This document shows positions 1 through 64,000 of a stretch of 64,000 bases of DNA, piece by piece (position 1 is the first letter of the stretch; the number at the start of each line of letters is the position of its first letter). The notes below the pieces were generated by a model. The model was not told where the DNA came from, did not search any database, and saw nothing but the letters and a program-made list of their open reading frames with translations. The stretch comes from Comamonas testosteroni (lineage in GTDB: Bacteria > Pseudomonadota > Gammaproteobacteria > Burkholderiales > Burkholderiaceae_C): contig CP044131.1 in NCBI GenBank assembly GCA_008727115.1, positions 2,108,001 to 2,172,000 of the forward strand, read 5' to 3'. The position numbers and the translations under genes are program-made.

Positions 1-295
1 TGCCGCCACCGGCAATCGCGATATTGAGCCGGTCTGCGGCCTTGACCAGTGCATCCCGCGTCACCGCCAGTTGCTGCCAGGCATCTTGCGCATCCTGACA
101 GATGCCCGTTGAAATCTCGATCATGCTGGCAGTCACCTCAGGCACGATGGAGCCCGGCACTGCAGCGTTCTTCAGCAACGCCAGCATGTCGGGCGCATAA
201 GGTGTCATGTCATAGTCAGTGGTGCTGAGCAGCTGCAACTCCAGCTCCACTCCCAATGTCAGCGCCGCCGATGGCTGAAAGGCTTCAAGTGTCAT
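1..295 (-). CDS. ybdK: YbdK-type carboxylate-amine ligase (glutamate-cysteine ligase 2 family), 3' part outside window
   Basis: Only the first 98 codons lie in the window; the gene runs off its left edge. The product starts MTLEAFQPS and soon reads [15 protein letters not shown], the N-terminal signature of the YbdK branch of the glutamate-cysteine ligase superfamily, ATP-dependent enzymes that join a carboxylate to an amine. Family members have weak gamma-glutamylcysteine synthetase activity and the natural substrate is uncertain. The start ATG lies inside the 3' end of the upstream antiporter gene, an 11-nt overlap that suggests translational coupling. Family assignment is confident from the motif; function is inferred from the family. 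Confidence 0.85.
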
Positions 296-1553
296 GGCGC
301 TTCTCCCCTGCTTTCAATGCCGCTCGACCTATCCCTCTGTGGGCATCACCACAGCGCCACAGTGCGGTGGATGCCAGCAGCACGCCCAGCAACTCGCACA
401 CCACAATCATGGGCAGCGCGATGGCGGACAGTTTCTCGGCCACTTGCTGGCCGCTAGCCAAATCAAGGCCTTGCCACTGCACCGCCAAGCCCGACACCAT
501 CAACAACGCCAGACCCGACAGCGGCAGCTGCGTGCAAGCCACCGGCCATTGCCTGCGCCAGCCAATGCCTGTGCCATGACCGAGCATCAAAATCATCGTA
601 AATTTGGCTACAGCCCTTGCCAGTACTGCGCTGGCAACTATCGAAATCAGAGCAACAGAGAACGTCAGCTGCGACACCATGCTGGCGACCAGCACAAACA
701 TCAGCAGGTTGAGCATGGCGTTGGCCGACTGAAAAGCCGGTGGCCACAGCAGAGGCCGCGGACTGAGTTGACGCAGCAGCAGACCGGCGGCGATATAGGC
801 CAGAGCAGCTGACCCTCCCCATCTCGCAGCCAGAATCGACACGGCCGTCAAAGCTGCCAGCAGATAGAGCGCCGCAGAGTCGCTACGCGAAGACTGCCAG
901 CGCAGCACCGGCCATAGCGCAGCCGTCAACAAACCACCCCAAACCAGGCTCAGCAGCAAGGAATATGCCCAGTCCAGCAGGTGGGCTGCTGAAAATACCA
1001 GACCGCCCTCGGCGTCGGGCTTCATCATCAAGCTCAGGCTGAGCACTACCAGAAGTGACAACATGGCACTCAGTGTGGCCAGCAGCAGGCTGCGGTCAGT
1101 CACCGCGCCGCGTGCCTTCAAATCATGTGCAATGCGCAGCAGCACGGCGGGCGATGCCGCCATGGTCACGGCCCCCACCGCCAGAGACACGGCCCAGCTA
1201 CAGTCCAGCGCCAGCAGCACTCCTGTGGTCAACGTCAGTGCCAGCAGAGACTCCCCCAAGCTTTGCAGCAGCAACCAGGGCTGGCGCCGCAGCCAGGACA
1301 TCGACACCTGAGAGGCCGCCAGCAGCAAGCTGATACCTACAGCCAGCTCCAGCATCAGCGCCGTGCCACCCTGCAAAGGCCAGGGCAAATCGTCCCAACC
1401 CATGCTGCTGGTGAGCCAACCAGCGGCCAGCCCGACCACGGTATAGCCCAGCACACGCGGAAATCCCGAACTACGGTGAACCCAATGCCCAAGCAGTGCA
1501 GCCGCTGTCACCAGCAGACACCAGTTCAGAATGGTTTGCGATCCATGCAGCAT
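285..1553 (-). CDS. Kef-type (CPA2) cation:proton antiporter
   Basis: Very hydrophobic protein of 422 residues with about a dozen predicted membrane segments, e.g. [12 protein letters not shown] near the N terminus, a glycine-rich helix pattern typical of the monovalent cation:proton antiporter-2 family. These exchange K+ or Na+ for H+ across the inner membrane. No C-terminal TrkA-N/RCK domain is present, so any gating partner is elsewhere. A longer frame starts 14 codons upstream, but the ATG at 1553 has the good ribosome-binding site AGGAAAGG six bases upstream and begins with a normal hydrophobic N terminus. It overlaps ybdK by 11 nt and is probably cotranscribed with it. The transported ion cannot be read from the sequence. 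Confidence 0.75.
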
Positions 1554-1904
1554 CCATGCCCTTTCCTGTCTCAATGCCAAGGCGCACTCACGCACGCCTC
1601 GAACTCGATTCAGTCAGCGTTGCAAGGGAGCGATCAGGCCATTCAGGATGGTCCTCTCAGGAAACAGACGGTAGCAAAAGCCCGGTCCCTGTCCCTGTCC
1701 ACGCAACACCAGCGAGAGCCGGCCTGAAGCCTGCTTAGCGCAGGCGGCCAACTACGATGTGCTGTGCAATGCCTCTGAGCCACAACCTCAGGCTGAGACT
1801 GAGTCGCATCCACACCAACCACTGAAGCCATGATAGTGGCATGCTGCAAAGCAGCAAATCTTGCTGTCAGCTTTGCTTTTATCCTGCACGAGGCAGCCAG
1901 GGCG
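1554..1904. other. intergenic stretch without a supported gene
   Basis: About 350 bases between the antiporter start and the 3' end of the DNA-metabolism gene. Frames exist on both strands but lack family motifs or plausible start contexts. A small inverted repeat (GCCTGC, 5-nt loop, GCAGGC) lies near 1728-1746 without a T run. The promoter of the antiporter/ybdK pair must lie here; no clear -35/-10 pair was seen. Confidence 0.5.
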
Positions 1905-2882
1905 CTACTCAGGGGCCAACATGCGCTGGGTGCGCCCGCGTGCACCAGCAATCAGTTCACTGATCAGCGCAGCTTCCGGCAGGTTTTTCCAGTATTTGCG
2001 TGGCATCTCGCGCTGCATGGCATGCTCTTTCAGGCGCGCCGGATTAAAGGTGGCACGGTAATAGCTGAGCCACAGTTGCTCCCCCTCGTCCGGCCCTGGT
2101 GCCTGGTCGGCCGTGCAGCCCGCAGCCATCTGCAGCTGCTCCAGATCCCAGAACACGCTGCAGTGTGGCGTCAAAATGGCCCAGCGCATATTGGGAAAGC
2201 GCCGCCGGAAAAAGCCAGAGGCTGCACGCAGCACATGGTGCTCGGGTTCGAACCAGGCAATTTGCATATCGACTTGCAGATCGACTTGCAGATCGACTTG
2301 TGTATCGGTTTGCATATCAATTGGAATATCACGCGCTTGCCCGACCTGCCCTGCATCGCCCAGCTGAAGCGGCCTGAAACGCACAAAGGCATGCATTTTG
2401 TGAATCTCGCGCCCCACAGCCTTGGCCAAGCGTTCAATTTCACGCCAGTCGCTATCCAGCGCATCATGGCGAAGCATGGCCTGAGCCTGCAATCTGTACA
2501 GCCAGCGGTAACACAGCGCAAACCGCCCTTCGCGCTCATGACAGCAGGCCAGCCGCAAGGTGGACAGCTGCGTGCGCCCCAAGCGCAGCGCTGCCGTAGG
2601 TGGCAGGGGTATCTGATCGAGTTCATCAGGCGTCAACGCCCTGCCCGCCACGCTGCCAGCGCCATCAGAGGCAAACAAATCCTGCGCCTGCATTTGCCGC
2701 GACCAGGGCGCACACCAGCGCCAACGCACGGCATGGGGCTGAACGCCCAAAGCCAGCAACACGCGCGCCGCTTGCCTAAAACCGTCGAAATCGTCGGGCT
2801 GGGCCAGCTCAATCACCAGAAAGTCGGTTCCGTCAGACTGCGCGCGTGAGTGCGAGTGCGAGTGCGAAGCCAAACCAGTCAT
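1905..2882 (-). CDS. putative DNA metabolism protein (TIGR03915/DUF4130 type), partner of the radical SAM protein
   Basis: 325-residue protein that starts three bases after the stop of the radical SAM gene, so the two form an operon. It matches the family annotated as SAM_7-linked probable DNA metabolism protein, which is encoded next to this radical SAM protein and in many genomes fused or linked to a uracil-DNA glycosylase-like domain. Biochemical function is unknown. A near-C-terminal segment reads RWAILTPHCSVFWD. Two low-complexity stretches stand out: SHSHSHSR at residues 7-14 from a 6-nt tandem repeat, and a VDLQ/TDTQ repeat around residues 192-205 encoded by a 12-nt tandem repeat (about 2268-2318). 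The start at 2882 is favoured by its tight coupling to the upstream stop. Confidence 0.75.
   Translation of the reverse strand: MTGLASHSHSHSRAQSDGTDFLVIELAQPDDFDGFRQAARVLLALGVQPHAVRWRWCAPWSRQMQAQDLFASDGAGSVAGRALTPDELDQIPLPPTAALRLGRTQLSTLRLACCHEREGRFALCYRWLYRLQAQAMLRHDALDSDWREIERLAKAVGREIHKMHAFVRFRPLQLGDAGQVGQARDIPIDMQTDTQVDLQVDLQVDMQIAWFEPEHHVLRAASGFFRRRFPNMRWAILTPHCSVFWDLEQLQMAAGCTADQAPGPDEGEQLWLSYYRATFNPARLKEHAMQREMPRKYWKNLPEAALISELIAGARGRTQRMLAPE
2268..2320. repeat. 12-nt in-frame tandem repeat inside the DNA-metabolism gene
   Basis: Units of the form CTTGCAGATCGA occur four to five times in a row, first exactly and then with drift (CTTGTGTATCGG, TTTGCATATCAA). On the coding strand each unit gives a four-residue step such as VDLQ or VDMQ. 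Unit length is a multiple of three, so gain or loss of a unit keeps the frame. Confidence 0.8.
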
Positions 2883-2885
2883 GAC

Positions 2886-4238
2886 TCACACCCCATCGAA
2901 CAATGAGAGTTGAGTCGGTTTCGTGCCCAAGCCCATATCCGGCAAGCACATACCGCTATGCTTTTTTTGAACCACCCCATCGCTCATGCGTTGCAGCAGT
3001 TGCTGACGCAGCAACGGACTTTCCAGCTCCGCGCTGCGCGGATGGTAGTCAGCCAGCTCCACAAAGGCCAGCACCTTGGCCGTGGCAATACGCAGTTGCT
3101 GCAAATCCGCCAGCCGCAGACTGCGCACGCGGCGCGACATCAATAGCCGCTGCACGCTGCGCACTCCTAGGCCGGGCACGCGCAAGAGCCACTCCTTGGG
3201 CGCGCGATTGAGGTTGACCGGGAAGTGCTGACGATGCGCCAAAGCCCAGGCCAGCTTGGGGTCCACCTCCAAATCAAGCATGCCGCCGCTGTCCGGCAAG
3301 ACGATTTCCTGGTGTGCAAAGCCATAAAAGCGCATGAGCCAGTCGGCCTGGTACAGCCGGTGCTCGCGCAGCAGCGGCGGGGCCTGCAGGGGCAAGTCGG
3401 ACGATGCATCGGGGATGGGGCTGAACGCCGAGTAGTACACGCGCCGCAAGCGCGGGCCTTGGTAGAGGTCGCTGCTGGTGCACAAAATAGCCGCATCGCT
3501 CGCGCCATCGGCCCCCACAATCATCTGCGTGCTCTGTCCGCCCGGTGCATAGCGCGGCGGTTTGGCGCGGCGCACGCGCTGCTTGGGCAGGGAAACCACG
3601 GCATGCGCGGCCTGTTCCTGTCTCTCTTGCCGGGCTGTCGCTATATGCCGGGCCACATCACCCATGGCGGACTGAATTTGCGCCGCATTTTTCTCGGGTG
3701 CCAATTGACTCAGGCCTTGCTGGGTGGGCAGCTCGATATTGATGCTGAGCCGGTCGGCATAGCGGCCCGCCAGCTCCAGCAACTCCGGCGCGGCGTCAGG
3801 AATCGTCTTGAGATGGATATAGCCACGAAAGTCATGGTCTTCGCGCAGGCTGCGGGCCACCTCCACCAGTTGTTCCATCGTGTAGTCGCTGGACTGGATG
3901 ATGCCGCTGGACAGAAACAGGCCTTCTATGCAGTTGCGGCGATAAAAGTCCAGCGTCAGCTTCACCACCTCAGTTGCCGTGAAGCGCGCGCGCTGCACGT
4001 TCGAGCTTTTGCGGTTGATGCAATAGCGGCAGTCGTAGATGCAGAAGTTGGTCAGCAGTATCTTGAGCAGCGAGATGCAGCGTCCGTCCGGCGCATAGCT
4101 GTGACAAATGCCCATGCCCTCGGATGAGCCCATGCCTTTGCCACCGATGGAGTTGCGCCCCTTGACGCCACTGGAAGCACAGCTGGCGTCGTACTTGGCG
4201 GCATCGGCAAGGATGCTGAGTTTGGCAATAAGTTGCAT
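2886..4238 (-). CDS. putative DNA modification/repair radical SAM protein (TIGR03916 type)
   Basis: 450-residue radical SAM enzyme. The cluster motif CIYDCRYC (CX3CX2C, cysteines 66, 70 and 73) binds the [4Fe-4S] cluster that cleaves S-adenosylmethionine. A further conserved patch, GICHSYAPDGRC, precedes it. Near residues 345-380 the sequence LLRVPGLGVRSVQRLL forms a helix-hairpin-helix, a non-specific DNA-binding element, which fits a role on DNA. The family is described as a putative DNA modification or repair radical SAM protein linked to a UDG-like partner; the reaction is unknown. It is the first gene of a two-gene operon whose promoter region carries a LexA box 40 bases upstream of the start, so induction by DNA damage is likely. 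Confidence 0.85.
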   Translation of the reverse strand: MQLIAKLSILADAAKYDASCASSGVKGRNSIGGKGMGSSEGMGICHSYAPDGRCISLLKILLTNFCIYDCRYCINRKSSNVQRARFTATEVVKLTLDFYRRNCIEGLFLSSGIIQSSDYTMEQLVEVARSLREDHDFRGYIHLKTIPDAAPELLELAGRYADRLSINIELPTQQGLSQLAPEKNAAQIQSAMGDVARHIATARQERQEQAAHAVVSLPKQRVRRAKPPRYAPGGQSTQMIVGADGASDAAILCTSSDLYQGPRLRRVYYSAFSPIPDASSDLPLQAPPLLREHRLYQADWLMRFYGFAHQEIVLPDSGGMLDLEVDPKLAWALAHRQHFPVNLNRAPKEWLLRVPGLGVRSVQRLLMSRRVRSLRLADLQQLRIATAKVLAFVELADYHPRSAELESPLLRQQLLQRMSDGVVQKKHSGMCLPDMGLGTKPTQLSLFDGV

Positions 4239-4277
4239 AGAAGCGGCGGATGCTTTGCCTGAGCAAAATCATTGATG

Positions 4278-4295
4278 ACTGTTTATTTATACAGT
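4278..4295. promoter_or_regulatory. LexA (SOS) box upstream of the radical SAM operon
   Basis: The sequence ACTGTTTATTTATACAGT fits the CTGT-N8-ACAG SOS consensus with an AT-only centre. It sits 40 bases upstream of the radical SAM start and overlaps where the minus-strand promoter should be, the position expected for repression by LexA. The divergent VOC gene starts about 160 bases away and is a less likely target. Confidence 0.8.
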
Positions 4296-4454
4296 ATTTT
4301 AGACTTTCCACGAAAAACCACATCGCGCCTATTCCTCAATCGTCTTGGCGGCACAGATAAGGCAGAACAGAAAAGCCTGCATTGCCAGCGCACCCACCTC
4401 TGACAATCATGGCGATTTATCATTGCAGCCCTTTCCCACTGCGCGAAGCCTGCT

Positions 4455-5096
4455 ATGTTTTTTGGAATCAGCCATCTGATCGTGCCCGTGACCGCACTGG
4501 ACGCAAGTGCCGCCTTGTGGGGAGATGTCATGGGCTTTACCGCAGTGCAGCGCGGCGACGGCTTTGTGGACATGGATACCGGCAGCGCCACATTGCGCCT
4601 GCTGCAAGTGCAAAAGGTGGAGTCGTCCGTCTCGCTGCGCCTGCAGGTCAGCGACGTGACGGCGGCTTATGGCGCGCTACTGGCAGCCGGAGCCGCTTCG
4701 CGCTACGCCCCCATGAAAACGCCACAACTGGAAGAAATGGCCTGTGTAAGCGATGCCGACGGCCATGCCATCGTGCTGTGGCGCGCCCTCAGTGAAGATG
4801 AGTGGGGCTTTGTCCCCGAGCTGCCCAAGCAGGGCGAATGGCTGCCGGATGCCGAAGACCTGCTCAAGCGCCTGCTGGCCCATGTGCCCGCGCTGTTTCG
4901 CATGCTGGCGCGGCGCAAGACCACACGCGTCATCGAGCAACTGGCCGCCGAGGCCCACAGCCCCGTCACACAGGAATGGGTCATCAAAGGCTATATCACT
5001 GCCTCGGCCAAGATCACGCGTTTTCGCCTGGTAGAGCCGCTGCGTGCGGAAGGCATCAACCCGGACGACTACCGCGCCGAGTTCGAGTACGAATAA
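4455..5096 (+). CDS. VOC (glyoxalase-like) domain protein with C-terminal PCP_red-like domain
   Basis: 213 residues in two parts. Residues 1-107 are a vicinal oxygen chelate half-barrel module (MFFGISHLIVPVTALDASAA; VSDADGHAIVLWR), the fold of glyoxalases, dioxygenases and antibiotic-binding proteins. Residues about 125-190 (DAEDLLKRLL through TRVIEQLAAEAHSPVTQEW) resemble the small PCP_red domain of light-independent protochlorophyllide reductase and of many stand-alone bacterial proteins. The combination is unusual and no substrate can be assigned. The start has a weak GAAG ribosome-binding site. It is divergent from the SOS-boxed operon and followed by an intergenic repeat. Confidence 0.6.
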   Translation: MFFGISHLIVPVTALDASAALWGDVMGFTAVQRGDGFVDMDTGSATLRLLQVQKVESSVSLRLQVSDVTAAYGALLAAGAASRYAPMKTPQLEEMACVSDADGHAIVLWRALSEDEWGFVPELPKQGEWLPDAEDLLKRLLAHVPALFRMLARRKTTRVIEQLAAEAHSPVTQEWVIKGYITASAKITRFRLVEPLRAEGINPDDYRAEFEYE

Positions 5097-5203
5097 GAGA
5101 GAGGGCCAGAGGCAGGCTCTGCCCAGGCTGTTCAGAAATGCGTCTGAGCACTCTCAACCCCATGACAAGCGCATGCCACCCTCGCCTTCCTCAAAATAAG
5201 TAC

Positions 5204-5244
5204 AAAAGCAGCCCTCAGCCCTTATGGGACATGCGCTGAAAGCT
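5204..5244 (+). repeat. dispersed intergenic repeat, family A
   Basis: Carries the family A core (GCGC, a few variable bases, then AGCTATCAAAA) preceded by a CAGCCCTTATG segment also found at 22650. It lies between the VOC gene and yjdM. Confidence 0.7.
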
Positions 5245-5364
5245 ATCAAAATATTGAAAAAGGTGCATGTTGATGCCGCTGCAACGCCAGGCTCAAACCG
5301 CACCCCGGCCTGCCACTAATGCGTACAGGCTACCCTTGTCGTTTTTTTGAATGAAAGCGACGCC

Positions 5365-5721
5365 TTGAGCCCTACCACTTTGCCCTCCTGCCCCCAGTGC
5401 GGCCTGGACAACACCTACCCCGATGGCGAACTGCTGATCTGCCCCGATTGCGCCCATGAATGGTCTGCCCACGCCAATACCGCTGATGACGAAGAGAGCA
5501 ACCAGCGCACCATCAAAGATGCCAACGGCACACCACTGACCGACGGCGACAGCGTGCTGCTGGTCAAGGACCTGAAGGTCAAGGGCTCTTCGACCGTGAT
5601 CAAGAAAGGCACCAAGATCAAGGGCATACGCCTGCTGTATGACAACGGCGACCACGACGTGGACTGCAAGACCGATCAAGGCCCCTTCATCCTCAAATCC
5701 GAGTTCTTGAAGAAGGCTTGA
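5365..5721 (+). CDS. yjdM: YjdM/PhnA family zinc-ribbon protein
   Basis: About 118 residues: an N-terminal zinc ribbon (CPQCG then CPDCAHEW) followed by the conserved PhnA core DGDSVLLVKDLKVKGSS and a C terminus ending LKSEFLKKA, as in E. coli YjdM. The protein was once linked to alkylphosphonate use, but its function is not settled. No ATG is available in frame. TTG codons occur at 5347 and 5365; the latter has GAAAG seven bases upstream and gives MSPTTLPSCPQCG, the length of the E. coli protein, so it is preferred. Confidence 0.85.
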   Translation: MSPTTLPSCPQCGLDNTYPDGELLICPDCAHEWSAHANTADDEESNQRTIKDANGTPLTDGDSVLLVKDLKVKGSSTVIKKGTKIKGIRLLYDNGDHDVDCKTDQGPFILKSEFLKKA

Positions 5722-6234
5722 GCGCAGCCTCTTCTGCCAAGCCCTGCTTCGTCCTGCTTCAGTCGGTGCAAGACCGTGCAGTGGGAAGCAAGGCTTTCAA
5801 TATTTCCCGATCAGGAAATATTCTGCTGTTTCACTGCAAACACAGAGAGATATTTACCGATCGGGAAATTAATCAACAAACTGACTCTGCCATCCACGCC
5901 AAAAGATCAAGGCGAAATAGGTGCCAGCGCTTATCCATCAATCACTGGCAGCTATCAAAAGTATTCTTTGCGCTTGCTTCCTAACTCACCCAACTGCCGC
6001 TACTGGCTTGCCCCGGCAGCACCGTGTTTTCCGGTCGCGAGGCGCAAGCGCCTTCGCTTATCGGGGCCTCCGCCCAGTCAAACGAACTCAAGCCGCATTC
6101 AGAGGTTGGGAGAAGTCGGAGCTATGGTTTGACATAGCTGCCTCTATCCACCGCTTTTTTTGAGAAAAAGCTGAAATCAGTCAAATCAAAATATCAATCA
6201 AATCAAGCTCAATCGCATGAGAGGCAAGCACGGC
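5722..6234. other. gene-poor scar left of the IS element
   Basis: About 510 bases with no coding frame showing family motifs. It contains two palindromes 50 bases apart, a family A repeat near 5949-5978 (AGCTATCAAAA with GCGCTTGC on the right) and AT-richer sequence near the IS. It may be the remains of a lost gene and its promoter. Confidence 0.5.
5801..5870. promoter_or_regulatory. pair of operator-like palindromes
   Basis: TATTTCCCGATCAGGAAATA at 5801-5820 and TATTTACCGATCGGGAAATT at 5851-5870 are two imperfect copies of one 20-bp palindrome centred on CGATCG/CGATCA. Their centres are exactly 50 bp apart, close to five helical turns. Such twin sites are typical of autoregulated repressors, including XRE/HipB-type antitoxins, but no such gene follows. 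The assignment to a regulator is inference. Confidence 0.5.
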
Positions 6235-7350
6235 GGATTCAAATGTGAAGTGCAACACCTGCAACCGTTAAGGTCAGCAGATGTCAGCAAGTCGTTCGTC
6301 CTATCGCCAACTTCAACCAGAAGACAGAGTCACCATAGCCAGTTTGCTGCTGCAGCGTCATAGCGTACGCAGCATTGCGCGTTTGCTAGGGCGCAGTGCC
6401 AGCACCGTCAGCCGTGAGATTGCTCGCAACTCAGTATCCAGCGATGGATATGCCAGCAGGCAAGCGCAACAGCAGTGGCTTTACAGAAGACGCAGCACAA
6501 GATCTGATCCCAAGCTTCATTCACAAGGGATCTTGTGGTTCTTGGTATTGCATTTCTTGCGTTTGCGTTGGTCACCAGAGCAAATTGCGCTGACACTTGC
6601 ACGCCTGTACCCCAAAGGCCATGAGCTACGCGTGTCGCACGAAACCATCTACAACTGCATCTATGCCCAGCCCGTGGGTGAGTTGCGCAAGGAATTGATT
6701 GCCACTTTGCGCCATGCTCACAACAAACGGCTGCCCCGTAGCAAAGGACAGGATCGTCGTGGACAGATCCCAGACATGCTCAGCATCCACGTACGTCCGC
6801 CTGAAGTTGAGGATCGGCAGTTCCCAGGGCATTGGGAAGGTGACCTCATCAAGGGTGCTGGCAATGCAAGTGCCGTAGGCACCTTGGTCGAGCGCACCAG
6901 CCGACTGCTCATGCTGGTCAAGTTGCCTGCGTTCAAACCAGCCAGTGCAGCCAATGTCATGCAAGCCTTTACAGATAAGCTGCTGGGCATTGCGCAGCCC
7001 ATGCGCCAAAGCATGACGTACGACCAGGGCAAGGAGATGGCGCTACACAAGCAATTGACCGCCAACACGGGCGTGGCGGTGTACTTCTGTGACCCACACA
7101 GCCCGTGGCAGCGTGGCTCCAACGAGAACATGAATGGCTTGGTGCGCCAGTACCTGCCCAAAGGCATGGATCTGAGCATCTACAGCCAAGAGCAACTCGA
7201 TGCGATTGCTGATGAAATCAACAACCGCCCTCGCAAGGGCCTTGGGGTACGATCACCGCTGTCGGTTTATCGAGAGCTACTGATCAACTCTCCCCAGCAC
7301 TCCACCCTCATCCATTGAATTCAAGGGTGTTGCACTTCACATTTGAATCC
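6235..7350 (+). mobile_element. IS30-family insertion sequence, apparently complete
   Basis: A 1116-bp element bounded by perfect 25-bp inverted repeats (outer end GGATTCAAATGTGAAG; 6235-6259 and 7326-7350). It encloses one transposase gene covering 93% of its length. The bases GC flank both ends, consistent with the 2-bp target duplication of IS30 elements, although symmetry of the flanking GGC/GCC makes the exact end uncertain by up to three bases. The transposase is intact, so the element may be active. Confidence 0.85.
6281..7318 (+). CDS. IS30-family transposase
   Basis: 345 residues. The N terminus holds the IS30 helix-turn-helix (VRSIARLLGRSASTVSREI, about residues 28-46), which recognises the terminal repeats. 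The DDE catalytic core shows WEGDLIKG (first Asp), TYDQGKEM (second Asp) and HSPWQRGSNENMNGLVRQY with the catalytic Glu, all in the usual IS30 spacing. Full length for the family and uninterrupted. It catalyses cut-out and insertion of the surrounding element. The gene starts at an ATG 21 bases inside the left repeat. Confidence 0.93.
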   Translation: MSASRSSYRQLQPEDRVTIASLLLQRHSVRSIARLLGRSASTVSREIARNSVSSDGYASRQAQQQWLYRRRSTRSDPKLHSQGILWFLVLHFLRLRWSPEQIALTLARLYPKGHELRVSHETIYNCIYAQPVGELRKELIATLRHAHNKRLPRSKGQDRRGQIPDMLSIHVRPPEVEDRQFPGHWEGDLIKGAGNASAVGTLVERTSRLLMLVKLPAFKPASAANVMQAFTDKLLGIAQPMRQSMTYDQGKEMALHKQLTANTGVAVYFCDPHSPWQRGSNENMNGLVRQYLPKGMDLSIYSQEQLDAIADEINNRPRKGLGVRSPLSVYRELLINSPQHSTLIH

Positions 7351-7355
7351 GCCAG

Positions 7356-7466
7356 TCAACAAGAGATGTTCCTGAAAAATACCTTCTCTGGAATGAAGAA
7401 TCCTTAATTGCAAGATCAAAGGAAATATCTGAATGGGCTATCAATCGTTGGCCTATTGAAATTTAA
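7356..7466 (+). pseudogene. 3' remnant of a gene resembling DUF262/DUF1524 (GmrSD-type) HNH proteins
   Basis: Directly after the IS right end an open frame of 36 codons ends at TAA 7464-7466. It reads RDVPEKYLLWNEES and then IARSKEISEWAINRWP, which matches the way DUF1524-type HNH nucleases end (a Trp, a Glu-Ser-Ile, an Arg, then a Trp-Pro). AT-rich codon use differs from neighbouring genes. The left flank of the IS does not continue the same protein, so the rest of the gene is gone and not merely split. Assignment is tentative because only the tail is visible. Confidence 0.4.
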
Positions 7467-7477
7467 TTATTTCGCTT

Positions 7478-7512
7478 AAAAACAAAGGCAGCCCGAAGGC
7501 TGCCTTTGTTTT
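7478..7512. terminator. bidirectional rho-independent terminator
   Basis: AAACAAAGGCAGCC and GGCTGCCTTTGTTT form a 14-bp stem with a CGAA loop, flanked by A and T runs. It ends the pdh operon (minus strand) and anything coming from the IS side. Confidence 0.9.
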
Positions 7513-7541
7513 GAACAGGCCCGAAGACCTGATCTTCACGC

Positions 7542-9422
7542 TTACTTTCGTGCGGGAGGCACATCCGTGCAGGAACCGTGAGCCACTTCCGCCGCCATGC
7601 CAATGCTTTCGCCCAGCGTGGGGTGGGGGTGGATGGTCTTGCCGATGTCCACGGTGTCGGCGCCCATTTCGATGGCCAGGGCGATTTCTCCGATCATGTC
7701 GCCAGCGTGCGTGCCGACCATGCCGCCGCCCAGAATGCGGCCATGGCCGTGGGCTTCGGGGGAGTCATCAAACAGCAGCTTGGTGAAGCCTTCGTCGCGG
7801 CCGTTGGCGATGGCGCGGCCGGAGGCGGCCCAGGGGAACAGGCCCTTCTTGACCTTGATGCCTTGTGCCTTGGCCTGGTCTTCAGTGAGGCCCACCCATG
7901 CCACTTCGGGGTCGGTGTAGGCGACCGATGGGATCACGCGAGCATTGAAAGCGGCAGCAGCCAGTTCCTTGTTGCCCTGCAGCTCGCCAGCGATGACTTC
8001 AGCGGCCACGTGCGCTTCGTGCACGGCCTTGTGTGCCAGCATGGGCTGGCCCACGATGTCACCGATGGCGAAGATGTTGGGCACGTTGGTGCGCATCTGG
8101 ATATCGACTTCGATGAAACCGCGATCGGTCACGGCCACGCCAGCCTTGTCGGCGCTGATCTTCTTGCCGTTGGGCGTGCGGCCCACGGCTTGCAGAACCA
8201 GGTCGTAGGTCTGGGGTTCGGGCACGGTGACGCCGTCCTTGGCAGGAGCGAACGAGACCCTGATGCCTTCGGGCGTGGCTTCGGCACCCACGGTCTTGGT
8301 GTTGACCATGATGTTGTCAAAGCGCGGCGCGTTCATCTTCTGCCAGACCTTGACCAGATCGCGGTCAGCGCCTTGCATCAGGCCATCCATCATTTCCACC
8401 ACGTCCAGGCGTGCGCCAAGGGTGCTGTAGACGGTGCCCATTTCCAGGCCGATGATGCCGCCGCCCAGAATCAGCATGCGCTTGGGCACTTCCTTCAGAT
8501 CCAGCGCGCCGGTGGAATCGACCACGCGCGGGTCCTTAGGCATGAAGGGCAGGTGCACGGCTTGCGAGCCTGCAGCGATGATGGCGTTCTTGAACTGAAC
8601 GACCTTTTTGCTGCCGGTCTTGTCCTGGCCTTCACCCGTGGTTTCTTCCACTTCGAGGTGGTTGGCAGACACGAAGTTGCCGTAGCCGCGCACGACGGTG
8701 ACCTTGCGCATCTTGGCCATCTGGCCCAGACCGCCGGTCAGCTTGCCGATGACCTTTTCCTTGTGGCCACGCAGTTGGTCGATATTCACTTCAGGAGCAG
8801 CGAACTTCACGCCCGCCACTTCCAGGTGCTTGACCTCGTCCATCACAGCGGCCACGTGCAGCAGCGCCTTGGAGGGGATGCAACCCACGTTCAGGCACAC
8901 GCCGCCCAGCGTTGCGTAACGCTCGACCAGCACGACCTTCAGGCCCAGGTCGGCAGCGCGGAAAGCTGCGGAGTAACCGCCAGGGCCACCACCGATGACG
9001 ACCACGTCGCAGTCCATGTCCACGGTGCCGGCAAAGTTGCTGGCCACGGGAGCAGGTGTGGGCGCCGCTACAGGAGTAGAAGCTGCCTGCGCTGGTGCAG
9101 CAACGTTTCCAGCATTGTTTGATGCTGAATTGCTTGTAGCTGGTACGGAGGCAGCTTCTTTTTCAGGAGCTGCAGCCGCATCGGCAGCCGCTTCCAGCGA
9201 CAGCACGATGGAGCCTTCGGCAACCTTGTCGCCGACCTTGACCTTGATTTCCTTCACCACGCCAGCGTGGCTGCTAGGAATTTCCATGGAAGCCTTGTCG
9301 GACTCCACGGTGATGAGGGACTGGTCCACGGACACGGTATCGCCGGGGTTGACCAGCAGTTCAATCACGCCCACTTCGGCGAAGTCGCCGATGTTAGGTA
9401 CCTTGATATCGATGAGGCTCAT
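7542..9422 (-). CDS. lpdA: dihydrolipoyl dehydrogenase (E3 of pyruvate dehydrogenase) with N-terminal lipoyl domain
   Basis: 626 residues. Residues 1-80 form a lipoyl domain with the lipoylated lysine in ESDKASMEIP; an Ala/Pro-rich linker follows to about residue 135; then comes the flavoprotein: FAD fold VVVIGGGPGGYSAAF, redox-active disulfide GGVCLNVGCIPSKALLH, NAD fold LILGGGIIGLEMG, and the dimer-interface His-Glu in HPHPTLGES. It reoxidises dihydrolipoamide of the E2 subunit using NAD+. The lipoyl-bearing E3 is typical of betaproteobacteria and Neisseria. A longer frame exists, but ATG 9422 has AGGAG seven bases upstream and begins the lipoyl domain exactly. Last gene of the operon. Confidence 0.95.
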   Translation of the reverse strand: MSLIDIKVPNIGDFAEVGVIELLVNPGDTVSVDQSLITVESDKASMEIPSSHAGVVKEIKVKVGDKVAEGSIVLSLEAAADAAAAPEKEAASVPATSNSASNNAGNVAAPAQAASTPVAAPTPAPVASNFAGTVDMDCDVVVIGGGPGGYSAAFRAADLGLKVVLVERYATLGGVCLNVGCIPSKALLHVAAVMDEVKHLEVAGVKFAAPEVNIDQLRGHKEKVIGKLTGGLGQMAKMRKVTVVRGYGNFVSANHLEVEETTGEGQDKTGSKKVVQFKNAIIAAGSQAVHLPFMPKDPRVVDSTGALDLKEVPKRMLILGGGIIGLEMGTVYSTLGARLDVVEMMDGLMQGADRDLVKVWQKMNAPRFDNIMVNTKTVGAEATPEGIRVSFAPAKDGVTVPEPQTYDLVLQAVGRTPNGKKISADKAGVAVTDRGFIEVDIQMRTNVPNIFAIGDIVGQPMLAHKAVHEAHVAAEVIAGELQGNKELAAAAFNARVIPSVAYTDPEVAWVGLTEDQAKAQGIKVKKGLFPWAASGRAIANGRDEGFTKLLFDDSPEAHGHGRILGGGMVGTHAGDMIGEIALAIEMGADTVDIGKTIHPHPTLGESIGMAAEVAHGSCTDVPPARK

Positions 9423-9514
9423 ATGCGCTCCTATCTTGGTTTTTGTCTCTGTGCTGCCTGAAGCATCAGACAGCAAAAACGGTTTTTCTCGGTTTGAAGC
9501 CGGACGATGACGCC

Positions 9515-10399
9515 TTAGCTCCAATCAAAGGTCTGCAGCACGGTGCGGCTTTGAGGCTCGTAGAACAGCAGAATTTCGCAGTCGCTGCCGGTGAATTCAT
9601 TGGCATAGGTGCTGGTGATGAACTCAAAGGGCGCGCCCGTTTCCGGGTGGATGGGGTGAATGCCATCGTCGGTGCCAATGCCGCTGAGCAGCGGATTGGT
9701 CAGATTGCTCCAGTTACCACCCCACGCCGGCCCGCCCAACACGCCGAGCAGGTAGCGGCCATTGGTCGAGTCGTAGCAATCGGTGCCCGGCTCATACAAA
9801 GGCAGCTTGGCCACTTCAGCAGCGTCATCCCAGGGCTTGGCAGCGTTCCAGCCATTAGCCAGAAAGTCCTGCTTGGCCTGCTCATAGATCGCATGCTGAA
9901 GCGCGTAATGCAGCTCCATGATGTCGTTCCACGAGTATTTGGCTTCGTGGTGCAGTTCAAACGGCGGCTCGCCGCCCAGTTTGACCAGCTCACGGTGCAT
10001 GTCGCGCACCTCGCGCCAACTGGAATTTTTCTCTGCCCACTCCGCGTGTTGCTGCTCCAGCATGAAGTAGCGCCAGTCGCCCAGCAGCTCGTATTTGCCT
10101 GCGTCGTTCAGCTTGAAAGCCAGCCAGTCGGGCTTGAGCAGCGCATTACCGAACTCTTCACCGCCCCACTCGCCCACTTGCCCTTCATAGGGCTCGCAAG
10201 GAGCGACGAGATGAATCGGCCCGCTCCAGGCGTCATCGAGCAGCGCCAGATCGATGGTGACGAGCGGCAGCAGGTGCCGCGCGTACTTCTCGACCGGCTC
10301 GGCGAAGACGTCGGCCGCATCCGGAAAAGGCCGGATGCCGGGGATGACGCCACGCAGATGCTCGATGGGGTGCTGTCTCAGGTTCTTCATCTCACTCAT
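9515..10399 (-). CDS. protein of unknown function inside the pyruvate dehydrogenase operon
   Basis: 294 residues, acidic and rich in Trp and Tyr, with no signal peptide or membrane segment and no family that I recognise. Distinct stretches are WSGPIHLVAPCEPYEGQVGEW, WRYFMLEQQHAEWAEK and FEFITSTYANEFTGSDCEI. The last looks like a compact beta-rich end. It lies between aceF and lpdA on the same strand, separated from aceF by a repeat and a hairpin, so it is probably transcribed with them at a lower level. Base composition is like its neighbours. A link to pyruvate dehydrogenase is suggested only by position. The start at 10399 lacks a strong ribosome-binding site. Confidence 0.7.
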   Translation of the reverse strand: MSEMKNLRQHPIEHLRGVIPGIRPFPDAADVFAEPVEKYARHLLPLVTIDLALLDDAWSGPIHLVAPCEPYEGQVGEWGGEEFGNALLKPDWLAFKLNDAGKYELLGDWRYFMLEQQHAEWAEKNSSWREVRDMHRELVKLGGEPPFELHHEAKYSWNDIMELHYALQHAIYEQAKQDFLANGWNAAKPWDDAAEVAKLPLYEPGTDCYDSTNGRYLLGVLGGPAWGGNWSNLTNPLLSGIGTDDGIHPIHPETGAPFEFITSTYANEFTGSDCEILLFYEPQSRTVLQTFDWS

Positions 10400-10447
10400 G
10401 TCGCTAACTGACTGAACAGGCTGGCAAGGTGAAGCGCAATGTATCTA

Positions 10448-10484
10448 AAAAGATAGCTGCTTGCGCAGTTCAGATAAGCGCTAC
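10448..10484 (-). repeat. dispersed intergenic repeat, family A
   Basis: Minus-strand copy with AGCGCTTAT, TGCGCAAGC and AGCTATC in the family order, between aceF and the unknown gene. Confidence 0.75.
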
Positions 10485-10510
10485 AGGCCGATTTCACTAA
10501 AAATCGGCCT
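10485..10510. terminator. hairpin between aceF and the next gene (possible attenuating terminator)
   Basis: AGGCCGATTT and AAATCGGCCT form a 10-bp stem with a six-base loop. No long T run follows on the minus strand, so it may slow rather than end transcription, or protect the aceEF message. Confidence 0.55.
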
Positions 10511-10523
10511 GCCTTTCAGCGGC

Positions 10524-12209
10524 TTAGAGCAGGATGCGGCGGTAGTCGGCCAGCACAGCGCCCAGGTAGGCGTTGAAGCGTGCAGCGGCTGCACCGTCGA
10601 TGACGCGGTGGTCGTACGACAGGGACAGAGGCAGCATCAGGCGAGGCTGGAAGGCCTTGCCGTCCCACACGGGCTGCATGCTGGACTTGGACAGGCCCAG
10701 AATGGCCACTTCAGGCGCATTCACGATAGGCGTGAAGTCGGTGCCACCAATGCCGCCCAGCGACGAGATGGAGAAGCAGCCGCCTTGCATGTCTGCAGCG
10801 CCCAGCTTGCCATCGCGGGCCTTCTTGGCCAGCTCGCCCATTTCATGGCTGATCTGCAGAATGCCCTTCTTGTCGGCGTCCTTGAGCACGGGAACGACCA
10901 GGCCGTTCGGTGTGTCAGCGGCAAAGCCGATGTTGAAGTACTGCTTGTAGACCAGGGTGTCGCCGTCCAGAGAGGCGTTGAACTCGGGGAACTTCTTCAG
11001 CGCAGCCACCACAGCCTTGATGACGAAGGCCAGCATGGTCACCTTGACGTCGCTCTTGGCCTTAGCCTGCTCACCATTGGTGGACACGCGGAAGGCTTCC
11101 AGCTCGGTGATGTCGGCCAGGTCATTATTGGTGACGTGGGGGATCATCACCCAGTTGCGATGCAGGTTGGCGCCCGAGATCTTCTTGATGCGCGACAGGT
11201 CCTTGCGCTCGACAGGGCCAAACTTGGCGAAGTCGACCTTGGGCCATGCCAGCACTTCCAGGCCGCCGACGTTGCCGCCAGCAGACTTGGGAGCGGAGGC
11301 TTGCTGCGCCAGCGTCTGCACGGCACCGGCCATCACCGACTTGGTGAATGCCTGAATGTCGTCAGCCGTGATGCGGCCCTTGTTGCCCGAACCCTTGACT
11401 TCCGCCAGAGGCACGCCCAGCTCACGCGCAAACTTGCGCACGGAAGGCGATGCGTGGGGCAGCTGGCCCGAAGGAGCCACGGTGGGGTTGTGCGCAGCAG
11501 GTGCAGCAACCGGAGCCGAAGCAGCCACGGGGGCTGCGGCAACGGGAGCAGCGGCCTGAGCGGGTGCAGCCACGGGAGCGGCAGCTTGCACAGGAGCGGC
11601 TGCGGGCGCAGCGCCCTGCACCGTGATCTGACCGACCACGTCACCGATGTTGACGGTGTCGCCCAGCTTGATGGTTAGCGCAGTGATGGTGCCAGCCGTT
11701 GGCGATGGGATTTCCATCGACGCCTTGTCGGACTCCACGGTGAACAGCGATTGCTCGACGGTCACGGTGTCGCCCACCTTGACCAGCATCTCGATCACAG
11801 CCACGTCCTTGAAGTCACCGATATCGGGGATCTTCAGGTCCACGGTGGACGAAGCTGCAGGTGCTGCGGCTACGGGTGCTGCAACTGGAGCAGCCACCGG
11901 TGCAGGTGCAGATACCGGTGCTTCGGCCACGAGGGCAGGAGCAGCGGCCTGAGCCGGTGCGGCAGCCGCGTCAGCGGTTTCCAGCACCACGATCACGGAG
12001 CCTTCCTTGACCTTGTCGCCCAGCGCGACCTTGACCTCTTTGACCACGCCAGCGTGGCTGGAGGGGATCTCCATGGAGGCCTTGTCGGACTCCACGGTCA
12101 GCAGGGACTGCTCGACCTTGATGGTGTCACCCACCTGGACCAGCACTTCGATCACGCCAACTTCGGAGAAGTCGCCAATGTCGGGGACTTTGATGTCTGT
12201 CAATGCCAT
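10524..12209 (-). CDS. aceF: pyruvate dehydrogenase dihydrolipoyl acetyltransferase (E2)
   Basis: 561 residues: lipoyl domain 1 (about 1-75) and lipoyl domain 2 (about 118-192), each with an ESDKASMEIP lipoylation site; Ala/Pro-rich linkers; the E1/E3-binding domain SPSVRKFARELGVPLAEVKG (about 253-290); and the catalytic acetyltransferase domain ending with the active-site DHRVIDGAAAARF. It forms the core of the complex and passes acetyl groups to CoA. ATG 12209 has GGGAG about ten bases upstream. It follows aceE by 18 bases and is translated from the same message. Confidence 0.96.
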   Translation of the reverse strand: MALTDIKVPDIGDFSEVGVIEVLVQVGDTIKVEQSLLTVESDKASMEIPSSHAGVVKEVKVALGDKVKEGSVIVVLETADAAAAPAQAAAPALVAEAPVSAPAPVAAPVAAPVAAAPAASSTVDLKIPDIGDFKDVAVIEMLVKVGDTVTVEQSLFTVESDKASMEIPSPTAGTITALTIKLGDTVNIGDVVGQITVQGAAPAAAPVQAAAPVAAPAQAAAPVAAAPVAASAPVAAPAAHNPTVAPSGQLPHASPSVRKFARELGVPLAEVKGSGNKGRITADDIQAFTKSVMAGAVQTLAQQASAPKSAGGNVGGLEVLAWPKVDFAKFGPVERKDLSRIKKISGANLHRNWVMIPHVTNNDLADITELEAFRVSTNGEQAKAKSDVKVTMLAFVIKAVVAALKKFPEFNASLDGDTLVYKQYFNIGFAADTPNGLVVPVLKDADKKGILQISHEMGELAKKARDGKLGAADMQGGCFSISSLGGIGGTDFTPIVNAPEVAILGLSKSSMQPVWDGKAFQPRLMLPLSLSYDHRVIDGAAAARFNAYLGAVLADYRRILL

Positions 12210-12227
12210 GTTCGATATCTCCCGTTC

Positions 12228-14942
<2,715 letters not shown>

Positions 14943-15254
14943 TTTTAAGTGTCTCCTTCGAGAGAGGGGTAGCTTTTCACCGAAGCAGTGAGTGCTGCAT
15001 CAGGCGCTGGCAGTGAATGCCACCTCACCTGAATGCAGGGCACAGCACCTTCGGGTGCTCCCCGGATTAAACCGATTCACTGTGTCGATCGCTGGCAAGT
15101 TTCGCACATTTTTTTTGAATTTCAAATTATGCTTTGTGATTTCACTATATAAAAAAATGTTGCAAATGCACATACAGAGAAGGCTCTGAAAATTGTCTTC
15201 TACGCGACAGAAATAGTCGCAGATTCCACTGGGTCTCTCCCCTACACTCTCGGT
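14943..15254. promoter_or_regulatory. divergent promoter region of aceE and the histidine kinase gene
   Basis: 312 bases. A GAGCACC/GGTGCT hairpin lies at about 15041-15057 in the aceE leader. The centre (15105-15175) is strikingly AT-rich with T and A runs, a likely place for promoters of both directions. No known operator was recognised, so control by the adjacent two-component pair is only a possibility. Confidence 0.45.
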
Positions 15255-17822
15255 ATGCAAACAAGCAATCAAGAACGGGAACAAGAGGTCGTAAAAAGCG
15301 TGCAATCTGTTGCATCTCCTGTGCGCTGGTGGCGCAGCTGGTGGCGCAGCCTCTCTCCAACCAGGCAAGACCGCTATGCGGCCCTGGCACCCCTGGCGGC
15401 AGTGCTGATGTTCATGGCTGCAATCATTGCCTCGTTCTGGTATTTGCGCACGGAAGAAGTGGATCGTGAGCAAGAAGCACTGCGCCGCGACGTGGAATAT
15501 GCCCAGCAACGCGTACGTCTGCGCCTGCTGGAGCGTCAAGAGCAACTCATGCGCATGGCACGCGACCTGGGCAACCGCGAAGTACGCAAGGCAGATTTTG
15601 AGGCCCGAACGGAAACCTTGATCAACCAGTACCCAGAGTTGCAATCTGTTTCCTGGGTCAACGACAAGCGCCAAGTGGTCTACAGCCAGTCTGCGCCTAC
15701 CGTGGCCACCGATCAGTTACGCGTCGTGGGAGAAGGCCTGCACCGGGGCCAGACCTTGCAGGCCTACGAGCAAGCCCGAGAGATGCTGCAGCCCATCTAC
15801 GTGCAGGAAACGATTCAGCCCGATGAGTTGCCTCCCTTGCTGCAATTGCACGTCCCCATCAGCAACAACAACCGTTACTTGGGCGAGTTACTGGCTGAAT
15901 TTTCAGTCGATAGCCTGCTGCGCTATGGAACGCCCACAGAAGTCATGGCCCGCTACGCCATCACCATGCGTGACACCGACGGTCAAGTGCTGGCAGGCTC
16001 CCCACTGACACCGCGTAAAACACCGAGCGATCTGCTGCACTGGCGTGCCATTGCCAATGAGTACGAAGTGCCTGTATCCCCTGTCGGGACGGCACTTGTC
16101 ATGCGCGCTCAGGCCTATCGCACTTCACTGGGTGTGGTGGGTAGCGGCCTGTTCTGGCTGGTGGGCACTCTGTCAGCCATGACGTCCTGGTTGCTGCTGG
16201 CCACTTGGCGTCATACACGGCGCCGCCAGCGCGCCCAAGAAGCTCTGGTGGCCGAGACCAACTTCCGCCGCGCCATGGAGAACTCCGTGCTGACCGGCAT
16301 GCGTGCCTTGGACCTGAATGGCCGCATTACCTATGTGAATGCCGCCTTCTGCCAGATGACAGGCTGGAGTGAAAAAGAGCTGGTAGGTCAGGTACCGCCC
16401 TACTCTTACTGGCCCGATAACGATTACGACAATCTGCACTCGCAACTGCGCGAGGAGCTTTCAGGCAAAACCATCGTCGGCGGCTTCCAGGTGCGAGTAA
16501 AGCGCAAGAACGGCTCCTTGTTTGATGCCCGCCTGTATGTCTCGCCCTTGATTGATGCCCATGGTCAGCACACCGGTTGGATGTCGTCGATGACCGACAT
16601 CACGGAGCCCAACCGTATCCGCGAGCAGCTTTCTGCATCCTATGAGCGATTTACCATTGTGCTGGAAGCGCTGGATGCTTCTGTTTCCGTAGCACCTTTG
16701 GGCAGTGCAGAGCTGCTGTTTGCCAACAAGCTCTATCGTCAGTGGTTTGGCTCGCATACCGAAGGACATCTGCAGCTGGTGGCTCAGGCTGGAAAACTGC
16801 CGCTGCGTCGCCAGCCAGAGGCTGAGGATGAAGATGGCCTGATGGGGCTGCCGACTGGCTCCATCACCGAGTCACGTAGTGAGAATGCCGAAATCTTTGT
16901 CCCCAGCCTGGGGAAATGGCTGGAAGTACGCTCCCGCTATCTGAGCTGGGTGGACGGACGCCTGGCTCAGATGGTGATTGCCACCGACATCACTCAGCGC
17001 CGCCTGGCCGAAGAGCAGGCTGCGGCCCAGGCCGAAAAAGCCCAGACCGCCAGCCGCCTCATCACCATGGGGGAGATGGCCTCCAGCGTGGCCCACGAAC
17101 TCAACCAGCCTCTGACCGCCATCAGCAACTACAGCTCCGGCATGCTGACTCGCCTGGAAAACGGCACGCTCACACCGGAGCAGATGAAGTTTGCACTGGA
17201 AAAAACGGCTCACCAAGCCCAGCGCGCAGGACAGATCATTCAGCGCATTCGCTCCTTTGTGAAAAAGAGCGAGCCCAATCGCATGCTGGCGCAAGTCGAT
17301 GAGATGGTCAGCGAAGCGCTTGAGCTGGCCGGCATCGAGCTGCGCAGGCGCAATGTCCAGCTGAGCTCGCATATTGCCGAGCGCATGCCGCCAGTAATGG
17401 CCGATGCCATTCTCATCGAGCAGGTCCTCATCAACTTGATGAAAAATAGTGCGGAGTCCATTGACATATCGGGTCGTCCGCTGGGCCAGCGAAATGTGGA
17501 ATTGCGCGTACGCCCTCAAATGTTTGAAGGCCTGCAGGGCGTGGAATTCACGGTGGAAGACACGGGCAAGGGCCTGCCGCCAGAAGTGCTGGAGCACCTG
17601 TTTGAAGCCTTTTTTTCCACCAAAAGTGAAGGCATGGGCATTGGCCTGAACCTTTGCAGATCCATTGTTGAGTCCCACCAAGGTCGAATGCACGCCGAGA
17701 ACCTCTACAATGGAACCGAGGTCACTGGTTGCCGGTTCTCGTTCTGGCTGCCGTTGGCAACGGGTGTGGAGACAACAACACTCACCACGACAAGCGAACC
17801 CATAAAGAGGACGATTGCATGA
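15255..17822 (+). CDS. membrane PAS-domain sensor histidine kinase (FixL-like architecture)
   Basis: 855 residues. A membrane segment at about 38-58 (LAAVLMFMAAIIASFWYL) and another at about 295-315 bracket a periplasmic sensor region. A PAS domain (about 330-450, starting NFRRAMENSVLTGMRALDL) and a second PAS-like region follow. The dimerisation domain carries the phospho-acceptor His in VAHELNQPLTAISNYSSGM (about 612), and the ATPase domain shows NLMKNSAESI, DTGKGLPPE and GMGIGLNLCRSIV. It is coupled by a 4-nt ATGA overlap to the response regulator gene. The HELNQPL type of H-box pairs with FixJ/TodT/StyR regulators. The signal is unknown. Divergent from the pdh operon. Confidence 0.85.
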   Translation: MQTSNQEREQEVVKSVQSVASPVRWWRSWWRSLSPTRQDRYAALAPLAAVLMFMAAIIASFWYLRTEEVDREQEALRRDVEYAQQRVRLRLLERQEQLMRMARDLGNREVRKADFEARTETLINQYPELQSVSWVNDKRQVVYSQSAPTVATDQLRVVGEGLHRGQTLQAYEQAREMLQPIYVQETIQPDELPPLLQLHVPISNNNRYLGELLAEFSVDSLLRYGTPTEVMARYAITMRDTDGQVLAGSPLTPRKTPSDLLHWRAIANEYEVPVSPVGTALVMRAQAYRTSLGVVGSGLFWLVGTLSAMTSWLLLATWRHTRRRQRAQEALVAETNFRRAMENSVLTGMRALDLNGRITYVNAAFCQMTGWSEKELVGQVPPYSYWPDNDYDNLHSQLREELSGKTIVGGFQVRVKRKNGSLFDARLYVSPLIDAHGQHTGWMSSMTDITEPNRIREQLSASYERFTIVLEALDASVSVAPLGSAELLFANKLYRQWFGSHTEGHLQLVAQAGKLPLRRQPEAEDEDGLMGLPTGSITESRSENAEIFVPSLGKWLEVRSRYLSWVDGRLAQMVIATDITQRRLAEEQAAAQAEKAQTASRLITMGEMASSVAHELNQPLTAISNYSSGMLTRLENGTLTPEQMKFALEKTAHQAQRAGQIIQRIRSFVKKSEPNRMLAQVDEMVSEALELAGIELRRRNVQLSSHIAERMPPVMADAILIEQVLINLMKNSAESIDISGRPLGQRNVELRVRPQMFEGLQGVEFTVEDTGKGLPPEVLEHLFEAFFSTKSEGMGIGLNLCRSIVESHQGRMHAENLYNGTEVTGCRFSFWLPLATGVETTTLTTTSEPIKRTIA

Positions 17823-18472
17823 GTTTGATTCCCAAAAAAGGTACTGTTTACGTAGTTGACGACGACGAGGCAGTCCGTGATTCCCTGCAATGGCTGCTGG
17901 AAGGCAAGGACTATCGCGTCCGCTGCTTTGACTCCGCCGAGACCTTTCTGTCACGTTACGACCCCCGCGAAGTGGCCTGCCTGATCGTAGACATCCGCAT
18001 GGGCGGCATGACTGGTCTGGAACTGCAAGACCGCCTGATCGAGCGAAAGTCACCTCTGCCTATCGTGTTCATCACCGGCCACGGCGACGTGCCCATGGCA
18101 GTGAACACCATGAAAAAAGGTGCGCTGGACTTTATCCAGAAGCCTTTCAATGAGGAAGAGCTGCTGGGTCTGGTCGAGCGCATGCTGGATCACGCTCGCG
18201 AGGCTTTCACCGGCCACCAGCAAGCTGCCAGCCGTGACGCACTGCTGGCCAAGCTCACAGGCCGTGAAGCCCAGGTGCTCGAGCGCATCGTCGCGGGTCG
18301 CCTGAACAAGCAGATCGCCGACGATCTGGGCATCTCCATCAAGACTGTGGAAGCCCACCGCGCCAACATCATGGAAAAGCTCAACGCCAACACCGTGGCC
18401 GACCTCCTCAAGATCGCACTGGGTCAAGGTCAGACCAGCGCTGCAGCCAAAGCTGCGGCTGCCGTCAACTAA
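17819..18472 (+). CDS. LuxR/FixJ-family response regulator
   Basis: 217 residues. Receiver domain with acidic pocket VVDDDEAVRD and phospho-acceptor Asp 58 in CLIVDIRMGGMTG, then Thr in FITGHGD and the switch Lys in IQKPF. The C-terminal LuxR-type helix-turn-helix reads LTGREAQVLERIVAGRLNKQ and ISIKTVEAHRANIMEKL. It acts as a DNA-binding transcription factor activated by the upstream kinase. The start overlaps the kinase stop (ATGA) and has GAGG nine bases upstream. The C terminus ends in an Ala-rich tail. Confidence 0.9.
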   Translation: MSLIPKKGTVYVVDDDEAVRDSLQWLLEGKDYRVRCFDSAETFLSRYDPREVACLIVDIRMGGMTGLELQDRLIERKSPLPIVFITGHGDVPMAVNTMKKGALDFIQKPFNEEELLGLVERMLDHAREAFTGHQQAASRDALLAKLTGREAQVLERIVAGRLNKQIADDLGISIKTVEAHRANIMEKLNANTVADLLKIALGQGQTSAAAKAAAAVN

Positions 18473-18555
18473 CTGCTTGCGCGAAACTGGAGCTTGCCCC
18501 AATCGCGAGATAATTGAAGGAGCACTATTGAGGCCAGCGCCTTAGTAAACTCCTA

Positions 18556-18596
18556 TTTTGATAGCTGCTAGTGCTTGTGTATCAAGGGCTAGCAGC
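18556..18596 (-). repeat. dispersed intergenic repeat, family A
   Basis: TTTTGATAGCTGCTAGTGCTTG followed by GGCTAGCAGC and a T run. Here the repeat folds into a GCTGCTAG/CTAGCAGC hairpin and could end transcription of the regulator pair on the plus strand. Confidence 0.8.
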
Positions 18597-18618
18597 ATTT
18601 TTTATTGGTAAACCAGCA

Positions 18619-19473
18619 ATGACAGCCCAAATCATCGACGGCAAAGCCCTCTCCGAACAACTGCGCAAGGAAGTCGCCACGCGTGCAGCAGCCCTCAAGG
18701 CCAAGGGCGTCACGCCCGGCTTGGCCGTCGTTTTGGTGGGCGACAACCAGGCCTCTCAGGTCTATGTGCGCAACAAGGTCAAGGCCTGCGAAGACGTGGG
18801 CTTTCATTCGGTGCTGGAAAAGTACGACGCCTCCATGACTGAAGCCGAGCTGCTGGCCCGCGTCGAAGCGCTGAACAACGACCCCAGCATCCACGGCATT
18901 CTGGTGCAGTTGCCCCTGCCCAAGCATATTGACGACCACAAGGTCATCGAAACCATCTCCCCCGCCAAGGACGTGGACGGTTTTCACGTAGCCAGCGCCG
19001 GTGCGCTGATGGTGGGCGAAGTCGGCTTCAAAGCCTGCACGCCCTACGGCTGCATGAAGATGCTGGAATCCATCGGCATGAAGGATCTGCGCGGCAAGCA
19101 CGCCGTGGTGATCGGCCGCTCCAACATCGTGGGCAAGCCCATGGCCATGATGCTGCTGGCTGCCAACGCCACGGTCACCGTCACGCACAGCGGCACGGCC
19201 GATCTGGCCGCCATGACCCGCCAGGCCGACGTCATCGTCGCGGCGGTAGGCAAGGTCAATGTGCTGACCGCCGACATGGTCAAGCCCGGTGCCGTGGTCA
19301 TCGACGTGGGCATGAACCGCAACGCCGAGGGCAAGCTCTGCGGCGATGTGGACTACGCAGGCGTCAAGGAAGTCGCCGGCTACATCACCCCTGTGCCCGG
19401 TGGTGTCGGCCCCATGACGATTACCATGCTGCTGGTCAACACCATGGAGTCCGCTGAACGCGCTGCGGGCTAA
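18619..19473 (+). CDS. folD: bifunctional methylenetetrahydrofolate dehydrogenase/methenyl-THF cyclohydrolase
   Basis: 284 residues, normal FolD length. Catalytic Tyr and Lys lie in [12 protein letters not shown], and the conserved [16 protein letters not shown], the NADP-binding [14 protein letters not shown] and the C-terminal [15 protein letters not shown] signatures are all present. It interconverts methylene-, methenyl- and formyl-tetrahydrofolate in one-carbon metabolism. A longer frame begins upstream, but ATG 18619 ([11 protein letters not shown]) is the family start. Stands alone between repeats. Confidence 0.96.
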
Positions 19474-19474
19474 C

Positions 19475-19553
19475 ACCCCCTGAGCCGCTACGCGGCTTCC
19501 CCCTCTCTCGCTTCGCGGGAGGGGGACGACAACTCGGTGCGGGGCGGCCCTTC
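19475..19553 (+). repeat. dispersed intergenic repeat, family B
   Basis: About 80 bp starting CCCCCTGAGCCGCTACGCGG, with CCCCCTCTCTCGC and GAGGGGGACGAC in the middle and GGGGCGGCCCTT at the end. Two other copies occur in the window at 38986 and 60547 in the opposite orientation. It is full of inverted segments (CCGC/GCGG, CCCCCTC/GAGGGGG). Confidence 0.85.
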
Positions 19554-19678
19554 CTCGTTGTCTCTGGCACAAGCACCGCGAGCGCGCTACTGACCAATGG
19601 CTGACGCTATCACTGCCATAGCAAAACATTGCCGTGGCAGCGCTTGATTTTCTAGACCTTGCCGGCACCTAATACAGC

Positions 19679-21730
19679 ATGAGCAATCCACTTCTCGAAT
19701 CCTCCTCCCTGCCCTTGTTTGACCGCATTCAGCCTGCGGATGTGGCGCCCGCCATTGACACTTTGCTGGCCCGCGCCAGCGAGGCGCTGGAGACCGTGGT
19801 GGCATCTGACTTCCCGGCGCAATGGGAAGCCATCTCAGCCGTGCTGGATGTGGCCACTGAAAAGCTGGGCACTGCCTGGTCGGCCATCAACCACCTCAAC
19901 AGCGTGGCCGACACGCCCGAGCTGCGCGCCGCCTACAACGAAGCACTGCCCAAGGTCACCGAGTTCTGGACCAACCTCGGCGCCGACGAGCGTCTGTACG
20001 CCAAGTACAAGGCCATTGACCCCACCAGTCTGAACAAGGAGCAGCGCGCCGCCTGGGTCCACGCCATGCGCGGCTTTGTGCTTTCGGGTGCCGAGCTGCA
20101 AGGCGCGGCCAAGGAGCGTTTTGCGCAGATTCAAGCTCGCTCTGCCGAACTGGCGCAGAAGTTCAGCGAAAACGCGCTGGACGCCACTGATGCCTTTGCC
20201 TACTACGCCAAGATTGACGAGTTGGATGGCGTGCCTGCCGACGTGATTGCCGCCGCCAAGGCTGCTGCAGAAGCCGATGGCAAAGAAGGCTACAAGCTCA
20301 CGCTGAAGATGCCTAGCTACCTGCCCGTGATGCAGTTTGCCAAAAGCAGCGCGCTGCGCGAGAAGATTTATCACGCCTACGTTACCCGCGCCTCCGACCA
20401 GGCCGAAGGCGATGCTGCCAAGTTTGACAACACGGCAGTGATGAAGGAAATCCTGGCCCTGCGCCAAGAAGAATCTAAGCTGCTGGGCTATAAGAATTTC
20501 GGCGAAGTCTCGGTGGTAACCAAGATGGCTGACTCTCCTCAGCAAGTCATCGCCTTCCTGCGCGACCTGGGTCAGCGCGCCAAGCCCTATGCCGAAAAGG
20601 ACGTGGCCGATCTGCGCGCCTTTGCCAAGGCCGAGTTGGGCATTGCTGAGCCTCAGCCCTGGGACTGGGCTTTCATCGGTGAAAAGCTCAAGGAAGCGCG
20701 TTATTCCTTCAGCGAACAGGAGCTCAAGCAATACTTCCCTGCACCCAAGGTGCTAGCCGGTCTGTTCAAGATTGTCGAAACCCTGTTTGAAGTCTCCATT
20801 CGCCGCGACGAAGCACCGGTGTGGAATTCCTGCGTGGAGTTCTATCGAATCGAGCGCGCCACCGCCCAAGGGCCGCAACTGGTCGGCCAGTTCTATCTGG
20901 ACCCACAGGCCCGCAAGGGCAAGCGCGGTGGCGCCTGGATGGACGATGTACGTACGCGCTGGATGCGCCCCGATACGCACCAGCTGCAAACGCCCGTGGC
21001 CCATCTGGTCTGCAACTTTGCCTCAGGCGTCGATGGCAAGCCCGCCTTGCTCACCCATGACGATGTGATCACCCTGTTCCACGAAACCGGCCACGGCCTG
21101 CATCACATGCTCACCCAGGTCAACGAGCGCGATGTCTCTGGCATCTCCGGCGTGGAGTGGGATGCCGTTGAGTTGCCCAGCCAGTTCATGGAAAACTTCT
21201 GCTGGGAATGGGATGTGCTCAAGCACATGACCGCTCATGTCGACACCAGCGAGGCCCTGCCCCGTGCGCTGTTCGACAAGATGATTGCCGCCAAGAACTT
21301 CCAGTCCGGCATGCAAACCCTGCGCCAGATCGAGTTCGCGCTGTTCGACATGCTGCTGCATACCGAGCACAACCCGGCAGACGACTTCATGGCTCTGCTC
21401 AAAAAGGTGCGCAGCGAAGTGGCTGTGCTGCCCTCGCCCGCCTACAACCGCATGGCCCACACCTTCAGCCATATCTTTGCAGGCGGCTATGCAGCAGGCT
21501 ACTACAGCTACAAGTGGGCCGAGGTACTGAGTGCCGATGCCTATGCGGCCTTTGAAGAGACTGCACTGGCCGACGGCTCGCCCAACCTCGAGACCGGCCG
21601 CAAATACCGCGAGTCCATCCTGGAAGCTGGTGGCAGCCGTCCGGCCATGGAATCCTTCAAGGCCTTCCGCGGTCGTGAACCTCAGATCGATGCACTGCTG
21701 CGTCACCAAGGTATGAGTCAAGCCGTCTAA
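19679..21730 (+). CDS. prlC: M3-family oligopeptidase (oligopeptidase A type)
   Basis: 683 residues. The zinc-binding motif HETGH lies in TLFHETGHGLHHML (about residue 467), followed by the third ligand Glu in SGVEWDAVELPSQFMENF. This is the M3A thimet/oligopeptidase A pattern; length matches OpdA/PrlC. A cytoplasmic metallopeptidase that degrades short peptides, including cleaved signal peptides. No signal sequence. The start MSNPLLESSSLPLFDRI is typical. Monocistronic, with a terminator after it. Confidence 0.92.
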   Translation: MSNPLLESSSLPLFDRIQPADVAPAIDTLLARASEALETVVASDFPAQWEAISAVLDVATEKLGTAWSAINHLNSVADTPELRAAYNEALPKVTEFWTNLGADERLYAKYKAIDPTSLNKEQRAAWVHAMRGFVLSGAELQGAAKERFAQIQARSAELAQKFSENALDATDAFAYYAKIDELDGVPADVIAAAKAAAEADGKEGYKLTLKMPSYLPVMQFAKSSALREKIYHAYVTRASDQAEGDAAKFDNTAVMKEILALRQEESKLLGYKNFGEVSVVTKMADSPQQVIAFLRDLGQRAKPYAEKDVADLRAFAKAELGIAEPQPWDWAFIGEKLKEARYSFSEQELKQYFPAPKVLAGLFKIVETLFEVSIRRDEAPVWNSCVEFYRIERATAQGPQLVGQFYLDPQARKGKRGGAWMDDVRTRWMRPDTHQLQTPVAHLVCNFASGVDGKPALLTHDDVITLFHETGHGLHHMLTQVNERDVSGISGVEWDAVELPSQFMENFCWEWDVLKHMTAHVDTSEALPRALFDKMIAAKNFQSGMQTLRQIEFALFDMLLHTEHNPADDFMALLKKVRSEVAVLPSPAYNRMAHTFSHIFAGGYAAGYYSYKWAEVLSADAYAAFEETALADGSPNLETGRKYRESILEAGGSRPAMESFKAFRGREPQIDALLRHQGMSQAV

Positions 21731-21747
21731 GCGAAGGCTCTGCCCAC

Positions 21748-21771
21748 AAGCGCCCGGAAGGGCGCTTTTTT
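21748..21771 (+). terminator. rho-independent terminator of the oligopeptidase gene
   Basis: AAGCGCCC, GGAA loop, GGGCGCTT and a T6 run. Confidence 0.9.
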
Positions 21772-21926
21772 CATGCCTCAGCCACATTGCAACTGACAGT
21801 GCCTGACTCAATGGAAGAAGCAGTCAAGGACACACCAGGGCTTGTCATCAATCCTTGTCCATGCAAGCTATGCTCTGATTCTTGGCGCTTGCGCTCTCCA
21901 CCCACCCTTCATTGATCAAGATTGAG

Positions 21927-22631
21927 ATGCCACGATCTTTCATAGCCCCACATTCAGCTACCCAAAACTCCGCTGGCAGCACTTTGCTGCTGGCAGCATT
22001 GATCTCTGCCGCTGCAGCATTGGCCAGTGCTCCCAGCCAAGCACAGAACCTATATCGCAGCGTTGGGCCCGATGGACGGGTTACTTATTCAGATCGTGCA
22101 ATCAGCCCCAGCGTAAAGTCCAGCGCCGAAATCTCCAGCAGCGCAAATGCCGGAGCCTCATCCGGCAACCTTCAGCTGCCTTACGAACTGCGTCAGATCG
22201 CCAATCGCTACCCTGTCACGATCTACACCGGCAAAGACTGTGCCCCCTGCGACGAGGCTCGCACACACCTGCAAAACCGGGGTATTCCTTTCAGCGAGCG
22301 CACCATAGACAGCAATAGCGACGTCTCTGCACTGAGAAAACTCAGCGGCCAGGACAGCCTGCCCTTTGCCACCATCGGCAATCAACACCTCAAAGGTTTC
22401 AGTGCCGACAGCTGGGATCAAGATCTGACTGCTGCAGGCTATCCCAAGCAACCTCAACTGCCGGCAAACTACCGGGCGCCAGCACCCAAGCCTCTGACAA
22501 CGCCTGCGCCAGCCGAACCGAGCAAGGCTGGTACAAGTCGCGCGGCAGTGCACACCGAAAATCCTGCACAGCCTGCTGCACCGGCTCCTGGTATGCCTAC
22601 CCCCAGCAACCCCGCAGGTCTGCGCTTTTAA
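21927..22631 (+). CDS. secreted DUF4124 plus glutaredoxin-like domain protein
   Basis: 234 residues. A signal peptide (residues about 1-45, STLLLAALISAAAALASAPSQA) is followed by a DUF4124 motif (NLYRSVGPDGRVTYSDR) and a thioredoxin-fold domain starting PVTIYTGKDCAPCDEARTHL, with a CxxC redox pair and the cis-Pro region LPFATIGNQHLKGF. The tail is Pro/Ala-rich. This suggests a periplasmic thiol-disulfide protein; substrate unknown. An earlier TTG would lengthen it by 15 residues, but the ATG at 21927 gives a better signal sequence. Confidence 0.75.
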   Translation: MPRSFIAPHSATQNSAGSTLLLAALISAAAALASAPSQAQNLYRSVGPDGRVTYSDRAISPSVKSSAEISSSANAGASSGNLQLPYELRQIANRYPVTIYTGKDCAPCDEARTHLQNRGIPFSERTIDSNSDVSALRKLSGQDSLPFATIGNQHLKGFSADSWDQDLTAAGYPKQPQLPANYRAPAPKPLTTPAPAEPSKAGTSRAAVHTENPAQPAAPAPGMPTPSNPAGLRF

Positions 22632-22649
22632 TTTTTCAGCATAAACAAG

Positions 22650-22697
22650 CTTCAGCCCTTATGTGGAAAGCGCATTAAGCTATTATTTTTGATAAGC
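22650..22697 (+). repeat. dispersed intergenic repeat, family A (diverged)
   Basis: CAGCCCTTATGTGGAAAGCGC followed by AAGCTATTATTTTTGAT. Shares its left half with the copy at 5204. Confidence 0.6.
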
Positions 22698-22705
22698 CGT
22701 CAATA

Positions 22706-22736
22706 AAAAAACCACTGACTGATGCCAGTGGTTTTT
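22706..22736. terminator. bidirectional terminator between the glutaredoxin-like gene and rpiA
   Basis: AAAAACCACTG and CAGTGGTTTTT form an 11-bp stem usable from both converging genes. Confidence 0.9.
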
Positions 22737-22760
22737 GGATACTCAGCTTAAAGCGCTGGC

Positions 22761-23459
22761 TTAGTACACCAAGGTCTCAACTCCTTGCGATGTACCCAGC
22801 AGACAGACCGCAGCCTTCTGGTGCGCAAACACACCCACAGTGACCACGCCAGGCCATTGGTTGACTTCTGATTCAAAAGCCAGAGGCTCGGCAATCTTCA
22901 GGCCGCGCACGTCCAGAATGTGCTGGCCGTTGTCGGTCACCAAAGGTGCGCCATCCTTCAGGCGGATCTGAGCGGTCACGCCTTCGCCCATGGCTTCAAA
23001 GCGGCGTGCAATCTGCGCAGCCGCCATGGGAATCACTTCCACGGGCAGCGGAAAATTGCCCAGCACCTCCACGCGCTTGGATTCATCGGCAATGCAGACA
23101 AAGCGGTCGGCCAAAGCCGCCACAATCTTCTCGCGCGTCAGCGCCGCGCCGCCACCCTTGACCATATAGCCTTGGCCGTCGACCTCATCCGCACCGTCGA
23201 TATACACGGCCAAGCGCTGCACTTCGTTCGCATCGAGCACCTTGATGCCCAGAGCCTTCAAACGCTCGGTACTGGCCACGGAGCTGGAGACAGCGCCAGG
23301 GATTTGATCCTTGATTGTGGCGAGAGCATCGATGAATTTATTGACCGTGGAGCCAGTTCCCACGCCCACGATCGAGCCAGCTACCACATATTTCAGGGCA
23401 GCTTGTCCGACCAAAGTTTTCAGTTCATCTTGAGTAAGAGGTGCAGCAGTTGTCGTCAT
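22761..23459 (-). CDS. rpiA: ribose-5-phosphate isomerase A
   Basis: 232 residues, normal RpiA length. It shows the phosphate-binding [15 protein letters not shown], the YIDGADEVD catalytic loop and the [12 protein letters not shown] substrate-binding segment. Interconverts ribose-5-phosphate and ribulose-5-phosphate in the pentose phosphate pathway. The start [14 protein letters not shown] at 23459 is preferred over an ATG 12 codons upstream that would intrude into the pyrD start. Divergent from pyrD with only 34 bases between the two start codons. Confidence 0.95.
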
Positions 23460-23493
23460 GAGGGAAAATCCAGAGAATCCTGCGATTATCTCC

Positions 23494-24540
23494 ATGTCTC
23501 TTATTCCTTACTCCCTGACGCGTCCACTTCTTTTCGGTATGGACCCCGAAGCCGCCCACGACTTCACCATGAATCTCATGGCAAAGGGCCAGAACACCTT
23601 GCTGCAAAAAGCCTGGGCTCAACCATTGGTCAACGACCCCATTGAGCTCGCCGGCCTGAAGTTTCCGAACCGCGTAGGCATGGCCGCAGGCCTGGACAAG
23701 AACGCGCGCTGCATCGACGCGCTGGCAGGCATGGGTTTTGGCTTTGTGGAAGTGGGCACCGTGACGCCCCGCCCCCAGCCCGGCAACCCCAAGCCCCGCA
23801 TGTTTCGCATCCCCGAAAAGAATGCGCTGATCAATCGCCTGGGCTTCAACAACGAAGGCCTGGACGCTTTCCTCGCCAATGTGCGTCGCTCGCAAGTGCG
23901 CGCCAAGGGGCAGCCCATGCTGCTGGGTCTGAACATCGGCAAGAACGCCACCACCCCCATTGAAGAGGCGACAAGCGATTACATCAAGGCGCTCGATGGT
24001 GTCTATCCCCACGCCGACTATGTGACGGTGAACATCAGCTCGCCCAATACCAAGAACCTGCGCGCGCTGCAAAGCGATGAAGCGCTGGATGCATTGCTGG
24101 GCGCTATCGCCAATCGTCGCGAACAACTGGCGACTGAACACGGCAAGCGTACGCCCGTGTTTGTGAAGATCGCCCCCGATCTGGATGAAGAGCAAGTGGG
24201 CGTCATTGCGGCCACGCTGCAGCGCCATGGCATGGATGGCGTGATCGCCACCAACACCACCATCAGCCGCGAAGCCGTCAAGGGCCTGCAGCACGCCGAA
24301 GAAACTGGCGGGCTGTCCGGCGCGCCCGTGCTGGAAGCCAGCAACCAAATCATTCGCCAGTTGCGCTCGGCATTGGGCAGTCGCTACCCCATTATTGGTG
24401 TGGGCGGCATCATGAGCGGTGCAGATGCGGTCAGCAAGATTCGTGCAGGTGCGGACGTGGTGCAGATCTACAGCGGCCTGATCTATCGCGGCCCGCAGCT
24501 GGTTACCGAAGCAGCCCAGGCCATCGCTCACATGCATTAA
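23494..24540 (+). CDS. pyrD: dihydroorotate dehydrogenase, class 2 (quinone-dependent)
   Basis: 348 residues. [15 protein letters not shown] and [18 protein letters not shown] form the FMN/orotate site; [11 protein letters not shown] is the class 2 pattern with catalytic Ser; the FMN phosphate site [20 protein letters not shown] and [12 protein letters not shown] close the barrel. The N-terminal amphipathic helices ([22 protein letters not shown]) attach it to the membrane and quinone pool. Fourth step of pyrimidine synthesis. The promoter must overlap the 5' part of rpiA. Confidence 0.96.
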
Positions 24541-24584
24541 GAGCAGCCCCATAAGGAGTCTTGTTTAAGATCCGGGGCCGGCAC

Positions 24585-24625
24585 AAAAGAAAGCCCGTCA
24601 GCAATAGCTTGACGGGCTTTCTTTT
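24585..24625. terminator. bidirectional terminator after pyrD
   Basis: AAAAGAAAGCCCGTCA and TGACGGGCTTTCTTTT form a 16-bp stem with flanking A and T runs; it serves pyrD and the convergent yqjK-like gene. Confidence 0.92.
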
Positions 24626-24638
24626 TGTATGTTGCGGA

Positions 24639-25013
24639 TCAGCTTCGCGTGCGCTGCTGCAGCTTCAAGATCCAGGGCAGTGCAGCACTGCCCCAGCGCA
24701 TGAGCTTGCGCGGCCCCAAGACCATCAGCAAGCCACCTGCTGCTGCAGTTGCCACAGGGTGAAGGCGCACAAAGGCCATCAGCCGCTCAGGCAAGGGAGC
24801 ATCTGCATCCACCTGCGATGTAGCCGTCTTGCGCAGAGCCAGCGCCTGGGCCTTGGCTGCGGTCCGTGCCTTGATACGCGCGCGCTGCTTGGCAATACGG
24901 GCCAGCACCAGCTTTTGCTCAGCGGTGGCGGAGCTCCACAGCAGCTCATCCATACCCAAAGGCATGAGAGGCTCGGCCTCGGCAGAACTCAGGTCAGGAG
25001 ATGTGCTGTTCAT
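24639..25013 (-). CDS. YqjK-like small membrane-associated protein
   Basis: 124 residues with an Ala/Arg-rich helical middle (LARIAKQRARIKARTAAKAQ) and one likely membrane segment near the C terminus (VATAAAGGLLMVLGP). The sequence alone is weakly diagnostic. It follows the YqjE-like gene after a single base, in the order yqjD-yqjE-yqjK known from enterobacteria, and has the small, basic character of YqjK. Role probably in the envelope or stationary-phase response, by context only. Confidence 0.6.
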   Translation of the reverse strand: MNSTSPDLSSAEAEPLMPLGMDELLWSSATAEQKLVLARIAKQRARIKARTAAKAQALALRKTATSQVDADAPLPERLMAFVRLHPVATAAAGGLLMVLGPRKLMRWGSAALPWILKLQQRTRS

Positions 25014-25014
25014 G

Positions 25015-25416
25015 CTAGATCTTCTTCCTCAAAGCTTGCCAGTCAAACTTGAGCTCGCGACGTGTCAGGCGAAACGGGTTGGAGAGCTGCTTGACAGCAC
25101 AGAGCAGGCGCCAAAGTCCCAGTCCCCAGACCAGTGCCCAAGCTGCGGCCAGCAGCCAAGCCACCAGTTTGCGGTGCTCACTGTCCCAGAACTGCACCAG
25201 GACAGCCATCGAGACAATGATCAGCACCACCACCGTCAGTGCCCCCAGCACGACTGCCAGCACCAACAGCGCCTGCATGCTTCGTTTGTGCTGCTGCCAT
25301 TCCAGCTGTGCCAGATCTACCCGATCTTCGGCAGCAATCGCCGCCTCGTTCAGGTTGGCACGCCAGCTCTCAAGCAGGGAGTCAAGACCTAAAAGTGAAA
25401 TCCAGTTCACAGGCAC
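25015..25416 (-). CDS. YqjE-type phage-holin-superfamily membrane protein
   Basis: 133 residues with two membrane segments (ALLVLAVVLGALTVVVLIIVS at about 50-70 and AWLLAAAWALVWGLGLW at about 87-104), separated by a short polar turn. An amphipathic N terminus precedes them (GLDSLLESWRANLNEAAIAAEDR). This is the pattern of the YqjE/holin-superfamily III proteins. Cotranscribed with the YqjD-like gene 26 bases upstream. Function unknown. Confidence 0.75.
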   Translation of the reverse strand: MPVNWISLLGLDSLLESWRANLNEAAIAAEDRVDLAQLEWQQHKRSMQALLVLAVVLGALTVVVLIIVSMAVLVQFWDSEHRKLVAWLLAAAWALVWGLGLWRLLCAVKQLSNPFRLTRRELKFDWQALRKKI

Positions 25417-25442
25417 TTGTCCTTTTGTCGCTCAGCAAATTC

Positions 25443-25754
25443 TCAACGACGGCCCAGCATGAAGCCCAGCAACGCGCCCACAGCCAAGGCTGCGCCAGCA
25501 ACACGCCATGGCTCGTCATGGGCATAACGATCGGCAACGTCTGCCGCATCACGCGCCTGACGGGCAGCATCTTGCGCTGCACGCACGGCGGATTCGCGCA
25601 CATTGGCCATGCCATCGTCAAGACGCTGGCGCAAGGCGCTGATTTCAGGAACCTTGTCCAATTCACGGGCAGACAGCAGGCCGCGCAGATCGCTGACCAG
25701 TTTTTCCAGATCGTCTTGGGCGTGGGAAACAGCGTCGGAAACAGAGCGTGACAT
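25443..25754 (-). CDS. DUF883 (YqjD/ElaB-type) membrane-anchored ribosome-binding protein
   Basis: 103 residues: a long charged amphipathic helix (AQDDLEKLVSDLRGLLSARE and onwards) ending in a C-terminal membrane anchor VAGAALAVGALLGFMLGRR. This is the DUF883 pattern; E. coli YqjD and ElaB bind ribosomes at the inner membrane in stationary phase. First gene of the three-gene operon. The start has AAAGGAT at suitable spacing. Confidence 0.85.
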   Translation of the reverse strand: MSRSVSDAVSHAQDDLEKLVSDLRGLLSARELDKVPEISALRQRLDDGMANVRESAVRAAQDAARQARDAADVADRYAHDEPWRVAGAALAVGALLGFMLGRR

Positions 25755-26319
25755 ATCGATCCTTTCGGTGTGACTGATCTTGGGTATCGCCTACACAAGG
25801 TAGTGCAAAAAACAGCTGCGAAGCAACCTGCATCAGGGCTGGTCGCTCATAAAAACTGCAGCATGTAAACATCTTACCGAAAAGCACTGGCTGCCAGCGC
25901 TGCTGCTGCACCGCTCGGATGTCAGACAGCGACTCAAACCCGCCGTTTTCGCACAAAGCATGGCCTGGGTTGAGCCATATCAAGCATTCCGAGTCACTAC
26001 TCATGATGGCAACTGCACGCAAAGCCTCACCAGAAAGTCACTTGAGCCTCGCAAGTGGCCTCTGTACGCATTGCACCTTGCGATGTATCCAATAGTTAAT
26101 AAACCATTAATCTTTTGATTGCATGCTCAGAGACTGAGGCAGCAGACATACAGGTTCTATAGATGCAACCTGTCAGAAATCTCCTTACTTGACCCAAATC
26201 AAGTTGCGCTAGACCCTTTATTCATATAGTCATATTTACATAAAAGATATTTATTAAATACTCTTTTATGCATAAAGCATCGATGATTCGATGCCCATGC
26301 GACGATGAAAGGAAGGGCT
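25755..26319. other. intergenic region with the ttr promoter
   Basis: About 565 bases. The left part (25755-26090) shows no gene or motif beyond the promoter side of the DUF883 operon. The right part becomes AT-rich and carries the FNR/Anr-like box and -10 element of the reductase operon. Confidence 0.6.
26189..26230 (+). promoter_or_regulatory. FNR/Anr-dependent class II promoter for ttrBCA
   Basis: TTGACCCAAATCAA (26189-26202) differs from the FNR consensus TTGAT-N4-ATCAA at one base. TATAGT at 26225-26230 is a good -10. If transcription starts about seven bases after it (near 26237), the FNR site is centred at -41.5, the classical class II position. This predicts induction without oxygen. 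Confidence 0.75.
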
Positions 26320-27177
26320 ATGCCACTTCAATCCCAAGAATTCCCAGCTTGCTCAAGCAGCGGCAATGGCTGCGCCTGCAAAGGCCAACCCGCTCCCGAA
26401 ACCGCCACCCCAGTCCGTCAAGCCGCTGTCGCGTCAAGCAAGCGCGGCTTTTTGCAGGACTTGATTGCTGTCGCTGCCAGCTTTGGCTTGGCCAGCACGG
26501 CCCGAGCGGCTCTGCCCGGTGACCCCAGCTTCCAGCCCGAGCGCCGCCCCGGCATGGAAGGCAAGCGCTTTGGCATGCTGGTCGATATGCGCAAGTGCAT
26601 TGGCTGCCAGGCTTGCACCGTGAGCTGCTCGGTCGAAAACCAGCCCCCTATTGGCCAGTTCCGCACCACCGTGCTGCAGTACGAGGTCGACAAGCCCGAT
26701 AACTCCATGCCTGCCATGGTCAGCCTGCCGCGCCTGTGCAATCACTGTGACGAGCCGCCCTGCGTGCCCGTGTGCCCGGTGCAGGCCACCTTCCAGCGCA
26801 CCGACGGCATTGTGCTGGTCGATAACGAGCGCTGCGTGGGCTGTGGCTACTGCGTGCAGGCCTGCCCTTACGACGCACGCTTCATCAACCACGAGACACA
26901 GACGGCAGACAAGTGCACCTTCTGCGAACACCGCCTGGAAGCTGGCCTGCTGCCCGCCTGCGTGGAAAGCTGCGTGGGTGGAGCCCGCGTGATTGGCGAC
27001 CTGAACGATGCACACAGCGAAATCAACCAGCGCATCAACGCCCACAAGGACGAAATCAAGGTTCTCAAGCCCGGCATGAAGACCAAGCCGCACGTCTTCT
27101 ACATCGGTCTGCCCGATGAGTTCGTCGATGGCGTCGACGGCCAGGCCACGGTGCGCCTGGTGGCAGAGCATCTGTAA
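26320..27177 (+). CDS. ttrB: tetrathionate reductase-type iron-sulfur subunit B
   Basis: 285 residues. After a Tat-like segment (SSKRGFLQDLIAVAASFGLA, Lys-Arg rather than Arg-Arg) come four ferredoxin-type cysteine groups: CIGCQACTVSC, CNHCDEPPCVPVCP, CVGCGYCVQACP and CTFCEHRLEAGLLPACVESC, holding four [4Fe-4S] clusters. The subunit carries electrons between the quinol-oxidising membrane subunit and the catalytic subunit. The gene order B-C-A is that of the Salmonella ttr operon. ATG 26320 is preferred to 26305 because AAGGA lies six bases upstream. A related selenate or arsenate reductase is possible. Confidence 0.85.
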   Translation: MPLQSQEFPACSSSGNGCACKGQPAPETATPVRQAAVASSKRGFLQDLIAVAASFGLASTARAALPGDPSFQPERRPGMEGKRFGMLVDMRKCIGCQACTVSCSVENQPPIGQFRTTVLQYEVDKPDNSMPAMVSLPRLCNHCDEPPCVPVCPVQATFQRTDGIVLVDNERCVGCGYCVQACPYDARFINHETQTADKCTFCEHRLEAGLLPACVESCVGGARVIGDLNDAHSEINQRINAHKDEIKVLKPGMKTKPHVFYIGLPDEFVDGVDGQATVRLVAEHL

Positions 27178-27189
27178 AGGAGTCACCTC

Positions 27190-28230
27190 ATGCAAATCAT
27201 TGAACTCCTGACTCCCGCCTATGAAGCTGCCTGGCTGCCCTGGGCCGTGCAGTATTTCTTCCTCGTCGGTGTCGCCACCGGCGCGGCGCTGCTCACTTCA
27301 GCCTGTGTCTTTGGCCCGGCCAACGGCTTGCGCCAGCGCCTGCTGCCCACCGCCGTGCTGGTACTGGCCATGAGCGCAATCGCCGCACCCGTGGCCCTGC
27401 TGGCCGACCTGCACCAACCCGCCCGCTTCTGGCACTTTTACGCCCACCTCACCCCCTGGTCGTGGATGAGCATGGGCGCAGTACTCATGCCTTTGTTTGT
27501 GGGCCTGTGCGTGCTGATGTGCGCGCTGTGGTGGCTGGGCAAGCACAAGCTGATGCGTGCGCTGGTGCCACTGCTGGTTCTGTCCACGCTTTCCATCGTG
27601 GTCTATACCGGCGCTGAAGTCATGGTGGTGCGCTCGCGTCCGCTGTGGAACACGCTGTGGGTGCCCATCAATCTGGCGCTCAGCGGCTGGCTGGCTACCG
27701 TGGGCATGGGCTTTGTGCTGTACCGCTTCCTGCCCAAGGCCATGCAGCCCGATGCAGAAGCACTGCACGGTCTGCGCAACCTGGGGCTGTGGCTGGCCAC
27801 GGGTCTGGTGACCAGTGCGCTGACCTGGGGCGTGGCCGGCATTGCGGGCCAGAGCCCGTCCTTCGATATGGCCGTGCGCCTGTTCAAGGACTTCCCCGTG
27901 TGGCGTGCATCCATGATCGGCTCGGCCATCTTTGGTGCCGCCGTGGTGATTGCCTTGTTGCGTGGCGAGCGTCGCCTGGGCGCCAAGGGCTACACCCTGG
28001 TGCTGGGCGCAGGTCTGGCCGCATCGGCCTGGGCCTTCCGCTGGGCACTGTTTATGGGCGTGCAAGGCGTGCCCAAGTTTGGCGCAGGTCTGTATCTGTA
28101 CAGCATGCCGCTGGGCGGCGATGGCCTGATGGGCATGGTCGGCGTAGCCGGTCTGTGCGTGGCTCTGGTGGCCATGGCGACCTGGGCGCTGGAGCTGTTC
28201 CCTGCCCACAAGCCGGCTCTGGCCGCTTAA
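27190..28230 (+). CDS. ttrC: NrfD-type membrane subunit C (TtrC-like)
   Basis: 346 residues with eight to nine hydrophobic segments, starting MQIIELLTPAYEAAWLPWAV as in NrfD/PsrC/TtrC proteins, which oxidise menaquinol or ubiquinol at the outer face of the inner membrane and pass electrons to the iron-sulfur subunit. LLADLHQPARFWHFY is the conserved NrfD loop. The gene has AAGGAG upstream and starts 12 bases after ttrB, so the two are tightly coupled. Confidence 0.85.
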   Translation: MQIIELLTPAYEAAWLPWAVQYFFLVGVATGAALLTSACVFGPANGLRQRLLPTAVLVLAMSAIAAPVALLADLHQPARFWHFYAHLTPWSWMSMGAVLMPLFVGLCVLMCALWWLGKHKLMRALVPLLVLSTLSIVVYTGAEVMVVRSRPLWNTLWVPINLALSGWLATVGMGFVLYRFLPKAMQPDAEALHGLRNLGLWLATGLVTSALTWGVAGIAGQSPSFDMAVRLFKDFPVWRASMIGSAIFGAAVVIALLRGERRLGAKGYTLVLGAGLAASAWAFRWALFMGVQGVPKFGAGLYLYSMPLGGDGLMGMVGVAGLCVALVAMATWALELFPAHKPALAA

Positions 28231-28259
28231 GCAGATTTCATACGAAATACGCCTTAAAC

Positions 28260-28312
28260 CCAATACCAGCAAGCGCTGATAGCTATCAAAAATAGCAAGA
28301 AAGCGTTTGCTA
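28260..28312 (+). repeat. dispersed intergenic repeat, family A, inside the ttr operon
   Basis: CAAGCGCTGATAGCTATCAA, a close match to the family A consensus, followed by AATAGCAA and TTTGCTATT, which can pair. It fills much of the 106-base spacer between ttrC and ttrA. Confidence 0.85.
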
Positions 28313-28336
28313 TTCGCTCACACAAAGGGCAAGCAC

Positions 28337-31300
28337 ATGACTGACAAGAACAAGCCTTCCACATCTGCAACGACCGAAGGCGCAGACGTCTCCAAGCGCC
28401 GCATGCTGCTGCGCGGCGGTGCCGTGGCCGGTGGCCTGGCCGCCTTTGCCGCAGGCTATGGCGAAACCGTGGCCAAGGGTGCCAAGGGCCTGATCAGCGG
28501 CACATCCGGCAAGACCACCAAGAGCGCCACACGTGGCAACTCGCTCACGCCAGAATTTCGCATCGACCCTGTGACCGGCAAGCTGACCACGCAAGTCGGT
28601 CAGGTCGTCAGCCCCTCCAGCTGCCTGGGTTGCTGGACGCAGTGCGGCGTGCGTGTGCGCGTCGATACCGACCACAACCAGATCATCCGCATCGCTGGCA
28701 ACCCCTATCACCCGCTGGCCACCACCAACCCCGCGCCCATGGAAACACCGGTACGCGAGGTCTACGCCATGCTCGGCGGCGACAACGGCCTGGAAGGCCG
28801 CGCCACCAGCTGCGCGCGCGGCTCTGCCATGCTGGAGCACCAAAAAGCCCCACACCGCGTGCTCAAGCCCCTGAAGCGCGTGGGCCCCCGTGGCTCGGGC
28901 CAGTGGAAGACCATCACGCTGGAAGAGCTGGTCAAAGAGATTTGCGAAGGCGGCGACCTGTTTGGCGAAGGCCATGTGGACGGCCTGCGCGCCATCCGCG
29001 ACGTGAAGACGCTGATCGACGAAGCCAATCCCGAATACGGCCCCAAGTCCAACCAGCTGCTGCTGACCGAGGCCGCCAACGAAGGTCGCACGCCTCTGGT
29101 CAACCGTTTTGCCAAGCAGTCATTTGGCACCATCAACGTGTCCAACCACGGCTCTTACTGCGGTCAGACCTACCGCGTGGGCACGGGCGCAGCGCTGGGT
29201 GACATCGCAGGCATGCCCCACGGCAAGCCTGACTGGAAGAACTCGCGCTTTGGCCTGTTCATCGGCACCTCGCCCGCTCAATCGGGCAACCCCTTCCAGC
29301 GCGTGGGCCGCGAGCTGGCCGAGGCCCGCTCACGGGGCGAGAACACCTACAAATACGTGGTGGTGTCGCCCATGCTACCCACCTCGTCCAGCCATGCTGC
29401 GGGCGACAACAACCGCTGGCTGCCCGTCAAACCCGGCTCCGATCTGGCCCTGGCCATGGGCCTGATCCGCTGGATCATCGACAACGAGCGCTACGACAAG
29501 CAGTTCCTCACTCAGCCCGGCCCCGCCGCCATGGCCGCCGTGGGTGAGGCATCGTGGAGCAACGCCACTCACTTGCTCGTGAGCGACCCCAAGCACCCCC
29601 GCTTTGGCCAGTTCCTGCGCGGTGCGGATATTGGTCTGCCCATGCCCGAGCCGGTCGACGAAAAAACGCCTGCCGAAGACGTGTACGTGGTGCAACTGGC
29701 CGACGGATCGCTGGCCGCCCACACCGTGGCGCAAGCAGCCGAGCTGATCGTGGAGCGCGAGTTCACGCCCCTCAAAGCTGCGGATGCGACCGAAGCACCT
29801 ACGCCCATCTCCGTCTGCACCGCCTTTGTCAAACTGCGCGCCGAGGCCCACAAAAAAACGCTGGAGGAATACGCGGCCCTGTGCGCCGTGCCCGTCAAGG
29901 AAATCGAAGACCTGGCGCGCGAATTCACCAGCCATGGCAAGCAGGCCGTGGCCAACTCGCACGGTGGGACGATGAACGGCTCGGGCTTCTACACCGCCTA
30001 CGCCATTGCCATGCTCAACAACCTGATCGGCAATCTGAACGTGCGCGGCGGCTGGGTGATGGACGCAGGCCCCTTTGGCCCCTTTGGCCCCGGCCCGCGC
30101 TACAACTTTGCGCAGTTTGAAGGTGCCGTCAAACCCAAGGGCGTGGCCCTGTCGCGTACCAAGTTCCCCTACGAAAAGACCAGCGAGTTCAAGCGCAAGA
30201 AGGAAGCGGGCCAAAACCCCTACCCCGCCAAAGCGCCCTGGTATCCTGCGCCCGGCGGCCTCAGCAGCGAAATGCTGGCCGCTGGCATGCTGGGCTACCC
30301 CTACCCGGTCAAGGCCTGGATCAACCACATGAGCAATCCCATCTACGCCATGTGCGGCTTCGAGAACGCGCTGGCCGATGCGGTGAGGGATGTGAAAAAG
30401 CTGCCGCTGTTTGTCTCGGTGGACCCGTTCATCAACGAGACCTCGGCCCTGGCCGACTACATCGTGCCCGACACCGTCACCTATGAAAGCTGGGGCATTG
30501 GCGCGCCCTGGGCCGACGTGGTGGCCAAGAGCAGCACCGTGCGCTGGCCCACTGTCGATGCCGCTACCGACAAGACCGCCGACGGCCAGCCCATCAGCTT
30601 CGAGACCTTCATCTTTGCTGTAGCCAAGCAGATCGGCCTGCCCGGCTTTGGCAAGAACGCGATGAGCACCAAGGAAGGCGAGCCGCTGGATCTGGAAAAC
30701 GCCCAAGACTTCTACCTGCGCGGCATGTGCAATATCGCCTACCAGGCCGGCAAGCCCGTGCCCGAAGCCAGCGACGACGATATCGAAATCACCGGCCTCC
30801 AAAAGTGGATGCCCTCGGTCGAAAAATGCGTCAAGCCCGAAGAGGTGCGCCGCGTCGCCATGGTCATGAGCCGTGGCGGCCGCTTTGACCGCCAGGAAGA
30901 TGCTTGGAAAGGCGACCAGCTCAAGCTGCAGGCCAAGTTCCCCGTCACCTTCTGGAATGAAGGCCTCTCGAAAATGCGCCACTCCATGACCGGCGAGCGC
31001 TACAGCGGCTGCCCCACCTGGTACCCCACCCGCCTGGCCGACGGCTCGGACATGCGCACAGTGTTTACCGAGCAGGAATGGCCTTTGAGCATGACCAGCT
31101 ACAAATCCAATCTGATGAGCAGCATGTCGATTGCCGCCTCACGCCTGCGCCAGGTGCACCCGCACAACCCTGTGAGCATCAACAAGGGCGATGCCGAAAA
31201 GCTGGGCATTGCCAACGGCGACCATATCGAACTCAGCACCCCCGGCGGCAAGCTGCAAGGCGTGGCCCTGGTGCGTGCCGGCATTGCCCCAGGTGCCGTC

Positions 31301-31519
31301 GCCATCGAGCATGGCTACGGGCACAAGCAACTGGGTGCCGTGGCACACAAGGTGGATGGCAAGGCCACCCATGCCAATCCGCAGCATGGCAATGGTGTGA
31401 ACTTGAATGCTTTGGGCTTTGCTGACCCTACGCGGCCTGAGAAAGACAATGTCTGGATTGATTGGGTTTCGGGGGCGGTGGTGAGGCAAGGGTTGCCTGT
31501 TCGCGTCAAGAAGGTTTGA
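28337..31519 (+). CDS. ttrA: tetrathionate reductase-type molybdopterin catalytic subunit A
   Basis: 1060 residues, near the 1020 of Salmonella TtrA. A Tat signal (SKRRMLLRGGAVAGGLAAFA) directs folded export. The [4Fe-4S] site is SCLGCWTQCGV with a later Cys in TSCARGSAM; the likely molybdenum ligand Cys lies in NHGSYCGQTYRVG. The C-terminal MopB dinucleotide-binding domain is present (HNPVSINKGDAEKLGI). The enzyme belongs to the DMSO reductase superfamily and would use tetrathionate or a related oxyanion as electron acceptor. A TTG ten codons upstream is less likely than ATG 28337. No ttrRS sensor genes are adjacent. Substrate is inferred from operon order. Confidence 0.85.
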   Translation: MTDKNKPSTSATTEGADVSKRRMLLRGGAVAGGLAAFAAGYGETVAKGAKGLISGTSGKTTKSATRGNSLTPEFRIDPVTGKLTTQVGQVVSPSSCLGCWTQCGVRVRVDTDHNQIIRIAGNPYHPLATTNPAPMETPVREVYAMLGGDNGLEGRATSCARGSAMLEHQKAPHRVLKPLKRVGPRGSGQWKTITLEELVKEICEGGDLFGEGHVDGLRAIRDVKTLIDEANPEYGPKSNQLLLTEAANEGRTPLVNRFAKQSFGTINVSNHGSYCGQTYRVGTGAALGDIAGMPHGKPDWKNSRFGLFIGTSPAQSGNPFQRVGRELAEARSRGENTYKYVVVSPMLPTSSSHAAGDNNRWLPVKPGSDLALAMGLIRWIIDNERYDKQFLTQPGPAAMAAVGEASWSNATHLLVSDPKHPRFGQFLRGADIGLPMPEPVDEKTPAEDVYVVQLADGSLAAHTVAQAAELIVEREFTPLKAADATEAPTPISVCTAFVKLRAEAHKKTLEEYAALCAVPVKEIEDLAREFTSHGKQAVANSHGGTMNGSGFYTAYAIAMLNNLIGNLNVRGGWVMDAGPFGPFGPGPRYNFAQFEGAVKPKGVALSRTKFPYEKTSEFKRKKEAGQNPYPAKAPWYPAPGGLSSEMLAAGMLGYPYPVKAWINHMSNPIYAMCGFENALADAVRDVKKLPLFVSVDPFINETSALADYIVPDTVTYESWGIGAPWADVVAKSSTVRWPTVDAATDKTADGQPISFETFIFAVAKQIGLPGFGKNAMSTKEGEPLDLENAQDFYLRGMCNIAYQAGKPVPEASDDDIEITGLQKWMPSVEKCVKPEEVRRVAMVMSRGGRFDRQEDAWKGDQLKLQAKFPVTFWNEGLSKMRHSMTGERYSGCPTWYPTRLADGSDMRTVFTEQEWPLSMTSYKSNLMSSMSIAASRLRQVHPHNPVSINKGDAEKLGIANGDHIELSTPGGKLQGVALVRAGIAPGAVAIEHGYGHKQLGAVAHKVDGKATHANPQHGNGVNLNALGFADPTRPEKDNVWIDWVSGAVVRQGLPVRVKKV

Positions 31520-31565
31520 TGGCTGGTTGAGAGCATCGCCTGCTTGATCTGGGTGATGAAAATGA

Positions 31566-31595
31566 AAAAGCCCATCGCGGAAGCGGTGGGCTTTT
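31566..31595. terminator. terminator after ttrA
   Basis: AAAAGCCCATCGC and GCGGTGGGCTTTT form a stem with a GGAA loop and T-rich tail. Confidence 0.88.
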
Positions 31596-31640
31596 GTTTT
31601 GGGTGAAAGGTCGTGAATGACCCAAAGCAGACACCTAAAT

Positions 31641-31700
31641 CTCACACAAACTAGATAAGCCGATCGTCATAGGCGGATCAGCTTGAGCGCCGAGTTAGAC
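31641..31700 (+). repeat. attC site 1
   Basis: Core R' box GTTAGAC (31694-31700) fits GTTRRRY. The 28-nt centre runs from AAGCCGATC to GATCAGCTT, pairing as AAGC/GCTT and GATC/GATC around one unpaired base, with 9-nt spacers on each side. The R'' box (CTCACAC) is degenerate. Confidence 0.75.
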
Positions 31701-31922
31701 CCAACGCTGGTGAATAGAGTGCGGAAACAGAAAACGCTACCAAAGTAAGAGCTGCTATCACGCGACTGATAAACGCCAAAGGCTTAAAAGGCAAAGCTAG
31801 GAACGCAGCCAAGCACCCAGCGAAAAACCGCTGGCGAAGGTGATGCCTGGTGAATGAGGTCTGGAGTTGAACGTACTAGAAATTAAAGCGGCTTAACGTC
31901 CGCTCGATGGAAAGGTTGGGCG

Positions 31923-32396
31923 TCATCGAGGTGTTAGTGCAGAGGGCCGGATTGTGAAACCGAGCGGTGCTTGATTCGGCTCAGCTTGGTGACAGTGATA
32001 CATATCTAGATAGACCACATGCTTGGTTGTTCCGCACACTAGTTCGTAGCCGTCAATGACGTGATAGTCCTGTTCGCCGGGCTGTAAAGGTGAGCCGCGC
32101 ATGATCCGCTCTACGAGTACCGTTTGCTGCCCAGCGCTCAGATTCTCGGGAAACTTATTGCGGCTACCGAAGCTACCGATTCGCTTGAATTGAAGCGCGG
32201 AGCCATCCGAGCAAAGTAGGCGAGAAAGGTATGCCCTTTCTCCGGCAGGCCCACAAACCTCAATGGCAGTAGCTTTACTAGTGCCGAGGCCTGTTGAGTT
32301 GCCTAAGCGCTCCGTGGTCGGTGTTTTTGTTGAACAAGCGGCACAGGCAAGTGATAGGGCCACCGCAACCACGACGTGAATATGACATAACAACAT
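31923..32396 (-). CDS. cassette-encoded secreted protein or lipoprotein of unknown function
   Basis: 157 residues. A hydrophobic N terminus MLLCHIHVVVAVALSLACAACST looks like a signal peptide with a possible lipid-attachment Cys. The mature part has three more Cys (EVCGPAGE, LLCSDGS, LVCGTTK) and ends PLGFTIRPSALTPR; no family recognised. ATG 32396 has CAGGAGAC just upstream (AGGAG, about six bases), much better than the longer frame. It lies in the first cassette but on the strand opposite to the attC orientation, so it cannot be read from an upstream integron promoter and probably has its own promoter inside or near attC site 2. Confidence 0.7.
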   Translation of the reverse strand: MLLCHIHVVVAVALSLACAACSTKTPTTERLGNSTGLGTSKATAIEVCGPAGERAYLSRLLCSDGSALQFKRIGSFGSRNKFPENLSAGQQTVLVERIMRGSPLQPGEQDYHVIDGYELVCGTTKHVVYLDMYHCHQAEPNQAPLGFTIRPSALTPR

Positions 32397-32410
32397 CTGT
32401 CTCCTGTGAT

Positions 32411-32470
32411 ACTCAATGAACAAGCCAAGCTGACCGCCGAAGGCGGGTCGGCTTGAGCACCGGATTAGGC
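32411..32470 (+). repeat. attC site 2
   Basis: R'' ACTCAAT and R' ATTAGGC flank 9-nt spacers and a 28-nt centre (AAGCTGACC to GGTCGGCTT, GAA loop). The R' side matches site 1 closely: GCTTGAGC, then CCG, then TTAG. The first R' base is A instead of G, compensated by T at the end of R''. Confidence 0.85.
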
Positions 32471-32648
32471 TGCAACCACAAGAATGCGCTGACCCCAAGA
32501 GCTTTTTTACCTGATGGATAAGGTCTAGGGCCTGCAAATTTTTGAGCTGAAACTGATAAACCTGTTATTTATGCTAAATCGAAGCGACGCCACTCAGGGA
32601 GAGAGCCCCCGGAGCTGCTAGAGCCACTAACTTGGTAGTCCAAGTTTT
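32471..32648. other. body of the short cassette, no gene recognised
   Basis: About 178 bases between attC sites 2 and 3. Neither strand has a start codon with a ribosome-binding site and an open frame of useful length. A TTGAC-like box or structured RNA was not identified. It may be a non-coding or decayed cassette. Confidence 0.55.
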
Positions 32649-32708
32649 GACTAACTCCAAGATTAAGCCGAACCGCGAAGCGGCTTCGGCTTAAATGAAT
32701 TATTAGGC
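32649..32708 (+). repeat. attC site 3
   Basis: R'' GACTAAC and R' ATTAGGC, 9-nt spacers, and a strongly self-complementary 28-nt centre (AAGCCGAA/TTCGGCTT, CCGC/GCGG, GAA loop, one bulged base). This is the best-preserved of the three and has the same dimensions as classical 60-bp aadA-type attC sites. Confidence 0.88.
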
Positions 32709-32819
32709 CCATGCGCGCTCGAATGCGGGGCGTCGGATGCCCGAACAGCGTGCCGCAGGCGCGGCCACACGGGGGATGTGGGAACGGGCGGACTGCCTGA
32801 TTGATGATGAAATTGGCTT

Positions 32820-32862
32820 CTAGCGCTTATCTGGATTGCGGTAGCTGCTATCAAAAACACAA
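32820..32862 (+). repeat. dispersed intergenic repeat, family A
   Basis: TCTAGCGCTTATCTGGATTG followed by AGCTGCTATCAAAAAC. Confidence 0.75.
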
Positions 32863-33096
32863 AGAAGTTATCCCGCATCCGGTATTGCCCCTTGTGTCCA
32901 CGCCTGCGACGACAAATGCTTGGGGCTGGCAGTTGCACCGTAGAGTGCAACTGCATCGTCATCACTTTTACGGCAACGTGTTTGAACGCAGAGCGCAGCT
33001 CGAAGTGAGTTTTGCCGCACAGCCCCAAGCGCTTGACGGCGCAGGTCGCCCCGCTGCGCAGCGAAGGGGACGTGGGCAGTAGGGGCCGGCTCTTTG

Positions 33097-33122
33097 CCTA
33101 CTTTCTGGCAACAGAAAGTAGG
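33097..33122. repeat. perfect hairpin CCTACTTTCTG/CAGAAAGTAGG
   Basis: Eleven-base arms with a GCAA loop, embedded in GC-rich sequence. No T run follows, so it is not an obvious terminator. It may be part of another dispersed element. Confidence 0.7.
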
Positions 33123-33204
33123 TCGGCAAGGCGGGCCGAGACCCGCCCTCTGTCTATCAAACCAGCATGTCGCTGAAACAGAAAACAAGCCAAATCAGCC
33201 TCTA

Positions 33205-33240
33205 GCCCAATCACAGCAAGCGCAAGCAGCTATCAATATT
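33205..33240 (+). repeat. dispersed intergenic repeat, family A
   Basis: AGCCCAATCACAGCAAGCGC followed by AAGCAGCTATCAATATTG; one of the copies closest to the consensus. Confidence 0.85.
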
Positions 33241-33541
33241 GAAATTGACTCATAGCAACCGACAGAGGCCGGATCTCAGCCCATGAATCAAGCACCCCGC
33301 TGGCATCGCGCGCACAGCCCAAACTCGGCCCTTGCTCAACCCACAGATTTCAACCCCAACCGACCTCTAACCAAGACCACTCCTGCGCTTTCAGCTATGA
33401 AATTCACCAAGCTCTCACAATCCGCAGTTAGTATCTGGTGCTGAAAAAGCAACCCGGGTTCCAAGCCTGCAATGGAGAGTGCGCAGGTCATGGTCAAAGC
33501 ACCCGTCTGCTTCCCCAATGATTGCTATGGAGACCCGTTTG

Positions 33542-34615
33542 ATGAAAACAAGCCTGCCGCGTATTCGCCCCCAACTGGCCGCCCTGCTGCTGGCCGCCTC
33601 CGGCATTGCCGCCACCACCAGCGCCTGGGCCTGCACCCGTCTGGTGTTTCACGGGGCCGATAGTCAGGTCATGACGGCCCGCTCCATGGACTGGAAGAGC
33701 GATATCGTGAGCAACCTCTGGGTGATGCCCCGCGGCATGGAGCGCAGCGGGCAGACGGGGCCGAACACGCTGCGCTGGAAGTCCAAGTACGGCAGCGTCA
33801 TCACTTCGGGCTATGACATCTCGACCACGGACGGCGTCAACGAGGCCGGGCTGAACGCCAACCTGCTGTGGCTGGTGGAGTCGCAATATCCGCACTTTGA
33901 CGACAAGAGCAAGCCGGGGCTGACGATTGCGGCCTGGGCGCAGTATGTGCTGGACAACTTTGCGACTGTGAAAGAGGCCGTGGCCGCGCTGGAGAAGGAG
34001 CCTTTCATCATCGTTTCGGACAATGTGCCCGGCGAGAATCGCCTGACCACGCTGCACCTGTCCATGTCCGATGCCAGCGGTGACAGCGCCATCGTGGAGT
34101 ACATCGCCGGCAAGCAGGTGATTCACCATGGCCGTGAATATCAGGTAATGACCAACTCGCCCACATTCGAGCAGCAGCTGGCACTGAACAGCTACTGGCA
34201 GCAGATCGGCGGCACGACCATGCTGCCCGGCACCAATCGCGCGGCAGACCGTTTTGCGCGGGCTTCGTTCTATGTGAATGCCATTCCCAAGGAACCCAAC
34301 CCCAACAAGGCGCTGGCCAGCGTGTTCAGCGTGATCCGCAATGTGTCCGTGCCCTACGGCATCAGCACGCCGGGTCAGCCCAATATCTCGTCCACCCGCT
34401 GGCGCACGGTGTTCGACCACCAGCGCCAGCTGTACTTCTTCGAGTCGGCGCTGACGCCCAACACTTTCTGGGTGGATCTCAAGTCACTGGACTTCAGCGC
34501 TCAGACCGGCAAGGTGATGAAGCTGGATCTGGGCACAGATCAGAACCACACCTTCTCTGGCAATGCCACCCAGGAGTTCAAGCCTGCCAAGCCTTTCCAG
34601 TTTCTGGGTATTTGA
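33542..34615 (+). CDS. choloylglycine hydrolase/penicillin V acylase family protein, exported
   Basis: 357 residues. A cleavable signal peptide (MKTSLPRIRPQLAALLLAAS, cleavage after AWA) exposes Cys 31 as the new N terminus (CTRLVFHG), exactly the N-terminal nucleophile arrangement of this family. Other conserved elements are SMDW near the nucleophile and NEAGLNANLLWL. Relatives hydrolyse linear amide bonds in conjugated bile salts, penicillin V or acyl-homoserine lactones; which applies here cannot be told. Gram-negative members are often periplasmic quorum-quenching acylases. ATG 33542 is chosen because it gives the signal peptide and has GGAG nine bases upstream. Confidence 0.85.
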   Translation: MKTSLPRIRPQLAALLLAASGIAATTSAWACTRLVFHGADSQVMTARSMDWKSDIVSNLWVMPRGMERSGQTGPNTLRWKSKYGSVITSGYDISTTDGVNEAGLNANLLWLVESQYPHFDDKSKPGLTIAAWAQYVLDNFATVKEAVAALEKEPFIIVSDNVPGENRLTTLHLSMSDASGDSAIVEYIAGKQVIHHGREYQVMTNSPTFEQQLALNSYWQQIGGTTMLPGTNRAADRFARASFYVNAIPKEPNPNKALASVFSVIRNVSVPYGISTPGQPNISSTRWRTVFDHQRQLYFFESALTPNTFWVDLKSLDFSAQTGKVMKLDLGTDQNHTFSGNATQEFKPAKPFQFLGI

Positions 34616-34638
34616 AGCGCTTTGAACTAAGCGCAGAA

Positions 34639-34678
34639 AAAAGCGGCCAGCACCTGATGCATCAGCGCTGGCCGCTTT
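34639..34678. terminator. bidirectional terminator
   Basis: AAGCGGCCAGC and GCTGGCCGCTT pair, with a palindromic CTGATGCATCAG loop region and flanking A and T runs. It serves the acylase-like gene and the convergent DUF1232 gene. Confidence 0.88.
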
Positions 34679-34694
34679 GCTTTTGCAGTGGCGT

Positions 34695-34976
34695 TCAGGC
34701 CGCCTTGGCGCCCACACGCTTGCGCAGCGAGGCCAGCAAGTCGGCAGGCAAGAACTTGAAGGCCAGTTGCAGCAGCAAGAAGCCGATCATGCCGTCGTCC
34801 AGCCAGCCCAGAACGGGAATGGTGTCGGGCACAAAGTCGATGGGGCTGACCACATAAAGCGCTGCCAGCACGGTGAACAGCTTGGCCGCCTTGGGAGAGC
34901 GCGGGTCGCGCAGCACGGCCCAGGCCAGCATCAGCTCTTTGCGAAAAACAGTCAGCAAACGTCCCAGCTTCCACAT
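34695..34976 (-). CDS. DUF1232 (YkvA-type) small membrane protein
   Basis: 93 residues with the family core YVVSPIDFVPDTIPVLGWLDD followed by a membrane segment GFLLLQLAFKFLPADLL. DUF1232 proteins are small helical membrane-associated proteins of unknown function. ATG 34976 has AAGGGAG eight bases upstream; the longer frame would need a TTG. Confidence 0.85.
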   Translation of the reverse strand: MWKLGRLLTVFRKELMLAWAVLRDPRSPKAAKLFTVLAALYVVSPIDFVPDTIPVLGWLDDGMIGFLLLQLAFKFLPADLLASLRKRVGAKAA

Positions 34977-35139
34977 GGCGGCAGCTCCCTTCAAGGTGGC
35001 AAGAAATCAGACAAGGTGTCTGCCCTGCATATGCAGTCTGCCGCCTCGATGACAAGGCCTGGCGCACAGCGGTGGCGATTTGTTGCGTATTGATACGTCA
35101 ACCGTCCTGTTCATGCCCGCTTGCTTTTAAAGGTTCAAA

Positions 35140-35182
35140 CTGCCTTCAAGCCCAATCAAACAAAGCGTAAACAGCTATCATT
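35140..35182 (+). repeat. dispersed intergenic repeat, family A
   Basis: TCAAGCCCAATCAAACAAAG followed by CGTAAACAGCTATCATTG, close to the consensus, just upstream of the DsrE-like gene. Confidence 0.82.
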
Positions 35183-35208
35183 GCGAGAGCAAACTATTTG
35201 GAATGACC

Positions 35209-35559
35209 ATGAGCCAAGCCGACTGGAACACTCTTTTACCTGCCCTGCCCCCCGCATCCAACGTGGTGCTGCACGCCCCCAGCGCGCAAGCGCTGGCACG
35301 TGCACGCGGCAATTTCAAGAACCTGATGGCCACTCGGCCCGATCTGCAGGTGTGGATTGTGGTCAATGCGCAGGCCGTGCAGGCGGTGCTGGATCAGCCC
35401 GAGGACATGGGCCCCGCACTGGAGCGCGTGCTGCTGTGCCCCAATACGCTCAAGAACAACGGCATCACTGCCCCGGCGCACATTCAGGTGCTGCCCATGG
35501 GGGCGGTGGAAGCCATTGCACGCATGCAGCATCAAGGCTGGACCTACATCCGCAGCTAA
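35209..35559 (+). CDS. DsrE/DsrF-like family protein
   Basis: 116 residues with the DsrE-like fold pattern: NVVLHAPSAQALARARGNFK, then VWIVVNAQAVQAVL, VLLCPNTLKNNGI and a C-terminal VEAIARMQHQGWTYIRS. Small cytosolic proteins of this group are linked to sulfur transfer in some organisms, but this one lacks the DsrE active Cys pattern apart from Cys in LLCPNT. ATG 35209 has GGA at six bases; the ATG at 35203 has no room for a ribosome-binding site. Role unknown. Confidence 0.7.
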   Translation: MSQADWNTLLPALPPASNVVLHAPSAQALARARGNFKNLMATRPDLQVWIVVNAQAVQAVLDQPEDMGPALERVLLCPNTLKNNGITAPAHIQVLPMGAVEAIARMQHQGWTYIRS

Positions 35560-35616
35560 GCGCCGGCTGAGAGCCGCTCTAAGTGATGAAGCGGCACCAG
35601 CGCAGGCAGTGAGACC

Positions 35617-36666
35617 TCAAAGCCCCCAGTCCTTGAACGACTGCAGCGCCAGCTGGGTCGCAGCATAGCCCTCGTCGATGGACTCTCGACCTCGCTGAAA
35701 GTCCATCAGCCCGATATGTGACAGGCGCGGCGCAATCAGTATCTCGGCGGGGTCTCCCGCCATGCGGCTGCGGGTGATGCGCATCTGCATGATGTTGACG
35801 CTGGCCATGACCACATTGACCAGAGAAGGCACCGGGGCAGAAGGTTCGCTCTCAGCCTCTTCTTCATCCTTGCGGCCCATGCGCATGACGGAGGACGACA
35901 AGGTTTTCACGCTGGTCATGCTGCGCTTCCAGGCATCCGTCCAGCCGGCGGCCGATGCATCCGAAGTCAATGCCTCTGAGATCTGGCCCAGTGGCATGGG
36001 CGGCTTATCCTCATCGTGCTCGTGCTGCCGAGACAAGCTGGACTCACGCGCATCCGCCCTGAGTTCGTTCTCATTCAAGTCCACCGGCCTCATGTGCTTG
36101 CGCATGATGTCGGCGTTCAGGTCTACGGCAATCACAATGTCGGCACCCATGGCTCTTGCCAGAGATACGGGAACGGGGTTGACCAGCCCGCCGTCGACCA
36201 GCAGCCGCCCCTCATGCATGACGGGGGTGAACAGCCCCGGCAAAGCGATGGAAGCACGCACAGCTTCGGCAATCGATCCCTTGCGCAGCCAGACTTCCGC
36301 ACCGGTTTGCAAATCGGTGGCCACGCAGCCAAACGGCGCTCCAAGCTCTTCCATGCTTTCGTGCACAAAGTTTTCGCGCCAGAAGTCGATGATCTTTTCG
36401 CCCTTGAGCAGACCGCCGCTGAAGTTCAGATCCATGAAGCCGAAGACCTTGCGTTTGCCCAGGCCCAGCACCCATTCCTCAAAGCGATCCATCTCACCGG
36501 CCGCATAGGTTGCCCCCACCAGTGAACCAATGGAAGTGCCGCAGATGATGTCCGGGCTGACGCCCGCTTCACGCAGCGCATGCAGCACGCCGAAATGCGC
36601 CCAGCCGCGTGCCGAGCCGCTACCCAGAGCCAGGCCCACTACCGGTTTGCGCCGCAATTTATTCAT
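35617..36666 (-). CDS. patatin-like phospholipase family protein (RssA-type)
   Basis: 349 residues. The oxyanion hole is GSGSARGWAHFGVL (about 15-28), the nucleophile Ser 45 lies in GTSIGS, and the partner Asp in LVDGGLVNPVPVSLAR (about 157). This is the complete patatin catalytic dyad. The C-terminal half has an acidic low-complexity stretch. No signal peptide. It would act as a lipid esterase or lysophospholipase. ATG 36666 has AGGAGA at good spacing. Downstream of ligA on the same strand, 66 bases after its stop. Confidence 0.85.
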   Translation of the reverse strand: MNKLRRKPVVGLALGSGSARGWAHFGVLHALREAGVSPDIICGTSIGSLVGATYAAGEMDRFEEWVLGLGKRKVFGFMDLNFSGGLLKGEKIIDFWRENFVHESMEELGAPFGCVATDLQTGAEVWLRKGSIAEAVRASIALPGLFTPVMHEGRLLVDGGLVNPVPVSLARAMGADIVIAVDLNADIMRKHMRPVDLNENELRADARESSLSRQHEHDEDKPPMPLGQISEALTSDASAAGWTDAWKRSMTSVKTLSSSVMRMGRKDEEEAESEPSAPVPSLVNVVMASVNIMQMRITRSRMAGDPAEILIAPRLSHIGLMDFQRGRESIDEGYAATQLALQSFKDWGL

Positions 36667-36731
36667 GCCGTGTTCTCCTGCTTCGCTCGAATGAATTCGC
36701 TTCTCGGCTCTTCGCTCCTGGCTGCATGCGC

Positions 36732-38864
<2,133 letters not shown>

Positions 38865-38888
38865 TTAGCCAGGGAAATGGCGATGAAA

Positions 38889-38909
38889 AAGGCCAACATC
38901 GTTGGCCTT
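38889..38909. terminator. hairpin between zipA and ligA
   Basis: AAGGCCAAC, ATC loop, GTTGGCCTT, with an A5 run on the left that reads as a T run on the minus strand; it could attenuate transcription from zipA into ligA, only 28 bases before the ligA start. Confidence 0.6.
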
Positions 38910-38985
38910 AATGATGGTTGTTCACGCATGGTATCCGCATCACCCACGGCCCATGAAACCCGCGCAGCCCAAACGAGAGACGGCC

Positions 38986-39068
38986 AGCAAGAGCCGCCCC
39001 GCAGCAAAGGCTGTCGTCCCCTTGTTCCCCTATTTCTGGGGAAGCCGCGCAGCGGCTCAGGGGGGGGG
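38986..39068 (-). repeat. dispersed intergenic repeat, family B
   Basis: Reverse-oriented copy: AGCAAGAGCCGCCCCGCAGC at one end, GTCGTCCCC in the middle and GCCGCGCAGCGGCTCAGGGG at the other. It fills the gap between zipA and ligA and ends in a run of nine G. Confidence 0.85.
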
Positions 39069-39076
39069 AGCATTTT

Positions 39077-40438
39077 TTAGCTGAAAAGCCTTCTGGCGAG
39101 AAGCGATCCGGCCGACAGCTCTGCGCTGTCGAGCTTGTCATAGAGCAGCTCCAGGTCGTGTTGGATGGGGTCCAGCGCCGACACCGGCAGCAGATAGCCG
39201 TTCTGGTCGCACAGCACGCCATCCATGGTCTGGCACAGCTGCTCGGCCACCTGGCGCAGGCGCACAAAGGGCTGCTGGCCACGTGGCACCTGGGCCACAT
39301 CAAGGCTCAGCAGGAATTCACGCACCACGGACTGATCCAGGTCGTCGCCCATGGCGGCCTGGGGGTCATAGTTCAGCACCAGCACGGGCGGCAGGCCCTG
39401 AATGGGAGAAGACATGACCATGCGGCCCGGCATGGGCGTGGTCACAAAGCCCAGCCGCTGGGCATTTTGCTGCACATAGCCTGCGCTCCAGGAGGCCTGG
39501 CGCGCGCGCAGCATAAAGCTCAGTTGGGCATCGTGCTCGCTGGCGAACTGATCGAGCTCGCGGGCGCGGGCGACCTCGCCCAGCATATTGGGCACATCGG
39601 CCATGGCGCCCAGCGCATCGGCAAAACGCTGGGTCTTGGTGACAAACTCCGAAAACTCGATCTCGTTGAGCGAGCCTGTACGGTTGGCCAGTTGCACGCC
39701 TGCCTGGAAGCCCAGATAGCGCTGACCGGTGTGCAGTGGCTCCCACTGCTTGCTGTCCTGGTTCAGGCCTTCAATGGCAAAGGGCTTGTTGCCCGCACGC
39801 CGGGTGCTAGGCTGGGCCTGCAGCGCCACTTCACCCGGCACGGGCTGGGCCACGGTGATAGGCGCAATCGCATCGATGAGCGTGTCCAGATGACCACGAC
39901 GCTCCACAGACGGTGCGGGAGGGATGGCGGCTGCCAGAGGTGCATCGGTAAGCACGGGCTCCACAGGTTCAGCAGCAGGCTGAGCGATCGCCGCCTGCTC
40001 GGTCACCGCGGCAATGGCGGCATCCGTACGCTGGGCCGTGTTGCCCTCCTGAGCCGACTCCACAGCGGCGTCAGGCATCTGCTGCTCGGCCAGAGCCTGC
40101 TGACGCAGGGCTTCCTCATGGGCTTCACGGGCCACCAGGCGAGCCAGTTCTGCATCCGCCTCGGCAAAGCGACCTGTGGCTTCGGGCAGTTGTACGGGCT
40201 CGGTGCCGGGAATGGCCTTGCCGAAATCACCCAGCACAGGCTCGTGCTGGTATTTGGTCAGATCGGCACCATGACCCACGGTGTTCATGCCGGGCTCGTG
40301 ACGTTGAGGATCCGTGCTCTCTTCTTCAGGCTCGGAGCGCTTGGGTGCATTGCGACGCGCAGTCCAGGAGTTATAGGCAACGATCAGCGCCAACAGCACC
40401 ACTCCCAGGACGGCCAGACTGATTTGCAAGTTACTCAT
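39077..40438 (-). CDS. zipA: ZipA-like cell division protein
   Basis: 453 residues. One N-terminal membrane anchor (LQISLAVLGVVLLALIVAY) with the bulk of the protein in the cytoplasm, a long Glu/Ala/Pro-rich linker (about 35-230), and a C-terminal ZipA FtsZ-binding domain (from about 235, with TGSLNEIEFSEFVTKTQRFAD). The domain is diverged from E. coli ZipA, as usual in betaproteobacteria; the position between smc and ligA supports the call. Anchors FtsZ at the division site. Confidence 0.85.
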   Translation of the reverse strand: MSNLQISLAVLGVVLLALIVAYNSWTARRNAPKRSEPEEESTDPQRHEPGMNTVGHGADLTKYQHEPVLGDFGKAIPGTEPVQLPEATGRFAEADAELARLVAREAHEEALRQQALAEQQMPDAAVESAQEGNTAQRTDAAIAAVTEQAAIAQPAAEPVEPVLTDAPLAAAIPPAPSVERRGHLDTLIDAIAPITVAQPVPGEVALQAQPSTRRAGNKPFAIEGLNQDSKQWEPLHTGQRYLGFQAGVQLANRTGSLNEIEFSEFVTKTQRFADALGAMADVPNMLGEVARARELDQFASEHDAQLSFMLRARQASWSAGYVQQNAQRLGFVTTPMPGRMVMSSPIQGLPPVLVLNYDPQAAMGDDLDQSVVREFLLSLDVAQVPRGQQPFVRLRQVAEQLCQTMDGVLCDQNGYLLPVSALDPIQHDLELLYDKLDSAELSAGSLLARRLFS

Positions 40439-40476
40439 GTGAGAAAACGGTTCTTCAATAATAGGGATGGCAAGGT

Positions 40477-43400
40477 TCAGGAGAACTCTGCCATGGACAA
40501 GGCGGACTCCATGTCCACCGCAACAATTCGTGACACACCTTGCTCCTGCATGGTCACACCAATCAGCTGCTCGGCCATTTCCATGGCGATCTTGTTGTGA
40601 CTGATGAACAGGAACTGGGTTCCCTTGCTCATGCTATGCACCAACTTGGCATAGCGCTCGGTATTGGCGTCATCAAGCGGCGCATCCACCTCGTCGAGCA
40701 AGCAAAACGGCGCAGGATTGAGCTGGAAGATGGCAAACACCAGCGCAATCGCTGTCAATGCCTTCTCGCCCCCCGAGAGCAGGTGAATGGTCTGGTTCTT
40801 CTTGCCCGGCGGCTGGGCAATCACCTGCACGCCAGCATCCAGAATTTCGTCGCCCGTGATCACCAGCTTGGCCTGACCGCCGCCAAACAACTCGGGGAAC
40901 ATGCGGCCAAAGTGACGATTGACGATATCGAAGGTGCCGGTCAGCAAGTCGCGCGTTTCGGCGTCGATCTTGCGAATGGCCTCTTCCAGCGTATTCATGG
41001 CCTTGGTGAGGTCGTCCATCTGCGCATCGAGGAAGGTCTTGCGCTCGCGTGCCAGGGTCAGCTCATCGAGCGCGGCCAGGTTCACGGCCCCCAGTGCCTG
41101 AATTTCCCGGTGCAGGCGATCGATCTCGCCTTGCAGGCCATGCAGTCGCACATTGCCCTCGGCAATGGACTGCGCAACCGCAGCCAGATCGGCATCCGCT
41201 TCGGTCAGCAAGTTGCTGTACTGCTCCAGACCCAGGCGCGCAGCCTGCTCCTTGAGCTGAAATTCGGTGATGCGCTGGCGCAGCGGGTCCAGCGCCTTTT
41301 CCAGGCTCTGGCGGCGTTCATCGCTGGCGCGAAGCTTGTTGGTCAGGTCCTCATACTCGCTGCGGCGCTCGGCAACCTCTTTTTCACGCTGCATCTTCAA
41401 GTCCAGCGCGTCCTGCAGACCGCCCTGCGCCGCCGCGTCGGACAAGCGGGCCAGCTCATCCTGAGCGCGCTGCTGCTCTTCGGCCAGGGACTTGGCCTGC
41501 TGGCTGGCGGTCTCGATCGTGCGGGACAACTCGGCGCGGCGGGCGTGCAGCGTGCGCTGCGAGAAAGTGGCTTCCTGGGCCTGACGCTCCAGAGCGCGCA
41601 ATTGCTCACGCGATTCGTTCAGACGGCGCTCGGATTCAAGTACGCGGTCACCCAGCTGGGCATGGCGCTCCTGGCTGTCGGCCAGTTGCATGTCCAGCTC
41701 TTCAAAGCGGGCCTCGGCAGAAACCTTGCGCTCTTCGATATCGCCGAGCTGTGCTTCGACTTCGGACAGGTCGGCCGAAATCTGGGCATTGCGGGCACGG
41801 GCCTGCTCGGCCAGTTGCGACAGTCTCAGGGTTTCGACCTGCAGTTCATGGGCGCGGCCTTGTGACTCGGTGGCCTCACGGCGCGCAGACACCAGACGCT
41901 GCGAAGCATCGGCATAGGCGCTTTCGGCCCGCACCAGTGCAGAGCGTGACTCCTCGGCAATCAGTGCCTGGGCACGCACCTCTTTTTCAAGGTGCTCGAT
42001 TTCCTGGGCACGGGCCAGCAGACCCGACTGCTCGGAATCCTGCGCATAAAAGGTCACGCTATGGGCGGTGACGGCGTGGCCCGTAGGCACATAAATGGTT
42101 TCACCGGCCTGCAAATCGGCACGCTTGGCCAGTGCTTCATCGAGCGTGGGTGCGGTGTAGCAGCCCGAGAGCCAATCCACCAGCACGGCACGAAGACCCG
42201 CATCGCTGACCTTGAGCAAATCCGACAACGCCGCAAAGCGACCTGCAGGCGCAGCACCGGCAACTTGTGGCGGGCTGAAAAATGCCAGACGCGCGGGCGG
42301 TGCATCCTGCCCGCCCGAGCCCAGAAAACCGCGCACCATATCGAGGCGACCGACTTCCAGCGCGCCCAGACGTTCGCGCAACGCGGCTTCGAGGGCATTT
42401 TCCCAGCCGCCTTCAATGGCAATACGGCTCCACAGCCCTTGCAAACCCTCCAAGCCATGCTTGGCCAGCCAGGGCTGGAGCTTGCCGTCGGTCTTGACCT
42501 TTTCCTGCAGCGCCTTGAGGGCATCGAGACGCGCAGACAGATCGGCGTGGCGGCTGTTTTCGGCATTCACCGTCTGCTGGCGCGTACGGCGGTCTTCGTC
42601 CAGTTGTGGCACGGACTCCTGCAGCTCCTCGAGCACCGCATCGGCCATCTCGGCCAGCTCCTGAGCCTCGGCCAACTGGGTCTGCAGATTGTTCAGACGC
42701 GCTTCGTCCGGCGTTTCCAGCGCATTGCGATCGGCGCGCAGGCGCTCAAACCGGGTCTCGTACTGGCGACGCTGCTCATCCAGGCTGCGCTGCTCGGCGG
42801 CCAGCACCTGAATCTGCTGCTGCACCTGCACGACGGAGTTGCGCTGGTCGGCATCCGCCTTCTGCGCCTTGTGCAGCGCCTCTTCCAGATCGGGCAGACG
42901 AGCACTTTGCTCTTCGAGCTGAGCGGCCAGCATTTCGGCCTGCTCCTCGGCATCCATGCCCGCGCCTTCGATATTCTCGATCTCGCCCTGGGCTTCCTCA
43001 CTGCGGCTGCTCCACAGCAGCAGCTGCTCGGCCAGTTGCTGCAGACGCTGCTGCACGCGCTGGCGGCCTTCGACCACGTAGCGGATTTCAGCTTCGAGCT
43101 TGCCGACCTCGGCCGTGGCCTCGTACAGCTTGCTTTGCGCCTGGTTCACATGATCGCTGGCGTCGTAGTGCGCCTGGCGCAGGGTCTCGAGCCCGCTTTC
43201 GTTGTTGCGGATATCGGCCATGCGCTCTTCAAGCTCGTTGACGACCTTGAGGCCTTCCACGCGCACACGGTCCTGCTCGGCCTCGGCTTCGGCCCGCTTC
43301 ATGAACCACAGCTGGTGCTGCTTGAGCGTGACCTGGGCGTTCAGGCCGTTGTACTTGGCCGCAACTTCGGCCTGCTTTTCCAGCTTGTCCAGATTGGCAT

Positions 43401-44004
43401 TGAGCTCGCGCAGAATGTCTTCCACACGGGTGAGGTTCTCGGTCGTGGCCGAGAGGCGGTTTTCCGTCTCACGACGACGCTCCTTGTACTTGGAAACCCC
43501 GGCCGCTTCTTCGAGGAACAGGCGCAACTCTTCCGGTCGCGACTCGATGATGCGGCTGATCGTGCCCTGGCCGATGATGGCGTAGGCACGCGGGCCCAGG
43601 CCCGTGCCCAGGAACACGTCCTGCACGTCGCGGCGACGCACGGCCTGGTTGTTGATGAAGTAGCTGCTATTGCCCTCGCGCGTGAGCACGCGCTTGACGG
43701 CGATTTCGCCAAACTGGCCCCACTGGCCGCCGGCGCGGTGATCGCTGTTGTCAAAGGTCAGCTCCACGCTGGCGCGGCTTGATGGCTTGCGATGCGTGGT
43801 GCCGTTGAAGATCACGTCCTGCATGGACTCGCCACGCAGCTCGCTGGCCTTGCTCTCGCCCAGCACCCAGCGCACCGCGTCCATGATGTTGGACTTGCCG
43901 CAACCATTGGGCCCGACCACGCCGACCATCTGCCCCGGCAGAATGAAGTTGGTGGGCTCGGCAAAGGATTTGAAGCCGGAGAGCTTGATGGAATTCAGGC
44001 GCAC
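40477..44004 (-). CDS. smc: chromosome segregation protein SMC
   Basis: 1175 residues. Walker A GPNGCGKSN (about 31-39) in an N-terminal head that starts MRLNSIKLSGFKSFAEPT; long coiled coils (about 170-500 and 660-1010); a hinge domain (about 510-640); then ABC signature LLSGGEKALTAIAL and Walker B FCLLDEVDAPLDD in the C-terminal head. Organises and compacts the chromosome with ScpAB. Full length. The order smc-zipA-ligA is conserved in related bacteria; zipA starts 38 bases downstream. Confidence 0.96.
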   Translation of the reverse strand: MRLNSIKLSGFKSFAEPTNFILPGQMVGVVGPNGCGKSNIMDAVRWVLGESKASELRGESMQDVIFNGTTHRKPSSRASVELTFDNSDHRAGGQWGQFGEIAVKRVLTREGNSSYFINNQAVRRRDVQDVFLGTGLGPRAYAIIGQGTISRIIESRPEELRLFLEEAAGVSKYKERRRETENRLSATTENLTRVEDILRELNANLDKLEKQAEVAAKYNGLNAQVTLKQHQLWFMKRAEAEAEQDRVRVEGLKVVNELEERMADIRNNESGLETLRQAHYDASDHVNQAQSKLYEATAEVGKLEAEIRYVVEGRQRVQQRLQQLAEQLLLWSSRSEEAQGEIENIEGAGMDAEEQAEMLAAQLEEQSARLPDLEEALHKAQKADADQRNSVVQVQQQIQVLAAEQRSLDEQRRQYETRFERLRADRNALETPDEARLNNLQTQLAEAQELAEMADAVLEELQESVPQLDEDRRTRQQTVNAENSRHADLSARLDALKALQEKVKTDGKLQPWLAKHGLEGLQGLWSRIAIEGGWENALEAALRERLGALEVGRLDMVRGFLGSGGQDAPPARLAFFSPPQVAGAAPAGRFAALSDLLKVSDAGLRAVLVDWLSGCYTAPTLDEALAKRADLQAGETIYVPTGHAVTAHSVTFYAQDSEQSGLLARAQEIEHLEKEVRAQALIAEESRSALVRAESAYADASQRLVSARREATESQGRAHELQVETLRLSQLAEQARARNAQISADLSEVEAQLGDIEERKVSAEARFEELDMQLADSQERHAQLGDRVLESERRLNESREQLRALERQAQEATFSQRTLHARRAELSRTIETASQQAKSLAEEQQRAQDELARLSDAAAQGGLQDALDLKMQREKEVAERRSEYEDLTNKLRASDERRQSLEKALDPLRQRITEFQLKEQAARLGLEQYSNLLTEADADLAAVAQSIAEGNVRLHGLQGEIDRLHREIQALGAVNLAALDELTLARERKTFLDAQMDDLTKAMNTLEEAIRKIDAETRDLLTGTFDIVNRHFGRMFPELFGGGQAKLVITGDEILDAGVQVIAQPPGKKNQTIHLLSGGEKALTAIALVFAIFQLNPAPFCLLDEVDAPLDDANTERYAKLVHSMSKGTQFLFISHNKIAMEMAEQLIGVTMQEQGVSRIVAVDMESALSMAEFS

Positions 44005-44182
44005 GGTGTCAGTGTCGGTCTAGTAGCGGGCCTGCAAAGGCTTTGAATGCGGAGATAAAACGGCAAAAGCGGTTGCGCAGGCGCAAAGCTTGAGAAAACT
44101 CAATCCTTGCTCGCAACCGTTAACAGACAGGAATCATAACGCGGCCTTCAGCCTTCGCAGCCAAGATTGACCACATACACAA

Positions 44183-44208
44183 ACCATAGCTGCTCGCGCT
44201 TGCCTGGT
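44183..44208 (-). repeat. dispersed intergenic repeat, family A
   Basis: Minus strand CCAGGCAAGCGCGAGCAGCT followed by ATGG: AAGCGC-N4-AGCTAT core, between ynfA and smc. Confidence 0.75.
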
Positions 44209-44256
44209 AAGGGCGGAAGGCCAATTTTGCTCAAAATTCAGGCAACAGGCTGCACC

Positions 44257-44592
44257 TCAGGCACGTGGCTGGAAGGCGATCAGGGCCACGCCCATAAGAC
44301 AGACTGCCACACCCCCCATATCCCAGGCACTGGGCTTGACGCCATCGACCAGCCACAGCCAGATCAGGGCCACGCTGACGTAGACCCCGCCATAGGCCGC
44401 ATAAATGCGCCCCGAGGCCGAGGGATGCAAGGTCAGCAGCCAGACAAACAAGACCAGACTGGCCGCAGCGGGCAGCAGCAGCCAGACACTGCCACCCTGC
44501 TTGAGCCATAACCACGGCAGATAGCAGCCCACGATCTCCGCCACGGCAGTCAGGGCAAATAGCAGCATGGTCTTGATTTCAGGCACTGGCAT
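44257..44592 (-). CDS. ynfA: YnfA family (UPF0060) membrane protein
   Basis: 111 residues with four membrane segments and the strongly conserved core [30 protein letters not shown] and [19 protein letters not shown]. Members are small multidrug-resistance-like membrane proteins of unproven function. The ATG at 44592 is used; the longer frame would need a TTG. Stands alone between smc and the broken signalling gene. Confidence 0.9.
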
Positions 44593-44631
44593 CTCTGGCT
44601 CGGTCAAAAGCCGGCATTGTAGAGAGCAACT

Positions 44632-47600
44632 TCAGCGCATGGACACCGGGCTGAGTGAAGGAGCGGTCGTACCCGGCACATTGCCGTTGATGACCAGCGC
44701 CTCGAACTCATGCACGGGCACGGGCGGGCTCATCAGATAGCCCTGCCATGCATGGCAGCGAATACCTTCCAGAAAACGGCTTTGCGCCTGTGTTTCCACG
44801 CCTTCGGCGATGACGTGCAGACCCAGGCTCTTGGCCAAGGCCACGATGGTGCGCGCAATGGCTGCATCGTTGGGGTCGGTCAGCACATCGCGCACAAAGC
44901 TGCGATCGATCTTGAGTTGATCCAGAGGCAGGCGCTTGAGATACGACAACGAGGAATAGCCCGTACCAAAGTCATCGAGTGAAAAGCCGATGCCATAAGC
45001 CTTCAAGCGCGCCATCTTGGCAATGGTGTCGTCCACATCGGAGACCAGCATGCTCTCGGTCAGCTCCAGCTTCAGACGGCTAGCATCGGCTCCATGTTCG
45101 GCCAGGGCTTTCAGCACCTGCTCCACAAAGCCCGCCTGGTGAAACTGCCTGGGGCTGACATTGACCGACAGCACCAGCTGCGCATAGCGCGGATGATGCG
45201 CCCACTTGGCAAGCTGGCTGCAAGCCGCTTGCAGCACCCAGTCACCGAGCGGCAGGATGACGCCGGTTTCTTCGGCCAGAGGAATGAACTGCCCCGGCGG
45301 CACAAAGCCTTTCTGAGGGTGCTTCCAGCGCAGCAGCCCCTCGGCCCCGATCACGCTGCCGGACTCCACCTGTGGCTGGTAAAAAAGCTCGAATTACCCC
45401 GCATCCAGACCAGCGCGCATGTCCTGCTCCAGTGAGCGGCGCTCCTGCAGCGCGGACTGCAGCTGGGGGTCAAAAAAGCAGCACACATTGCGCCCCAGGC
45501 TCTTGGCCTGATACATGGCCATTTCGGCTCGGCGCAAAACCTCCTTGGCTCCAAGCTCTGGCTCCCCCAGCAGGCCCAGCCCCATGCTCACCGTGATGGT
45601 GTGCGAAGTCTCGCCAATGGCAATCGGCTCGCTCAGGCGAGCAAGCCAGTGTGCGGCGTCCTGCTCCAGCCGGGTTGCCGCTGTCACGGCATCTCCTCCC
45701 AGATCACTGAGCAGCAGCACAAAGTCATCCCCCCCTGACGACCTATGGTGGCACCGGCGGGCAGCAGATCGGTGATGCGCTGACTCACAGCCTGCAGCAG
45801 CAAATCGCCCTGCTCCAGGCCATAGGCCTCGTTGAAGGCCTTGAAGTTATCGATATCCAGCAGCACCACGCCGCCCAGGCGTGCTCTACGCTGCGCCACA
45901 ATGAGCGCCTGCTGAAGCCGGTCAGCCAGCAAGCGACGATTGGGCAGGCCTGTGAGGGCATCATGAAAGGCCAGTCTGCGCACCTCCTGCTCGGCGGCCA
46001 TGCGCTGGCTTTGATCCTCCAGCACGATAAGACACGCTTTGGCCTGCAGCACGGCACTGACTGCGACGGGTCTGCGCACTCCGTCCTTGCCCTTGAACTC
46101 AAAGCTCTGGCTTGCAACGCTGCAGCCGGAGATATCCGGCAAAGAGCCCTCGCACGGACCGCCTTCAGCCAACGGATGCTCGAGGCGCAAGGCTTGTGCA
46201 CTCTGCCGCGCTTGGGCCTTGGCCATTTCCCAGCGCTGCATGCAGCGCTCCCGCTCTGCCTGGTCGGGATACATCAGTCCCCACCATTGCTCGATGCTCA
46301 AAGGCTGCTGACACCCGTGTCCGGCAAGGCGCAGAAACTCTTCGTTCCAGTACACCAGGTGGCCACCTTCTTCCATCACCAGCCCCACCGGCAGCCTTTG
46401 CATGAGGTCCCGCATCTGCAGATACCCCACACGCTCTGCCTGCTCCAGCTGCTTGCGAGCACTGATGTCCTGCACCAGGACTTGCAGCCGCTTCGCCTCG
46501 GGTGCCCCGCTCAGAAAGGCATTGAGTTCCACCCAGACCGGCTGGCCGCCCCTGGCGCGCAGGCAAAGTTCCGCCGTGCCATGTTGAAACTGCTGCAAGT
46601 CAAGCCCGGAGAGTAGCTGCGCACAATGAAGCTGGTCGTCAGGCATGACGAGCTCTAGCGCATTGCGCTTGCGAACCTCGTACACCTCATAGCCCAGCAT
46701 CTGGCAAAAATGGGTGTTGACCTTGAGCACGCAGCGTGTCCTGACGTCCAGCTCCAGAATACCCATGGCAGCCTGCTCGCACATGGCGTGAAAGCGGGCA
46801 TCACTGTCCCGGCGTCTTTGCCTGCGTGATGCGCTGCGCTCCTGCCACCAGCCTCCCACCCATGCGGCACCCGCCACGCCAAGCAGCAACCCCAAGACTC
46901 GAATCAGCCAGGGCAGGCTTCGCTCCAGTGCCGTCAGGCTTTCAAGCCCAGGCTTGAACTGCAGTGCCCAGATACGGTCATGCACTTGCAGTTGCCGCTC
47001 CACAAGGGGCTGGGTTTCAGAACCAAGACTGCGTTCCGCTTCTCGCCACCCTGCATTGGAGAACAGAGTCTGCACAGACTGCGCCGGACTGACTGCACCG
47101 GCTCCGGCGTCACTGAACAGCGGTTTTTTCTGCGGCTGAACGGCCCCAAGGTCCAGCATGCGCATCGCCACCTGAGGATAGCCCTCACGAGGCTGCAGCC
47201 TGAATGCCAGCTCACTGACGCGAATCCGGGCATTGACCGTACCCAGCAAACGACCGCCCGAGCCTCTGCGACTGTCCGCACGGAACAAAGGCATGCGCAG
47301 AATGACCCCTTCAGGGCTGCCTGGAAGCTGCAAAAAGCGGAACGGAGCCGACATTGACATCTGCCTGGAGTTCCAGGTGGCCATCAGAGAGTGAAAGGCT
47401 GGCGACGGCTGGCGGGCGTTGGTGCCCACAATGGCTTCATTGCCGACTAGCGGCCAGACATAGGCGACCTCGAAAGCCTGGGCATGAGCCTCCAGGTCAG
47501 CCTGCTGATCCTCCGCTACGGCGCGGGTCAGGCTCAGCAGTTGCAGGCCTTCAAGACGCACCTGGCTGAGCAGGCTATGAGCGTGCTCGGAGAACACCTG

Positions 47601-47855
47601 CTGACTGAGCGGCTCCACATCCTCCAGCTGCTCGGCCAGAGTGGCCAACAGCTGCCCGTAGGTCTCCATGCGCTGGTCCAGCAATCGAGTGGCCGAGTCC
47701 GCATTCGCTTGCAAGCGACTTTGAATGCGAGTCTCCTGCTGGCTTTGAATGGCATCCGCCGCCAACAGGCCTGCGCCGACTCCCAAGGCAAGAGCCAGCA
47801 ATGCGAGAGAGCCTCTTCGCTTGCTTAACGTCGGTGGAAGTGCAGATTGCGACAT
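44632..47855 (-). pseudogene. PAS-GGDEF-EAL cyclic-di-GMP signalling gene with frameshift and in-frame stop
   Basis: Reads as one protein once two lesions are repaired. The N-terminal part has two membrane segments (LALLALALGVGAGLLAA; LIRVLGLLLGVAGAAWVGGW) around a periplasmic sensor, then PAS domains and the start of GGDEF (HDALTGLPNRRLLADRL; LLDIDNFKAFNEAYG). A tract of seven G (C7 at 45729-45735) shifts the frame exactly at the motif; an eighth G would give RQGGDDFVLLLSDLGGD. A TAA at 45394-45396 stands where GAA would give EFELFYQPQV, so the EAL domain (GAEGLLRW, ELTESML, DDFGTGYSSLSYLKRL) is cut off. The intact gene would both make and degrade cyclic di-GMP or sense it. Sequencing error cannot explain both lesions easily. 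Confidence 0.85.
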
Positions 47856-48270
47856 GCCAAAAACACAAGAGTCCGCATCAATGAGATAGCTCGCGTCAAT
47901 CGTTAAAAGTTGGAAAGTGCCGTCTCGTTACTGACAACAGATGGCGCCACAGTTTGTAAGAGCATTCCTACAAATCCAAGAAAATTCGCGCTCAGTGCTT
48001 ACCCTGAGGGTTTTGTCACCTGGCGGCTCGATTACCTAGCAAATCATATGCACATGCTTACGTAATATTGCATTAACGCTTCTAAATTGAGAGCAACAGC
48101 AACCTCATAAAATTGACAAATGTCAATCTTTGTCAGCACTTAGCTCTATCGACGCATCAGCATCTTTTTTGCCACTGTGTATGTTTTTGACAACATTCAT
48201 GCGATGGGGTACCGTCCATGGGCACTCTCTTTTCATCCGCTTTGCGGGATTGACACCCTCTGGATTCGCC
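47856..48270. promoter_or_regulatory. divergent intergenic region with a palindrome
   Basis: About 415 bases, AT-rich in the middle. ATTGACA/TGTCAAT with a two-base centre lies at 48112-48127 and contains a perfect TTGACA -35 hexamer, so a repressor could bind over a promoter reading toward the flavodoxin-like gene. No -10 of good quality was found at 17 bases. Nothing else recognised. Confidence 0.45.
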
Positions 48271-48771
48271 ATGTCCGAACATCCTGTTTTGTTGATCGTC
48301 TATCACTCCATGACTGGTGGCAGCTTGCAGATGGCACAGGCTGCCGCCTTGGCCGCCCAGCAGGAGAAAAACGTCAAGGTGAACCTTCTTCATGCCAGCA
48401 ACGCCAGCGCTGATGACTTGCTCAAAGCCCAGGCCTATGTGTTTGTCACACCCGAAAACCTGGCCTCCATCAGCGGCCTGATGAAAGACTTCTTTGACCG
48501 CAGTTATTACGGCGCACTTGACCGGATACAGGGCCGCCCCTATGCAAGCCTGATCTGCGCAGGCAGTGATGGGCACAATGCGGCCCGCCAGATAGAGCGC
48601 ATTGCCGCTGGCTGGCGGCTGAAGGCCGTGGCCGAGCCGCTCATCATCTGCACCCACGCCCAAACGCCCGAAGCCATCCAGGCCCCAAAACAAATTTCAG
48701 CCTCCGAGCTGCAACGCTGCGCGGAACTGGGCCAGGCACTGGCAGCAGGGCTCAGCATGGGGATTTTTTAA
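48271..48771 (+). CDS. flavodoxin-like/NADPH-dependent FMN reductase family protein
   Basis: 166 residues. LLIVYHSMTGGSLQMAQAAA is the flavodoxin-type FMN phosphate-binding loop; YVFVTPENLASISGLMKDFFDRSYYG matches the second flavin loop of flavodoxin and NAD(P)H:quinone oxidoreductase-like proteins. Probably an electron carrier or quinone reductase. ATG 48271 starts the conserved domain; the longer frame has no motif. Upstream of a TetR gene but separated by about 240 bases. Confidence 0.8.
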   Translation: MSEHPVLLIVYHSMTGGSLQMAQAAALAAQQEKNVKVNLLHASNASADDLLKAQAYVFVTPENLASISGLMKDFFDRSYYGALDRIQGRPYASLICAGSDGHNAARQIERIAAGWRLKAVAEPLIICTHAQTPEAIQAPKQISASELQRCAELGQALAAGLSMGIF

Positions 48772-49010
48772 CCCCAAGGGTTTACCCCATGTTGTTTTCA
48801 TCAAGTCAGGCCAGTCCAGCAGCCAGAATGCAACGAACGAATACTGTTTTAAGAAAGTGCTGCGTCGCACCGCTTGAATCGTCACTCTTCAACATTGCAC
48901 TACTGCAGCTCAGCGCGCCTGCGACGATCGTGAATTTGCACCCGAAGCAATTCAAGATTCCATGTCCTTTCAGCGAGCCTGAGTCTGTGCCCTCTTGAGC
49001 TTTCGCGCCC

Positions 49011-49649
49011 ATGACCGAACCAGACACCCCACGCCCCAAGCGCACGCCACGCGGGCCCAGTCCACAAAAGACCCAGGCCACGCGTCGCACCATCGTCGAG
49101 GCAGCCTTCCAGGAGTTTCTCGAGCATGGTTACGCGCGAGGCACCACCGCCTCGGTGGCGCAGCGTGCCGGCCTGTCCAAAGTCACGCTGTTTCGCTATT
49201 TCGACAGCAAGGAAGCCTTGTTCGAAGCCGTGATACAGACTCACATCGCATCGGCAGCTGTGGCCTTGCAATCGAGCCCCATGCAAGAGCACGAGTCCGT
49301 CGGCGAATATCTTCTGCGCACCGTGGGCGCGGCAGCCGATGTGATCGACAGCAGCGGGCGCTCTGCCACAGCGCGCCTGGTTGCCGCCGAAGGTCTGGAG
49401 TTTCCGCTTCTCGCTCAGGTGTACCGCCGCTACGTCAACGATGCCTTGATCGAGCACTTTGGACGGCTCGCAAGACTCGCGCACGAGCGCGGCGAGTTGA
49501 AATCCCCCGAGCTTTTGCAGCATCCTGAGTTGCTGCTCGCCCCTTTTTGGCTGGTCATGATGAATAACGCCGTCATCCACCCCGAGCTGCCTATGGATGC
49601 CGGCGCCTTATTCCGGCTGCAAGTGAGTCTGTTGTTCAAGATGCCCTGA
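49011..49649 (+). CDS. TetR-family transcriptional regulator
   Basis: 212 residues. N-terminal helix-turn-helix RRTIVEAAFQEFLEHGYARG and TTASVAQRAGLSKVTLFRYF, then a C-terminal ligand-binding helical domain. It faces the end of the RND efflux operon, a frequent arrangement for AcrR/TtgR-type efflux repressors. The palindrome at the efflux promoter 6 kb away is a candidate binding site. Whether it controls efflux is inference. Confidence 0.88.
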   Translation: MTEPDTPRPKRTPRGPSPQKTQATRRTIVEAAFQEFLEHGYARGTTASVAQRAGLSKVTLFRYFDSKEALFEAVIQTHIASAAVALQSSPMQEHESVGEYLLRTVGAAADVIDSSGRSATARLVAAEGLEFPLLAQVYRRYVNDALIEHFGRLARLAHERGELKSPELLQHPELLLAPFWLVMMNNAVIHPELPMDAGALFRLQVSLLFKMP

Positions 49650-49681
49650 CTGGGACATCGTCAGAAATTCACATAAAAATC

Positions 49682-49722
49682 AGCCTCAATCGCTTTCCAG
49701 GCAAGGGGACTCAGCTATCAAA
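49682..49722 (+). repeat. dispersed intergenic repeat, family A
   Basis: CAGCCTCAATCGCTTTCCAG followed by CTCAGCTATCAAAAAAG, between two convergent genes. Confidence 0.72.
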
Positions 49723-49728
49723 AAAGAA

Positions 49729-49755
49729 AAGCCGCAGTCTTTCGAGCTGCGGCTT
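49729..49755. terminator. terminator between tetR and the efflux operon
   Basis: AAGCCGCAG and CTGCGGCTT form a 9-bp stem with an A-rich left flank, ending the minus-strand efflux message. Confidence 0.8.
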
Positions 49756-49773
49756 GAGTACAGAGCATGAGCA

Positions 49774-51216
49774 TCAGCCCTGCGGATCACTCTCTTCTTC
49801 CCCGCCCAGCACCTTCCACAGGGTCACTCGATTGAGCTGCTCCGACAGGCGCAAGGCAATCAAGGTCTGCTGGGCCGCATAAAGGCTGCGCTGCGCATCC
49901 AGCACCGCCAGATAGTTGTCAACGCCAGCCTTGAAGCGGGCATTCGACAAATCAAACGCCTTTTGTGTATTGGCCACCATGCTGGTCTGGGCCGACAGAC
50001 GCTCACCCCACTGAGCACGATCGGCCAGCACATCTGCCACCTCCCTGAAAGCCGTCTGCACGGACTTCTCATACTGGCTCACTGCAATGCGCTGATTGCT
50101 CTCAGCCACCTGCACTGCCGCGCGGTTGCGGCCTCCGTCAAAGATCGGCAGCTTGACCAGGGGAATGAAGCTCCAGGTCTGGTTGTTGTTGCCAAAAAGG
50201 CGATCGAGCTCATTGCTGCCCGTTCCCACACTGGCTGTCAGGCTGATGCTGGGGAACATCGCGGCACGGGCCGCACCGATATTGGCATTCATGGCACGCA
50301 GATTGCGCTCGGCCGCCTGCACATCGGGGCGCTTGAGCAGCACGGTCGACGGCAAGGGAACAGACACCGCCTTCAAGGCCGCGACCTCTTGCGGACCCAG
50401 CAGGGTCTGGGCATCTGGCAGCAGCTGGGTTGGCACAGGCCCGCCCACCAGCAATTGCAAGGCGTTACGAGCCTTGTCGACCTGAGAGGTATAGCTGGCT
50501 ACATCGCCGCGAGCGGTATCCACTGTCGTCTGGTTCTGCGCCAGCACCAGCCCCGAGGTAGCCCCCAGTTCATGCATCTTGCGCGTGAGCTCGAAAGCCT
50601 TGATGCGACTGTCCAGCGTGTCTTTGGCCAGTTGCAGGCGCGCCTGATCGGCGGCCAGCGTCAGCCAGGCCGTGCTCACATCGGCGACCAGACCGATCTG
50701 CACATTGCGCTGGTTGTCTTGGCTTTGCAGAAACTGCTGCAGCGATGCTTCGCTGAGGTTGCGAATGCGGCCCCACAGGTCCAGCTCATAGCTGGCAAAG
50801 CCCAGCTGGGCCGAATACTGCTCAGTGATGCTGGAGCGGCCTGCCGTCGTCAAATCACCGGCCGTGCGCGTACGGCTGCCCTGCGCCTGAGCGGTGATGC
50901 CCGGCAGCCGATCGGCTCTGGTGATTCCGTACTGGGCTCGCGCTTTTTCGATGTTCTCCAGCGCAATGCGCAGGTCACGGTTATTGCTCAGCGCCAGCGC
51001 CACCACCTCACGCAACTGTGGCGACTGCAGCCATTGCAAAGCCTGAGCCTGCTGCAGGGCGGCATCGCTGGCCTGCACAGCAGGGCCATTGGCAGAAACC
51101 GTTTCGGGCACAGGCAGCACTGGCGTCTTGTGGGCAGGAGCCAGATTGCATCCGCCCAGCAAAGCGGCCATTGAAATGGCCGTGGCCACGGATAGATTCT
51201 TGTTCAGGCGCCTCAT
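49774..51216 (-). CDS. RND efflux outer membrane lipoprotein (OprM/NodT family)
   Basis: 480 residues. Lipoprotein signal MAALLGGCNLAP with the modified Cys at about 23, then two repeated OEP domains of beta-strand and long coiled helices (ENIEKARAQYGITRADRLPG). It forms the outer membrane channel of the tripartite pump. The start overlaps the RND pump stop by four bases (ATGA), so translation is coupled. Last gene of the operon. Confidence 0.92.
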   Translation of the reverse strand: MRRLNKNLSVATAISMAALLGGCNLAPAHKTPVLPVPETVSANGPAVQASDAALQQAQALQWLQSPQLREVVALALSNNRDLRIALENIEKARAQYGITRADRLPGITAQAQGSRTRTAGDLTTAGRSSITEQYSAQLGFASYELDLWGRIRNLSEASLQQFLQSQDNQRNVQIGLVADVSTAWLTLAADQARLQLAKDTLDSRIKAFELTRKMHELGATSGLVLAQNQTTVDTARGDVASYTSQVDKARNALQLLVGGPVPTQLLPDAQTLLGPQEVAALKAVSVPLPSTVLLKRPDVQAAERNLRAMNANIGAARAAMFPSISLTASVGTGSNELDRLFGNNNQTWSFIPLVKLPIFDGGRNRAAVQVAESNQRIAVSQYEKSVQTAFREVADVLADRAQWGERLSAQTSMVANTQKAFDLSNARFKAGVDNYLAVLDAQRSLYAAQQTLIALRLSEQLNRVTLWKVLGGEEESDPQG

Positions 51217-54200
51217 ACTGCGCTCTCCTTGTTGACTGCGGGCACTTCGTCATTGCGCGAGCGGCTCTTGAACCAGCTGCGAATCAGCAAAAAGAACACA
51301 GGCACCAGGAAAATGCCCAGCACCGTGGAGGCCATCATTCCGCCCAGCACAGCCGTTCCAATGGCATTGCGCCCGCCCGCACCCGCGCCGGTACCGATGG
51401 CCAGCGGAATCACGCCAAAACCAAAGGCCAGCGAAGTCATCAAAATCGGGCGCAGACGCAGGCGCACGGCCTCGACCGTGGCGTCAAACACCTTCTTGCC
51501 CTGCTCCTGCAACTGCACGGCGAACTCCACGATCAGAATCGCGTTCTTCGATGCCAGCCCCACCGTGGTCAGCAGTCCCACCTGGAAGTACACGTCATTG
51601 CTCAGGCCTCGCGTATAGGTGGCCAGCAATGCGCCCACCACCCCCAGCGGAACGGCCAGCATCACGGACAAAGGCACAGTCCAGCTCTCGTACAGTGCTG
51701 CCAGACACAGGAACACAAACAGGATCGAGATGGCGTACAGCATGGGAGCCTGGTCGCCGGACTGGCGCTCCTGCAACGATGCACCGGTCCACTCATAGCC
51801 AATACCCTGTGGCAATTGCTTCAGGATTTCCTCGACCTTCTTCATCGCGACACCCGAGCTCACACCCGGTGCGGCGCTGCCGATGAACTCATAGGCGGGC
51901 GCGCCGTTGTAGCGCATCAGCTGCGGCGATCCATAGGCCCAGTAGCTGCGCGAGAACGCACCGAAGGGCACCATCTCGCCGCTCTTGTTGCGCACCGTCC
52001 ATTTGGCAATGTCCTGGGGCAGCATGCGGTGTGGTGCATCGCCCTGAATATAGACACGCTTGACGCGGCCATTGTTCAGGAAGTCGTTCACATAGGTACC
52101 GCCCATGGCGCTGGAGAGCACGCTGTTGATGTCGGTGTACGACAGCCCCAGTGCAGCGGCCTTGCGGTCGTCAATATCGAGGCGCAGTTCGCTGGCATCT
52201 TCCAGGTTGGTCACACGCACCGAAGTCAGCTCGGGGCTCTTGCGCGCCGCGTCTTCCACCTGCTTGCTGGCCGCCAGCAAGGCATCGTGGCCCATGCCAT
52301 TGATATCCTTGAGCATGAAGTTGAAGCCGGCATTGGCCCCCAGCCCCCGCACGGCAGGCGGGTTCATGACAAACACACGTGCATCGGCAATCGCGGCCCC
52401 CAGCTCCTTGGTTGCCCGGTGCGCCACCGCAATCGAGGCTTGCGAGGGCAAGGGCCGCTCAGACCAGGGCTTGAGGCGCACAAAGCCGCGGGCCGAGCTC
52501 TGATCGCCATTGAGGCCCGAGACCTGGTTGAAGCTGATCACCTCGGGCTGCTTGAGCAGGTAGCTGCGCACGTCGTCCAGTACCTGCTGCAGGCGGGCAT
52601 CCGAAGCACCCGAGGGCAGATTCACACTGACATAGACAAAGCCCTGGTCCTCATCGGGCAGAAACGATGTGGGCAGGCGGGCCATCAGCAGCCATACCGC
52701 GGCGCAGATCGCCAAGAACACCAGCATCATGCGCTTGGAGCGGCGCAGCATATAAGCCACGCTTCCCTGATAACGCGAGGCCGTCAGCTCAAAATTGCGA
52801 TTGAACCAGTTGAAGAAACGGTCATTGAGCCCCAGCAGCCCGGAGCGAACCTTGCGCACCTGCGCTTCATGACCTTCCGAGCCATGACCGCCATGCTCAG
52901 GAGCCTTGAGCAAGGTGGCGCACAGAGCAGGAGTCAGCGTCAGTGCGACAAATACCGAAAACGCCATGGCCGCCACAATCGTGATGGAGAACTGGCGATA
53001 AATCACGCCCGTCGAGCCGCCAAAAAAGGCCATGGGAATGAACACGGCCGACAGCGTCACGCCAATGCCCACCAGCGCAGGGGTAATCTCCCGCATGGAC
53101 TGGCGCGTGGCTTCCTTGGGGGATTTGCCGGTTTCGTGCATCACACGCTCGACGTTTTCCACCACCACAATGGCATCGTCCACCAGCAAGCCAATGGCCA
53201 GCACCATGCCGAACATGGTCAGCGTGTTGATCGAATAACCGGCCACCGAGAGCACGCCAAACGTGCCCAGCAGCACCACAGGCACGGCAATGGCCGGAAT
53301 CAGGGTGGCGCGGAAGTTCTGCAGAAAGATGAACATCACGATCACCACCAGCACCATAGCCTCGCCCAGAGCACTGACCACTTCCTGAATCGACGCCCGC
53401 ACAAAAGGCGTTGAGTCCGAGCTCACAAAGTAGTCAATCTGATTGGGAAAGTAGGGCTTGAGCTCGGCCAGCTTGGCGGCCACTTCATCGGCAACCTGCA
53501 TGGCATTCGCACCGTCCGCCAAAATCACACCCATACCGGCGCCGGGCATGCCATTGAGCTTGGCCTGGACATTCAGGTTGTCAGCGGCCAGTTCCACGCG
53601 AGCCACATCCCCCATGGTCACCACCGAGCCGTCAGTCACAGCCTTGAGCACGATGGCGCGAAACTGCTCGGGCGTCTGCAGCTTGGTGCGCGCCGTGATG
53701 GTGGCATTGAGCTGCTGGTTCTGCACGGCGGGCAAGGCGCCCAGCTGGCCGGCGGAGACCTGCGCGTTCTGGGAGTTCAGTGCAGACACCAGATCGGAGG
53801 GCATCAGGCCGTATTTCTCCATCTTGGCCGGATCCATCCAGATGCGCATGGCGTACGGTGAGCCAAAGACGTTGATGTCACCCACGCCTTCAAGACGGCC
53901 AATCACATCAACCAGATTGCTATTCAGATAGTCGCCAATATCCACCGCAGTAATAGCAGGGTCCAGCGAATAAAAGCTGTAGGTAACCAGAAAATCCTGA
54001 CCGCCCTTGTTGACGAACACACCACGGCTTTTGACGGCATCGGGCAAGCGGTTCAGCGCCGATTGCAGCTTGTTTTGCACCTGCACCTGGGCCACATCGA
54101 TATTGGTGCCGGGAGCAAAGGTCAGTGTCGTGCGCGAGCGGCCCGAGGCATCACTGGTCGAGCTCATGTAGAGCATGTTGTCGATGCCCTTGATCTGCTG

Positions 54201-54398
54201 CTCGATGATCTGTGTCACCGAGTTCTCCACGGTCTCGGCAGAAGCGCCGGTGTACTGCGAGGAAATCGTCACACGTGGCGGTGCGATGTCAGGGTATTGC
54301 TCCAGAGGCAGTGTCGATACCGACAACGCCCCGGCCAGCATGATGATGATAGAGATGACCCAGGCAAAAATGGGCCGATTGATAAAAAACTGAGCCAT
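51213..54398 (-). CDS. RND multidrug efflux permease (HAE1, AcrB/MexB type)
   Basis: 1061 residues. The N terminus MAQFFINRPIFAWVISIIIM is typical of AcrB-type pumps. Twelve membrane segments with proton-relay Asp pair in GLLVDDAIVVVENVERVM and two large periplasmic loops (PGTNIDVAQVQVQNKLQ). It exports hydrophobic and amphiphilic compounds using proton motive force. Fifteen bases after the fusion-protein stop. Substrates cannot be inferred; sequence style is closest to MexB/TtgB-like pumps. Confidence 0.94.
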   Translation of the reverse strand: MAQFFINRPIFAWVISIIIMLAGALSVSTLPLEQYPDIAPPRVTISSQYTGASAETVENSVTQIIEQQIKGIDNMLYMSSTSDASGRSRTTLTFAPGTNIDVAQVQVQNKLQSALNRLPDAVKSRGVFVNKGGQDFLVTYSFYSLDPAITAVDIGDYLNSNLVDVIGRLEGVGDINVFGSPYAMRIWMDPAKMEKYGLMPSDLVSALNSQNAQVSAGQLGALPAVQNQQLNATITARTKLQTPEQFRAIVLKAVTDGSVVTMGDVARVELAADNLNVQAKLNGMPGAGMGVILADGANAMQVADEVAAKLAELKPYFPNQIDYFVSSDSTPFVRASIQEVVSALGEAMVLVVIVMFIFLQNFRATLIPAIAVPVVLLGTFGVLSVAGYSINTLTMFGMVLAIGLLVDDAIVVVENVERVMHETGKSPKEATRQSMREITPALVGIGVTLSAVFIPMAFFGGSTGVIYRQFSITIVAAMAFSVFVALTLTPALCATLLKAPEHGGHGSEGHEAQVRKVRSGLLGLNDRFFNWFNRNFELTASRYQGSVAYMLRRSKRMMLVFLAICAAVWLLMARLPTSFLPDEDQGFVYVSVNLPSGASDARLQQVLDDVRSYLLKQPEVISFNQVSGLNGDQSSARGFVRLKPWSERPLPSQASIAVAHRATKELGAAIADARVFVMNPPAVRGLGANAGFNFMLKDINGMGHDALLAASKQVEDAARKSPELTSVRVTNLEDASELRLDIDDRKAAALGLSYTDINSVLSSAMGGTYVNDFLNNGRVKRVYIQGDAPHRMLPQDIAKWTVRNKSGEMVPFGAFSRSYWAYGSPQLMRYNGAPAYEFIGSAAPGVSSGVAMKKVEEILKQLPQGIGYEWTGASLQERQSGDQAPMLYAISILFVFLCLAALYESWTVPLSVMLAVPLGVVGALLATYTRGLSNDVYFQVGLLTTVGLASKNAILIVEFAVQLQEQGKKVFDATVEAVRLRLRPILMTSLAFGFGVIPLAIGTGAGAGGRNAIGTAVLGGMMASTVLGIFLVPVFFLLIRSWFKSRSRNDEVPAVNKESAV

Positions 54399-54412
54399 GT
54401 GCGCGCCCTGTC

Positions 54413-55723
54413 TTATTGCTTGGCAGCTGCCGCAGCAGGCTCACCCGCTGTGGCCTGAGCCGGTGGCTCGCCACGCACGCTCTTGCGTTCGGCCCTGGCC
54501 TTCAGGTCCACCTCTGCAGGCTTGACCTTGTCGCCACTCTTGGCACGCTGAAAGCCATCCACCATGACGCGGTCTCCCGCCTGCAGACCGGACTTGAGCA
54601 GCCAGAAGGCACCAACAGCCCGATCCACCTCAATCTGGCGCTTCTCCACAACATCCTCGGCGTTGACCACCATCACATTGGGCTTGCCCGCCAGATCACG
54701 GGTCACACTTTGCTGGGGTACCAGCAAGGCATCCGCAGCCAGTGCCGTGGGCAGCAGCGCCTTCACATACATGCCAGGCATCAGCAGGCCCTCCGGGTTG
54801 GGCACTTCGGCGCGCAGCGTCAATGTGCCCGTGGTGTCGTTGACGATCACGCCCGCAAAAGCCAGCTTGCCCGGGTGCGGATAGTCACTGCCATCGTCTA
54901 GCTGAATGCGCACGGGAATTTTGTCGCCCTCGACCTTCTGATAGCGGCCAGACTCCAGATCGCGCTTGAGCTGCATCAGCTCGGTGCTGGACTGGGTGAA
55001 GTCCACATACATGGGATCCAGCTGCACGATGGTGGTGAGCGCTGCGGCCTGATTGGCCGTGACCAGCGCACCCGGCGTCACCGCAGACAGTGCAATGCGC
55101 CCGGCAATCGGCGCTTCAATACGGCTGTACTTGAGGTTGATACGCGCAGTCTCCAGATTGGCCAGTGCCACGGCCACGTCCGATGCCGACTGTGCAGCTG
55201 CGGCCTGGCTTTCATCGAAGGCCTGTTTGCTGATGGCATCGATCTTGACCAGCTCGGCATTGCGCCGCGCGGTGGCCGCCAGCGTACGCTGACTGGCTTG
55301 CGCCTTGGCGACAGCAGCCTTGGCGCTGGCCTCGGCCGCGCGCAGCGATGCCGCATCAATCTGGTAGAGCTGCTGGCCTCGCTTGACCATCGCCCCTTCG
55401 GTAAACAAGCGCTGCTCGATGATGCCCGAGACCTGAGGCCGCACCTCCGCCGTCATAAAAGCACGCGTGCGTCCCGGCAAGCTGGCATCCAGCTGCTGGT
55501 TCTGAGGCTGCAACGTGACCACTCCGACCTGGGGCTCCGACTTGGGCGCACCCTTGGGTTCTGCCTCAGGCTTGGAACAACCTGCCAACGCCGCTGCAAT
55601 CAGCATGGCCCCCATGGCCAGCGTCCAGCGCTGTTGGCGATGACTTGGCCGGCTTGCACTGGATGGGCAAGAAAAATGCGCCTCTCGGCGCGGGCTCAGC
55701 GAAGCGGGCTGGTCAATCTTCAT
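54413..55723 (-). CDS. RND efflux membrane fusion protein (AcrA/MexA type)
   Basis: 436 residues. Lipoprotein-like signal (LAMGAMLIAAALAGCSKPE) followed by barrel-sandwich, helical hairpin (SLRAAEASAKAAVAKAQASQ) and beta-barrel domains of the AcrA type; ends in an Ala-rich tail. Bridges the pump and outer membrane channel. ATG 55723 is chosen because the longer frame starts with TTG inside the operator palindrome, where translation is unlikely. First gene of the operon. Confidence 0.9.
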   Translation of the reverse strand: MKIDQPASLSPRREAHFSCPSSASRPSHRQQRWTLAMGAMLIAAALAGCSKPEAEPKGAPKSEPQVGVVTLQPQNQQLDASLPGRTRAFMTAEVRPQVSGIIEQRLFTEGAMVKRGQQLYQIDAASLRAAEASAKAAVAKAQASQRTLAATARRNAELVKIDAISKQAFDESQAAAAQSASDVAVALANLETARINLKYSRIEAPIAGRIALSAVTPGALVTANQAAALTTIVQLDPMYVDFTQSSTELMQLKRDLESGRYQKVEGDKIPVRIQLDDGSDYPHPGKLAFAGVIVNDTTGTLTLRAEVPNPEGLLMPGMYVKALLPTALAADALLVPQQSVTRDLAGKPNVMVVNAEDVVEKRQIEVDRAVGAFWLLKSGLQAGDRVMVDGFQRAKSGDKVKPAEVDLKARAERKSVRGEPPAQATAGEPAAAAAKQ

Positions 55724-55754
55724 ACGTGGGGCAGTCTGAACTAAAGAACTTGTC

Positions 55755-55776
55755 AATATTGTGCGCTGACAATATT
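55755..55776. promoter_or_regulatory. operator palindrome at the RND efflux promoter
   Basis: AATATTGT, GCGCTG, ACAATATT: a perfect 8-bp inverted repeat with six-base spacer, 32 bases upstream of the fusion-protein start. Size and position suit a TetR-family repressor dimer. Confidence 0.75.
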
Positions 55777-56034
55777 AATCAAATGTAAAGCAGTGACGAG
55801 CGCGTCGTAATGCCAGTCTCTTGATGGCTTCGCGGGTCTTTGACAGGGAGGATTTTCGCCTGCAATGAACTTGCACCAGCACATGAGATGAGCCATGCAG
55901 CCCAAACGGCCTCAGATGCCTGCTGACACTCTGGCACCAAGGCGTCTTGCCTTGGAAGATACACTTCCGCCCCATCAAAATAGATAGCTTCAAGCCATTG
56001 CTGTGCAATGGATTGAGGCCAGTTTCATATCTAT
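55777..56034. other. spacer between efflux operon promoter and MFS gene
   Basis: With the operator it makes a gap of about 310 bases. The left half shows nothing recognisable. The right end holds a family A repeat that folds with CCATTG/CAATGG and may end transcription of the MFS pair. Confidence 0.5.
55978..56022 (-). repeat. dispersed intergenic repeat, family A (diverged)
   Basis: Plus strand AAAATAGATAGCTTCAAGCC then CCATTGCTGTGCAATGG and ATTGAGGCC; reverse complement carries the family order CCTCAATCC to AGCTATC. Confidence 0.62.
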
Positions 56035-57465
56035 TCAGTCCGCTGAGGCGGTGCGTACTCTGAGCACGCTGAAAATGCCGGCCATTGCAGCGAATCCACC
56101 AGCGACAGCCAGTGCCAGCACTTCGGCATCGCCACCATGCCCGCCCGAGATGGCAAAGATCGTCGCCAGCACTACGGCCCCCAACGTCTGTCCCGTCATG
56201 CGCGCAGAGCTGAGCATGCCGCCCGCCGCGCCGCTGCGCGACATGGGAGCCGACGTAACGATGGTGTGATTGTTGGGCGACTGGTACAGCGCAAAGCCGC
56301 TACCGGCCAGCAACATGCGCCAGACCATATCCCAGTGCGCCACATCGACGGGCATGGCCGCCAGAAGCCACAGGCCGCTAGCAAACATGGCCATGCCAAT
56401 GCCACCCAGCAGTCCATCGGGATATTTGCCAATCAGGCGGCCCGCCACGGGGGCCGTCAGCATGGTGGCCAGAGGCCAGGCCGTAATCAGCATGCCGGCC
56501 TCCATCGGCGACAGCCCTCTGACTTCCAGCAGCAAAAACGGCAAGGCCAGAAAGGAAAGCATTTGCGCGCAAAAGGCCGAGACCGAGCCGCACATCGACA
56601 GACGGAAGACGGGAATGCGCAGCAGATCTACAGGGAACAGGGGCGTCGCCTGATGCCACTGACGGCGCAGATAGACGATGCCCACCAGCACTCCGGCGCC
56701 CAGCAGCCACCAGCCCGACGGCATCAGGCTCCCGCCCGCGCCCTCCGCTGGCGGGCCCAGGCGCACGCCCAGTTGCTCCCCGCCCAGAAACAGCAGGCTG
56801 AACATCAGAATATTGAGCAGCACATCCAGTGCAGCGATCGGCTCGCCTGCCTTTCTCATCACAGGGTTGACGGGCAAGGCCTTGCGCCCTATCCACAAAG
56901 TCGCCAGGCCCAAGGGTACATTGATGGCGAACAGCCAGGGCCAGCTGGCCACTGACAAGATCGCTGCGGCCACCGAAGGCCCCGCCATGGACGAAGTCGC
57001 CACGACCAGCGAGTTGATGGCCATGCCTTGGCCCAGCTTGGCACGCGGATAGGTCAGGCGCACCAGCGCCGCATTCACGCTCATGATGCCGGCAGCACCC
57101 ATGCCCTGAAACACGCGCGCCGCAATCAAGGTGCCCAAAGAACTGGCCAGTGTGGCCGCTACCGAAGCCATGACAAACACCGCCATGCCCAACAGGTAAA
57201 TACGCCGATAGCCCAGGCGCTCGCCCAGCGCGGCCAGCGGCAGCAATAACACCAGACCCGCAAGCTGATGGGCGTTGACCACCCACAAAGTCACGGATGA
57301 GCTGGCCTGCAGCTCTCGCGCAATGGTAGGCAAGGCCAGATTGACGATGCTGCTGTCCAGCACCGACAGGGTCAGCCCCAGAATGATGACCAGCATGGCG
57401 CTGCCCCGTGCGCCAGCCGGCAGGCCGTCATAGACCTGGGGCGTCTGCGCTGCCTGCTCAGTCAT
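56035..57465 (-). CDS. MFS transporter, DHA2 (EmrB/QacA) type
   Basis: 476 residues with about fourteen membrane segments. Segment 1 motif LGLTLSVLDSSIVNLALPTI and the loop GERLGYRRIYLLGM (motif A) are characteristic of the drug:H+ antiporter-2 group. It overlaps the preceding Bcr/CflA gene by eight bases and is translationally coupled to it. Substrate unknown. Confidence 0.87.
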   Translation of the reverse strand: MTEQAAQTPQVYDGLPAGARGSAMLVIILGLTLSVLDSSIVNLALPTIARELQASSSVTLWVVNAHQLAGLVLLLPLAALGERLGYRRIYLLGMAVFVMASVAATLASSLGTLIAARVFQGMGAAGIMSVNAALVRLTYPRAKLGQGMAINSLVVATSSMAGPSVAAAILSVASWPWLFAINVPLGLATLWIGRKALPVNPVMRKAGEPIAALDVLLNILMFSLLFLGGEQLGVRLGPPAEGAGGSLMPSGWWLLGAGVLVGIVYLRRQWHQATPLFPVDLLRIPVFRLSMCGSVSAFCAQMLSFLALPFLLLEVRGLSPMEAGMLITAWPLATMLTAPVAGRLIGKYPDGLLGGIGMAMFASGLWLLAAMPVDVAHWDMVWRMLLAGSGFALYQSPNNHTIVTSAPMSRSGAAGGMLSSARMTGQTLGAVVLATIFAISGGHGGDAEVLALAVAGGFAAMAGIFSVLRVRTASAD

Positions 57466-58666
57466 GAGCGGCTCGTGCCTTGCTCGCAGACTTGCCCAGC
57501 GTGATCCAGGTCAGCGCCACGCCCACCAGCGCACCCAGCGCCATGCCAACCACCATGGGCAGGGGCTTGCCATTGGAGAAGTGACCCACGATCTGCATGG
57601 CGGCAGCGCCCGTCAGCATCTGCAGCGTGCCCAGCAAAGCCGAGGCCGTGCCGGCAATCTCGCCATGCTCCTCCAGCGCCAGCACCGACGTGGTGGGAAT
57701 CACCAGCCCCATGAAAGCACTGGCAATGAAGTACAGCACGATGAGCACCATCAACTGCTCGCCGCCCATGAGGTAGTAGAGCAGCAAAGCCGTCATGGTC
57801 ACACCCGAGGCAGAGGCTGCCGCCTTGACCACCTTGACCAGACCAAAGCGCTGGCCCAGTCGCCCCGTCAGCTGCGCTGCGCCGATAAAGGCAATGGAGT
57901 TGAGCGCAAACGCCATGCTGTACTGGGTGGACGAGAGGCCGTAGTAATTGATCAGCACAAACGGTGAGCCCGCCAGATAGACAAAAAAGCCGGCCATGGC
58001 ACAGCCGCCAATGAACACCAGGCCCAGGTAATGCCAGTCGCGCAGCAGGCTCAAATAGGCTTTGAGTGCTCCGCCCAGGCTGCTGTCCAGTCGCGCCTGC
58101 GGTGTGCGGGTTTCCTCCACGCCGCGCCAGGTGGCGATCAGACCCAGCACAGCTGCAGCGGCCACCAGCCAGAACACGGCGCGCCAGCCCGCAACGGCAA
58201 TCACGCCACTGCCCGCCAGCGGCGCCAGAATGGGCGAGACGCTGAACACCAGCATCAGCAGCGACATCATGCGTGCGGCCTCATGTCCTGTATGCAGATC
58301 ACGCACCACCGCCCGCGGCACGGCCATGCAGGCTGCTGCACCCAGACCCTGGGCAAAGCGAAAGGCCACCAGTGCCTCGATACTCGGCGCCAGTGCACAG
58401 CCCACACTGGCCGCAGCAAACACGGCCAGCCCAAAGTACAGCGGCGGCTTGCGCCCTACCATGTCGGAGACCGGGCCATAAAGCAGCTGCCCCACGCCAA
58501 TCGAGAGAAAGAAGGCGGTCAGGCTGGCTTGCACCGCCCCCACTTGAGCACCCAGGCTGCTGCCGATTTGCGGCAGCGCTGGCAGGTACATATCAATGGC
58601 AAAAGGGCCAATGGCCGATAGCAGGCCCAAAATCAGGACCAGACGCAGAGAAACAGAAGCTTGCAT
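57458..58666 (-). CDS. Bcr/CflA-type MFS drug transporter
   Basis: 402 residues with about twelve membrane segments. PFAIDMYLPALPQI and GPVSDMVGRKPPLYFGL (motif A) are the Bcr/CflA hallmarks. Members export bicyclomycin, chloramphenicol or amino acids. ATG 58666 starts the first membrane segment; the longer frame adds 50 residues without motif, but no good ribosome-binding site is visible for either. First gene of a two-transporter operon. Confidence 0.85.
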   Translation of the reverse strand: MQASVSLRLVLILGLLSAIGPFAIDMYLPALPQIGSSLGAQVGAVQASLTAFFLSIGVGQLLYGPVSDMVGRKPPLYFGLAVFAAASVGCALAPSIEALVAFRFAQGLGAAACMAVPRAVVRDLHTGHEAARMMSLLMLVFSVSPILAPLAGSGVIAVAGWRAVFWLVAAAAVLGLIATWRGVEETRTPQARLDSSLGGALKAYLSLLRDWHYLGLVFIGGCAMAGFFVYLAGSPFVLINYYGLSSTQYSMAFALNSIAFIGAAQLTGRLGQRFGLVKVVKAAASASGVTMTALLLYYLMGGEQLMVLIVLYFIASAFMGLVIPTTSVLALEEHGEIAGTASALLGTLQMLTGAAAMQIVGHFSNGKPLPMVVGMALGALVGVALTWITLGKSASKARAAHD

Positions 58667-58851
58667 AGGGGCGTGATTTTCGCGGTAACTGCATTTGTTT
58701 GCTCTGCGCACGGCGGTTGCGAGCTCCGACAGAGTGAGCAACGCATCCGGTGGCCGTTTCAACTGCATGGCTTTTGCAGCTGTCTTCCAGGCAACAGGCC
58801 CGTCATCTGCTCTCACAATCTAGGCCACCTTGCTTTTTTGAAGATGCCGTG

Positions 58852-59517
58852 ATGAATGCCTGCCATTTCTTTCGCCATGCAACCTGCTGGATGCGCTTTC
58901 CGCCCTTTCCCAGCTTGCTGATGACTGCATGCCTGATTGCCCCCTCGGCCCAGGCGCAGCCTACTGCGGCAACACCTGCCTCCTCTGCGGCGGCCTTTCA
59001 GTTGTCTGCCGACGCCAGCATGGTCATAGACCTGCGCGGCAAGCTGGCATGGCCTCGTTGCGCCGAAGGCATGCTCTGGAGCGGCAAGGCCTGTACAGGA
59101 ATGGCCGAGGTCTTCAACTACAAGCAGGCCAGCGCCCATGCAGCACAGCGCAGCAAGACGGAAAGCCTGCGCTGGCGTCTGCCACGTGTTGCCGAACTCA
59201 AGCGCTTGCTGGACCGCAGCAGCAAGCCCCAAGGCCTGAACCCCGAGCTGTTTCCCAATGCGCCACGCGACTGGCACTGGACAGGCACCGCTGCCGTCAA
59301 TGCCCAGCGTCTGAACAATTACAGCTACGACCAGGTCAACAAATCGGGCAACATCGCCAGCCTCTCGGCTCAGCAGGCCTGGGCCGTCAATACCGAGACC
59401 CTGCAGGCCGTGCCCGACATGGGCAAAGGCAATGCCTTGCTGCTGCGCCTGGTGCGCCCGGCCACCGAAGCCGAGCTCGCTGCAGCCGCAACTGCTGCAG
59501 CCACCGTCACACCATGA
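58852..59517 (+). CDS. exported DUF1566-like protein
   Basis: 221 residues. Signal peptide (FPPFPSLLMTACLIAPSAQA) and then a domain with LAWPRCAEGMLWSGKACTG, RWRLPRVAELKRLLD and WHWTGTAA, the pattern of DUF1566 (Lcl C-terminal-like) domains found in secreted and surface proteins. The tail is Ala-rich. Function unknown. ATG 58852 begins the signal peptide; ribosome-binding site weak. Confidence 0.75.
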   Translation: MNACHFFRHATCWMRFPPFPSLLMTACLIAPSAQAQPTAATPASSAAAFQLSADASMVIDLRGKLAWPRCAEGMLWSGKACTGMAEVFNYKQASAHAAQRSKTESLRWRLPRVAELKRLLDRSSKPQGLNPELFPNAPRDWHWTGTAAVNAQRLNNYSYDQVNKSGNIASLSAQQAWAVNTETLQAVPDMGKGNALLLRLVRPATEAELAAAATAAATVTP

Positions 59518-59546
59518 AAAAAGCCTTGCCGGCTGGACAAGGCTTT
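59518..59546. terminator. terminator between the DUF1566 gene and the SDR gene
   Basis: AAAGCCTTG, CCGGCTGGA loop, CAAGGCTTT, starting right after the stop codon. Confidence 0.85.
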
Positions 59547-59571
59547 ATGTGCACATCCAGCGCCCCAGATC

Positions 59572-60477
59572 TCAGGCGGCGCGCAGCGCTGCCTTGAGGT
59601 TTTCGCCCAGCTCGGGCTTGTGCGCGAATGGATCCGTCGGGTTGCGGCCCCGCACCACATCTTCCATGCGTACCTGCACCGAACCCAGAGCCTGGGGGTG
59701 GCTGTAGATATAGAACTGCCCCGAAGCCATGGCGTCAAACACCTTCTGCGCCACTTCAGCCGCCGTGACCTTGCCCGATCCGACCGCCTTGTCGGTCATG
59801 GCTTGGCCGATTTTCTGGCTGGTCGTCAGCGGCTGAGCCTCCAGGCCCTGAGGGCGGTTGCGCTCGCTGTGGCCAATCCCCGTGGGCACAAAATAAGGGC
59901 ACAGCAAACTGGCACCGATCTGGTCGGACACCAGGGCCAGATCCTGGTACAGCGTCTCGGTCAGCGACACCACCGCATGCTTGCTGACGTTGTAGATGCC
60001 CATATTCGGCGGTGCCAGCAAGCCAGCCATGCTGGCGGTGTTGACGATATGGCCCTCATACGCCGGGTCGGCCTTGGCGGCTTCCAGCATCATGGGCGTG
60101 AACAAACGCACGCCGTGAATCACGCCCCAGACGTTGACGCCCAGCACCCACTGCCAGTCGGCCACCGTGTTTTCCCAGACCAGCCCGCCCGCACCCACGC
60201 CCGCGTTGTTGAACACAAAATGCGGCGCACCAAAAGTGGCTTTGACTTCCGCAGCCAGCTTCTCCATCTGCTCAGCACTTGACACATCCACCTTGCGCGC
60301 CAGCACCTTGGCGCCTGCGGCGGTCAGCTCTGCCGCAGCTTTGTCCAGCGCTTCCTGCTGCACATCGACCAGCACCAGATTCATGCCCCGGGCCGCCCCA
60401 ATGCGCGCGCACTCCAGGCCAAAGCCCGAGCCCGCCCCCGTCAAAACCGCCGTCTTTCCCGCGAAATTCGTGATCAT
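59572..60477 (-). CDS. short-chain dehydrogenase/reductase (SDR)
   Basis: 301 residues. Cofactor motif TGAGSGFG, structural NNAGVGAGG, catalytic Ser in NTASMAG and Tyr-Lys in YNVSKHAVV. Uses NAD(P)(H) to oxidise or reduce an alcohol or ketone; substrate unknown. ATG 60477 has GGAGAC upstream and starts at the conserved N terminus. Confidence 0.9.
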   Translation of the reverse strand: MITNFAGKTAVLTGAGSGFGLECARIGAARGMNLVLVDVQQEALDKAAAELTAAGAKVLARKVDVSSAEQMEKLAAEVKATFGAPHFVFNNAGVGAGGLVWENTVADWQWVLGVNVWGVIHGVRLFTPMMLEAAKADPAYEGHIVNTASMAGLLAPPNMGIYNVSKHAVVSLTETLYQDLALVSDQIGASLLCPYFVPTGIGHSERNRPQGLEAQPLTTSQKIGQAMTDKAVGSGKVTAAEVAQKVFDAMASGQFYIYSHPQALGSVQVRMEDVVRGRNPTDPFAHKPELGENLKAALRAA

Positions 60478-60546
60478 TCTTGTCTCCGGATATTTTTTAT
60501 AGGGGGATAGCGCCTGCAACTGGCGCACTCCAGATCAGAGATGCCA

Positions 60547-60638
60547 AGCAAGAGCCGCCTCGCGGCGAAGGCATCGTCCCCCTCCCGCATTGCGAAGCAA
60601 AGCGAGAGAGGGGGAAGGCGCGCAGCGCCTCAGGGGGT
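60547..60638 (-). repeat. dispersed intergenic repeat, family B
   Basis: AGCAAGAGCCGCCTCGCGGC, CATCGTCCCCCTCCCGC, AGCGAGAGAGGGGG and GCGCAGCGCCTCAGGGGG in order, reverse of the 19475 copy. Lies between the SDR and the oxidoreductase gene. Confidence 0.85.
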
Positions 60639-60660
60639 GATTTTTTTCAGCCTCAGGGGG

Positions 60661-61677
60661 TTAGATCAATTTCACCAACTGCTTGCCGAAGTTCTTGCCT
60701 TTGAGCAACCCCAGAAACGCCGCGGGTGCAGCCGCCAGGCCTTGCGCAATCGTCTCGCGCGGCTTGAGCTGTCCGGCAGCCACCAGGCCACCCAGTTCGG
60801 TCAGGGCTTCACCCCAGACCTCCATGTGCTCGCTGACGATGAAGCCTTCCAGCTTGATGCGGTTGACCAGCAGCAGCGCCGGATTGGCCAGCGGCAGGGG
60901 CTGGCCGTCGTAGCCCGCAATCATTCCGCACAGCGCAATGCGCGCAAAGGCATTGGTGCGCAGCAACACGGCATCGAAGATATAGCCGCCCACGTTCTCG
61001 AAATAGCCGTCGATACCGTTGGGGCAGGCTTCCTTCAGGGCCTTGGCCATGCTCTTGATATCGGGGTTCTCGCGGTAGTCGATGCAGGCATCAAAGCCCA
61101 GTTCATTGACGGCATAGCTGCATTTTTCGGCGCCACCTGCAATGCCCACCACGCGGCAGCCACGCGCCTTGGCCAGTGCCGCAAACGCGCTGCCCACCGC
61201 CCCTGTCGCCGCGCTCACCACCATGGTTTCGCCGGCCTTGGGCTGGATGATCTTGACCAGGCCATACCAGGCCGTCACGCCGGGCATGCCCACCGCACCC
61301 AGGTAGTAAGACAGCGGCACATACGTGGTATCCACCCTTCGCAGCGCGCCGGGCTCGCTGGGATTGACCAGCGAATACTCCTGCCAGCCGCCCATCCCCA
61401 CAACCGAATCACCGGTCTTGAACTTGGGGTGGCGGCTCTCGACCACCTCTCCCACCGTGCCGCCTTGCATGACTTCACCCAGCGGCTGGGGCTGGGCATA
61501 GCTCTTGGCATCATTCATGCGCCCGCGCATATAGGGATCCAGACTCAGATAGTGGTGGCGCACCAGCACCTGCCCCTCGCCCACCGTGGGCAGCGGCGAC
61601 TGCACCAGCTTGAAGTTGCTCTCCTCCGCCTCCCCCTGGGGCCGGTTGTCCAGAAGGATTTGCTGATTGGTCGTCAT
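60661..61677 (-). CDS. NADP-dependent enone/alkenal reductase (zinc-free MDR, CurA/PTGR type)
   Basis: 338 residues. LSLDPYMRGRMND near the N terminus and the Rossmann motif ETMVVSAATGAVGSAFAALAKARG (about 148-172) with DGYFENVGG are characteristic of the leukotriene B4 dehydrogenase/prostaglandin reductase/CurA branch, which reduces alpha,beta-unsaturated carbonyls with NADPH and needs no zinc. ATG 61677 has AGGAGAC upstream. Same strand as the flanking SDR and thioesterase genes. Confidence 0.88.
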   Translation of the reverse strand: MTTNQQILLDNRPQGEAEESNFKLVQSPLPTVGEGQVLVRHHYLSLDPYMRGRMNDAKSYAQPQPLGEVMQGGTVGEVVESRHPKFKTGDSVVGMGGWQEYSLVNPSEPGALRRVDTTYVPLSYYLGAVGMPGVTAWYGLVKIIQPKAGETMVVSAATGAVGSAFAALAKARGCRVVGIAGGAEKCSYAVNELGFDACIDYRENPDIKSMAKALKEACPNGIDGYFENVGGYIFDAVLLRTNAFARIALCGMIAGYDGQPLPLANPALLLVNRIKLEGFIVSEHMEVWGEALTELGGLVAAGQLKPRETIAQGLAAAPAAFLGLLKGKNFGKQLVKLI

Positions 61678-61709
61678 CTCTTGTCTCCTGTATGAACTGT
61701 GATCTGAAT

Positions 61710-61768
61710 CTCAACTTTCATAGCTGCTAGCGCATGCCAGGCATGTAACTGACAGCTATTTCACTGCA
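61710..61768 (-). repeat. dispersed intergenic repeat, family A (extended)
   Basis: TTTCATAGCTGCTAGCGCATGC followed by GCATGTAACTGACAGCTATTTC; two AGCTAT-type ends face each other around GCATGCCAGGCATG, making a large hairpin. Confidence 0.7.
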
Positions 61769-61822
61769 AAACCAAGGTGCACCAAGCGCCATCAGCTCCT
61801 GAAACAGGAGTCAACAGCCTGT

Positions 61823-62245
61823 TCAATCCGTGGCCACTGGCCTGGCCTGCCCGCTCTCGCCGGGCTTGCGCTTCATGTACTTGAAAGTGCCCGTGGCGTG
61901 TACGCAAAGACGCCCTTGTGCATCGTAGATACGGCCTTCCGTGAACGCCATGGTGCCGGTGCGGTGCAGCAGCACGCCCTTGCCCACCAAGGGGCCATTG
62001 GCCGCCTGCATGAACGAGGTCTTCATCTCAATAGTGACCGCACCCTGCTCGAAGTCCACACTGCGCGCAGCCACGGCCATGGTCACATCCAGCAGCGTCA
62101 TGGAAGCGCCGCCGTGGGTGACGCCAAAGGAATTCAAATGCTCGGGCCGCGGTGTGTAGTGCAGCTCTGACTCGCCGCCCTCTGCCTTGATGAGGACAAA
62201 ACCGAGTTCATGCACAAAGGGGATATCTGGACCGAATGACAACAC
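61823..62245 (-). CDS. PaaI-family hot-dog thioesterase
   Basis: 140 residues. The hot-dog helix motif NSFGVTHGGASMTLLDVTMA carries the catalytic Asp, and VTIEMKTSFMQAANGPLVGKG the following strands. Hydrolyses acyl-CoA or similar thioesters. An ATG 45 codons upstream overlaps the SDR gene and adds Arg/Trp-rich sequence without homology. GTG 62245 has AAAGG seven bases upstream and gives normal family length, so it is preferred. Confidence 0.8.
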   Translation of the reverse strand: MLSFGPDIPFVHELGFVLIKAEGGESELHYTPRPEHLNSFGVTHGGASMTLLDVTMAVAARSVDFEQGAVTIEMKTSFMQAANGPLVGKGVLLHRTGTMAFTEGRIYDAQGRLCVHATGTFKYMKRKPGESGQARPVATD

Positions 62246-62360
62246 CGCAAAACCTTTCAAAAGCGTGAAGCGCCGCACTGTGCGAACGCCCAGCCGTGAA
62301 TGTAAGCGCACAGCCGCCCCCATCCAGAGTAAGCGTCTGTGCCAGCATGGCTGGCCCGCC

Positions 62361-63152
62361 TCAGCCTCCCACCAGTGCACTCACGCCGCCATCCACCGCC
62401 ATCCACTGGCCGGTGATGTGCTTGCCGGCATCGCTGGCGTACAGCAGGGTCAGGCCCTTCAAGTCTTCATCGTCACCCAGACGGCGCAGCGGCGCATGGG
62501 ACTTCATTTCATCCTCGCCCAGTGTCTCGATCAGCACCGCCGCCATCTTGGTCTTGAAAAAGCCGGGGCAGATGGCATTGACGGTGATGCCGTGCTCGCC
62601 CCACTCGCCCGCCAGCGCGCGCGTGAAGTTGATTACCGCGCCCTTGGAGGTGTTGTAGGCAATGGTCTTCATGCCCGTGGGGTTGCCGCCCAGACCGGCA
62701 ATCGATGCCAGATTGATGATGCGACCGCTCTTGCGCTCCAGCATGGACAGGCGCGCGATCTGCTGGCTCAGCAAAAAGTAGCCGCGCACGTTCAGGTTCA
62801 TCACCTTATCCCAGGCCGATGTGGGATGGTCTTCGGCCGGGGCACCCCAGCTCGCTCCTGCGTTGTTGATCAGAATATCCACATGGCCCAGGCGCTGCAC
62901 GGCCTCTTTGGCCAGGCGTTCGATATCAGCTTCCTCGGCGCAGTCGGCAGCAATCCAGTCTGCCTCAATGCCAGCCGCCTTGAGTTCGGCCGCAGCTTCT
63001 TCCAGATCCTTGGCCTTGCGCGAGGTCAGCAAGACCCTGGCTCCCGCCTCCCCCAGTGCATGCGCCATCTGCAGACCCAGCCCGCGCGAGCCCCCCGTGA
63101 CCAATGCGGTCTTGCCCGAGAGATCGAAAAGTTGCTGCACCGTACGTGTCAT
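62361..63152 (-). CDS. short-chain dehydrogenase/reductase (SDR)
   Basis: 263 residues. TGGSRGLGLQ cofactor loop, NNAGASWG, NLASIAGLGG with catalytic Ser, Tyr-Lys in YNTSKGAVI and the PGFFKTKM segment. The gluconate 5-dehydrogenase/FabG-like group. AGGAG lies eight bases before ATG 63152 and only two before ATG 63158, so the former is chosen. Probably cotranscribed with the thioesterase and reductase downstream. Confidence 0.9.
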   Translation of the reverse strand: MTRTVQQLFDLSGKTALVTGGSRGLGLQMAHALGEAGARVLLTSRKAKDLEEAAAELKAAGIEADWIAADCAEEADIERLAKEAVQRLGHVDILINNAGASWGAPAEDHPTSAWDKVMNLNVRGYFLLSQQIARLSMLERKSGRIINLASIAGLGGNPTGMKTIAYNTSKGAVINFTRALAGEWGEHGITVNAICPGFFKTKMAAVLIETLGEDEMKSHAPLRRLGDDEDLKGLTLLYASDAGKHITGQWMAVDGGVSALVGG

Positions 63153-63330
63153 TGCCATGTCTCCTGTTTTGCTATCAAGGGCCAAGCCCACCTTTGTCAC
63201 CATTTGCCAGGCGGGCATATCAAAAGTTGCGTGCCAAGCTCCATGAATTGTGGAGTGGCCTAGACAGCTGTGTTGTCACCTGCGTGTCGGCGCTGTCCCG
63301 CAAGTGGCAGTCCTGCCCACGCTCACAGTC

Positions 63331-64000
63331 TCAATGTACAAACAGCGATTGCGTTCCGCCCCAGGCCCCGCCTTCGATCTCCAGCATGCGCAGCTTGGTC
63401 AACGCTCCCTGCCCACCCGAGAAGCCACCGGGTGCCCGCCCGGCGGCCAGTACCCGGTGACAGGGAACAATGGGCGCAAATGGATTCGCCCCCAGCGCCT
63501 GACCCACGGCTCGTGCCGCACCCGGCATGCCCAAAGCTGCAGCAACTTCCCCATAAGTGCAGGTCTGACCCGGAGCCAGGCTGCGCGTGAAAGCATGGAC
63601 CCGGCGGTGAAACTCCGGCACGGCAAATTCATCCAACGCAATCTGCCTCAGATCGGGCAAAGCACCCCGCTGCTTTGGTGCGCAGCCGTCGCGCATATCA
63701 CCCAGCACTCCCGCGCGCGTCTGCTCAGCATTGGGCTGCAGCCACGCCTGCCCTGGGTTGGCATCCAGGCCAGCCAATAAGCACTGCACACCAGCCATGG
63801 CCTGCAAGGCAAAGCCCGGCACATCGGCCATCGAAGTCACCAAGCCATAAGCCGCCGGCCCGCGCTCAGGCTGCAGTGCATGGCGCTTGTGCAGGCCCTG
63901 CAAAAGGCGGTCACGCGTTTCACCCCAACCGCTCTCTGGCAATTGCACGGCACAGATGGCATCCGAACTCCAGGCCATGGCACATGCACCGATACGCGTG
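63331..64000 (-). CDS. ogt: methylated-DNA-[protein]-cysteine S-methyltransferase, 5' end outside window
   Basis: At least 223 residues in the window, still open at the right edge. The active-site motif PCHRV (IVPCHRVLAAGR) with the Asn-hinge before it (GANPFAPI) and winged-helix segment TCTYGEVAAALGMPGAARAV identify Ogt/MGMT-type suicide enzymes, which move O6-alkyl groups from guanine to their own Cys. No Ada-type N-terminal metal domain is visible in this part. The frame continues upstream of the first ATG (TRIGACAMAW), so the gene begins beyond the window. Confidence 0.88.
   Translation of the reverse strand, partial: TRIGACAMAWSSDAICAVQLPESGWGETRDRLLQGLHKRHALQPERGPAAYGLVTSMADVPGFALQAMAGVQCLLAGLDANPGQAWLQPNAEQTRAGVLGDMRDGCAPKQRGALPDLRQIALDEFAVPEFHRRVHAFTRSLAPGQTCTYGEVAAALGMPGAARAVGQALGANPFAPIVPCHRVLAAGRAPGGFSGGQGALTKLRMLEIEGGAWGGTQSLFVH

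Follow-up and report, generated by a model that had tools for sequence, protein, structure and literature searches.

Features of the locus

The window, by which we mean the whole stretch of DNA analysed (64,000 nt, hereafter 64 kb), contains three 60-nt stretches that stand where a first-pass annotation of the sequence had placed them. Read directly, each follows the plan 7-9-28-9-7 nt; we name them attC1, attC2 and attC3 from left to right (Table 1). For the first of them the plan and the place hold, but the covariance model described below starts the site at 31639 (31639-31700, 62 nt) and not at 31641 as given earlier. Since three attC sites lie within 1.07 kb and none of the seven matches of an integron-integrase model in the genome falls inside the window, the block is a CALIN, as had been proposed, in the definition taken from an extract of PMC9024848. 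No intI adjoins the array in the window, as one would in a complete integron. To its right lies a dispersed repeat of about 500 bp (32739-33236), present in many copies across the genus and inverted in places.

Table 1 Features of the cassette array, in the order in which it is read (positions of the window).
Feature	Position	Strand	Description
Dispersed genus repeat	32739-33236		5' part missing; many copies in genus
Remnant of lost first cassette	32709-32738		30 nt, up to truncation junction
attC3	32649-32708	-	R'' GCCTAAT ... R' GTTAGTC; aadA-type stem, hairpin intact
Gene-less cassette	32471-32648	-	178 nt of content, between attC3 and attC2
attC2	32411-32470	-	R'' GCCTAAT ... R' ATTGAGT; intact stem, ATT in place of the GTT core
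Cassette gene	31923-32396	-	157-aa probable lipoprotein; 14 nt from attC2 to its start
Probable fourth, degenerate attC	31866-31921	-	R'' GCCCAAC ... R' GTTCAAC
Further cassette remnant	31701-31865	-	165 nt; 37-nt likeness to a piece in G001
attC1	31639-31700	-	R'' GTCTAAC ... R' GTGAGAT; decayed core, decayed hairpin; distal array end

The only gene of the array is an intact open reading frame with AGGAG 4 nt before its ATG. Its homologues, at 45-50% identity, occur in other Betaproteobacteria, and 49 residues, four cysteines among them, are identical in all three aligned sequences. The product is probably a lipoprotein, judging by a hydrophobic start followed by cysteines, where a homologue in locus L126 has LSAC. 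It has no family in Pfam, NCBIfam or PADLOC and no sequence match in the PDB; its fold, predicted from three sequences with moderate confidence (mean pLDDT 70.5), has no PDB match better than E 0.16. PLSDB plasmid records contain no match at E 0.01. Nine of 399 genomes of the family, its own included, match the protein at E 0.001; two of the others do so strongly, one of them with an internal stop. A homologue is absent from the 52 other genomes of the genus. In the surroundings of the homologues (11 loci) the covariance model sees no attC, its sole match scoring 12.6 bits (E 0.68), so that the family occurs without any tie to integrons; the idea of an integron-bound lipoprotein family is thereby unsupported. 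With its Shine-Dalgarno-like sequence and conserved residues kept, the gene may still be expressed, and any function that the block has today is probably that of the lipoprotein alone, provided it is expressed.

The gene-less cassette contains no open reading frame of at least 60 aa confined to it. It has no DNA match outside the attC sites and edges among the matches listed in the 52 other genomes of the genus, a search in which at most eight candidates per genome were scored. For the whole of 31701-32740, the matches listed in these 52 genomes fall on attC2 or attC3 or across their edges, with one exception: a cassette piece of 37 nt, 86% identical to the 31701-31865 segment, that stands beside an attC in the integron of genome G001. 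No promoter-like site was found in 31500-33560; promoters of gene-less cassettes are said, in an extract of PMC11014356, not to be identifiable in silico.

Recombination sites: scores, strand and cores

The covariance model, built on the attC bottom strand, derives from 26 training sites, found in integron loci of the genus and in this genome's two integrase-bearing loci; the sites of the window were excluded, and the test is free of circularity. Its training sites were picked from a fold-based scan that demanded TT in R'. That scan, and then the model, superseded a high-threshold pattern scan, which had seen only the middle site, on both strands. In the training set, changes on both sides affect 35 stem cells, where shuffling gives 14.8 on average; the test is favoured by design, as the structure was drawn from the same sequences. 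Paired cells make up 83.6% of the training palindrome, against at most 44.3% when its arms are slid.

Run on the 64-kb window with filters off, the model gives attC2 47.9 bits (E 3.1e-9), attC3 45.6 bits (E 1.1e-8) and attC1 42.1 bits (E 7.6e-8), the E-values being rough by the tool's own statement; the best other place among the 14 rows in all reaches 13.0 bits. Default filters lead to the same result. The covariance-model check proposed in the first-pass annotation thus sets the three sites far above chance and far above the rest of the window, and their identity as attC is borne out. A search of the whole genome, in which 150 of 1,644 candidates were scored, returned seven rows at six places; among the matches listed, these are the three window sites and three training sites at the two integrase-bearing loci. 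As a census it is incomplete, having missed at least one weaker attC (L047:9255-9326, 26.2 bits in a separate search). Rfam has no match for the block.

Compared with the sites of other arrays, attC1 is 79% identical to an attC of locus L105 and attC2 85% identical to attC sites of L105 and L106. The closest relatives of attC3 (80%) are in the IntI-bearing arrays L100 and L099; this site also resembles the attC sites of resistance-plasmid cassettes.

Integrases bind the bottom strand of attC, according to a part of PMC3053210. On the + strand of the window attC2 scores 47.9 bits against 11.2 on the - strand, attC3 45.6 against 22.5, and attC1 42.1 with nothing listed on the - strand up to E 10. 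Because all three sites match the bottom-strand model on the + strand, the cassettes are read on the minus strand, from right to left. The orientation given earlier was therefore wrong, with the R'' and R' labels swapped, and the + strand is rejected as top strand on these scores. The cassette gene, itself on the minus strand, agrees with this reading.

The annotation had counted three sites; all three are strong, but one that is probably a fourth, degenerate attC (31866-31921) was overlooked. It starts 1 nt past the cassette gene's stop codon and consists of GCCCAAC, a 9-nt spacer, a 7-bp stem whose left arm has the extra A, a 13-nt spacer and GTTCAAC. The covariance model grants it only 10.1 bits (E 3.8), covering 31891-31921. 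A permissive scan detects it as one of eight rows in the whole window, of which the block accounts for four; 20 shuffles of 64 kb gave 4.5 such matches on average. The R'' half of the candidate is similar to an attC in L047, and 4 of 3,926 background pieces score as high.

All 47 array sites compared (26 training sites and 21 others; 48 model matches minus one, the reverse strand of a training site) carry GTT as R' triplet, a baseline biased in that the training scan behind 26 of the 47 demanded TT and the model favours the triplet. In the window the triplet is GTG in attC1, ATT in attC2 and GTT in attC3, as also in the probable fourth site; the cores of attC1 and attC2 thus depart from GTTRRRY. 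Folding of the single-stranded DNA gives a similar division. The bottom strands of attC2 and attC3 are stable (z -2.9 and -4.5), whereas attC1 has z about 0 on both strands and folds no better than its shuffles, so that the folding check that had been suggested succeeds for two sites and fails for one. As an imperfect palindrome with R and L boxes and an extrahelical base, attC2 and attC3 are recognised by both model and fold, attC1 by the model but not by free folding, and 31866-31921 by pattern only.

Mobility of the cassettes, earlier offered as an inference, is weakly supported, given that attC1 and attC2 have altered GTT cores and that attC1 has lost its hairpin. Today attC3 might still be a substrate for an integrase and attC1 very probably is not. 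At its altered core position attC2 keeps a standard pair (U-A), and it could be a tolerated variant.

The locus in the genus and the integrases of the genome

The orthologous loci compared come from 11 of the 28 other genomes of the genus with a left-flank match of more than 300 bits. In these 11 loci together with L049 (151.5 kb) the covariance model finds no attC at E up to 1. The permissive scan gives eight matches in six of the 11 loci, about what chance gives for 148.5 kb, and the model sees none of them. For all 28 genomes, some of them drafts in which a neighbouring contig is not visible, the attC places listed by a search with strict filters were compared by eye with the flank: none on the flank's contig is closer than 19 kb, the nearest, in G021, being 19.9 kb away.

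At the place of the array the relatives carry a gene for a LysR regulator (family confirmed), at more than 65% identity in nine of the 11 loci, and orf168, also in nine. Matches of the relatives' LysR within this genome have at most 34% identity. Two of the 11 loci (L113 and L115) have no match to the right-flank gene. In G015 the place of the array is held by a gene for a 315-aa protein with no Pfam family (L048:5637-6584), which has no tblastn match in the other ten loci; the interval is, on account of this gene, a variable spot. Fixation of the block in all relatives, which the annotation had named as a refutation, is not what is observed: none of the 11 loci has an attC by the model and none of the 52 genomes the lipoprotein.

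That the array has no integrase is true of the window but not of the genome, which holds a full-length IntI and a truncated intI1. A tblastn search of the window with the genome's own IntI gave no credible remnant, the best match having E 0.058 over 46 aa and lying outside the block. The search for an integrase elsewhere, also recommended earlier, finds the full-length one 0.59 Mb away (C1:2728613-2729575; about 458.6-458.9 bits, model positions 1-315; frame open), beside two aadA-family genes and two attC sites. It adjoins a fumarate hydratase gene, the neighbour of intI in three of the six IntI-bearing loci of the genus that were fetched (L100, L101 and L102, from G035, G071 and G023), and we take the resident IntI, for this reason, to belong to the genus's own chromosomal integron. 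The IntI of these three genomes are 83-87% identical to it. In the resident integron (L046:8610-13573, C1:2728610-2733573) an IS copy stands next to intI, the open reading frame of its 310-aa DDE transposase starting at a distance of 33 nt from the upstream end of the intI frame, and a second copy of the same transposase frame is present. The truncated intI1, at C1:1939745, matches NF011946 with 642.9 bits over positions 1-268 and adjoins an aac(6')-Ib-family and an aadA-family cassette, with an attC after each (L047:7586-10182, C1:1939586-1942182).

At least one attC at E up to 0.001 is present in 31 of 53 genomes of the genus, searched with strict filters that lose weak matches, and IntI matches over the cut-off, with truncated intI1 counted in, occur in 11 of the 53. 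As all 11 are among the 31, attC without an IntI over the cut-off occurs in 20 of 53 genomes, several of which are drafts. The array of G001 adjoins fumarate hydratase and has a shortened intI frame of 131 aa (L149:1996-4068, C1:865495-867567); two of its attC sites reach 71.4 and 50.4 bits, and a third 39.4 bits in one search and only 10.5 in another. This integron seems to be decaying. Among the papers searched, none mentions Comamonas, a chromosomal integron and attC together, and four mention Comamonas, attC and integron.

Origin and present state of the array

We consider it probable that the block is a relic CALIN, read on the minus strand, that arrived in this lineage with cassettes resembling those of the genus integron, was truncated at its promoter-proximal end and is losing its sites. 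A fragment with four attC sites, one of them probable and the others strong, and three cassette intervals, its cassettes being of the type found in the chromosomal integron of the genus, would have landed in this lineage between the gene of a TtrA-like reductase and that of a choloylglycine-hydrolase-family protein. Truncation at the promoter-proximal end would have come later, with the recombination sites being lost. At an intact site the bottom strand, here the + strand, would fold as single-stranded DNA. IntI would bind this fold by its extrahelical bases and cleave the R' core, so that cassettes could be mobilised by an integrase supplied in trans. The sites, their strand, the altered cores, the absence from the relatives' loci fetched and the intact reading frame are shown by the data; origin from the genus integron, manner of arrival and loss of function are what we infer here.

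The two ends bear on the manner of arrival. On the left, where the border can be placed approximately, the orthologous locus of G015 is homologous as far as 31624, which leaves 14 nt up to attC1. On the right, 30 nt separate attC3 from the dispersed repeat, other copies of which share at least 60 nt further upstream; 32709-32738 differs from what stands at that place in those copies. Because the other copies extend further, the right junction is a truncation, and the cassette of attC3 is lost except for these 30 nt.

One possible route, put forward tentatively, is that IntI inserted the cassettes at a non-classical chromosomal site (attG) and that the truncation followed. Such insertion is a phenomenon reported in an extract of PMC12444791, and IntI1 is said, in a part of PMC10127599, to need only 5'-GNT-3'; the left-flank homology, which reaches to within 14 nt of attC1, is consistent with it. 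The core triplet of attC1 is GTG and not GNT, which a later mutation could explain, and with the right end not preserved the signature is incomplete.

The block could instead be what remains of a complete integron once present at the locus, with intI and attI deleted. Truncation at the very end where attI and intI would stand, adjoining a truncated repeat, fits this account, which we nevertheless think unlikely: no attC is seen by the covariance model in the 11 relatives' loci, no integrase remnant lies in the window, and the genus integron has its place beside fumarate hydratase, here as in other genomes. Insertion at a non-classical site is slightly favoured over loss of the integrase in place, since the relatives' loci fetched are without attC there and the genus integron lies elsewhere.

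A live reservoir, with sites that still recombine and cassettes mobilised in trans by the full-length IntI at 2.73 Mb, is improbable. This integrase is full-length and open (458.9 bits), the hairpins of attC2 and attC3 are stable, and CALINs are described in an extract of PMC12444791 as mobilisable in trans; however, the cores of attC1 and attC2 are changed, the hairpin of attC1 is gone, and insertion of the transposase 33 nt from the resident intI may have displaced attI or changed intI expression.

Farther from our preferred reading of a decaying relic is the proposal that more than plain decay lies behind the altered cores: the array would be maintained, and recombined with a shifted core, by an IntI of relaxed specificity, the lipoprotein cassette and its gene-less upstream neighbour forming a working expression pair. 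An R-box pair of attC2 at the cleavage position is indeed kept by a change on both sides (C-G to U-A), but two other R-box pairs of this site are, by reading, non-standard, and we regard the proposal as very improbable. The weakest alternative, chance hairpins, terminators or dispersed intergenic repeats unrelated to integrons, can draw on terminator-like stems nearby (five against 2.9 expected) and on the fold of attC1, no better than shuffles, but is rejected on the model scores, 42-48 bits at the sites against 13 at the best other place, together with the strand preference, the cassette anatomy and the 79-85% identity to attC sites of arrays.

As a relic, the block is of modest import. It documents genus-integron-type cassettes that appear and decay at another place in the chromosome, one for which loci of relatives are available as comparison, and is a further sign that integrase-less attC sites are common in the genus, where 20 of 53 genomes have attC but no IntI over the cut-off. 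Closer strains could reveal how CALINs arise, whether by insertion at chromosomal sites or by loss of the integrase.

The block is not new in kind, being an ordinary, well-known type of gene-capture array. With CALINs at large it shares at least two attC sites close together, a small number of sites and no integrase nearby; there is no difference in kind, and what marks this one is that attC1 and the probable fourth site are much degraded. It resembles the CALINs of Xanthomonas that lie away from the ilvD integron, as described in an extract of PMC12444791: there too, small attC clusters stand elsewhere in the chromosomes of a genus with an ancestral sedentary integron. According to the same extract, their positions are often common to strains and species, whereas here no attC is present at the 11 orthologous loci fetched. 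With the genus integron at fumarate hydratase (in this genome, G035, G071 and G023, and with shortened intI in G001) the block has in common the same types of attC and, in G001, one cassette piece; those integrons have intI or its remains, whereas the block is without one and lies 0.59 Mb from the genome's own.
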